NCBI GenBank assembly: GCA_017553445.1
Contig: JAFZMD010000009.1
Span: 1-39,910 of the forward strand
DNA: 39,910 bases
Origin: Methanobrevibacter sp.
GTDB taxonomy: Archaea > Methanobacteriota > Methanobacteria > Methanobacteriales > Methanobacteriaceae
Reading direction: 5' to 3'
Part shown: in pieces, positions 1 to 39,910 of the stretch
Layout of the letters: each line of letters begins with the position of its first letter
Numbering within the stretch: position 1 is the first letter of the stretch
The notes under the pieces: model-generated
Seen by the model: only the letters and a program-made list of their open reading frames with translations
What the model was told of the DNA's origin: nothing
Databases searched by the model: none
Made by a program: the position numbers and the translations under genes

Positions 1-2
1 CT

Positions 3-3000
3 CCGGTAATTTCAATTTCTGATAATGCGACTAAATATCTTGAGAATGCTTCATTCACTATTAGTACTGATGTTCCTGGTTATTACACTTTAATTATTAA
101 TGGAACTGAAGTGGACATTTATAAAGTAAATGGAGAGTTAATAGTTAATGTTCCTACTACTTTGGTTCCTGGTCGTTATGATGTTAACGTGACTGTTGAT
201 GAGAGCGAAAACCATACTGCTGGTAATGCTCATGCTACCTTAACTGTTGGGCCTGCTACTGGTGAGATTAATTTGACTGCTGATAATATAACTTATGGCG
301 GAACTGTAATTATCACTCCTAGTGCTCTTGAAGGAGCTACAGGTAACTTAGAATACACTATTAAAAATAGCAGTGGTGCTGTTGTCAGAGAAGGAACTAA
401 AGCAATTGGCGAATCATTTGATGTTTCTGATTTAGCTGCAGGTACTTACACTGTTACTGCAACTTACAGAAATGATCCATTATATAGTTCCGTTACTGTA
501 AATGGCATTACATTTAATGTAAGCAAAGCCGTTCCTGAATTCGATGCCAGTGCTTTGGATGTTGTTTATGGTACTAATATAACGGTTGTTCCTAATGCCA
601 ATGTAAATAATGGTAATGTAAACTACACTGTTAAAGATAAAGACGGTAATGTTGTTGTTAATGGCATTAAAGGTGTTAGTGAAAGCTTCACTGCTAAATT
701 GGCCGCAGGTAAATACACTGTGAACGCAACTTACTTAGGCAATCAAAATTACACAGCTTCAACTGTTGTATTTAATGTAACTGTAAGTAAAGCAAATTCA
801 ACTGTTGTCATTGATGTTGAGAAAGTTTATGATTACAATGATACCATTATTATTAATTTAACCACTACTGGTTCCAATGGTGTTTTAAATGTAACTATAA
901 ATGGTAAAGTTTATCCTGTAAATACTGAAAAACAAGTTGTAATTGAAAACATTACTGCTGGCGAGTACACTATTATTGCTAATTTGGCTGGTGATGAAAA
1001 TTACACTGCTATCTTTAATTCAACTACATTTAAAGTTAAAAAGGCTACAACCAGTGTTGAAATAGGTGTCAAGTCAATTTATAAAGTCGGTGATGTTATT
1101 GAAATTACTTTAACCACTGTTAATTTAACTGATTTAACAGTTACAGTTAATGGTGTAGTTAAAGAGGTGGATGAGAATAATAAGATTACTATTACTAACG
1201 CTAAAGCTGGTGACTATATTGTCAATGCTGTCTTGGCAGGCAATGATAATTATACTGGATCCAATGATACCAAATCATTCAAAGTAGTTAAAAACAATGT
1301 GACAATTAGTGTTAATTCCACTACTGTTCCTGTATCTATTGTTGTTGGAAGTCCTGTAACATTTACTGCTAACCTGAATGAGTCCGTTACCGGTGATGTG
1401 ATTTTCACTATCGGTGATGCAAACTACACCGTACCTATTGAAAATAAGGATGTTGCTACCTACACATACACTCCAGCCAATAATGCTACAATTGCTGTTG
1501 TCGCTACATTTGCAGGTAATGATAAGTATAATGCTATCGCATCAGCTGAAAAACAATTTGGCGTTAAAACAGTTCCTACTGATGTTAATGTGACGGTTAA
1601 AACTCCTGTAACTTATGGTAATGATGCTGTAATTACTGTTGAATTAAACGTTACTATTAATGCTACTGTTAAATTAAGTATTGATGATAAGAAGTATGAT
1701 GTTGCTATAGTTAACGGTAAAGGAGGATTCAATGCTTCCGGTTTAACTAGCGGTAATCATAATATTGATGTAGTATTTGCCGGTGATGGTTACTATGAAA
1801 GAAGCACAAACTCCACAACATTCACTGTTGATAAAGCTGAGTTAGGTGCTAAAGTAACCGCTTTAAATGTCACTGTTTCAGACAATACTTCATTCATCAT
1901 TGATGCTATCGGAGACTTTAAAGGAAATGTTTCAATTAAGTCTGGCGATAATGTATTGTACAACGGTTCCGTTAAAACTATAATTGATGCTTCAAGATTG
2001 CCTGCAGGAGACTATGTTGCTACTGCAGTATTCTACGGCGATAATAATTATAATAAATCAACTTTGGATAACATTAAATTCACTGTTTCAAGAGTTACTC
2101 CAACAATTACTGTCGAAATTAGTGATGTAACTTTCCCTGCCAATGCTACTGCTACTATTAAGGTGAGTAATAAAGCAAACGGTACTGTTAATATTACTGT
2201 TGGCACTAAAGTCTTTAAAGGATCTGTAAATAATGGTTCCGCTACAATAACACTAAATAACTTATCTGCAGGCAGCAAAGTTGCTAAAGTGGAGTTCTTC
2301 ACTAATGATGCTTATAATGGTAATGCTACTGCTAGCGCTAAATTTAATGTAAATAAAGCTAATTCAACTGTTGTTATTGATGTTGAGAAAGTTTATGTCT
2401 ACAATGACAATATTATTATTAATTTAACCGCTAACGGTTCTCCTGGTGCCGTTAATGTAACGATTAATGGTAAAGTTTATCCTGTAAATGCTGATATGCA
2501 AATTGTTATTGAAAGCATTACTGCCGGAGAGTACACTATTATTGCTGATTTGACAGGTAATGAAAATTACACTGGCGCTTCCAATTCAACTACATTTAAA
2601 GTTAAAAAGGCTGAAACTAGTGTTTCAATTGGTGTTGACTCAGTTTATAAAGTCGGTGACAATGTCATTATTATTTTAACTACTGATAATGCAACTGATT
2701 TAACTGTTATGGTCAATGGTGAAGTTAAACCGGTAAATGCTGATAATACAGTTATTATTTCAAATGCTGATGCTGGTGATTACATTGTCAATGCTATTAT
2801 TAAAGGTAATGAAAACTACACTGGATCCAATGATACCAAATCATTCAAAGTAGTTAAAAATATTGTTTCCATCAGTGTTAATTCCACTACTGTTCCTGCA
2901 TCTATTGTTGTTGGCAGTCCTGTGACATTTACTGCTAACTTGAATGATTCTGTCACTGGTGATGTGATATTCACTATCAATGGTGCAAACTACACTGTAC

Positions 3001-6000
3001 ATATCACAGGTAAAGATGTTGCTACTTACAAATACACTCCAATTAACAATGATACAATAACTGTTATCGCTACATTTGATGGCAATGATAATTATAATAC
3101 TGCTGTATCAGCTCCAGAAGAGTTCAATGTTAATAAAGTTCCTACTTCATTATCTGTAAGTATAGATAAGACTTCAATCTATGTTGGTGAAAATGCTGTT
3201 GTTAGTGTTACTTTAAATCAATCTGTCACTGGTGTTGTAACTGTTAGAGTCAATGGTAAAGATTATCTTGTTTCTGTTGTAAATGGTGAAGGTAGCTTAA
3301 CTTTAAGCGATTTGGCTAAAGGCAATTACAATATTGGTGCTGTATTTGCTGGTGATGGCAAATATGTTGAAAGCACTTCCAATAATGTAACTTTAAAAGT
3401 TAATCAGATTACTACCAGTGTTGATGTAACTTTCGAGTCATCTATTGTTGCTGGTGAAGATGCATTAATTAAAGTTAATATGAATCCAAAGATTAATGGT
3501 ACTGTTAAATTGAATGTTGGTGACATGTCTTATAACGTTGCTGTTGTCAATGGTGTTGGAACTTTAACTGTTTCCAATTTAGCAAATGGCACTTACAATG
3601 TTAAAGCTGAATTTGCCGGTGATGATAAGTATTCCGGCAGTTCCTCTGCTGTTAAAAAATTAATGGTTAATATGGTTACTACCAAGTTGTCCATTAGCAT
3701 CGATAAGACTTCAATGACTGTCGATGATAAGGCTGTTGTTAGTGCTGTTTTGAATCCTTCAATTACTGATGTTATCACTGTTAGAGTCAATGGTAAAGAG
3801 TATCCTATTGCTGTTGTAGACGGTAAAGGTAGTTTAACTTTAAGTGATTTGGCTAAAGGCACTTACGATATTGATGCTGTGTTTGCTGGTGATGATAAAT
3901 ACACAGAAAGCACTTCAGGCACTGTAACATTGGAAGTTAAAGGAAAAACAGTTACTGAAATGTCTGTTGACATTGATGTGGAAAAAGGCATTGCAACTGT
4001 CGTGCTTCCTGATGATGCTACAGGTAATGTAACCGTTGTTATTGACGGTAAAGTTTACAATGTAACTGATATCACTGAAAGCCCTGTTACTATTGGAATT
4101 GGTGAGTTAAAACCAGGAAATCACACTATTGAAGTAATATATTCTGGTGATGATTTCTTCACTCCGGATTCAAACATCACTGATGTTGAAGTTCCAAGAG
4201 TTGATGATTATGAAATAACTGCTGATGCTCGTGTGGACGGATCTTCTGTTGATATTACTGTAAGCTTGCCTAAAGATATATTCGGTCCTGTGCTAATTGA
4301 TGTTGATGGTGTCGGCTATTATGCTAATGCAGAAAATGGTCAAGCTAAATTGCACTTGGATGATTTATCTAAAGGAAAACATGATGTGGTTGTAACTTAT
4401 CCTGGTGATGATAAGTATGCGTCTAAAGGTAATTCCACTTCATTTAATATTGATGCGAAAGAAACTCCAATGAGCATTGTGGTTGGTGATGATGAGGTTG
4501 TTGTTGTATTGCCTGGTGATGCTACTGGTAGTGTGACCGTATCTATTGATGGTAAGACTCAGACTGTTCCTGTTGAAGGTGGTAAGGCTGTTGTGGATAT
4601 TTCCGGTTTAGAGCCTGGTCAACATACTGTTGAGGCTTCTTATCCTGGTGATGACAATTATGGTCCTGCTTCAAATTCAACTGTCTTTGAAGTTCCTAAG
4701 ATTAGTGATTATCCAATTGTTGTATCTGAAGAGGATGATAAATTGGTTGTAAATGTTCCTAAAGACGCTACTGGTGATGTAAAAGTAACTATTGATGGTA
4801 AAGAGTACACTGCTCCTATTAAAGACGGTAAGGCTGTTGTGGATATTTCCGATTTAGAACCAGGTAAGCATGCTGTTGAAGTGACTTATCCTGGTGACAA
4901 GAAATATGCTCAAGCATCTAATGCAACAGTCGTTGATATTCCTAAAGCAGATGATTATAAAATCACTGCTACTGCAAAAGTTGATGGAACTTCAGCAGAT
5001 ATTACTGTAACCTTGCCTAAAGATGCAACCGGTCCGGTACTTATTGATGTAAATGGTGTCGGCTATTATGCTAATGCAGAAAATGGTCAGGCTAAACTGC
5101 ACTTGGATGACTTATCTAAAGGAAAATATGATGTGGTTGTAACTTATCCTGGTGATGATAAGTATGCGTCTAAAGGTAATTCCACTTCATTTAATATAGA
5201 TGCTAAAGAAACTCCAATGAGCATTAATGTTAAAGATGATGAGATTGTTGTTGAATTGCCTAGTGATGCTACTGGTAATGTGACTGTATCTATTGATGGT
5301 AAGACTCAGACTGTTCCTGTTGAAGGTGGTAAGGCTGTTGTGGATATTTCCGGTTTGGAACCTGGTCAGCATACTGTTGAGGCTTCTTATCCTGGTGATG
5401 ACAATTATGGTCCTGCTTCTAATTCAACTGTCTTTGAAGTTCCTAAGATTAGTGATTATCCAATTGTTGTATCTGAAGAGGATGATAAATTGGTTGTAAA
5501 TGTTCCTAAAGACGCTACTGGTGATGTAAAAGTAACTATCGATGGTAAAGAATATACTGCTCCAATTAAAGACGGTAAAGCTGTTGTGGATATTTCCGAT
5601 TTAGAACCAGGTAAACATGCTGTTGATGTAACCTATCCTGGTGATAAGAAATATGCTCAGGCTTCAAATGCAACAGTCGTTGAAATTCCTAAGATTTCAG
5701 ATTATCCATTTGAAGTAAAAGCTGAAGACATTTATGTTGGAGAAAAAACCGATATAACTGTAAGCTTACCTAAAGACGTTAACGGTCAGGTATTAGTTGA
5801 TATTAATGGAATTGGATATTATGTTAATGTAACTGATGGCGTTGCTCATGTAGACTTACCTCTTGATTTAGAACCTGGATCTTATGATGCTATTGTCACG
5901 TTCCCTGGAAATGATAAATACGAATCAAAAACAGTAAAAGATTCATTCAATGTTGCAGAAAAAGAAACAACAATAATCATATCAGTCGAGGATGATAATA

Positions 6001-7478
6001 TTGTCATTGAATTGCCTAAAGATGCAACCGGTAATGTGGATGTATCAATTAACGGCAAAACTCAAACTGTACCGATTAAAGATGGAAAAGCTGTTGTAGA
6101 CATTTCTGATTTGGAACCTGGCAATTACACTGTTGTTGCAAATTATCCTGGAGACGGCGAATATCCTCCAGCATCAAATTCAACTAGCTTTGAAGTTCCT
6201 AAGGTGTCAGATTATCCAATGAACATGACCAATACGGATGATGAATTAACTATTAATGTTCCTAAAGATGCTACTGGTGATGTAAAAGTAACTATTGATG
6301 GAAAAGATTACACTGTTCCTATTAAAGATGGTAAAGCTGTTTTAGACATCTCTGGTTTACCAAATGGTAATCATGATGTTAAAGTTACCTATCCGGGTAA
6401 TGACAAATACGCTTCAAAAACTATTACAGGAATTATTGTTAAAGAGCGCTCTCTTATAATGACTGCTCCTGATGTAGTTAAATATTACCACGGTCCTGAA
6501 AGGTTTGTTGTCTATTTAACAGATGATAAAGGAAATAAATTAAGTGGTTTGGAAGTTAAAATAACTATTAATGGCCAGACTTACACCAGAACTAGTGAAA
6601 ATGGTGAAGCTTCAATTGCTTTAGGACTTATCAGCGGTAATTATACTGTCGATGTTAAATTTGAAGGTAATGATGAATTCAAACCTCAAAGCATTAATGC
6701 AAGCGTTGAAATACGTCCTACAATCTATGCAAATGATGTATTTAAAGTCTATAAAAACGGAACCCAATACTATGCATTATTTGTAGACAGTGAAGGTGTT
6801 CCATTGGCCAATACTGAGGTTAGCTTCAATATTAATGGTGTATTCTACCATAGAACCACTAATGAATCTGGTTGGGCTAAATTAAACATTAATCTTCCGG
6901 AAGGTGAATATCAATTAACTGCAATCAATCCGGTTACTAATGAAATGAGAACCAATAACGTTACTGTAATTACTTTGATTGAATCCAGTGATTTAACCAA
7001 ATATTACAGAAACGGCAGTCAATTCATTGTACGCATCCACTCTGATGATGGCGGATGGGCTCAAGCAGGTGAAGAGGTAACATTTAATATCAATGGTGTA
7101 TTCTATACAAGAACCACTAATGAAACAGGACATGTAAAATTGAATATTAATATAGCTCCTGGAGATTATGTAATTACAACATCATATAAAGGCTGTCTTG
7201 AAAGTAACAATATTCATGTGCTTCCTAGATTGATTACTTCTGATTTGACTATGAAATATCATGACGGATCCACTTTTGTTGCAAAAACTTTGGATGAGCA
7301 AGGCAATCCTGCCCCTCATCAGGAAGTTTCATTCAACGTTAATGGAATATTGTATTCCCGTATAACCAATGACAATGGTGAAGCTGCAATAACTATTAAT
7401 TTACAGGCAGGTAAATACATAATCACTTCCCAATACGGATATGAAAGAAATTCAAATACAATTATAATAGAGGCTTAA
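3..7478 (+). CDS. Adhesin-like surface protein with Ig-like repeats (5' end outside window)
   Basis: The reading frame is open from base 3, so the gene begins upstream of the window; the GTG at 111 is only an internal codon. The visible part is about 2491 residues. I count 25 successive Ig-like units of about 75-95 residues. Each ends in a pattern like PGxYxVxVxYxGDDKY followed by a short strand, as in bacterial Ig-like (Big_3-type) domains. Four different units follow (from about base 6450), with the core FNINGVFYxRTTNExG and a closing AxGxYxITxxY. Such proteins are abundant on Methanobrevibacter cells and are thought to bind host, plant or microbial partners. The sequence is rich in N-x-S/T sites and Asp, has one cysteine, and shows no C-terminal membrane segment or LPxTG motif. 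The signal peptide must lie outside the window. Adhesin function is inferred from architecture; the ligand is unknown. Confidence 0.93.
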   Translation, partial: PVISISDNATKYLENASFTISTDVPGYYTLIINGTEVDIYKVNGELIVNVPTTLVPGRYDVNVTVDESENHTAGNAHATLTVGPATGEINLTADNITYGGTVIITPSALEGATGNLEYTIKNSSGAVVREGTKAIGESFDVSDLAAGTYTVTATYRNDPLYSSVTVNGITFNVSKAVPEFDASALDVVYGTNITVVPNANVNNGNVNYTVKDKDGNVVVNGIKGVSESFTAKLAAGKYTVNATYLGNQNYTASTVVFNVTVSKANSTVVIDVEKVYDYNDTIIINLTTTGSNGVLNVTINGKVYPVNTEKQVVIENITAGEYTIIANLAGDENYTAIFNSTTFKVKKATTSVEIGVKSIYKVGDVIEITLTTVNLTDLTVTVNGVVKEVDENNKITITNAKAGDYIVNAVLAGNDNYTGSNDTKSFKVVKNNVTISVNSTTVPVSIVVGSPVTFTANLNESVTGDVIFTIGDANYTVPIENKDVATYTYTPANNATIAVVATFAGNDKYNAIASAEKQFGVKTVPTDVNVTVKTPVTYGNDAVITVELNVTINATVKLSIDDKKYDVAIVNGKGGFNASGLTSGNHNIDVVFAGDGYYERSTNSTTFTVDKAELGAKVTALNVTVSDNTSFIIDAIGDFKGNVSIKSGDNVLYNGSVKTIIDASRLPAGDYVATAVFYGDNNYNKSTLDNIKFTVSRVTPTITVEISDVTFPANATATIKVSNKANGTVNITVGTKVFKGSVNNGSATITLNNLSAGSKVAKVEFFTNDAYNGNATASAKFNVNKANSTVVIDVEKVYVYNDNIIINLTANGSPGAVNVTINGKVYPVNADMQIVIESITAGEYTIIADLTGNENYTGASNSTTFKVKKAETSVSIGVDSVYKVGDNVIIILTTDNATDLTVMVNGEVKPVNADNTVIISNADAGDYIVNAIIKGNENYTGSNDTKSFKVVKNIVSISVNSTTVPASIVVGSPVTFTANLNDSVTGDVIFTINGANYTVHITGKDVATYKYTPINNDTITVIATFDGNDNYNTAVSAPEEFNVNKVPTSLSVSIDKTSIYVGENAVVSVTLNQSVTGVVTVRVNGKDYLVSVVNGEGSLTLSDLAKGNYNIGAVFAGDGKYVESTSNNVTLKVNQITTSVDVTFESSIVAGEDALIKVNMNPKINGTVKLNVGDMSYNVAVVNGVGTLTVSNLANGTYNVKAEFAGDDKYSGSSSAVKKLMVNMVTTKLSISIDKTSMTVDDKAVVSAVLNPSITDVITVRVNGKEYPIAVVDGKGSLTLSDLAKGTYDIDAVFAGDDKYTESTSGTVTLEVKGKTVTEMSVDIDVEKGIATVVLPDDATGNVTVVIDGKVYNVTDITESPVTIGIGELKPGNHTIEVIYSGDDFFTPDSNITDVEVPRVDDYEITADARVDGSSVDITVSLPKDIFGPVLIDVDGVGYYANAENGQAKLHLDDLSKGKHDVVVTYPGDDKYASKGNSTSFNIDAKETPMSIVVGDDEVVVVLPGDATGSVTVSIDGKTQTVPVEGGKAVVDISGLEPGQHTVEASYPGDDNYGPASNSTVFEVPKISDYPIVVSEEDDKLVVNVPKDATGDVKVTIDGKEYTAPIKDGKAVVDISDLEPGKHAVEVTYPGDKKYAQASNATVVDIPKADDYKITATAKVDGTSADITVTLPKDATGPVLIDVNGVGYYANAENGQAKLHLDDLSKGKYDVVVTYPGDDKYASKGNSTSFNIDAKETPMSINVKDDEIVVELPSDATGNVTVSIDGKTQTVPVEGGKAVVDISGLEPGQHTVEASYPGDDNYGPASNSTVFEVPKISDYPIVVSEEDDKLVVNVPKDATGDVKVTIDGKEYTAPIKDGKAVVDISDLEPGKHAVDVTYPGDKKYAQASNATVVEIPKISDYPFEVKAEDIYVGEKTDITVSLPKDVNGQVLVDINGIGYYVNVTDGVAHVDLPLDLEPGSYDAIVTFPGNDKYESKTVKDSFNVAEKETTIIISVEDDNIVIELPKDATGNVDVSINGKTQTVPIKDGKAVVDISDLEPGNYTVVANYPGDGEYPPASNSTSFEVPKVSDYPMNMTNTDDELTINVPKDATGDVKVTIDGKDYTVPIKDGKAVLDISGLPNGNHDVKVTYPGNDKYASKTITGIIVKERSLIMTAPDVVKYYHGPERFVVYLTDDKGNKLSGLEVKITINGQTYTRTSENGEASIALGLISGNYTVDVKFEGNDEFKPQSINASVEIRPTIYANDVFKVYKNGTQYYALFVDSEGVPLANTEVSFNINGVFYHRTTNESGWAKLNINLPEGEYQLTAINPVTNEMRTNNVTVITLIESSDLTKYYRNGSQFIVRIHSDDGGWAQAGEEVTFNINGVFYTRTTNETGHVKLNINIAPGDYVITTSYKGCLESNNIHVLPRLITSDLTMKYHDGSTFVAKTLDEQGNPAPHQEVSFNVNGILYSRITNDNGEAAITINLQAGKYIITSQYGYERNSNTIIIEA
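789..3140 (+). repeat. Dispersed three-unit repeat in the adhesin gene, offset 1566 bp
   Basis: A block from about 789 to 1575 recurs at about 2355-3140. AATTCAACTG occurs at 795 and 2361, and GGATCCAATG at 1257 and 2823, both exactly 1566 bp apart (522 codons). A stretch of roughly 38 bp starting at 1257/2823 is base-for-base identical, including synonymous positions. Other parts of the block have diverged, so the copies are older than the 747-bp tandem or have been partly homogenised. Confidence 0.8.
4203..5696 (+). repeat. Tandem 747-bp duplication (249 codons, three Ig-like units) in the adhesin gene
   Basis: Copy 1 (about 4203-4949) and copy 2 (about 4950-5696) align with a constant offset of 747 bp. 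For example, the ATCTATTGAT in the middle unit is at 4541 and again at 5288. Each copy encodes three Ig-like units and the two are nearly identical in protein and largely in DNA. A third, clearly diverged version of the same three-unit block follows at about 5697-6440. The exact borders are approximate because repeat units share similarity with one another. Confidence 0.88.
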
Positions 7479-7494
7479 TTGCTTCTATTACAAA

Positions 7495-7520
7495 TTTTTT
7501 TTTAAACTTCCTATTTTTTT
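7495..7520 (+). terminator. T-rich terminator after the adhesin gene
   Basis: A nine-T run (7495-7503) and a seven-T run (7514-7520) start 17 bp after the stop codon. Oligo-T tracts are the usual intrinsic termination signal in euryarchaea. The rest of the 255-bp gap up to the next start holds only AT-rich DNA, a TATA-like element near 7689 and one short palindrome. Confidence 0.6.
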
Positions 7521-7733
7521 ATTATTTTAATGTACATGTACGGATAAATATTTTTCATTATTTTACTTCATATTATTTTAATTGAAAATTGCTTTAATTA
7601 TTTTAATTGCTCTGATTACATTTATTAAAATCATTGTCCATTATTTCAAGCATATTGATTTAAAATTTGTCTCTGTTTTTTGCTATAGATTTATATTGTG
7701 CTTTGATAAAATATTTAATTGGTGAAAAAGTAT

Positions 7734-8675
7734 ATGGATAAAAAATTTGTTGCAATTATTGCCTGCGTTGTAATTGTTGCAATAGCAGTCAGCGCATACA
7801 TTAATTTTGTACAGGATGATGATATTGTTACAATTGGTTTTCTTCTTTCAGATTATGACCCTGCTTTGGTTGTAGCCAATGAAACTGACATGTTTGGTGC
7901 TCAGGGCCTTAAAACAAAAATAATAGTATACAATAATGACTATGAAATAATCAATGCCATTGCAAGCGGTGAAATCGATGCTGCATATATAGGTATAATG
8001 CCTGTGCTTGCCAGTGTTGAGGATGGAGTTCCGATTAAAATCCTTTCGGCCTCACAAAATGGCGGAAGCGGACTTTTCGTTTCAAACAGATCTGGGATTG
8101 ATGATGTTTCAGATTTGGACGGTAAAAATGTGGCTACTCCGCAAGATGATTCAATACAATATCTGTTGCTCAGCAACTATTTGAAAGAGCACGGAATGTC
8201 AATAGATGATTTGAACATATCCTCATGTGCAGGCTCTTTTATTAACGAATCAATTAAAAAGGGCAAAATTGATGCTGCAATCACATATCAGCCTTATGTG
8301 ACCATTAACGAGAATAATGGAAGTAAGATTCTTCTCAATTCCGATGAACTGATGCCAAACCATCCGAATTGTGTTTTGATAGCATCCGACGAGTTCATTT
8401 CTAAGCATCCTGAAGATGCTCAAAAGCTTTCAAAGGTTCATGAAAATGCAACGAATTACATTAACAACAAAACAGATTATGTAGCCAATATGGTTCCTAT
8501 TGATGGAATTGACAATCTGGAAATAAGAAAGGCTTATTTCTACAATGTATCGTTTATTTATGGATTGGATGATACTTTCAAAAAGAGTGTTGATGATTTT
8601 ATGAAAATTGAGGTTGATTTGGGTGTTTTAAAGGAACCTATATCTCATGACAAGCTTTTTTGGAATGGTAGCTAA
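7734..8675 (+). CDS. ABC-type substrate-binding protein, SsuA/NMT1-like (first paralogue)
   Basis: The protein resembles periplasmic-type binding proteins for sulfonates, nitrate or thiamine precursors. An N-terminal hydrophobic stretch (residues about 5-22) acts as anchor or signal. It is followed by the IGFLLSDYDPAL strand-loop and the pattern A-x-G-x-I-D-A-A-Y-x-G-x-x-P-V, then DLDGKNVATP and a TYQPYV segment, all typical of the two-lobed fold. I place the start at the ATG at 7734 because GGTGA lies 8 bp upstream; an upstream TTG at 7719 is less likely. The length of 313 residues is normal. It is a clear paralogue of the next gene. No ATPase or permease gene is nearby, so the substrate and transporter partners are unknown. 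Confidence 0.85.
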   Translation: MDKKFVAIIACVVIVAIAVSAYINFVQDDDIVTIGFLLSDYDPALVVANETDMFGAQGLKTKIIVYNNDYEIINAIASGEIDAAYIGIMPVLASVEDGVPIKILSASQNGGSGLFVSNRSGIDDVSDLDGKNVATPQDDSIQYLLLSNYLKEHGMSIDDLNISSCAGSFINESIKKGKIDAAITYQPYVTINENNGSKILLNSDELMPNHPNCVLIASDEFISKHPEDAQKLSKVHENATNYINNKTDYVANMVPIDGIDNLEIRKAYFYNVSFIYGLDDTFKKSVDDFMKIEVDLGVLKEPISHDKLFWNGS

Positions 8676-8688
8676 TTATCTTCTTTAA

Positions 8689-8696
8689 TTTTTTTT
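8689..8696 (+). terminator. Oligo-T terminator after the first binding protein
   Basis: Eight T residues start 13 bp after the stop codon. They are followed by AT-rich promoter-like DNA (TATATTTATATTTA near 8700) before the second binding-protein gene. The two paralogues are therefore probably transcribed separately. Confidence 0.45.
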
Positions 8697-8803
8697 CATT
8701 ATATTTATATTTAATAAAATTAATACTATCAGTATAAATTCAGATTATAACATTTATCAAAAATTGTATAAACTGTTTTTATTTTAAAAAATATGGTGAT
8801 TTA

Positions 8804-9775
8804 ATGAATAAAAAAATCGGTATTATTTTAGCTTTGGTTTTAATAGCTTTGCTTGCAATGGGTTCTGCCAGTGCGGGCATTTTTGACTTTTTAGGCGGAA
8901 GCTCAGATGACAAGATAACTATAGGTTATTTGCCTTCTGATCACGATTCAGCTTTATTTGTCGCTGATCAACAAGGATTATTTAAAGAAAAAAATATAAC
9001 TGTCGAATTAGTGCAATTTAACAATGGTGGGGACTTAATGACTGCTATGGCAAGTGGAAAAGTTGACGTTGGATATGTTGGTATATCTCCTGTATTGTCA
9101 TCAGTTGAAAAAGGTGTTCCTGTAAAAATCATTTCCTCTGCTCAAACTGAAGGTAGTGGAATCATAGTTTCCAATAACTCAAACATTTCTGCAGCTTCAG
9201 ATTTAAGCGGTAAAAATGTTGCAACTCCTGGTGAAGCATCCATTCAATACGTTTTATTAAACTATTACTTAACTCAAAACGGTTTATCCATGGATAAAGT
9301 AAATGCTTCTGCAATGAAAACCCCTTCAATCAATGATGCAATCAACACCAATACCATTGATGCTGGTGTAACTTTCCAACCATTCGTAAGTTCCTCTGAG
9401 GCAAACGGAAATAAAGTCTTAGTAACTTCACATGATATGTTACCAAACCACCCATGCTGTGTTGTTGTAGCTTCTCAAGACTTGATTGATAAACACCCTG
9501 ATACCGTTAAGGATATCGTAGCAATACACGAAAATGCTACACAATTTATCAATGATAATGTTGAAAACAACGCCAGTGCAGTTGTAGACTTATTACCTAA
9601 AGATATTGTTTCTAACAAAACTGTTGAAGAACAATCATTAGCTAGTTTCCCATTCATTTCCGGATTGAATGATACCTACAAAGCTGAAGTTGATTCTTTC
9701 ATGAAATTAGAAGTGGATTTAGGTATTTTAAACAAAACAATTCCACATGAAAAATTATTCTGGGAAGGAAAATAA
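8804..9775 (+). CDS. ABC-type substrate-binding protein, SsuA/NMT1-like (second paralogue)
   Basis: This is a 323-residue binding protein with a clear signal peptide: MNKK, a hydrophobic core at residues 5-20, and a likely cleavage site after SASA. The mature part carries ITIGYLPSDHDSALFVADQQ, an A-S-G-K-V-D-V-G-Y-V-G motif, DLSGKNVATPG and VTFQPFVSS, matching the neighbour along its whole length. Both proteins end in nearly the same sequence (HxKLFWxG). GGTGA 4 bp before the ATG supports the start. The signal peptide implies export and capture of a small solute at the cell surface. By family the solute could be a sulfonate, nitrate, bicarbonate or amine-like compound; the sequence alone does not decide. 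Confidence 0.87.
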   Translation: MNKKIGIILALVLIALLAMGSASAGIFDFLGGSSDDKITIGYLPSDHDSALFVADQQGLFKEKNITVELVQFNNGGDLMTAMASGKVDVGYVGISPVLSSVEKGVPVKIISSAQTEGSGIIVSNNSNISAASDLSGKNVATPGEASIQYVLLNYYLTQNGLSMDKVNASAMKTPSINDAINTNTIDAGVTFQPFVSSSEANGNKVLVTSHDMLPNHPCCVVVASQDLIDKHPDTVKDIVAIHENATQFINDNVENNASAVVDLLPKDIVSNKTVEEQSLASFPFISGLNDTYKAEVDSFMKLEVDLGILNKTIPHEKLFWEGK

Positions 9776-9803
9776 TTCCTCCCAACCATTATTTTTTTTA
9801 AAA

Positions 9804-10430
9804 TCAGTTTCTTTCATACTCTTCGGTGAGTATTTCCATCGCTTTTTTGGTTTTATCATCAGATACTTTTTCAATGACTCTTCTGTTTTCTTCCAGACGA
9901 TTTTTATAGTATTTTCTTTTTGCACCGTCAACTATCTTGTAGCGGCTGCAGTTGACCAGGGACTCAATCAGTCCTGAAAATCCTCTGTTGAATGCTTTGA
10001 TGCTTTCATCCCTTATGATAAAGTCTTTAATGGTTCCTGTGATAAAATATATGTTCGTATCATTTTTAATCGGGAAATCCTCCGGTGTCTTCATTTCAAT
10101 TTCATCTACATCAATTATTAGGTAGGCTCCGCTGTCCTTTAAAATGGCAATGTCATCATCGTCAGTGTAATATTCGTCTGGAAGTATGTCTATTGTCGAT
10201 AAGGTAAAAATCATAGGGTCCTGTGTGATATTGACTACATACTGCTTTTGTTCTTGAATATTCATTAAGCTTTTTGACCCTTCAAAGATTCTGCACATTA
10301 CTTTATCGCCACCGAGATAAATAAATGCGAATGGGGCGGAATTCTTTTCTTTTTTGGAGTTGATTGTTGTAGTAATGCACTCATATTGCAAGTTCATATG
10401 TATGCCAATGCTTCCTAAATCATATTTCAT
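9804..10430 (-). CDS. DUF447 family protein, probable FMN-binding split-barrel protein
   Basis: The 208-residue protein begins MKYDLGSIGIHMNLQYECI and continues with a strand-rich N-terminal half containing the pattern SAPFAFIYLGGDKVMCRIFEG. This matches the archaeal DUF447 family, whose fold is related to flavin reductase-type FMN-binding split barrels. A charged helical C-terminus (RKYYKNRLEENRRVIEK) is also usual for the family. The start is supported by GGTG 9 bp upstream of the ATG. The gene converges on the second binding protein, with an oligo-T tract (9792-9799) between them. The biochemical role of the family is not established; flavin binding is an inference from the fold. Confidence 0.7.
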   Translation of the reverse strand: MKYDLGSIGIHMNLQYECITTTINSKKEKNSAPFAFIYLGGDKVMCRIFEGSKSLMNIQEQKQYVVNITQDPMIFTLSTIDILPDEYYTDDDDIAILKDSGAYLIIDVDEIEMKTPEDFPIKNDTNIYFITGTIKDFIIRDESIKAFNRGFSGLIESLVNCSRYKIVDGAKRKYYKNRLEENRRVIEKVSDDKTKKAMEILTEEYERN

Positions 10431-10626
10431 ATTATCACACCATTATTTTTAATTTATCATATAATTATTTGATATGTTATTTTAAAAATTTCAATTTAGT
10501 TAATCCTTATTCTGTTTAAAGTGCTATCTATATTTTTGGTGTTTTTCGAGTTGAAAATTTCAAAAAAATACGTTATATAATAAAGTTTAAATGATAATCT
10601 TTTGTATAAAAATAAAAAAAGAGTTT

Positions 10627-10648
10627 AATTTCTCATTAAAGAGAAATT
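10627..10648 (-). terminator. Hairpin terminator at the end of the acyl-CoA synthetase gene
   Basis: Perfect 8-bp arms, AATTTCTC (10627-10634) and GAGAAATT (10641-10648), flank a 6-base loop. Downstream on the minus strand comes a T-rich tract (10607-10626). The hairpin begins inside the stop codon of the minus-strand gene. Confidence 0.6.
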
Positions 10649-12743
10649 ATAATTTAATTTTAATGTCCAGAGCACTTGAACCTTCTTCGTATACGAAAAT
10701 CGGGTTGATATCAAGTTCGGATATTTCTGGGAAGTCTAAAGTTAATCTGGCTACCCTTTTAATAGCTTCTTTTACTTCTTCAACGTCACAAGGGGCTTCG
10801 CCTCTGTAACCTGCAAGCAATTTGGAAACTTTAGTGGATTCGATTTGTTCATCGATTTCATCGGATGACAATCCTTTAGCCAATTTGAATGATACGTCTT
10901 CAATGAGGTTAACGTAGATTCCGCCCATACCGAAGGCTATCATTGGTCCGAATTGTTTGTCTCTGATCATACCTACAATGACTTCTTCACCAGAATCCAT
11001 CATTTTTTGTACTTCTACACCGTCAGGGACAATGTCTGGGTGTGCTTTGTTAGCATTAGCTATTATTTCTTCATAAGTTTCTTTTGCTTCTTCAGCACTT
11101 GAGATTCCAACTTTAACTCCTCCGATATCTGATTTGTGTAAAATCTTATCGGATGCGATTTTAAGCACTACTGGGAATTCCATTTCTTCTGCAAGTTCTG
11201 CTGCTTCATCAGCGCTTGTTGATAATTTGATTGGTGCTGCAGAGATTCCATATGCTTCTGCAACGGCGTAAGCTTCACTTCCAAGCAAGGTGTCTCTTCC
11301 GTCTGCTTTTACCTTATCAAATATTTTCTGCACAGCATCTTTGTCAACATCTGTGATTTTTTCAACGACATCGTCATATTGTTTGTCGCCCAATTTTGCG
11401 AATTGGGTCATTGCAGACAATGCATGTACTGCAGTTTCAGGGAAAACATATGTTGGAATTCCGTTTTCTCTTAAGACTTCATTTGCATCTTCAAATGATG
11501 GTCCTCCCATGTTGACTACAATGATTGGTTTTTTGGAGTCTCTTCTTCCATCCAAAATTGCCTGAGCGATTCCGTCAGGGTCTGCTGAAGCGGTAGGACA
11601 TACCATAACAATCAAACTGTCAACCCTTTCATCATGCAATACTATGTCGAGTGATTCCTGATATCTCTGTACCGGTGCGTCACCCAATACGTCAATAGGG
11701 TTGTTTGCACTTCCTTCGTCCGGAATGCATTCTTTTAATTTTGCAGTGGTTTCATCATCGAATTTAACAAGGTCCAAACCGACTTTTTCCATAGCGTCCA
11801 CGGTTAAAACTCCTCCTCCACCGGCATTGGTAATGATAGCTACGTTGCTTCCTTGAGGGAGAGGTGCTTTGGAAAATGCCAATCCCAAATCGAAGAGTTC
11901 TGCCATGGTTTCCACACGCATGATTCCTGATTGTCCGAATGCTGTGTCGAATGCCAAGTCACTTCCTGCAAGAGCGCCGGTATGTGATGATGCGGCCTGT
12001 GCTCCTGCACTGCTTGATCCTGATTTGAGAACTATAATTGGTTTTTTGACTGCGGTTTCTCTCATTGTTCTAACGAAGTCATCATCGTCTGAAATTGATT
12101 CAAGGTAACAGATGATTACGTTTGTTTCATCGTCTTCAGCCAGGTATTGCAGTAATTCTATTTCGCTTACTCCTGCTTTGTTTCCAAGACTGATTACTTT
12201 ACTGAATCCAATTCCTGAAGTTACGCTCCAATCGATGATTGCCACCATCATTGCTCCACTTTGTGAGATGAATGCCATGTTTCCTTTTGGTGGCATCATT
12301 TGTGAGAATGATCCGTTTAATGGGGTGTGTGAATCGGTGATTCCTAAACTGTTTGGTCCAATAATATTGATGTTATATTTTTCACCAAGTGCAGTTAATT
12401 CCGCTTCTAATTTAACTCCTTCTCCGCCAATTTCTTTAAAACCTGCAGTAATTACAACCATGTTTTCTACGCCAACTTCTCCACAGTCCTTTACTGTTTC
12501 ATTTACGAAGACTGATGGGATTGTGATTATTGCCAAATCTACTTTTTCAGGTATGTCTTTTATGCTTGCATACGCTTGTTTACCTAAGATTTCTCCGCCT
12601 TTAGGGTTTACTGGATATATTTTGCCTTCAAATCCATCATTTATTAAATTGTCTACGATGATGTATCCAACTTTTCCTGGAGTGTTTGAAGCTCCAATGA
12701 CCGCTACGGATTCAGGTTTAAACATCTTATTGAGATCTTTCAT
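10647..12743 (-). CDS. Acetate/acyl-CoA ligase, ADP-forming (fused alpha and beta parts)
   Basis: The enzyme interconverts acyl-CoA, ADP and phosphate with acid, CoA and ATP. At 698 residues it carries both halves in one chain. The CoA-binding Rossmann domain (FKPESVAVIGASNTPGKVG, residues 8-26) comes first, then the succinyl-CoA-ligase-like domain. That domain includes the phosphohistidine loop SHTGALAGSD with His254, close to the known His257 of the Pyrococcus alpha subunit. The ATP-grasp part (from about 480) ends in ELDINPIFV. The start has AAGGAG 10 bp upstream. In methanogens these enzymes assimilate or release acetate or branched-chain acids; the preferred acid cannot be told here. The gene stands alone, with its own promoter and terminator. 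Confidence 0.92.
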   Translation of the reverse strand: MKDLNKMFKPESVAVIGASNTPGKVGYIIVDNLINDGFEGKIYPVNPKGGEILGKQAYASIKDIPEKVDLAIITIPSVFVNETVKDCGEVGVENMVVITAGFKEIGGEGVKLEAELTALGEKYNINIIGPNSLGITDSHTPLNGSFSQMMPPKGNMAFISQSGAMMVAIIDWSVTSGIGFSKVISLGNKAGVSEIELLQYLAEDDETNVIICYLESISDDDDFVRTMRETAVKKPIIVLKSGSSSAGAQAASSHTGALAGSDLAFDTAFGQSGIMRVETMAELFDLGLAFSKAPLPQGSNVAIITNAGGGGVLTVDAMEKVGLDLVKFDDETTAKLKECIPDEGSANNPIDVLGDAPVQRYQESLDIVLHDERVDSLIVMVCPTASADPDGIAQAILDGRRDSKKPIIVVNMGGPSFEDANEVLRENGIPTYVFPETAVHALSAMTQFAKLGDKQYDDVVEKITDVDKDAVQKIFDKVKADGRDTLLGSEAYAVAEAYGISAAPIKLSTSADEAAELAEEMEFPVVLKIASDKILHKSDIGGVKVGISSAEEAKETYEEIIANANKAHPDIVPDGVEVQKMMDSGEEVIVGMIRDKQFGPMIAFGMGGIYVNLIEDVSFKLAKGLSSDEIDEQIESTKVSKLLAGYRGEAPCDVEEVKEAIKRVARLTLDFPEISELDINPIFVYEEGSSALDIKIKL

Positions 12744-12783
12744 AGACTTTTCTCCTTTATATTTAACACTATAATCTATAATG

Positions 12784-12806
12784 ATAAATAATTAACAATT
12801 ATTTAT
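12784..12806. promoter_or_regulatory. 23-bp inverted repeat over the TATA box of the acyl-CoA synthetase gene
   Basis: Arms ATAAATAATT (12784-12793) and AATTATTTAT (12797-12806) are perfect complements around AAC. On the minus strand the repeat contains the TATA-like TATAAATAAT, about 55 bp before the ATG at 12743. A protein bound here would block TBP. All arm bases are A or T, so chance cannot be ruled out in such AT-rich DNA. Confidence 0.4.
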
Positions 12807-12956
12807 ACTGTTATATTTTGTTTTATTATTATATAAACATATTGTTTAAATAATTAATTTAAATCCTTTATATTTAAATTAAAATATTTTTAACGATTAT
12901 TTTATATAACAAATATTGGCTTTTTAGGAAAATGATTTAATATTAGAATTAATAAA

Positions 12957-12972
12957 CATATATATAAATAAT
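12957..12972 (+). promoter_or_regulatory. TATA-type promoter of the connectase-like gene
   Basis: CATATATATAAATAAT lies about 30-40 bp before the ATG at 13000, leaving a short leader that contains GAGGAGG. This is the archaeal TATA-box spacing for a transcript with a very short 5' leader. Confidence 0.5.
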
Positions 12973-12999
12973 TTATAATTGATTAAAGCGAGGAGGATT

Positions 13000-13914
13000 A
13001 TGAGTTTAATCATAGCATATGTAGGTAAGAAAGGCTGTGTCATGGCCAGTGATAAAAGGCGAATTGCTTATTTCGGCAACAATAGACAAGCCTTGGAAGA
13101 TGAATTATATAACGGAAGTATTACAACAGATGAAGAACTTTATGAAAGATCAAAAGAACTCGACGTTCCAATTAAAATATCAGACAATGCAGATAAATTG
13201 CGAATTGTAGGAAATACCGTTAGGGGTGAAGTAAGTACTAAAGGAACCCATGAAACAAAACGTAAAAGGATTTATGGAACAACCAACGGTTACCAAGTTG
13301 TGGAATTAATTGGATCTGAAACTAAATCACGCCAAGCTGGTGAAAAGGGAATCATATTGTTTGGCAATGACTTTGCTAAAAAACAGGCTGAAATTTTAAT
13401 CCAAAAAAGATGGAAAGCTTCACACAGTTTAAGATTGATGGGAGATATTTTTGGGGAAATATTAACTGCCATTGCTCAAAAGACACCGACAATAGGTAAG
13501 GAGCATGATGTTTTAATCCAGCAACCTAAATTTAACCCTTCTGAAGCTCAAAAGCATCTAAACATTACAATCGATGCAGACATCAAGGTCCTGACCAAAT
13601 ATCGCCAGCAATTAACTGAAGAAATGATTCAAAAAACCAAAGAAATTGAATTGGCTAATAAAATCATTAATGACGGACCTATTGGTGAGGTAATATCAAT
13701 AGACGGCAAGATGGTTGAAGTGAAACTGAACGACAAAACACAGGCATTCAACTTCAACTGGAAGCCTCTGGCAGGTCCGAATCATAATGTAATCATGTTC
13801 AGCGACAGTGACGATATTGAAATTGGCGATAAAGTCGTAATTAAAGATGAGGTTTTGTGTCTTAAGAAAAACAGTTCTCCATTGTCATGTAATATTATCT
13901 TATGTTCACTATGA
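13000..13914 (+). CDS. DUF2121 protein, connectase-type protein ligase (proteasome-beta-like)
   Basis: The start is the ATG at 13000, behind GAGGAGG; a TTG at 12979 is rejected. The 304-residue protein opens MSLIIAYVGKKGCVMASDKR, which resembles a proteasome beta subunit. After Met removal Ser would be residue 1, and the Asp and Arg of ASDKR fall at 17 and 19, as in proteasome active sites. A charged helical middle is followed by a strand-rich C-terminal barrel (from about residue 225). This layout fits DUF2121, shown in methanogens to be connectase, which joins proteins by transpeptidation and whose reported substrate is the MtrA methyltransferase subunit. The described enzyme uses an N-terminal Thr; here it is Ser. 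A Lys at the proteasome Lys33 spacing is not evident. The next gene is 9 bp downstream. The family assignment is good; activity is inference. Confidence 0.75.
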   Translation: MSLIIAYVGKKGCVMASDKRRIAYFGNNRQALEDELYNGSITTDEELYERSKELDVPIKISDNADKLRIVGNTVRGEVSTKGTHETKRKRIYGTTNGYQVVELIGSETKSRQAGEKGIILFGNDFAKKQAEILIQKRWKASHSLRLMGDIFGEILTAIAQKTPTIGKEHDVLIQQPKFNPSEAQKHLNITIDADIKVLTKYRQQLTEEMIQKTKEIELANKIINDGPIGEVISIDGKMVEVKLNDKTQAFNFNWKPLAGPNHNVIMFSDSDDIEIGDKVVIKDEVLCLKKNSSPLSCNIILCSL

Positions 13915-13923
13915 GGAAAGCAA

Positions 13924-14853
13924 ATGAAGATAATATTCTTAGGAACCGGTGGAGGAAGATTTTCATCCATCAACCAAAGAAGAATGACTGGCGGATTTAG
14001 GATAGATAATTTGGGCGGAAAGAATTATCATGTCGACCCTGGGCCTGGCGCTTTGGTTAGAACATACCAATTCGGCCTTGATCCGAGAAATGTTGATGGG
14101 GTATTTGTTTCCCATTCGCATACTGACCATTATAATGACGCTGAAATAATAATTGAAGCAATGACCAATGGAATGACTCAAAATTATGGCCATATCATCG
14201 GTTCAAAAAGTGTTCTGTCAGGTTTTGAAGAATGGGGTCCTTGCATTTCATCATACCATCAATCCAGATCCAAAGTACTGGAAGTTGAAAAGGGAGATAT
14301 AAGATATTTTGATAACTGCCTGATTAAAGCCACGCCGACCAATCATGCCGATCCAAAGGGTGTGGGCTTTCAGATTGAATATAAGGATTTCAAAATATCA
14401 TACACTTCAGATACTGCCTATTTCCCTGAATTAGCAAAAGCCCATGATGGTGCGGACATATTGATAGCCAGTGTTCTTCGTCCGGGAAACAAATCCATTA
14501 GGGGACATTTATGCTCATCAGGATTTATTAGATTGATAAAAGAGATTAAGCCTAGATTGGCAATCATGACACATTTGGGTCTTAAAATGATTTCAAACAA
14601 TCCTATTGGTGAGGCTAAAAGGATAACCAAACTGACTGGCGTTAAAACTTTGGCGGCATTTGATGGAATGTCTCTGGATATCAACTATAATAATCCGGCA
14701 AAGGCACGCATAGTATCCTTAAAGGATGTTGATGCACCTTACCACGGTTCAAATTCAAATCTGTCAAATTTTGAAAGGAGAAATGTAAATAAGCTTGCAG
14801 ATAAACATGGGGAAAATGATGAGCTTTCCTTAATAAGAAGGAATAGCTTTTAA
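13924..14853 (+). CDS. Metallo-beta-lactamase-fold hydrolase
   Basis: The 309-residue protein has the N-terminal strand [10 protein letters not shown], the metal-binding SHSHTDH motif (His64, His66, Asp68, His69) and the later ligands expected of the fold: a histidine in TNHADPKG, an Asp in YTSDTAYF and a His in MTHLG. It resembles the RNase Z/phosphodiesterase-like branch of the MBL superfamily rather than lactonases, but the substrate is not clear. The ATG at 13924 follows GAGGAAAG. Only 9 bp separate it from the connectase-like gene, so the two are probably co-transcribed. Its last 24 bp overlap the 3' end of the convergent aroC. Confidence 0.85.
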
Positions 14854-15936
14854 ATTGCTCGGATGAATAAATCCTGAGCGTATCATGTGGTCTGCAAGAA
14901 CAATTGCAGTGGAAGATTCGGCAACGACAGTTACTCTAGGGCAGATGCAAGGGTCATGTCTTCCCTTTATCTCTATTTTTTTATTTTCCATTCTTTCCAA
15001 ATCAATGGTGTTCTGACATTTTGAAATGGATGGAGTTGGCTTTACTGCAATTCTGGATACGATTGGCATTCCATTGCTCATGCCACCAATTATGCCTCCG
15101 GAATTGTTTGTTCTTGTTTTTATAATGTTTTCTTCAATATAATATTCATCGTTAATCTCAGAACCGCTTTTTTCGGCCACGTCAAAGCCCAAACCTATCT
15201 CAACGCCTTTGACGGCACCTATGTTCATTAGGATTCTGGCCAAATCACCGTCCAATCTTTCAAAAACAGGTTCGCCCAGACCTGCCGGGACGTTTGTAGC
15301 TATTGTCTCTACGATTCCTCCAACAGAATCTCCTTCTGCTTTTTTAGCTAAAATAAGCTCTTCCATCTCTTTAGCAGCTTCCAAATCAGCGCAGCGGACA
15401 GGATTCTTTTCAACGTTCTGCTTTATCTCATCAAACGTGAGCTTTCCAGCCTTAACATCACCGATTTGAGTCACGTGGGAAATTATTTCAATGTCTTTTG
15501 TTTTCAACAGCTTTTTGGCTATCGCTCCGCCAATAACGTGGCCGATGGTTACTCTTCCGCTTCCACGGCCTCCGCCATTGTAATCGTAGTTTCCGTATTT
15601 TGACATCCAGCCGTAATCTCCATGTGAAGGGCGTGGTGTTGATTTGAACATGGAATAGTCTTTGGAATGCTGATTTTTGTTAAAGACAATTCCCGTAATA
15701 GGCGTTCCATCGGTTTTTCCTTCAAAGATTCCGGATAATATTTGCACTTCGTCTGATTCCTTTCTTGGTGTGGTTACGCTGCTTGTTCCCGGTTTTCTTT
15801 TATCCAATTCCTTTTGAATATCTTCCTGTGTCAGTTCAAGGTTTGCAGGACATCCGTCAACAACAGCCCCTACGGCCGTGCCGTGGCTTGAACCGAAACT
15901 TGTAATTTGAAATTTTTCCCCAATTTTATTAGACAT
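14830..15936 (-). CDS. aroC: Chorismate synthase
   Basis: This is the last step of the shikimate route: 5-enolpyruvylshikimate-3-phosphate is converted to chorismate with reduced FMN. The 368 residues match the family length. Recognisable motifs are [18 protein letters not shown] near the N-terminus, RPSHGDYGW and [20 protein letters not shown] in the FMN and substrate site, [13 protein letters not shown], and a C-terminal RHDPCICPR segment. The start ATG at 15936 is 38 bp from the divergent glycosylase gene, so a compact bidirectional promoter is likely. The 3' end overlaps the MBL gene by 24 bp on the opposite strand. The rest of the shikimate pathway is not in the window. Confidence 0.97.
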
Positions 15937-15974
15937 AATAATTTATATTTAATTTAAAGTATTAATAGTTAAAC

Positions 15975-16670
15975 ATGGCTTTGAATGAAATTTTTAAAAA
16001 ACTTTTGGATACATATTCCTGTCAGGGATGGTGGCCCATTACCGATTATGAAGGAGAAAACCCGACAAAGACAGGTTCAACGAAAGGCTATCATCCGGCA
16101 GACTATTCATTTCCAAGAGATTCTGGGGAAAGATTTGAAATAATCATCGGTGCTGTCCTGACCCAGAACACTTCATGGCCTCAGGTTGAAAGGTCACTGA
16201 TTAACCTTAAGGAATTAATTGATTTAACTCCTTTTCATGTTTTGGATTTGGATGAGGATGATTTTAAAAAAGCAATTAAGCCTTCAGGATATTTCAATCA
16301 GAAGTACAATTACTTGAGAAATATATCTGAGTATTACATATCCCTGGATGGCCAGACTCCCGAAAGAAAGGGTCTGCTTTCGGTTAAGGGGATAGGACCG
16401 GAGACAGCAGATTCAATACTTTTGTATGCATATGGTGAAAAGGAGTTTGTCGTTGACGCATACACTCGAAGAATCTTTTCTCATTTGGGCATTATTGATG
16501 AAAAGGACTCCTATAACAAGATTAAAAGGCTTTTTGAGGATAATTTTGATGGAGATGTCAGTGACTATCAGGAATACCATGCATTAATCGTGGAGCATGC
16601 TAAAAACTATTATTCCAAAAAACCCTACGGCCAAAATGATAATATTTTAAATAATTTTAATGTGAGATAA
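15975..16670 (+). CDS. HhH-GPD DNA glycosylase, MagIII-like (endonuclease III superfamily)
   Basis: The 231-residue protein excises damaged bases. Residues about 53-70 (FEIIIGAVLTQNTSW) open the helical core. The helix-hairpin-helix LSVKGIGPETADSILLYA (about 135-152) is followed by the catalytic Asp161 in VVDAYTRRI. The Lys used by bifunctional endonuclease III is replaced by Glu143, and there are no C-terminal cysteines for a 4Fe-4S cluster. Both traits point to a monofunctional alkyl-base glycosylase like Helicobacter MagIII. The extended N-terminus (GWWPITDYEG) is also seen in that group. No Shine-Dalgarno site is visible, so a leaderless or very short-leader transcript is likely. hemB follows 19 bp later. 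Confidence 0.8.
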   Translation: MALNEIFKKLLDTYSCQGWWPITDYEGENPTKTGSTKGYHPADYSFPRDSGERFEIIIGAVLTQNTSWPQVERSLINLKELIDLTPFHVLDLDEDDFKKAIKPSGYFNQKYNYLRNISEYYISLDGQTPERKGLLSVKGIGPETADSILLYAYGEKEFVVDAYTRRIFSHLGIIDEKDSYNKIKRLFEDNFDGDVSDYQEYHALIVEHAKNYYSKKPYGQNDNILNNFNVR

Positions 16671-16689
16671 TAATACAAGGTGAAATAAA

Positions 16690-17694
16690 ATGCAGTTTCC
16701 AATTACCAGAATGAGAAGATTGAGAAAAAATTCCAAGATACGTGACATTGTACGTGAAACAAAACTTCAAAAAGAAGATTTAATCTATCCGATTTATTTT
16801 AAGCAGGATTTGGAAGGGGATGAAAAGGAAGAGATATCCTCACTTCCTGGAGAGTTCAGATACTCTTTGAAAAGCGGAGTTGAATTTGCAAAAAAACTTG
16901 AAGCAAAAGGATTGAAATCCATCATAGTCTTCGGTATTCCTCCGGAAGATGAAAAGGATGAAATTGCAACCCCTGACTATGCAGATACTGGAATTGTCCA
17001 AAAGGCAATCAGAGAACTTAAAAAACAAACCAATCTTGTTGTAATAAGCGATGTCTGTCTATGCCAATACACTTCTCACGGCCATTGCGGTTTGATTGTG
17101 GAAAATGACGACACTGATGACGGAATCGAAATACTGAACGACGAATCCCTGGAATACATTGCAAAAGTCGCTCTCTCACATGCCCGTGCAGGCGCAGATA
17201 TTGTAGCTCCGTCCGACATGATGGACGGAAGGGTTGGAGCAATCAGGCAGGCTTTGGATGAAAACGGATATTATAATGTAATGATAATGTCCTATTCGGC
17301 CAAATATGCTTCAGCATTCTATGAACCATTCCGTCAGGCTGCATGCTCATCACCTCATAAAGGGGACAGGAAAAGCTATCAGATGGATCCTGCAAATGCC
17401 GTTGAGGCAATACGCGAATGTGAACTGGACGTGATTGAAGGCTGTGACTTCTTGATGGTTAAGCCTGCTTTGCCTTATCTTGATGTTGTAAGGTCTGTAA
17501 GAGACGAATTCATGCTGCCTCTGGTTGCATATAATGTAAGCGGAGAATACGCAATGATAATGGCAGCTATTGAAAAGGGATACCTCACAGAAAGGGCAAT
17601 TATGGAATCTTTGCTTTCAATCAAAAGGGCAGGTGCAGATTTAATCATTACAAACTTTGCACCTAAAGTGCTTTTAGAGGACATGATAGAATGA
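16690..17694 (+). CDS. hemB: Porphobilinogen synthase (delta-aminolevulinate dehydratase)
   Basis: The enzyme condenses two 5-aminolevulinate molecules to porphobilinogen, feeding F430, corrinoid and sirohaem synthesis. The 334 residues are full length. The N-terminus [11 protein letters not shown] is typical. The zinc site [13 protein letters not shown] supplies Cys123, Cys125 and Cys133, and the two active-site lysines are Lys205 ([15 protein letters not shown]) and the Schiff-base Lys258 ([10 protein letters not shown]). The Cys-rich version indicates a zinc-dependent enzyme rather than the magnesium type. AGGTGA precedes the start by 7 bp. The stop overlaps the start of the citG-like gene by 4 bp (ATGA). 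hemD lies more than 20 kb away in another operon. Confidence 0.97.
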
Positions 17695-18563
17695 ATGTTG
17701 ATGAAATTGTGAAACTGGCACAAATATCCTCTGCACTTGAAGTCAGCGGTTATCCAAAACCTGGCAATGTACACAGAACCCGTGATTATGATGATATGGT
17801 CTTTGAAGACTTTATAATTAGTGGAATAGTAATTGGAGATGCAATACGCGAGGCATGCAGTGACGTTGATGTCGAAAACCCCAAATTGGGAAAATGCATT
17901 GCTGATGCAGTCAGGGAAACCGACAGATGGATAAACAACAATACCAATCTGGGAATAGTGATGATGACAACACCCATTGCCGTTGCGGCAGCAATCAGCG
18001 AAAACTTTGATGAGCTTCGCCCAAACATAGTTAGGCTAATGGAAAATACCTCAGTGGATGATGCATGCGATTTGTATGATGCAATTGCCGTTGCATCTGC
18101 CGGAGGAATGGGTGAAGTGGATGAGTATGACGTAACCTCAGACAGCGCTAAAAATGAGTTAAGGAAAAACAACCAGACGATGTATGACGTTTTAAAAATA
18201 TCTGCTCCATATGACATGCTGGGCCGTGAAATGACCTCAGACATGCCTGTTGTCTTTGAATTGGGCTATCCCACTTATCATGAACTGAAGGAAAAGTCTT
18301 TAAATGAGGCATGCGTCATGACGTTTCTAACTATTTTATCTGAAGTTCCGGATACGCTGATTTCAAGACAGAAAGGAACAGACACCGCCTTGAAGGTATC
18401 CATGATGACAAGGGACTTGCTTAAGCTCAAGGGTGAAAGTGACTTTAAACAAAGATTGGCTGAATTTGATGACTATCTGTTTGACAATGGATATAATCCT
18501 GGAACAACTGCCGATTTGACTGCAGCTTCAATTTTTGTAAGTAATCTGAAAGATTGCTTTTAA
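17691..18563 (+). CDS. Triphosphoribosyl-dephospho-CoA synthase (CitG/MdcB) family protein
   Basis: This 290-residue protein has the signature of the CitG/MdcB family: [15 protein letters not shown] near residues 14-28, [18 protein letters not shown] in the middle, ASAGGMG, and [15 protein letters not shown] at the C-terminus. In bacteria the family joins ATP and dephospho-CoA to make the prosthetic-group precursor of citrate lyase or malonate decarboxylase. Neither enzyme is seen here, and methanogens are not known for them, so the archaeal role is open. Its start overlaps hemB by 4 bp, so translation is probably coupled. The family call is firm; the reaction is uncertain. Confidence 0.8.
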
Positions 18564-18576
18564 ATTTTGATTAAAT

Positions 18577-18602
18577 GATGAAAAAAATAAATTTTTTTCA
18601 TC
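18577..18602 (+). terminator. Hairpin terminator after the hemB operon
   Basis: GATGAAAAAAA (18577-18587) and TTTTTTTCATC (18592-18602) form a perfect 11-bp stem with a TAAA loop, 14 bp after the citG-like stop. The 3' arm itself carries seven T residues. Confidence 0.65.
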
Positions 18603-18900
18603 TATTTGATTATCTGTTTTTTTAATTTTTCAATTTCTTGGTCTTTTTGTCGTATTTCTTGTTTGTGTTGTTGGTCTTTTCATTTTTCTATTTCTTTGTT
18701 TATGAGTTCTGTTCTTTCTTTGTATGTTAGTCCTTCGTAGTTTGTTCCGTATACGGATTCAGGTATCATTGTTAAACTCCTCTTTATATTTTTTTCATTT
18801 TTTAAGAATGTGGTGGGTCTAATTTTAAATATGGCTCGATTTTTTTATATTTGTGGTGATGGTTGACTATTTTTTTGCGGTTTCTTTTTTGTTTCTTTTA
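18600..18900 (-). pseudogene. Decayed partial copy of the neighbouring Rpn-like gene (3' portion)
   Basis: Bases 18621-18776 match 18971-19126 of the intact gene at an offset of exactly 350 bp, with about six mismatches in 156 bp. One mismatch changes an in-frame CGA (Arg) to TGA at 18680-18682. Further upstream (18777-18900) the match continues only in pieces, with deletions. The fragment covers roughly the last 100 codons, lacks the nuclease-like domain and has a nonsense codon, so it is not functional as a copy. A 29-codon stretch (about MIPESVYGTNYEG to the TGA) sits behind GAGGAG, but its counterpart in the intact gene is internal, so this is probably coincidence. Confidence 0.8.
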
Positions 18901-18939
18901 AATAAATTTAATGTGGTGGATGATTAATTCATCCGATAA

Positions 18940-19848
18940 TTAATTTTTATCTTTTTTGGCTAGTTGTTGTTTTAATTTTTCAATTTCTTGGTCTTTTTGT
19001 TGTATTTCTTGTTTGTGTTGTTGGTCTTTTCGTTTTTCTATTTCTTTGTTTATGAGTTCTGTTCTTTCTTTGTATGTTAGTCCTTCGTAGTTTGTTCCGT
19101 ATACGGATTTGGATATCATTTTTAACAGCTCCTTGCATTTGTTTTCATCGTCTTCAAAATGTTTTTTAATCATTTTTTTAAGAATGTGATGTAGGTCTAA
19201 TTGTAAATGGGGTTCGATTTTTTCTATTTGTGAGAAAAGGTGGGCTAATTTTGTCATTGTTTCTTTTTTCTGTTCGCAGTCGATGAAAATTGCAATTACA
19301 GCGAAGTCTAAAGCATTGACTGTTGACAGATTTTCTTTGTTTTGTATTATGTCGGTTAATATTTTTAATCTTTTTGAAATTTCATCTTCATCAATCACTA
19401 TATAATGGTTGTAGAAAATTTGATCATGGGAATTGTAGATTATTTTGTTTTGTCCAGGATCAATATTGGTTATAATAATCGAATTAGATGGTAAATTCGT
19501 TTTATGAATTAAATCTATTTTATAATCATATATTGCATCTATTTTGTCCTTGTTTAATGTAGTGCTTTGATGTTCAACATTTATTGTAGATTTGCAGCTT
19601 ATATCACCATCCGGCAATATTAATTGTGCACAATCCATCCACAAATTCCTTCCGTCTTCTGTGTAAACTTCTGTTTTTATCTTGTTCATGTATTTCCCCG
19701 GAAAATTAAATGCTTCATGGGATTCTTTTGGATAAACGCTGACGATGAACCTGAAACAGTAATCCTTGGGATTATGATTCTGCTCTTCCATCATAATATC
19801 AATCAGTTCATCTAATGATAGCTTCCCATTAATTTTCTTGCTTTTCAT
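18940..19848 (-). CDS. PD-(D/E)XK-like nuclease-family protein of the Rpn/PDDEXK_2 type
   Basis: The ATG at 19848 is chosen because GGTGA lies 5 bp upstream; the frame stays open to a TTG at 19887. The 302-residue protein has a Asp-containing strand (LWMDCAQLILPDGD), then STINVEHQSTTLNKDK, resembling the E-x-Q element of PD-(D/E)XK nucleases. IYDYKIDLIHKTNLP follows, a layout seen in Rpn and PDDEXK_2 transposase-like proteins. The last 60 residues are a Lys/Gln/Glu-rich coiled coil (KDQQHKQEIQQKDQEIEKLK). Such proteins form large families in Methanobrevibacter. A truncated copy of its 3' end lies directly downstream. The promoter shows CTTATATACT (19921-19930, minus strand). The family call is moderate and the function is not known. 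Confidence 0.6.
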   Translation of the reverse strand: MKSKKINGKLSLDELIDIMMEEQNHNPKDYCFRFIVSVYPKESHEAFNFPGKYMNKIKTEVYTEDGRNLWMDCAQLILPDGDISCKSTINVEHQSTTLNKDKIDAIYDYKIDLIHKTNLPSNSIIITNIDPGQNKIIYNSHDQIFYNHYIVIDEDEISKRLKILTDIIQNKENLSTVNALDFAVIAIFIDCEQKKETMTKLAHLFSQIEKIEPHLQLDLHHILKKMIKKHFEDDENKCKELLKMISKSVYGTNYEGLTYKERTELINKEIEKRKDQQHKQEIQQKDQEIEKLKQQLAKKDKN

Positions 19849-19929
19849 TTTTTCACCAATTATTTTTTTCTGAAAATCCATTTTCAAACATCATGATGTA
19901 ATATTTTATTTGATAGAAGTAGTATATAA

Positions 19930-19941
19930 GTTAGTTAGTTA
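19930..19941. promoter_or_regulatory. GTTAGTT direct repeats between the Rpn-like and TetR genes
   Basis: GTTAGTTAGTTA contains two overlapping copies of the half-site GTTAGTT that also makes up the palindrome at 20100-20117. It sits next to the TATA box of the minus-strand Rpn-like gene. A second binding site for the TetR-type regulator is possible, but the element is short. Confidence 0.3.
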
Positions 19942-20099
19942 TTTTTCCCACAATATAACTTTGTTTTTAAATATAACTTGATTAAAACAATATTTGCATG
20001 AAAAAGTAAATTTTTGATTGTTTAAATAGTGTTTCTTATTTTTGAAAAGTTAATAAAAATTAAAATCATTAATTTTATATCTCATTAAGTTCAATGTTA

Positions 20100-20117
20100 A
20101 ACTAACAGGTGTTAGTT
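20100..20117. promoter_or_regulatory. Candidate TetR operator overlapping the ribosome binding site
   Basis: AACTAAC (20100-20106) and GTTAGTT (20111-20117) are perfect inverted arms around AGGT. The GGTG ribosome binding site (20108-20111) lies in the centre and the ATG follows at 20119. A TATA-like element (20073-20080) is about 25 bp upstream, which puts the transcription start at or just before the palindrome. Binding here would block transcription, as in autoregulated TetR genes. Confidence 0.55.
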
Positions 20118-20118
20118 A

Positions 20119-21348
20119 ATGAATAATAAGGAAAAAATTTTTCATGTTTCTGTTGATTTGTTCTCAAAATACGGTTATGATGGTGTATCTATCAGAAAAA
20201 TCGCCAGTGAAGTTGGAATAAAGGAAAGCTCAATATACAATCATTATAAAAGTAAGGAATCTATTTTAGATTCAATAATGGACTATTATATTGATAGAAT
20301 GCTTGCCAATGATATTCCGCTAAATCAGGCCAGTACGAATCTTGATGTTGGATTTGACTATTTTTACAGGGCCGGCCTAAATGCATTTCTCTCGCAGCTA
20401 AAGGATGAGGAAATGTCTAAAATCACAAGAATAATTTTAATCGAGTCATTTCACAATGAAAAGATAAAGGAATTTCTCAAAAAAAGCATAATTGATGATG
20501 CGGTTAATGGATGGATTGTCCTGTTTGATTTGATGAAATCCAAAAGATTAATCAGAAAGGATTGTGATTCCCGTCAGTTGGCCAAATCCTTTTACAAATA
20601 CGGGCTTTTCCTTCTGTATGAACACTATATCATCAATTATCCTGAAGATGATGGTGAATTTCTAGAAAAATTGGCTTATGAATCAGATAAACATATTAAA
20701 CTGCTATATAACTCTGTAAAAATCAATGGGGGAAATAATATTAAAATAAGACTGGAAGATAAGAATGATTATTTGGAAGTTGAAAACCTTGTAAGGGACT
20801 CATTTTGGAATGTATATCGTCCGGGCGCATTCGAACATTACATTGTACATAACTTGCGTAATGATGATGCCTTCATTGCCGATTTGGCTTATGTAATTGA
20901 AAGTGACTCCGGGATAATAGGCCACATCAATTATTCAAGGGGTTTCATTGATTATGGCTTAAAAAGAATCGATGCTGTTGTATTGGGTCCGATAGCCATT
21001 CATGGGGATTATCAAAATCAGGGTCTGGGCTCCAGACTGATAGAATATACGCTTGACAAGGCCAGTGATGATTTTCCATTCGTTATTGTCATAGGAGATG
21101 AAAACTATTATCACAGGTTCGGATTTGAATCCGCATCAAAGTATAACCTGCATTTGGACGGTACAGATTCAACAGAAGAATGTCCGTTTTTCATGATTAA
21201 GGTATTTGATGAAAAGGGACTTGAAAACGGGCAGGGCATATTTTTCAATCCTGAAGTCTTTGATGTAAATCCCAAAGACGTTGATGAATTCGATAAGAAA
21301 TTTGAATACAAGGAAAAATTAGTTTTAGATGGTCAATTGGGTGTTTAA
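20119..21348 (+). CDS. TetR-type regulator fused to a GNAT acetyltransferase
   Basis: The 409-residue protein has two parts. Residues 1-60 are a TetR DNA-binding domain: the helix-turn-helix reads VSIRKIASEVGIKESSIYNH, ending in the usual YxHYKSKESIL. A helical ligand-type domain reaches to about residue 200. From about 208 a GNAT fold begins (IKIRLEDKNDYLEVENLVRDSF), with the acetyl-CoA loop in GDYQNQGLGSRLI and the C-terminal element YYHRFGFESAS. GNATs of this kind (YhbS-like) acetylate small molecules or proteins. The fusion suggests that one chain both senses or represses and acetylates. The start has GGTG 7 bp upstream within a palindrome. The next gene begins immediately after the stop codon. 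Confidence 0.88.
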   Translation: MNNKEKIFHVSVDLFSKYGYDGVSIRKIASEVGIKESSIYNHYKSKESILDSIMDYYIDRMLANDIPLNQASTNLDVGFDYFYRAGLNAFLSQLKDEEMSKITRIILIESFHNEKIKEFLKKSIIDDAVNGWIVLFDLMKSKRLIRKDCDSRQLAKSFYKYGLFLLYEHYIINYPEDDGEFLEKLAYESDKHIKLLYNSVKINGGNNIKIRLEDKNDYLEVENLVRDSFWNVYRPGAFEHYIVHNLRNDDAFIADLAYVIESDSGIIGHINYSRGFIDYGLKRIDAVVLGPIAIHGDYQNQGLGSRLIEYTLDKASDDFPFVIVIGDENYYHRFGFESASKYNLHLDGTDSTEECPFFMIKVFDEKGLENGQGIFFNPEVFDVNPKDVDEFDKKFEYKEKLVLDGQLGV

Positions 21349-22077
21349 ATGAAATATTTAATAATTAACGGTTCTCCAAGAAGAAAAACTACTTATGGGA
21401 TTATAAAACAGGCAAAAAGCAATCTGAACGGTGAATTTGAAGAAGTGCATCTGATGGAGGAGCAGATCCCGATATGTGTGGGCTGCATGAACTGCATAAT
21501 GATTGGTGAGGAAAAGTGTCCCCACTCAGATAAAATCCAGCCGATTATTGAGAAAATGAATCAATGCGATGCAATCATCATTGCCTCACCGGTGTATGCG
21601 TTGAATGTATCCTCCCTTTTGAAAAATTTCATGGATCATACTGCTTATCTATATCACAGGCCTCGATTTTTTACAAAAAAGGCTTTGGTTGTTGTTTCAA
21701 CAGCAGGTGCAGGCCACAAGAAAGTAGCAAAATACATTGATGAGACTTTAAGGCATTGGGGTGTAAACAAGGTCCATAAAATAGCTTTGGCTTGCGGAGG
21801 AAAGGAAACGCTCGAAACTTCAAAAATCGATAAGGCAGCCATTAACTTTAAAAAGGATGTTGAGTCAAGGAAACTGCACTCCCCAAAATTCAGTGACGTA
21901 TTCTATTTCAACTTATGGAAATCTCTGGCGGTGTCTGATAATCCTATGAAAGCAGATGCCGAATATTGGAGAAAAACGGGTTTGGTTAACTGTGATTATG
22001 GTCCTGAAGTCAACTTGAATATTGTAAAGAAATTGTTTTCAAAACTTATATTCGGATTTTTTAAATTGGTAATGTAA
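21349..22077 (+). CDS. Iron-sulfur flavoprotein / NAD(P)H-dependent FMN reductase family
   Basis: This 242-residue flavodoxin-like protein binds FMN through INGSPRRKTTYG (residues 6-17) and ASPVYALNVSSLLKNF. A compact cysteine motif, Cys43-x2-Cys46-x2-Cys49-x7-Cys57, matches the 4Fe-4S binding pattern of methanogen iron-sulfur flavoproteins (Isf), which pass electrons from ferredoxin and reduce oxygen or peroxide. The C-terminal 70 residues (KFSDVFYFNLWKSLAV to the end) form a helical tail found in flavodoxin-family oxidoreductases. It starts one base after the TetR-GNAT stop, with GGTG upstream, so the two are co-transcribed and probably co-regulated. Confidence 0.82.
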   Translation: MKYLIINGSPRRKTTYGIIKQAKSNLNGEFEEVHLMEEQIPICVGCMNCIMIGEEKCPHSDKIQPIIEKMNQCDAIIIASPVYALNVSSLLKNFMDHTAYLYHRPRFFTKKALVVVSTAGAGHKKVAKYIDETLRHWGVNKVHKIALACGGKETLETSKIDKAAINFKKDVESRKLHSPKFSDVFYFNLWKSLAVSDNPMKADAEYWRKTGLVNCDYGPEVNLNIVKKLFSKLIFGFFKLVM

Positions 22078-22082
22078 TCTGG

Positions 22083-22105
22083 AAAATACTTAATTAAAGT
22101 ATTTT
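22083..22105. terminator. Bidirectional hairpin terminator between the flavoprotein and MATE genes
   Basis: AAAATACTT (22083-22091) and AAGTATTTT (22097-22105) form a perfect 9-bp stem around AATTA, six bases after the flavoprotein stop. It overlaps the stop codon of the convergent MATE gene. Both strands end the stem in a run of T. Confidence 0.65.
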
Positions 22106-23451
22106 TTAAGCTTCTTAAGGTAATAATTAAGGTATAAATAGGATAATATTGAACCGACGCTCATTCCGCATACCAGACCGGCATATATTCCTATATCTTT
22201 GAATCCTAAGACAAATCCAAATAGTCCTGCAAATATTATTTCAAGAAGCAATGCTCTTAAAAATGTAAAGAATAGGGCTATCGTACCTTTTCCCATACTT
22301 TGGAATAAGTTTCCTGCTATTATTCCGAATGGCATTAACAGTACAAAGAAACATAGGATTCTGATTGCTTCGGTTATCCTTTGGGATAGAATGGCGCTGT
22401 TTGCTGAATATGCAAAGATGTGAGACAAAGGCTCTGCAAAGGTAAAGCAGATCAGACAGATTATTATTGATGATATTAAACTTAATTTAACCCCATATTT
22501 TTGAGCTGTTTTCATATTTTCGAAATTTTTGGCCCCGTAGGCTGCTCCGCCGACTGTCAGTGATGCCACTCCGATACCGATTAGCGGTGCAAATCCGACT
22601 GAAAGCAGTCTCCATGTTGCGGTATATGAAGCCACAGCTATTGTTCCTGAAAGCACGGTTAGCCAGTAATTGGTTAAAATGGATACGAATGATAGTATAA
22701 ACTGTTCCAGGCTGGCAGGTATACCAACGACCAGAATGTCCTTATAGATATTTAAATCCCTTTTATATTCGCTCATTTTTATTTTTAAGAAGCTGTCCCT
22801 TTTGACAAACATCCAGTACATCATTAGAAACATTGGTATTGTCGCAGCTATTACCGTTGCTATTGCAGCTCCGCCGACTCCTAAATTAAGGATATAAATG
22901 AATATCGGGTCCAGTATCATGTTGATGATGGCAGTATACATTAACGGGTATGATGCCCTTTTTATTTCTCCCTGTGATCTGAATATTGCAGACATCATTG
23001 CAGGTATGAATATGGAAAAGCATCCGGCCATTACGATGTATCCGTAAGTGGAAGCATCATTTATCACTTCGCCGGCCCCCATCATTAGCAATATAGGCTT
23101 TAAAATTATCAGAAGCAATATTGTGGTTATTATGGTAACGATAATGCTCAGCATCATTGAGTGGATTGCACTGTTTCCCGCCTTTTCGTATTTTTCAGCT
23201 CCGATGCATCTTGCAATCAGGCTGTTGGAACCTGCTCCAAGGCCGTTTGCAAAACCGACCAATGTTAAAAATAGGGGTGTTACAAATCCTATGGCGGCCA
23301 GTGCGTCAGCTCCAACTCCAGCAACCCAGATTCCGTCAATAATGTTATTCAATATCATGAACAGGTTACTTATGATAATAGGGGCTGCCAGTTTGTTTAT
23401 TGCCTTTTTCGGATGATTTACAATTAAATCTATATCTTCATTCGCTTCCAT
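22090..23451 (-). CDS. MATE family multidrug/cation efflux transporter
   Basis: The 453-residue membrane protein has about 12 hydrophobic segments and the two-fold internal layout of MATE exporters. The first helix region reads APIIISNLFMILNNIIDGIWV, followed by GVGADALAAIGFVTPLF, GLGAGSNSLIARCIGAEKYEKA and, in the second half, LSGTIAVASYTATWRLLSVG. MATE proteins export organic cations or drugs in exchange for Na+ or H+. The ATG at 23451 is preferred to the TTG at 23460; neither has a strong ribosome binding site. The gene is convergent with the TetR-GNAT/flavoprotein pair and divergent from pheS. Substrate not predictable. Confidence 0.93.
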   Translation of the reverse strand: MEANEDIDLIVNHPKKAINKLAAPIIISNLFMILNNIIDGIWVAGVGADALAAIGFVTPLFLTLVGFANGLGAGSNSLIARCIGAEKYEKAGNSAIHSMMLSIIVTIITTILLLIILKPILLMMGAGEVINDASTYGYIVMAGCFSIFIPAMMSAIFRSQGEIKRASYPLMYTAIINMILDPIFIYILNLGVGGAAIATVIAATIPMFLMMYWMFVKRDSFLKIKMSEYKRDLNIYKDILVVGIPASLEQFILSFVSILTNYWLTVLSGTIAVASYTATWRLLSVGFAPLIGIGVASLTVGGAAYGAKNFENMKTAQKYGVKLSLISSIIICLICFTFAEPLSHIFAYSANSAILSQRITEAIRILCFFVLLMPFGIIAGNLFQSMGKGTIALFFTFLRALLLEIIFAGLFGFVLGFKDIGIYAGLVCGMSVGSILSYLYLNYYLKKLKKYFN

Positions 23452-23618
23452 AATAATCAACTGTATATCTATTATTTGTGGATAGTTGCATAAAAAGTAA
23501 TTGGTATTTATTAATAATTTTTTTAAAAATCAACTTTTTTCGTGGTTTTGCAATATCTTTATTAATAATTTAAAATATATATTATACTATTATTAATGAT
23601 AAATACTATGGTGTTTAA

Positions 23619-25160
23619 ATGAGTGAGGATATTGAAAAAACCATTAATGAATTACATATTTATGAAAAGAAACTTTTAAAAGAGCTGGAAGCAAGTCCGG
23701 ATGCAACTCCTGAAGATATTGCTGAAAGAAGCGGCATGGACATCAAGTCCGTTATGAGTGCAGCCGGTTCTCTTGCATCAAAGGATATTATAGAAGTTGA
23801 CAAAAAGGTCCAGGAAACCTATTCCTTAACCGAAGACGGCCTTGAATATGCCAATGAAGGTCTTCCTGAAAGGAGAATATTGCGCGTTTTGGCCGAAAAA
23901 GATCAAATTCACATGAAGGATTTGGCCAGTGAAACGGGCATTGACAAAAAGGAAGCCAACATTGCTCTTGGATGGTTGCGCCGTAAGGACTGGGCTCAAA
24001 TCGATAAGGGCGTAGTCAACATCACTGATTTCGGTAAGGAGTTTACAGATAAATTAGGTGTTGATGAAGAAGTTTTAGAATATCTTAAATATAATGCTGA
24101 TGGAGTCAAACTTTTCACTGATGACTTAAGGGAAGGTTTTAAAAAGCTTACCGGCAGAAAAAATATTTTAAACATTAAAAAGGAAACCTCACATTCATTT
24201 AAAATATTGCCTAAAGGTGAAGCTATTCTCAGACACGGCTTTACCATACAGGAACAGGCAACTCAATTAACGCACCAGCAATTAAAAGATGGAGAATGGA
24301 AAAGCCTACAATATCGTCCATATGACATTAATGCTGAAGCTCCAGTATTTTTTGCAGGCAAAAAGCATCCTTTAAGAGTAATCATTGATGAGATTCGTGA
24401 AATCTTTTTGAACATGGGATTTTCAGAAGACAAGGGAAGCTATGTCGAATCCGCATTCTGGAACTTCGATTCACTTTTCCAGCCTCAGGATCATGCTGCC
24501 CGTGAAATGCAGGACACATTTTATCTTAAAAATCCTCTGACCTGTGATTTGCCTGATGATGATCTGGTTAGAATCACTGCTGAAACTCATGAAAACGGTG
24601 GCGGAACAGGTTCAATCGGTTGGAAATATGACTGGAGCGAAGACATTGCACGCCAAAGCGTTTTAAGAACACATACCACTGGAATTTCAACCAAACACTT
24701 GTTTGACCATGAGCCTCCAATCAAGATGTTTTCCGTTGGCCGTGTATTCAGAAGAGAAACTTTCGATTACAAGCACTTGCCTGAATTCCATCAGGTGGAA
24801 GGACTTGTCTGTGATGAAGGAATCAGTTTCCAAAATCTTTTAGGTACTTTAAAGGAGTTCTATAAAAAATTAGGTTTTGAAGTAAGATTCAGACCTGCTT
24901 ATTTCCCTTATACTTACCTGTCAACCGAAACAGAAATTTATCTGGAAGAAAAGGAAAGCTGGATTGAACTCGGCGGAGCAGGAATGTTCAGGCCTGAAGT
25001 ATTGAAGCCTTTAGGAATTAACCAGCCTGCATTGGCTTTCGGTTTGGGTATTGAAAGGCTGGCAATGATTAGATATGACGTATCCGACATTCGTATGCTT
25101 TACAAAAGTGACATTAAGTGGCTTCGCGAATTGAACTTGGCTAATGGAGTGAAACTCTAA
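23619..25160 (+). CDS. pheS: Phenylalanine--tRNA ligase alpha subunit
   Basis: The 513-residue length and architecture are those of the archaeal/eukaryotic type. The N-terminal half contains winged-helix tRNA-binding modules ([16 protein letters not shown] and following). The class II catalytic domain holds motif 2 around [16 protein letters not shown] with [10 protein letters not shown], and motif 3 in [20 protein letters not shown] 8 bp upstream supports the ATG, and a TATA element (AAAATATATATTAT) lies near 23571. The beta subunit gene is not adjacent. The stop codon shares its last base with the start of the exonuclease III gene. Confidence 0.97.
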
Positions 25161-25933
25161 TGTCTGTAAAGTTAGTTTCTTGGAATGTAAATGGAATTAG
25201 GGCTGTAGCCAAAAAGGAAGAATTCTGGGACTGGTTTGATAATACTGATGCAGATATCATCAACTTTCAGGAGGTAAGGGCTACACGTAAGGATATTCCA
25301 AAGAAATTAGCTGATGTTGAGGGTTATGAATCCTATTTTAATGAAGCGCAAAAGAAAGGATACAGCGGAGTTGGAACATATTCCAAAATCAGACCAGTGG
25401 AGGTTTCAAGAGGCCTTGGAGTTGAGGAGCTTGACAGCGAAGGCAGAGTCTTGAAAATTGAATATGAAGACTTTCTGCTTTACAATATCTACTTTCCAAA
25501 CAGTGGAATGAATGCAAAACGCCTTGATTTTAAGGTGGATTTCTGCAACGCATTGCTTGATGAGCTGAAAGAGCTTAAAGGCCAGGGCAAAAACATTGTA
25601 ATTACGGGTGATTATAATATTGCCCATCATCCGATTGATGTTTACAATCCTAAGAACTGTGAAGGAAAATCAGGTTATCTTCCCGAAGAGCGCGCATGGC
25701 TGGACCAGCTTGAAGAGGCAGGTTTTGTTGACACTTTCCGTCTGTTCGACGAAGGCGAGGATAATTTCACCTGGTGGAGTTACCGTACCCGTGCCCGTGA
25801 TCGAAACGCCGGTTGGAGACTTGATTATTTTTATGTGAATGAAGAAATTAAAGATAAAGTAAAATCAGCCGCCATTTTAAGTGACATCTATGGCTCCGAT
25901 CATTGCCCTGTCACTTTGGAGCTTGATTTTTGA
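25160..25933 (+). CDS. xth: Exodeoxyribonuclease III / AP endonuclease
   Basis: The 257-residue protein has all motifs of the exonuclease III family: LVSWNVNGIRAVAKK at the start, INFQEVRATRKDIP with the metal-binding Glu, YNIYFPNSG, the GDYNIAHHPIDVYNP active-site loop and the final SDHCPVTLEL with catalytic Asp-His. It cuts at abasic sites and trims 3' ends. The Methanothermobacter homologue Mth212 also cleaves DNA next to deoxyuridine, so this protein may do so too. It overlaps pheS by one base (TAATG), so translation is coupled. Confidence 0.95.
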   Translation: MSVKLVSWNVNGIRAVAKKEEFWDWFDNTDADIINFQEVRATRKDIPKKLADVEGYESYFNEAQKKGYSGVGTYSKIRPVEVSRGLGVEELDSEGRVLKIEYEDFLLYNIYFPNSGMNAKRLDFKVDFCNALLDELKELKGQGKNIVITGDYNIAHHPIDVYNPKNCEGKSGYLPEERAWLDQLEEAGFVDTFRLFDEGEDNFTWWSYRTRARDRNAGWRLDYFYVNEEIKDKVKSAAILSDIYGSDHCPVTLELDF

Positions 25934-25949
25934 TAGGGGGAGTTAAAAA

Positions 25950-26648
25950 ATGACTAGAAATACTGAAGACGATCGTGTTGTATTTTTTGATGTGGACGAT
26001 ACATTATTGGATACTTCCACTTTCGCACAGACTGCAAGAAAAGCAGCTATTGAACTGATGGTTGACAATGGTTTGCCTTTGGATAAGGATGAAGCATATG
26101 GTGTTTTAAAAACTATTATTCGTGAAAAGGGTTCCAACTATGGAGGACACTTCAATATCCTGACCCAGGTTGTTTTGGGCCATGAGGATCCGATGCTTGT
26201 TGCTTTGGGAATGATTACCTACCATAACGTTAAGTTTTCACTTTTAAGGCCTTTTGCAGAAACAATTGATACATTGATTTATCTTAAAAGCCAAGGGTAT
26301 CGTTTAGCCGTCATATCAAACGGTATTACAATCAAACAATGGGAAAAGCTTGTTCGTTTGAATGTCTATTCCTTTTTTGATGAGGTAATCACTTCCGAAG
26401 AGGTCGGAAAGAAAAAGCCTGACAAACTGATTTTCGATGTTGCATTAAGGAAAATGAAGGGAGATCCTGAAAAGTCAGTGATGATTGGAAACAAATTCAG
26501 GGAAGATGCCCTTGGTGCTGTCAATGCCGGAATGAGTGCTATCTTAGTTAATTCTGATGTCACTGAAGAAGACAGACAGTTTATTAAAAACGAACAGTTG
26601 GATATTACAATCATTGAAAATATCGGCGATGTAAATACTATATTGTAA
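25950..26648 (+). CDS. HAD-superfamily phosphatase
   Basis: The 232-residue protein has the four HAD motifs: FFDVDDTLLDT with nucleophile Asp14 and acid Asp16, the motif II Ser in VISNG, the Lys of GKKKPDKLIF, and IGNKFREDALGAVNAG. An alpha-helical cap lies between motifs I and II. It resembles the archaeal group of small-molecule phosphatases that includes glyceraldehyde-3-phosphate phosphatase, but the substrate cannot be fixed from sequence. GGGGGA upstream is a strong ribosome binding site, and the 16-bp gap places it in the pheS-xth operon. Its stop is one base away from the convergent polB2 stop. Confidence 0.88.
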   Translation: MTRNTEDDRVVFFDVDDTLLDTSTFAQTARKAAIELMVDNGLPLDKDEAYGVLKTIIREKGSNYGGHFNILTQVVLGHEDPMLVALGMITYHNVKFSLLRPFAETIDTLIYLKSQGYRLAVISNGITIKQWEKLVRLNVYSFFDEVITSEEVGKKKPDKLIFDVALRKMKGDPEKSVMIGNKFREDALGAVNAGMSAILVNSDVTEEDRQFIKNEQLDITIIENIGDVNTIL

Positions 26649-26649
26649 T

Positions 26650-27330
26650 TTAGAAGAATGCGTCAAGGCTTTGCTGCTTTTCACCGACTGACAAGTCTTG
26701 CAAGTCTTTCTTCGTATAGCCTAAAGGTTCCATTATGCGCCCGACAGCAGGAATTATCTGATTGTTGATATAGTATTCCTTATCGTATGTTACTCCCTCG
26801 CTGTATTCGTAAGGCACTGCTCTTTGGCTGATTGAACCTTTTCCTTTTTTTATTATGTACTGTATGATGGTTCCACGGCTCACCTTGATTCCGTGATCCT
26901 CTATGATTTGGGCTGCCACTACATGGGGTCCGACTTGCTTGTATTCCTTTAACGGCTTGTTTATCTGTGTGTGGATGATTAATTCCTTGTTTTCGACATC
27001 TCCTTTTCTGATTCTTTTAAGAACTTTTTTTACCTCGGCAATTGCCTTTTCGGCATCACCGTCTCGAAGCAATGCCATAAGAACCGCTTCCTGGGTTTGC
27101 TTTACAATCGGCGCCCAGTCTCTTCTGACCAATTCCAATCCTTTGGCTATTATTTCTCCGTCTTCGATAACGGCATATCTTTTTTTGGTTACAAAAAATC
27201 CTCTTCTGTAGAATCCTTCATATTCAAGTTCCATGCTTTCAGGCAGTTTTGAATTGAAATCCTTTAAAAAGACCTGTGCCTGGGATTTAATCTCTGCTTC
27301 CAATTGGAGTTGTTCGGGTGTTTCTGTCAT
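26650..27330 (-). CDS. DNA polymerase B, separate C-terminal subunit (PolB2, split polymerase)
   Basis: The 226 residues correspond to the C-terminal thumb part of a family-B DNA polymerase. [20 protein letters not shown] holds the family KKxY motif (Lys49-Tyr52). [20 protein letters not shown] and [24 protein letters not shown] and [24 protein letters not shown] follow in the normal order. The catalytic YGDTDS region is missing and must come from another gene. In Methanothermobacter the polymerase is likewise split into two proteins (MTH1208 and MTH208), and this is the MTH208-like piece. The last residues, QQSLDAFF, form a PCNA-interaction (PIP) box. The gene stands alone on the minus strand and converges with the HAD gene. 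Full length for PolB2, not a fragment. Confidence 0.9.
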
Positions 27331-27514
27331 TGTGAATATTTTTGATTTAAGTGTTTAAAATAGTTTTCACTGAAAGCAATTTTTTTCACTTAAGGAAATA
27401 TTTATCTCCTGTTAAATAATTATTTTCTTAAAACAAAAGCATATTACTTGTCAAATGCTCTAGGGATTAATTTATATTGCTTTAAGGATATAATATTGGT
27501 AGAGGTTTGATATT

Positions 27515-27859
27515 ATGGAAACAAAAGAATTGATTTCAAGTTATGATGAAATAAACGACACATTTGTTGGTAAAATTTCTGAAAAGAATGGATATCATGC
27601 CAATTATGATATTTCAAACGGCATATTTTTAAATATTGATAATAATAATCTGCCGGTTTCAGTTCATATCAACAATGCATCAGATGTGCTGAACGTTAAA
27701 AAATATGTTTTGAAATACTGTGACTTGTCAATATTCATTGATTGTGACGGCAGGGAAATAAACTTTAAACTATGCACGAATGATAGGATGCTTTACAACA
27801 TTAAAAGCGCTAATGACTTTAACAGCCCCAGATTCAGCTATCTGATAAAGGCAAACTAG
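27515..27859 (+). CDS. Conserved-looking hypothetical protein (114 aa)
   Basis: I do not recognise this protein. It alternates short polar stretches with beta-strand-like segments (NGIFLNIDNNNLPVSVHINN, DLSIFIDCDGREINFKLC), suggesting a small mixed alpha/beta or all-beta cytoplasmic protein. There is no signal peptide or membrane segment. AGAGGT 10 bp before the ATG and a TATA-like ATTTATATT near 27471 support a real gene. It is 8 bp from the next small gene and probably starts a three-gene unit. Function unknown. Confidence 0.7.
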   Translation: METKELISSYDEINDTFVGKISEKNGYHANYDISNGIFLNIDNNNLPVSVHINNASDVLNVKKYVLKYCDLSIFIDCDGREINFKLCTNDRMLYNIKSANDFNSPRFSYLIKAN

Positions 27860-27867
27860 GTGATAAA

Positions 27868-28134
27868 ATGGGTTATTTGAATGAACTGGACGACGAACTG
27901 TTGGAAGAAATTGTCTATGAGTATGAGGATGAACTTCAGGAAATGGATGTGGATGAGATAATAGCCAATCTGAAAAACAACATTTCAGATTACATTTTTG
28001 AAAATCCCGAAGAGGAGATTCCCTTAGAGCCCTTTGACGATATTGACTTCGGATTTGAAGAAAAAATAATTCCCGATGAGGTTCTTGAAGAGATGGAGCC
28101 AAAGGATAATATCTTGGATTATGTGGATAAATAA
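27868..28134 (+). CDS. Small, very acidic hypothetical protein
   Basis: This 88-residue protein contains 33 Asp or Glu and only four Lys, with no Arg, giving a strong negative charge. It consists of likely helices (ELDDELLEEIVYEYEDEL) and a Pro-rich, acidic middle (ENPEEEIPLEPFDDIDF). TAGGTGA lies 5 bp upstream of the ATG and the preceding gene ends 8 bp away. The charge could suggest binding to a basic partner or nucleic-acid mimicry, but the sequence gives no specific family. Function unknown. Confidence 0.7.
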   Translation: MGYLNELDDELLEEIVYEYEDELQEMDVDEIIANLKNNISDYIFENPEEEIPLEPFDDIDFGFEEKIIPDEVLEEMEPKDNILDYVDK

Positions 28135-28163
28135 TATTAACCATTATCCACATATTACTTTTC

Positions 28164-28523
28164 ATGGAGAATGAGGAGTATTATATTGAGGATAATGATT
28201 TGGCAGTATTGCTTAAGGATGTCTTGGGCGATAAAATCACTGATGATGATATTGAAAGAATCTTGGCTGCAAGCGGAGATGGTGATATTACAGAAGAGGA
28301 TTTTGACTCTATTGTTGATGAAATACTTGCCAAATCAAAATCAAAAGAAGTTTTGAGAGATTCAGAGCCAATAATTCCTCGGGAATTTAACACTGAACAG
28401 GAATTTGTCTACCTGACCCAATCACCGGACAAGTGTCCCCAATGCGGGGGCAGTCTTATCGATGGAAATTACTGTCCGATTTGCAATTTAAAATTTTCAT
28501 TTGTTTCTCATGAAGGCAAATAA
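28164..28523 (+). CDS. Acidic protein with C-terminal zinc ribbon
   Basis: The 119-residue protein has an acidic helical N-terminal part (residues 1-60, EEYYIEDNDLAVLLKDVLGD and so on), a linker, and a C-terminal zinc ribbon with CPQCGG and YCPIC (two CxxC knuckles 12 residues apart). The acidic part resembles the preceding small protein in composition. No ribosome binding site is evident before the ATG, which lies 29 bp after the previous stop. Such zinc ribbons occur in archaeal transcription and translation factors, but also in many uncharacterised proteins. Function unknown. Confidence 0.72.
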   Translation: MENEEYYIEDNDLAVLLKDVLGDKITDDDIERILAASGDGDITEEDFDSIVDEILAKSKSKEVLRDSEPIIPREFNTEQEFVYLTQSPDKCPQCGGSLIDGNYCPICNLKFSFVSHEGK

Positions 28524-28702
28524 TCATTAAAAAAATAAAGTTTATATATAATGAAAAAGTAATATTTTATTATCATTATTCATTAAGACTCTTTTTTGCT
28601 CTCATAATGTAAATTGTTATTTTTCTTGTCCTGCAGTTTACAGAAAAGAGGCTTTTTGACAGCGATTATTATATAATTAATTATACTTATTTAGGTGAAA
28701 TA

Positions 28703-29080
28703 ATGGCAATTTCTCAAGGAAAATCAACTAGAAGTCCATCCGGTGCAAGAAATGTTGCAAACCGTGGAAAAAGAAAATCAGAATTAGGCAGAGATCCTGC
28801 TGAAACTAGAGTAGATGAAAAAAGATTAAGAAAAATCCGTACTCGTGGCGGAAACGAAAAACTCAGATTAGCTACCGCTAATAAAATCAATTTAACCGAT
28901 GTTAAAACCGGTAAAAGTCAAGTTACCGATATTTTAGGAGTAATTGAAAACGACGCAAACCCTAACTACGTAAGAAGGAACATCATTACCAAAGGTGCAG
29001 TTGTAGAAACTCCTGAAGGTAATGCAAAAGTAACATCCAGACCTGGTCAGGATGGTGTTGTTAACGGAATTTTAATCTAA
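28703..29080 (+). CDS. rps8e: 30S ribosomal protein S8e
   Basis: This archaeal/eukaryotic ribosomal protein binds small-subunit rRNA. The 125 residues match the archaeal length. GKSTRSPSGARNVANRGKRK and ELGRDPAETRV at the N-terminus and VRRNIITKGAVVET with the RPGQDGVVNG tail are diagnostic. The start follows TTAGGTGAAATA, and a TATA element (ATTATATAATTA) lies about 30 bp upstream. It has its own promoter and terminator and is therefore probably monocistronic. Confidence 0.97.
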   Translation: MAISQGKSTRSPSGARNVANRGKRKSELGRDPAETRVDEKRLRKIRTRGGNEKLRLATANKINLTDVKTGKSQVTDILGVIENDANPNYVRRNIITKGAVVETPEGNAKVTSRPGQDGVVNGILI

Positions 29081-29111
29081 AGATATTAACTTATCTTTAC
29101 CTCTCTTTTTT
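29079..29111 (+). terminator. Hairpin and T-run terminator after rps8e
   Basis: AAAGATA (29079-29085) and TATCTTT (29092-29098) form a perfect 7-bp stem with a 6-base loop that starts at the stop codon. A run of T (about 29105-29111) follows. Confidence 0.65.
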
Positions 29112-29200
29112 TAATTATTTGCTTTTAATTTAACATATCATTTTTTTTAAATAACTTTAATATACTTGTTTTTACATATATTTTCCTAAGGCGATATAAA

Positions 29201-30220
29201 ATGTCAGATGATAAAATTAATATGAATCATGGTGCCGGTGGAGAAGTGATGGCTAATCTAATCTCATCCACAATCTTGGATAACATTACTAAAAAGAGTG
29301 TGAATGGCGGTATTAGTTTGGATGCCCTTGATGATGGAGCATCAATACCTTTAGGAGATTATGAAATTGTCATGACTACTGATGGTCATACAATTGATCC
29401 GTTGTTCTTCCCCGGTGGAGATATTGGTAGAATTTCTGCTGCGGGAACCATTAATGACGTTTCCGTTATGGGAGCAAAGCCCTTGGCTATTTCAAATGCA
29501 ATCATCATGCAGGAAGGTTTTCCCATTGAAGATTTGGATAAAATCATGAAATCCTTAAATGAAACCTGTGAAGAGGTTGACGTTGCTGTCATTACAGGCG
29601 ATACAAAGGTCATGCCTCGGGATAAGCTTGACGGCATTGTAATGGTCACAACAGGTATCGGAATAGCCAAAAAAGGTGAAGTCATCCGTGACAGCGGTCT
29701 CGAAGTCGGAGACAAAATCATCATCACAGGCAGTCTGGGAGACCACGGCATGAGTCTGATGTCCTTTAGGGAAGGTTTCGGATTCGACACTGATTTGAAA
29801 TCTGATGTGGCGCCAATGTGGAATATTATTGAAAAAGCCTTGGATGTTGGTGGGGTTACTGCAATGAAAGACCCTACTCGAGGCGGTTTTGCTAATGCTA
29901 TTAACGAAATGGCTTCCAAGTCAGGAAACGGCATTGTCCTTGAGCAGGATGCAATTCCAATCAGGGAAGAGGTTCATGCCGTTTCAGAAATGCTGGGCAT
30001 AGACCCATTTGAAGTTGCCAATGAGGGCAAGGTTGTAATGGGTGTCAGGCCGGATAAGGCAGAAGAGGTTCTTGAAGCTATTAAAAGTGAAAAATATGGA
30101 GAAAATGCAGCTATTGTCGGTGAGGTTGTTGAAGGAGAATACGTTATTGTAAACACTCCGATCGGTGGTGAACGTATCCTTGAAGCCCCTATAGCTGATC
30201 CTGTTCCAAGAGTTTGTTGA
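29201..30220 (+). CDS. hypE: Hydrogenase expression/formation protein HypE
   Basis: HypE dehydrates a carbamoyl group on its own C-terminal cysteine to make the thiocyanate that supplies cyanide ligands for [NiFe]-hydrogenase. The 339-residue length is normal. MNHGAGGEVMANLI, TTDGHTIDPLFFPGGDIG, AGTINDVSVMGAKP, MKDPTRGGFANAINE and the C-terminal PVPRVC (acceptor Cys339) are all present. The gene fits a hydrogen-using methanogen with several [NiFe]-hydrogenases. No other hyp gene is adjacent. A gap of only 9 bp leads to the RDD gene. Confidence 0.97.
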   Translation: MSDDKINMNHGAGGEVMANLISSTILDNITKKSVNGGISLDALDDGASIPLGDYEIVMTTDGHTIDPLFFPGGDIGRISAAGTINDVSVMGAKPLAISNAIIMQEGFPIEDLDKIMKSLNETCEEVDVAVITGDTKVMPRDKLDGIVMVTTGIGIAKKGEVIRDSGLEVGDKIIITGSLGDHGMSLMSFREGFGFDTDLKSDVAPMWNIIEKALDVGGVTAMKDPTRGGFANAINEMASKSGNGIVLEQDAIPIREEVHAVSEMLGIDPFEVANEGKVVMGVRPDKAEEVLEAIKSEKYGENAAIVGEVVEGEYVIVNTPIGGERILEAPIADPVPRVC

Positions 30221-30229
30221 GGTGTTAAA

Positions 30230-30637
30230 ATGGCTACTATTTTTACAAGAAGAGTAATTGCATATGTTATAGATTTCTTTGTTGTTTCATCATTTATGTG
30301 GATTATTTCATTTTTATTGTCAATGTTTGCTGGTTCAAACGGTTCATTCAAAATCTATAACTACTTCGTATATATCGTTCCGATTATCGGATTAATCTAT
30401 TTTGTCTATTTGGAAAAAACAAAACAGACTACTGTAGGCAAATCCTTAATGTATTTGCGTGTTGTTTCCAGAAACGGTTATCCTATTACCTGGCTTCAGG
30501 CATTTGTTAGAAATCTGACCAAAATTTTCTGGTTCCCTGTCATTTTCGACTGGGCTATCGGCAGGTTTTTAAATTCTAACGAGAGGATTTTCGGTATCTT
30601 TACAAATACGTTGGTTGTTAATGAAATTCAATACTGA
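30230..30637 (+). CDS. RDD family membrane protein
   Basis: The 135-residue integral membrane protein has the family signature: FTRRVIAYVIDFFVV near the N-terminus, with the Arg and Asp residues that name the RDD family. It has two clear membrane segments in the first half (about 9-33 and 43-60) and a third region around 103-125. KTKQTTVGKSLMYLRVV is the conserved cytoplasmic loop. RDD proteins are small, often of unknown role; some have been linked to ion exchange. TGAGGTG precedes the ATG, and the gene is 9 bp after hypE. Confidence 0.85.
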   Translation: MATIFTRRVIAYVIDFFVVSSFMWIISFLLSMFAGSNGSFKIYNYFVYIVPIIGLIYFVYLEKTKQTTVGKSLMYLRVVSRNGYPITWLQAFVRNLTKIFWFPVIFDWAIGRFLNSNERIFGIFTNTLVVNEIQY

Positions 30638-30642
30638 TTCAT

Positions 30643-31284
30643 ATGGTTAAAAGAGTTCAGGTTCTATGGTATTTAAACAAGGATGATTTGGAGAATTATT
30701 GCTTGGATTTCAAGCCCTATCAGTCACATAAGCTTGACGGATATGAAATCTGTGACGTTGATGAGGATTTAATCTATGATTTGTGTGATAGGGATCCCGA
30801 CAGGCTCGAGCCCCTGGGGTATTTTAAAAACAGAAAGGAAGTTGAAAATTATCTAAAAGATTACATTACCAACAATGAATATGACTTGGAGATCGGTTCA
30901 CCGGAACTTAACTCTAAAATATCCGAAGCTACCAAAACCATTGACTTTACAGAGGAAGGCTACTACATTTCTGTAGGTGATGGCGACGTTGGAGATGGCG
31001 AAAATATAATTACTCACTGGTATGACACGCTTAAAAAAGAGTATAACAGCTCTTCAAAGGATAATGTTTGGGTACTGATGGTAACGGGCTATGATCCCTA
31101 TGAACTTTCCCTGACCGGAAGGACCCTGGCACATATATTGTCTGATATTTTAAATATTAACGAAGCATCACTTGATTCTATGATTCCGAATAAAGGAAGA
31201 ATCACAGTTGAGGAATGGAATGCAATCCTGGATAAGATGTATAAGAAAAACAAGCTGTATTTGGGATTGAATCGCGCTATCTAG
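30643..31284 (+). CDS. Hypothetical protein (213 aa)
   Basis: I do not recognise this protein. It begins MVKRVQVLWYLNKDDLENYC, has acidic helices (DVDEDLIYDLCDRDPDRLE, FKNRKEVENYLKDYITNN), a glycine/aspartate turn (SVGDGDVGDGENII) and a Trp-containing strand (DNVWVLMVTGYDPYEL). It is soluble and cytoplasmic by composition. It follows the RDD gene by 5 bp without a clear ribosome binding site, so coupled translation is likely. The stop is one base from the stop of the convergent Cas4-like gene. Confidence 0.75.
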   Translation: MVKRVQVLWYLNKDDLENYCLDFKPYQSHKLDGYEICDVDEDLIYDLCDRDPDRLEPLGYFKNRKEVENYLKDYITNNEYDLEIGSPELNSKISEATKTIDFTEEGYYISVGDGDVGDGENIITHWYDTLKKEYNSSSKDNVWVLMVTGYDPYELSLTGRTLAHILSDILNINEASLDSMIPNKGRITVEEWNAILDKMYKKNKLYLGLNRAI

Positions 31285-31285
31285 A

Positions 31286-31969
31286 TTATAATTTACACTC
31301 TTCACAATAGCTTTGATATCTGCATGACCTGCATTTGTTCGGGTTTTTGGTTGCAATGAAAGGCTTCTGGCCTTCAAATAGAGAATGCATTCTGTTTATT
31401 GTGAATTTTATTTCTTTTTCTATATTTTTGTCAAATTCCTCAACCCAAAATATGTTGTCGGTTCCCCTCTGTCTCAGCGCTCCTTTTATCGGCCTTTCAT
31501 CACCGCTCATTTTTTTAAATGCAAGGCAATATGCTCTTACCTGATTTATCGTTGATGGGTAGGCCTTTGAACCTGGCTTGTCATCTATTATTACGATTTC
31601 ATCAGGCATCATCCATATTTCATCGATGAATCCCCGTATTCCGTCTTCAGCCGACAGTACAAAGCATTCTCTTGTGAGGGTTTTCTGTTCTTTTGACATT
31701 TCGATGGCTTCTTTGAATGTTGCAGGTTCTGCACTTTCCAGAAATTTTTCTTCCAATTGGTTGTGAATGTCTGTTCCCTTTTTCATGGATTCTGTTTGTG
31801 GTGTTTTTATGCCTTTCATATACTGGAGATATATCTGATATTCGCAATATCCTTGTTGGTTTAACCAGCTTATGGGGAAATTGTTTTTACCTTCAATTAT
31901 TTGTATACTTTCTATTGAAGGATGCTTTTTAAATGAGTAATCTTTAAATTTAATGACTTTGTTTTCCAT
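31286..31969 (-). CDS. Cas4-like RecB-family nuclease with predicted Fe-S cluster
   Basis: The 227-residue protein has the layout of Cas4/RecB-type exonucleases. Cys42 comes early (GYCEYQIYLQY), His69 lies in KKGTDIHN, and Asp116 in RGFIDEIW. The D-x-K triad is at 129-131 (IIDDKPGSKA), a QVRAYCLAFK motif follows, and three cysteines lie near the C-terminus (Cys213, Cys216, Cys222). With Cys42 these would hold a 4Fe-4S cluster. In CRISPR systems Cas4 trims new spacers, but no repeats or other cas genes are present, so a general DNA repair role is more likely. The upstream neighbour on the same strand is 11 bp away. Confidence 0.82.
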   Translation of the reverse strand: MENKVIKFKDYSFKKHPSIESIQIIEGKNNFPISWLNQQGYCEYQIYLQYMKGIKTPQTESMKKGTDIHNQLEEKFLESAEPATFKEAIEMSKEQKTLTRECFVLSAEDGIRGFIDEIWMMPDEIVIIDDKPGSKAYPSTINQVRAYCLAFKKMSGDERPIKGALRQRGTDNIFWVEEFDKNIEKEIKFTINRMHSLFEGQKPFIATKNPNKCRSCRYQSYCEECKL

Positions 31970-31980
31970 GTTGGTTTTTC

Positions 31981-32565
31981 CTATTTTTTGGATGGTCTTC
32001 TCAGGATGAGTCCTGTCAGTTTTGTAATCTCTTCTAGGGGATAGTTGTCCTTATACATGGTGCGTGCAACCCTTTCAAGGCCCTGTTTTCTTCCATCTTC
32101 GAGACCTTTCTCGTAGGATGATTCACCACCTTCTTCTAAAGCCTTTTCATAGCCGGTTTCACGGCCTATTTTAATTCCTTCTTCACGGCCCTTTTCGAAA
32201 CCCTGTTTGAAGCCAATTTCAATTCCTTCCTGACGGCCCTGGGCAAGTCCGATATCAATTCCACGTTCGTTGATTGTCTCACCGTCTTCACGTGTGTATA
32301 GGATTTCGTCTACGTCTTCAAGAACCTGTTCGGCCATCTCTTCGGCTAATTTGACCTTGACCTGGTCTTCCACCTGCTTCTGCATGATTTTCTTAACCTC
32401 GTCGCTTTTCATTCTGCGCTCAACTTCCTGGTTAATGAAATCATCATACATGTTTGAATCAATTCTAGCATCGATTTCTGCAGAAATCCTAGCTTCCAGC
32501 TTTTCCTTAAGTATTTCTTCGGTGTTAATATCGTTAATCATATTTTCAAGTGATGACTTATCCAT
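31981..32565 (-). CDS. GxxxG-repeat coiled-coil protein with Rpn-like C-terminal tail
   Basis: The 194-residue protein is almost wholly helical and highly charged. Residues 1-90 form a Glu/Lys-rich coiled coil. Residues about 103-160 contain a long run with Gly every fourth residue (GLAQGRQEGIEIGFKQG, EKGREEGIKIGRETG). The C-terminus (MYKDNYPLEEITKLTGL) resembles the tail of Rpn-family PD-(D/E)XK proteins. The nuclease domain of those proteins is absent. GxxxG series of this type also occur in FliH and Yae1-like proteins. It sits 11 bp upstream of the Cas4-like gene on the same strand and is probably co-transcribed with it. Function unknown. Confidence 0.7.
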   Translation of the reverse strand: MDKSSLENMINDINTEEILKEKLEARISAEIDARIDSNMYDDFINQEVERRMKSDEVKKIMQKQVEDQVKVKLAEEMAEQVLEDVDEILYTREDGETINERGIDIGLAQGRQEGIEIGFKQGFEKGREEGIKIGRETGYEKALEEGGESSYEKGLEDGRKQGLERVARTMYKDNYPLEEITKLTGLILRRPSKK

Positions 32566-32649
32566 AAGAATATCCCCATAATTGTAATATAATATTAGTA
32601 CTTTTAGATATTTAAAATTTAAATAATAATTTTTTCAAATATTAAACTG

Positions 32650-33921
32650 ATGAATTTCGATGATTTGAAAATAAACGATGACATTAAAAGTGCCGTTGAT
32701 AAGATGGGTTTTTCTAAGTTAACTCCAATTCAAACAAAGGCAATCCCCGATGCCTTGTCCGGCAGGGATATCATCGGCCAGGCACAAACAGGTTCCGGAA
32801 AAACATTCGCCTTTTCGATTCCGATACTGAATAAGATTTTCATTCCGGATAAATCTCCCCAGGCTATTGTACTGTGTCCGACAAGGGAGCTGTGCATCCA
32901 GGTAACGGAAGAGATTAAGAAATTGTCCAGGGATATGGATAAGGTAAGGATATTGGCCGTTTATGGAGGCCAGGCCATCGGAAGACAAATTCGAGTGCTG
33001 AATAAGGGAGTCCATATTGTTGTTGGAACTCCCGGCCGTGTAATCGACCATATTGAGAGAGGAACTTTAGATCTGATCGGTGTAGAAACGGTTGTATTGG
33101 ATGAGGCTGACGAAATGCTGGACATGGGCTTTAGAGATGATATTGAACTGATTTTAAGGCACACTCCAAAGCAGAGACAGACATTGCTGTTTTCGGCAAC
33201 GATGAGGGATGATATCAAAAAGATTGCGAAGCTCTATCAGAACAATCCCAAATTTATCAAGATTTCAGATTCAAGAAAGACAATTCCAAAAATCAGGCAG
33301 TTTTCATTTAAAAGCGATGACAGGGATAAAATTGATGATCTGGTCAAACTGATAGAGTATTATGATTTTAATCTGTGGCTGATATTCTGCAATACCCGAA
33401 GAAGGGTTGACTTTGTCTACAGGAATCTGAAGAGAAGGGGATATCAGGTGGACAGCATCCACGGCGACATGACTCAGAAGGTCAGGGACAAGGTAATGAA
33501 CAAGTTCAGGAATGGAAACATCTCCATTCTGGTTGCAAGCGACATTGCAGCACGTGGAATCGATGTAAGCGAAATAGATGTTGTCGTAAATTATGACATT
33601 CCGCAAAATCCTGAAGATTACATTCACAGAATCGGGCGTACCGCACGTGCAGGTGATTCCGGATATGCATTTAATATCGTTGCGCCATATGAAGCACATG
33701 ACCTTGTTAAAATCAGAAAAAAATATAACCTGAATGTTAAAAATAAAAAAGTCCCAAGTCTTGAAGAGATTGAGAGAATAAAAAACAAAAAAGTAATGGA
33801 TGATGTAAGGAAGTTAATGGAAAATGAAGATTTGGAAGATTACGTGAATGTGATTACATCATCTAAAATGGATGCTACAGAAGTTGCAGCGGCATTATTA
33901 AAAATGATGAGAGAAAAATGA
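32650..33921 (+). CDS. DEAD-box ATP-dependent RNA helicase
   Basis: The 423-residue helicase has the full motif set: Q motif (FSKLTPIQTKAIP), Walker A AQTGSGKT (45-52), PTRELCIQV, GTPGR, DEAD (151-154), SAT, IATSDIAARGID-like VASDIAARGID, and HRIGRTARAG. A short Lys-rich tail follows residue 360. Such enzymes unwind RNA, for example in ribosome assembly or at low temperature. It has no clear Shine-Dalgarno site, and a TATA-like region lies about 40 bp upstream. The gene is divergent from the GxxxG gene, and its stop abuts that of the convergent regulator gene with no gap. Confidence 0.95.
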   Translation: MNFDDLKINDDIKSAVDKMGFSKLTPIQTKAIPDALSGRDIIGQAQTGSGKTFAFSIPILNKIFIPDKSPQAIVLCPTRELCIQVTEEIKKLSRDMDKVRILAVYGGQAIGRQIRVLNKGVHIVVGTPGRVIDHIERGTLDLIGVETVVLDEADEMLDMGFRDDIELILRHTPKQRQTLLFSATMRDDIKKIAKLYQNNPKFIKISDSRKTIPKIRQFSFKSDDRDKIDDLVKLIEYYDFNLWLIFCNTRRRVDFVYRNLKRRGYQVDSIHGDMTQKVRDKVMNKFRNGNISILVASDIAARGIDVSEIDVVVNYDIPQNPEDYIHRIGRTARAGDSGYAFNIVAPYEAHDLVKIRKKYNLNVKNKKVPSLEEIERIKNKKVMDDVRKLMENEDLEDYVNVITSSKMDATEVAAALLKMMREK

Positions 33922-34725
33922 TTATTTTCTTCCATCGATAATATTGTATTTGATTTTTTCCGCTTCAAGCTCACGTACAAATGATTTGGTCATTTCTCCA
34001 ACACATAATACTAGGACGTTCAATCCTTTACGTGCCGCATTTGCAGTTGCCTGAGGTGATGCAAACTGAATGTCAATTTCTAAATCGAGCTTATCAGCAA
34101 CAACTCTTGAAATTGTACCTGCAATGGCAATCTTATCTATTTTTTCATTGTTTTTAGTGCCGTTTTCATAGACGTTTTTGATTAAGTTGATGTCTGCGGA
34201 TTTGGATCCGCCTTCCTTGATGGTTGGCAAATTGATAATGGTTGCTTCTCCAACAGTCATGTCAATAATACCGGTTAAGTTAGTCAATGCCACATCTGAA
34301 CCTGCTTCAGCGTCATCTAAAACAATACCTGTTGCATTTTCGTTTTTTGCATGAGCATATAAAACGCCGTCTTCCATGTAAAGGCCTACCATTTGGTCTT
34401 TTTTCAAGTCTTCACTTGCAATAGCCGGCCAGATTGTTTTATAATGATTCATTGTTTCCAAAACGGAATCAGAGTATTTTCTTAAACTGATTGCATCTCT
34501 CTTAACCTTATCGATACCTTTTTGGGTTATCTTATATGGTGATCTGCCGTCTTTTGAGGTAATGTAGCCTAACTCTATTAAAGTTTTGATGTTTTCTGAA
34601 ACAGCTTGGATTGTTATATCTAATTTTTCAGCCAAATCTTTCTGTTTGAGATGCGGATCCTGTTTAGAAATCTCACTTAGGATTTGAAAATGAGTCAACG
34701 CACCTCTTTTTTTAAATGCTTTCAT
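33922..34725 (-). CDS. Archaeal winged-helix transcriptional regulator
   Basis: The 267-residue protein begins with a winged helix: THFQILSEISKQDPHLKQKD, LAEKLDITIQAVSENIKTLI (recognition helix) and a wing ending in GRSPYKITQKGIDKV. A larger domain (about residues 95-267) with alternating strands and helices follows, for example LTGIIDMTVGEATIINLP and GLNVLVLCVGEMTKSFVREL, and may bind a ligand. It matches a euryarchaeal family of predicted regulators whose signals are not known. TAGGAGGA upstream of the ATG is a strong ribosome binding site. The 50-bp gap from the recJ-like gene contains a perfect palindrome, suggesting its own promoter. Confidence 0.8.
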   Translation of the reverse strand: MKAFKKRGALTHFQILSEISKQDPHLKQKDLAEKLDITIQAVSENIKTLIELGYITSKDGRSPYKITQKGIDKVKRDAISLRKYSDSVLETMNHYKTIWPAIASEDLKKDQMVGLYMEDGVLYAHAKNENATGIVLDDAEAGSDVALTNLTGIIDMTVGEATIINLPTIKEGGSKSADINLIKNVYENGTKNNEKIDKIAIAGTISRVVADKLDLEIDIQFASPQATANAARKGLNVLVLCVGEMTKSFVRELEAEKIKYNIIDGRK

Positions 34726-34761
34726 TTAATCCATTCCTCCTATTTTTTTAAAACATTTTTG

Positions 34762-34779
34762 ATAAATTTATAAATTTAT
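34762..34779. promoter_or_regulatory. 18-bp perfect palindrome before the winged-helix gene
   Basis: ATAAATTTATAAATTTAT reads identically on both strands. It covers a TTTATAAA TATA box about 40-50 bp before the regulator start at 34725, and overlaps the stop codon of the recJ-like gene. It may be the regulator's own operator. It is made only of A and T, so the case is moderate. Confidence 0.4.
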
Positions 34780-36377
34780 GTTGATATATTTTCATTTAAT
34801 AATATATTAAACTTTTGGATAAATTCATCCTTTTTGTTAAGTGGAATGTATGCACCGCATGCCATTGCATGGCCTCCTCCAGTTCCGCCAACTTCACCGG
34901 ACACTTCCCGAATAAGATTTCCGAAGTGGATGCCGTCATATGATAGAAATCTTGAACATCTGAGAGACACTTTAATTCCATCCGTATCCTCGATTTGCGT
35001 AAAGCCGATGATTGGCTTTCTCCAATTGCAGTAGCCCAGAATCATTCCGGTAATCGTTCCAACAATCTCAGGCTTTATGCCCGTTCCGTCAAAGTACTGC
35101 AGGTTTTCAAGTTCAATGATTTCATCGCCGTTTGCTACCTTTTCCATTGATGTTGCAAGATTGTATCTGTGCTTTCTGCTGATTTCTTCAAGTTCAACCA
35201 AAGCCCAGTCCCTGTTGCCTTTAAGGACTTCCATAGCTATTTTTTCCTCATGATTTCTTCCGCATGCATTCATTGCGGTTGAAAATTCAGCACCGTCCCT
35301 TAAAAAGCTGGATGGATCTTCCAAAAGAAAAGTGTATGAGTCTCCGATTAATATTTTTGGAATGTGTTCATAGTATTTTGGAGGAACCTCATTGATAATC
35401 ATGCGGTTCAGTTCATTGTAAAGCTTTCCCTTTTCCGCATCGGTCAAATCAGACAGTGTCTTTCTTCTGATTCTCTTTTGTGTCTGGAAGAGTACCATGA
35501 ATTCGTCTTTTGATAAATATGGGGGCAGTGTCTGTGCGTTTTTAATGGAGTCAAGTTCCTTATTCAGCATGGCACGGTCCTGCCTTGTCAGGGTGTAATC
35601 ACTACCTGCCTCACATAAAATGCCGATTTTTTCCAGAACATCTGATTCTTCAGGTGTAACTCTTTTTAAGGTTGAATCAATTCCCAATTCATCCAATAAT
35701 GCTTTTGATTCATTCTGATTATTTGTTATGGGCAGTTTAACGTCACTGAAATAGGAAAGTGCAATAAAAAGTTCCCTTGTGTTTCGCCCGTAGATGTTCA
35801 AATCGCTTTTATGAACATCCAGATACCCTTCATCTTCAGCATCGGCCTGTATGATTTCATTAAGTCCCTCAAAATGTCCGCTGTGAGTATTTTGCATATC
35901 TCCGATTGCTGATAAAACGCCAATCCAGCTCAAATCCTTAAATCCGAATTCCTTTGCAAGAAAATAGCACAGGCCTCCTCCACATACATAATATGACCCG
36001 TCAATACCGTGGTGAATCGGATTGATTTCAAGGAATGTGTAGTCCTTATTATTTTTATAATCCAGGTCTCTGATTGGCGGGTGGTGGTCCAGGATTAAAA
36101 TGCCTGTGTCTTTTTTGGCTTTGCTGTCAATGTGCTGGCCTGAACCCAAATCGGAAAAGATGGTTAAGTCATGTTCCAAGTCAATATCGTCCAAAACATC
36201 CAAATTGACAAATTCAATGTCATGGGCTTTGCCTATCCTGTCAAGAATTGATGATAGGATTGCACCGGAGCATATTCCGTCGCAGTCAATATGTGAGTAA
36301 ACCTTAATGCTTTTTGCGTTTTCAATCAGTTTCTTAGCTTCGCTGTATTGCTCGGCCATCAAAGGAGGAATTTCCAT
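34776..36377 (-). CDS. RecJ-like DHH-family exonuclease (archaeal GAN-type)
   Basis: The 533-residue protein has the DHH phosphoesterase motifs: YSHIDCDGICSG (His29, Asp31, Asp33), FSDLGSG with Asp76, LDHHPP (97-101), and AIGDMQNTHSG. The C-terminal DHHA1 domain carries GGTGGGHAMACGAY (about 497-510). Archaeal members degrade single-stranded DNA or RNA 5' to 3', and some bind the GINS replication complex (GAN). The start follows srp19 by 5 bp with AGGA upstream. It is the last gene of the hemD-gt-glf-srp19 unit. Whether this one is GINS-associated cannot be told from sequence. Confidence 0.88.
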   Translation of the reverse strand: MEIPPLMAEQYSEAKKLIENAKSIKVYSHIDCDGICSGAILSSILDRIGKAHDIEFVNLDVLDDIDLEHDLTIFSDLGSGQHIDSKAKKDTGILILDHHPPIRDLDYKNNKDYTFLEINPIHHGIDGSYYVCGGGLCYFLAKEFGFKDLSWIGVLSAIGDMQNTHSGHFEGLNEIIQADAEDEGYLDVHKSDLNIYGRNTRELFIALSYFSDVKLPITNNQNESKALLDELGIDSTLKRVTPEESDVLEKIGILCEAGSDYTLTRQDRAMLNKELDSIKNAQTLPPYLSKDEFMVLFQTQKRIRRKTLSDLTDAEKGKLYNELNRMIINEVPPKYYEHIPKILIGDSYTFLLEDPSSFLRDGAEFSTAMNACGRNHEEKIAMEVLKGNRDWALVELEEISRKHRYNLATSMEKVANGDEIIELENLQYFDGTGIKPEIVGTITGMILGYCNWRKPIIGFTQIEDTDGIKVSLRCSRFLSYDGIHFGNLIREVSGEVGGTGGGHAMACGAYIPLNKKDEFIQKFNILLNENIST

Positions 36378-36382
36378 TTAAA

Positions 36383-36652
36383 TCAGTTCCTGATTTCCTT
36401 AATTTTTAAACTGATTTCTTTAATGAGCTCTAATTTAGTATTATCATATTCAACCAGGACACGCCCTGATTTTTCATACCATTTTCCAGGATATGCTACC
36501 TTTTTTTGAATTTCATATGTAAAGCCTAATCTTTTCAATGCCCTTTCAATCTCCTCTATTGTAGGGGAGGATACTGCATTTTCCTTTGATATTTTTCTTC
36601 CTTCGCTTAAGCTTAAGTCTTTATCTAAATATTGTGGCCAAATAGTAATCAT
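36383..36652 (-). CDS. srp19: Signal recognition particle 19 kDa protein
   Basis: This 89-residue protein binds 7S RNA and helps to load SRP54. It is recognised by TIWPQYLDKDLSLSEGRKIS at the N-terminus, PTIEEIERALKRLGF, and KWYEKSGRVLVEYD, which match archaeal SRP19 in sequence and length. Its ATG overlaps the glf stop by one base (TAATG), so it is translationally coupled to glf. Confidence 0.95.
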   Translation of the reverse strand: MITIWPQYLDKDLSLSEGRKISKENAVSSPTIEEIERALKRLGFTYEIQKKVAYPGKWYEKSGRVLVEYDNTKLELIKEISLKIKEIRN

Positions 36653-37746
36653 TATCTAATCTCCTTTTCAAATATCTCCAGGGCGTCCTTAACAACCAAA
36701 TCCATATTGTAATATTTGTATTTGGCAAGACGTCCGGCAAATATGATGTTTTTTTCTTTTTCCATTTCAGCTTCATATAATTTGAATTTATCCAGATATT
36801 CCTGCGTCGGGTAAGGATAACATTTTTCCCCATTGAAACCAGGATATTCCCTCATTATTGCAGTCTTTCCTTCAATGTCCTGTCCGGTTAACTTTTTAAA
36901 CTCGGTAATTCTGGTGAAATAGGGGTCATTCGGATAATTGACAACGGCTACTTCCTGATAGGAATCTTCGTCCAATATTTCATAGACGAAATTAAGGCAC
37001 CTGTAAAGCAGTTCGCCGTATTTGTAATCGTAAAAGTAATCGATAGGACCTGTATAAATCAGTTTTTTGGAATAATTGATTTTATTGATGTATTGTTTAT
37101 AATCCGCCTTGAGGCCAACGTGAATGTTGTCTGATTCAATCATGCGTTCACACATTTTGGTAAAGCCTTCCTTTGGCATTCCCTGATAGGCATCTTCAAA
37201 GTACCTGTCGTCATGGTTGAATCTGAATGGGATTCTTGAAATGACTGATGGGCTTAGATTGGCGGCTGATGTTCCCCATTGCTTTTCAGTGTAGTTTTTA
37301 AAGAGTTTGTTGTAGATGTCACGGCCGGCATTTGCCAGGACAACATCTTCAGATGACTTTATCTCTTTGATGTCTTCCCTGTGCTCATCTATCCAATCGC
37401 GCATGGAATCTTCATCCAAATCAAGGTCGTAAAGCTTGTTTAAAGTGTCAATGCATATAGGCATCACAACAAGTTTGCCGTCAACATAGCTCAGAACCCT
37501 GTGTTCATAGTCAATCCATTCGGTAAACCTTGACAGGTAATCGTAAACTTTCTTTTCTTTGGTATGAAAAATATGCGGCCCGTATTTTTGAATCAGAAGG
37601 CCGTCATCATAGAAATCATAAACGTTTCCTCCGATGTGGTCTCTTTTTTCTATTATCAAAACCTTTTCATCCAGTTCATTGGCAATTCTTTCAGCCAATG
37701 TCAAACCGGACAGGCCGGCTCCAACTATTACATAATCAAATTCCAT
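36652..37746 (-). CDS. glf: UDP-galactopyranose mutase
   Basis: The flavoenzyme converts UDP-galactopyranose to UDP-galactofuranose. The 364-residue length is normal. The FAD-binding start DYVIVGAGLSGLTLAERIA is followed by EKRDHIGGNVYDFYDDG, YGPHIFHT, the substrate-binding NYTEKQWGTSAANLSP, FRFNHDDRYF, and EYPGFNGEKCYPYPT. The C-terminal FAGRLAKYKYYNMDLVV completes the FAD site. It follows the glycosyltransferase by 4 bp. Together they point to galactofuranose in a surface glycan, a glycolipid or a glycoprotein. Confidence 0.96.
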   Translation of the reverse strand: MEFDYVIVGAGLSGLTLAERIANELDEKVLIIEKRDHIGGNVYDFYDDGLLIQKYGPHIFHTKEKKVYDYLSRFTEWIDYEHRVLSYVDGKLVVMPICIDTLNKLYDLDLDEDSMRDWIDEHREDIKEIKSSEDVVLANAGRDIYNKLFKNYTEKQWGTSAANLSPSVISRIPFRFNHDDRYFEDAYQGMPKEGFTKMCERMIESDNIHVGLKADYKQYINKINYSKKLIYTGPIDYFYDYKYGELLYRCLNFVYEILDEDSYQEVAVVNYPNDPYFTRITEFKKLTGQDIEGKTAIMREYPGFNGEKCYPYPTQEYLDKFKLYEAEMEKEKNIIFAGRLAKYKYYNMDLVVKDALEIFEKEIR

Positions 37747-37750
37747 TATA

Positions 37751-38854
37751 TCACGCCTTTGAAGTATAAATTGATGATTCTATTGCCGTTGTCATTGAAG
37801 ATAAAAGCATTTTGGATTTCATATCACTTTGATGTATCTTTTTAAGTTTATTAACCTTTTCAAGAAGCAATCTGTTTTCAGCTTTTGTAAATGGAGAGTT
37901 TCTCCAGGTATTCGTCCAGTGCAACAGGTGTGGATTGATAGAAACTGTCTGAACCTCTTTTGAAAAGCCTTCAGTTTTTTCCCTGCAGTAAATATATGAC
38001 TCCATCAAATCATCAAGCAGTCTGACATTGACGGTATTTGTGATTGACTTGTCATCGGGCAAATCCCTTATATAATAATCATAACACATGAAATTGTTTA
38101 AATAGACTATTCCTTTTGCATTTAGAAATGCTTCCACTGTAAATGCCAGGTCGTCTCCTGAAATGAATGGCTGGAAACGGATATTGTTGTCCATAATCAA
38201 TTCCCTTTTAAATATTTTGCTCCAGACGGAAGGTGCCATTTTCAATAAATCCGGCTCCTGTTCGATATTGTCGATAACGATGGTGTCTATCGGACCATCC
38301 CTTTTATAGGTAACTTCCAAATCCCTCCCATAAAGGAACTTTTCAAGGAAGTTATCCCATACGAAATCGGAAACATTTAAAAAATTTGCTGTTTGAAAGG
38401 TTTCATCAGGATAGGCATGTTCCAAATCATCCTCATATGGAGAATATGACTTTTGGACATGTCCCCCATATTCAAATATGCGTCTGAATCTTGCAAATGC
38501 CATCTGTGCATTGTTTTCAGTGACTGCTTTATATAATACTTCACAGCAGTCAGGAGTGTATCTGTCATCCGGATCTAAAAACATGATGTAGTCTCCGGTG
38601 CATGCTTCAATGCCTGTGTTACGCGGAGTATAGGCGGCACCTGAATTTTGCTCGTGATGAATTGCAATGCAGCAGTCATATTTTTCAGCGTATTCGTCAA
38701 TAATCTTATCTGATCCGTCAGTTGAACAGTCGTTAACCATGATGATTTCCAGATTCTCATTTCCTATTGTCTGGTTAATTAAAGAGTCGATTCCGCCTCG
38801 AAGGTGGTCACCAACATTAAATATTGGTAGAATAATGCTTATCTTATCTTCCAT
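37751..38854 (-). CDS. Family 2 glycosyltransferase
   Basis: The 367-residue enzyme starts with the GT-A nucleotide-sugar fold: ISIILPIFNVGDHLRGGIDS, IIMVNDCSTDGSDKII, NSGAAYTPRNTGIEACTGDY and the metal-binding LDPDDRY. The C-terminal half (from about 120) is long and helical, with SGDDLAFTVEAFLNAKG as a likely acceptor-side motif. Being next to glf, it may transfer galactofuranose or build the same glycan, though the donor is not shown by sequence. Its start lies inside the end of hemD (11-bp overlap). No membrane segments are seen. Confidence 0.9.
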   Translation of the reverse strand: MEDKISIILPIFNVGDHLRGGIDSLINQTIGNENLEIIMVNDCSTDGSDKIIDEYAEKYDCCIAIHHEQNSGAAYTPRNTGIEACTGDYIMFLDPDDRYTPDCCEVLYKAVTENNAQMAFARFRRIFEYGGHVQKSYSPYEDDLEHAYPDETFQTANFLNVSDFVWDNFLEKFLYGRDLEVTYKRDGPIDTIVIDNIEQEPDLLKMAPSVWSKIFKRELIMDNNIRFQPFISGDDLAFTVEAFLNAKGIVYLNNFMCYDYYIRDLPDDKSITNTVNVRLLDDLMESYIYCREKTEGFSKEVQTVSINPHLLHWTNTWRNSPFTKAENRLLLEKVNKLKKIHQSDMKSKMLLSSMTTAIESSIYTSKA

Positions 38855-39617
38855 TAGAATCTCTCCATTCTTTAAATAACAATTCCATCATATCTGGAAC
38901 CGTGTAAGTGTCAGGGTAAATATGATTGACTTTATAGTCGTCAAGGACTTTTCCTGTAATCGGACCTATTGCAACAGTTAACAGCTTATCGGATAGTAAT
39001 TCGCTAAGTTTTTCTCTGTCTTCAGAAATCTTGAAGAAATTGTGCACCGTCAATGGACTTGTAAATGTAATTGCATCAATTTCACCCTTTTCAATTTTTG
39101 ATATCAGCTCCTTTACGCTTTCATCATCCATCGGAAAGAGTGATTTATAGGCTTCAGCTATAATGACTTCATTATCAAGCTCTTTCAATCCTTTAGGCAA
39201 TGTGTCTCTTGCAGAAGCGGTTCTTGGTATGCCTATGGTTTTATTTCTGATGTCTAACCTTGTAAACTCTTCAACCAATCCTTCAGCGGTAAAATCACTT
39301 GGCATTAAATCCGGAGTGATGCCCTGCTTTTCAAGAAGTGAACCGGTCTTGTTCCCGATAACGGCAACTTTGCAGTTCAAATCATTGAAAAAATCCGGAT
39401 AAAACAGGTTAAAGGAATCGATTGTTGTTGGAGAGGTAAAGACAATCCAATCAAGACAATCCTTATTTCTAACCAAATCCTTTAAGGAATCACTGTTAAC
39501 AGGTTTCAGGTCGAGTGTCGGTGCAAGCACTGCACTTCCACCTAATTTCTCTACAATTTCACAAGCTTTTTTAGCTCTATCCGCAGGTCTTGTAATTGCT
39601 ACAACGGGTTTTTTCAT
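38844..39617 (-). CDS. hemD: Uroporphyrinogen-III synthase
   Basis: The enzyme closes hydroxymethylbilane to uroporphyrinogen III, the branch point to F430, corrinoids and sirohaem. I prefer the ATG at 39617 (257 residues) over the TTG at 39632, because GAAGGT lies just upstream. The chain VAITRPADRAKKACEIVEKL, LDWIVFTSPTTIDSFNLF, VAVIGNKTGSLLEKQG, and the second half with ITFTSPLTVHNFF and VAIGPITGKVLDDY shows the two-domain HemD fold. Its 3' end overlaps the glycosyltransferase start by 11 bp, making it the first gene of a five-gene unit. A TATA element (TTATATATTTT, 39645-39655) fits a short leader. Confidence 0.93.
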   Translation of the reverse strand: MKKPVVAITRPADRAKKACEIVEKLGGSAVLAPTLDLKPVNSDSLKDLVRNKDCLDWIVFTSPTTIDSFNLFYPDFFNDLNCKVAVIGNKTGSLLEKQGITPDLMPSDFTAEGLVEEFTRLDIRNKTIGIPRTASARDTLPKGLKELDNEVIIAEAYKSLFPMDDESVKELISKIEKGEIDAITFTSPLTVHNFFKISEDREKLSELLSDKLLTVAIGPITGKVLDDYKVNHIYPDTYTVPDMMELLFKEWRDSNGR

Positions 39618-39809
39618 TATATTTACCTTCAATAACTTATAATGTTATATATTTTGATTTTGTTTGTTTATATTATTTGTGTTAGATTTAAGTTGAATTA
39701 AAGATGGAAATATTTTTATCTTATTGTTTTTTCAGGGCAATTTTACAATATCATTAGAATTTTACTCTTTTGTTAAAATATTCAGTTAACAGTAGTTTAA
39801 ATCATAAAT

Positions 39810-39849
39810 GCACATTTGTGCTTTTGCACACTTCGAAAATATTTAAATG
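39810..39849 (+). promoter_or_regulatory. Cluster of GCACA half-sites upstream of a TATA box (right edge)
   Basis: GCACA (39810-39814), TGTGC (39817-39821) and a further GCACA (39826-39830) lie in 21 bp. The first two form an inverted repeat with a 2-base spacer. They are followed at once by GAAAATATTTAAATG (39835-39849), a good purine-rich BRE plus TATA element on the plus strand. These appear to control a rightward gene that starts outside the window. The remainder of the region 39618-39809 holds the hemD promoter and otherwise only AT-rich DNA. Confidence 0.5.
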
Positions 39850-39910
39850 CTGTGGAGTTCAATATTAATTCAGCTTTTTGAAAGTTAATGGTTATAATAG
39901 TTGTGTATTA

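Follow-up and report, generated by a model that had tools for sequence, protein, structure and literature searches.

A two-domain connectase with serine at residue 1, the common state in Methanobacteria, encoded in a Methanobrevibacter genome

The gene at positions 13000 to 13914 (+ strand) of the window, as we call the whole 39,910-nucleotide stretch of Methanobrevibacter sp. DNA analyzed here, encodes a connectase of an ordinary, already known kind, and the serine at its residue 1 does not make it a new variant. Connectases are proteasome-related enzymes that cut and rejoin proteins. We are highly confident that this one is a standard connectase of the two-domain MJ0548 type, belonging to a Methanobrevibacter-type methanogen and using Ser1 as its N-terminal nucleophile like nearly all of the class.

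Family, fold, and start site

The open reading frame of 304 amino acids (plus stop codon) encodes a protein that begins Met-Ser-Leu-Ile-Ile-Ala-Tyr (MSLIIAYVGKKGCVMASDKRRIAYFG...). We number the cleaved methionine as residue 0 and the serine as residue 1. In Pfam searches, the protein matched PF09894 (MJ0548_N) over 196 of 196 positions (residues 1 to 196; E = 2.7e-63; 213.6 bits versus a cutoff of 26.8) and PF25274 (MJ0548_C) over 97 of 97 positions (residues 200 to 302; E = 4.3e-30), agreement that greatly exceeds what chance would give. The only significant matches in a sequence search of the PDB were Methanocaldococcus jannaschii MJ0548 (6zvz; phmmer, 3.7e-32) and the Methanosarcina mazei connectase, and the NCBIfam profiles contained no matching connectase model. 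We also searched the PDB by Foldseek with an AlphaFold2 model built from 42 aligned homologues (mean pLDDT, 92). The best five matches were connectases, with 6zvz first (E = 2.1e-26; TM 0.82/0.84), and proteasome beta subunits ranked after them (TM about 0.35/0.48). The profile, PDB, and Foldseek searches together identify the gene as the MJ0548 orthologue.

The model has a proteasome-beta-like fold in which two helices are inserted between strands 3 and 4, an element described for connectases (PMC8665760). This signature element (Hins1/Hins2), placed before strand 4 by predicted helices at residues 29 to 37 and 44 to 53, is encoded at 13084 to 13158 (+). The C-terminal MJ0548_C domain, which is found in some connectases, is encoded at 13597 to 13905 (+) and is predicted to be beta-rich, with model strands in residues 226 to 303. 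The codon for the presumed nucleophile Ser1 (AGT; 13003 to 13005, +) aligns with the serine of MJ0548, and those of Asp17, Arg19, and Lys65 lie at 13051 to 13053, 13057 to 13059, and 13195 to 13197 (all +). By sequence alignment, Lys65 matches a lysine in both crystallized connectases, MJ0548 and that of M. mazei, and is the probable equivalent of proteasome Lys33.

Whether Ser1 can act as an N-terminal nucleophile depends on the start codon. The frame is open upstream as far as an in-frame TTG at 12979, which lengthens it by seven codons; were that TTG used, the serine would be internal and the protein would not be an N-terminal-nucleophile enzyme. We give this reading next to no weight. A Shine-Dalgarno sequence, GAGGAGG (12990 to 12996, +), sits immediately before the ATG at 13000, and identical bases precede the ATG in a close relative (L194). 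The start is readable in 122 full-length copies, and in every one of them residue 1 is preceded by a possible initiation codon (ATG in 113, ATT in 8, GTG in 1); the residues upstream vary between clades without conservation. Because ATG precedes residue 1 in 113 of 122 copies and the upstream residues are unconserved, the ATG at 13000, with Ser1 directly following it, is the credible start, and the extension from TTG 12979 is not credible. The first-pass annotation had proposed the family and described an N-terminus of Ser-Leu-Ile-Ile-Ala-Tyr with Asp17 and Arg19. These residues are present exactly as it described, and its family guess is borne out by the full-length Pfam matches and by a fold closest to MJ0548; the two findings it named as fatal, no significant match to connectase and an internal serine, were not encountered.

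ATT directly precedes Ser1 in L158, L164, L175, L200, L209, and L213 (genus g13) and in L180 and L185. Most of these copies stand behind a Shine-Dalgarno-like AGGTGAT or GGAGGG, and in L185 no ATG, GTG, or TTG occurs between the upstream stop and the serine. This arrangement suggests that initiation at ATT may occur in these copies.

Serine and threonine at residue 1

We surveyed 152 genomes of the phylum, in practice a sample of one class, Methanobacteria, with the Halobacteriota (the Thr1 side) lying outside it; 123 of the 152 carry a connectase. Nearly every copy was extracted and read, and among the 123 full-length sequences residue 1 is Ser in 121, Thr in 1, and Val in 1. Asp17 is invariant (123/123), while Arg19 and Lys65 are each present in 122 of 123 copies, with Lys replacing Arg19 only in the Thr1 copy (L163) and Arg replacing Lys65 only in the Val1 copy (G101). 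The deposited sequence of MJ0548, as aligned from 6zvz, likewise reads M-S-L-I-I-C-Y. Ser1 is therefore the common state in Methanobacteria, and the Thr1 copy is the exception in the class. Thr1 is documented for the M. mazei connectase (PMC11745163, PMC10154401), and the first-pass annotation expected threonine because it generalized the M. mazei state to the whole family. Aligning residue 1 across relatives, as it suggested, overturns its claim of novelty: Met-Ser is also what MJ0548 has. For those mining Methanobacteria for ligation tools, serine enzymes are to be expected and should not be taken as variants.

The same annotation proposed that serine could shift the balance between ligation and hydrolysis. 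Serine provides the same N-terminal amine as threonine, together with a hydroxyl. In the connectase reaction the substrate is held covalently through an amide bond to the N-terminal amine, and because this bond resists hydrolysis, no proteolysis takes place (PMC11961121, PMC10154401). By analogy, the window protein would act as a protein ligase via an amide intermediate, and a shift toward hydrolysis is unlikely on the published chemistry. That the two residues are able to differ in rate is indicated by the yeast proteasome beta5 subunit, in which T1S turns the hydroxyl away and cuts peptide hydrolysis by 40 to 45% while leaving the enzyme active (PMC4792962). A rate difference between Ser1 and Thr1 connectases is thus possible by analogy, but the comparison does not suggest a switch to hydrolysis. 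Since serine is usual in the class and MJ0548 has it too, and since the hydrolysis-resistant amide intermediate (PMC11961121) should keep residue 1 by itself from opening a hydrolysis path, we consider a functionally new serine variant with altered balance very improbable, and we retain the reading of an ordinary Ser1 connectase.

The sole non-Ser copies form a tandem pair of fast-evolving connectases in G101, another genome of the window's genus (L163:165-1073 and L163:1209-2129). One has Thr1 and R19K; the other has Val1, K65R, and W253G. The Val1 copy is probably a dead enzyme to judge from these substitutions, and since K65R and W253G accompany the loss of serine, it is independent evidence that Ser1 and Lys65 are working residues. 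G101, a genome that is 83% complete, yielded no MtrA. Elsewhere, two broken copies were seen in L217 (G085) and L218 (G102): one carries stops or a frameshift within the gene, and the other is a fragmentary second copy. An apparent second connectase in G075 (L061) was rejected as a paralogue, as it is near-identical in the tree to genus g9 and is probably a binning contaminant.

MtrA as the likely substrate

The first-pass annotation had also pointed to a KDPGA-like motif in MtrA of the same genome, and the motif is there. The window assembly, a draft with 2.72% contamination, holds three MtrA copies (L002, L003, and L004), each with an intact KDPGAFEE and a C-terminal membrane helix, and one soluble copy (L005; G000:C63) with KDSGAYE. 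The linker of the organism's MtrA reads ...ECVEKDPGAFEEEAMIISV; PGAFEEEAMIISV would be the tag on a ligation partner. L002 (G000:C32) has a C-terminal tail of the genus g9 type rather than that of the window's genus, and its contig is likely a contaminant.

We propose the following as the most likely mechanism, in which the chemistry is taken from the M. mazei papers and the family, fold, residues, and KDPGA substrate come from the present analysis. Methionine aminopeptidase would take off the initial methionine, serine being small, and expose Ser1. Held by Asp17 and Lys65, Ser1 would attack MtrA at the Asp-Pro bond of its KD|PGA linker. PGA and the anchor would leave, and the acyl group would finally be amide-linked to the amino group of Ser1. 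In the reverse reaction, the KD head would be rejoined to a PGA tail. Two steps are our inference: Ser1 taking the role of Thr1, and MtrA serving as substrate in the window organism. A connectase that has drifted to a substrate other than MtrA, or become inactive, might be read from the KDSGA, in place of KDPGA, of the soluble paralogue in the same genome (L005). We regard such drift or inactivity as highly unlikely: the anchored MtrA retains KDPGAFEE, and every catalytic residue is intact. From the sequences, MtrA is most likely what the window connectase acts on.

Genus g12 (L106 to L123 and L281 to L285), in which the enzyme is lost and the lysine of KDPGA decays, offers a natural test of how connectase and MtrA are linked physiologically. 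Connectase was found in 0 of 20 g12 genomes, 13 of which have a completeness of 90% or more and a contamination of 5% or less. The methanol methyltransferase MtaB is present in 15 of the 20, and such richness in MtaB is expected of Methanosphaera; we infer from it that g12 is Methanosphaera-like. The syntenic site in five g12 genomes has a metallo-beta-lactamase gene and aroC-like and/or uvrA-like neighbors and no connectase. The lysine is lost in 17 of 18 g12 MtrA genes (NDPGA in 11, EDPEV in 2, and NDPGC, EDPGC, NNPGA, and NNPGP in 1 each, with KDPGA kept in 1), a decay that belongs to one clade and counts as a single event. Outside g12, anchored MtrA has KDPGA in 52 of 52 cases and the lysine is lost in none, a set that includes a few sequences from drafts without a detected connectase (e.g., G015) whose genus has one. 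Decay of the lysine in connectase-free g12 is the direction expected if connectase keeps that lysine in place.

The gene for a metallo-beta-lactamase-fold hydrolase (PF12706, 1e-22) lies at 13924 to 14853 (+), 10 bases downstream of the connectase gene. In every one of the 67 loci long enough to judge, which span four families, it adjoins connectase and so looked like a functional partner. All 20 g12 genomes that lack connectase have it as well, however, and this persistence rules it out as a dedicated connectase partner. Close to the start of the window, at 111 to 7478, is a 2,455-amino-acid open reading frame of repeated Ig-like, adhesin-type domains.

MtrA homologues also occur beyond the Mtr operon (mtxA; PMC3087415), and connectase-bearing genera yielded 54 MtrA proteins that lack the anchor. 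Their motifs are KDPGA in 44, KDSGA in 6, HDSGA in 2, and RDPGA and KDTGA in 1 each. It is curious that a cut site should be retained where no anchor follows, and these soluble proteins are candidate connectase substrates. In the window organism and in four of its near relatives, soluble MtrA has KDSGA or KDTGA; L005, L254, L286, L287, and L297 are among the 54 soluble loci. At the proline position, the M. mazei connectase accepts Ser, Cys, and Ala, but not Thr (PMC11961121). It is conceivable, although we think it rather unlikely, that connectase acts on both anchored and soluble MtrA, grafting or swapping cobamide-carrying heads at KD|PGA as a repair or isoform switch, and that the Pro-to-Ser change of this clade tunes the exchange. 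That soluble MtrA largely keeps KDPGA hints that connectase could exchange MtrA heads. Genera with a connectase and a single MtrA also exist, and therefore head exchange would not be the only role of connectase.

Comparison with known connectases and the proteasome

The closest known system is MJ0548 of M. jannaschii (PDB 6zvz, 6zw0), the first connectase to be crystallized. The window protein shares with it the two domains, the Met-Ser-Leu-Ile-Ile start, Asp17, Arg19, the aligned lysine, and, in the predicted model, the fold (TM 0.82/0.84), whereas sequence identity is about 30% and the species differ. The M. mazei connectase (PDB 8jtu, 8wkd) resembles it in the fold of the N-terminal domain (TM 0.88 over the shorter chain) and in aligned catalytic positions. 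Unlike the window protein, however, the M. mazei enzyme has Thr1 rather than Ser1, and its chain of 192 residues is without the C-terminal domain. The 20S proteasome beta subunits share the Ntn fold, Asp17, Arg19, and an equivalent of Lys33, but they are only about 10% identical to the window protein, with TM values of about 0.35/0.48, and they use threonine only and are proteases.
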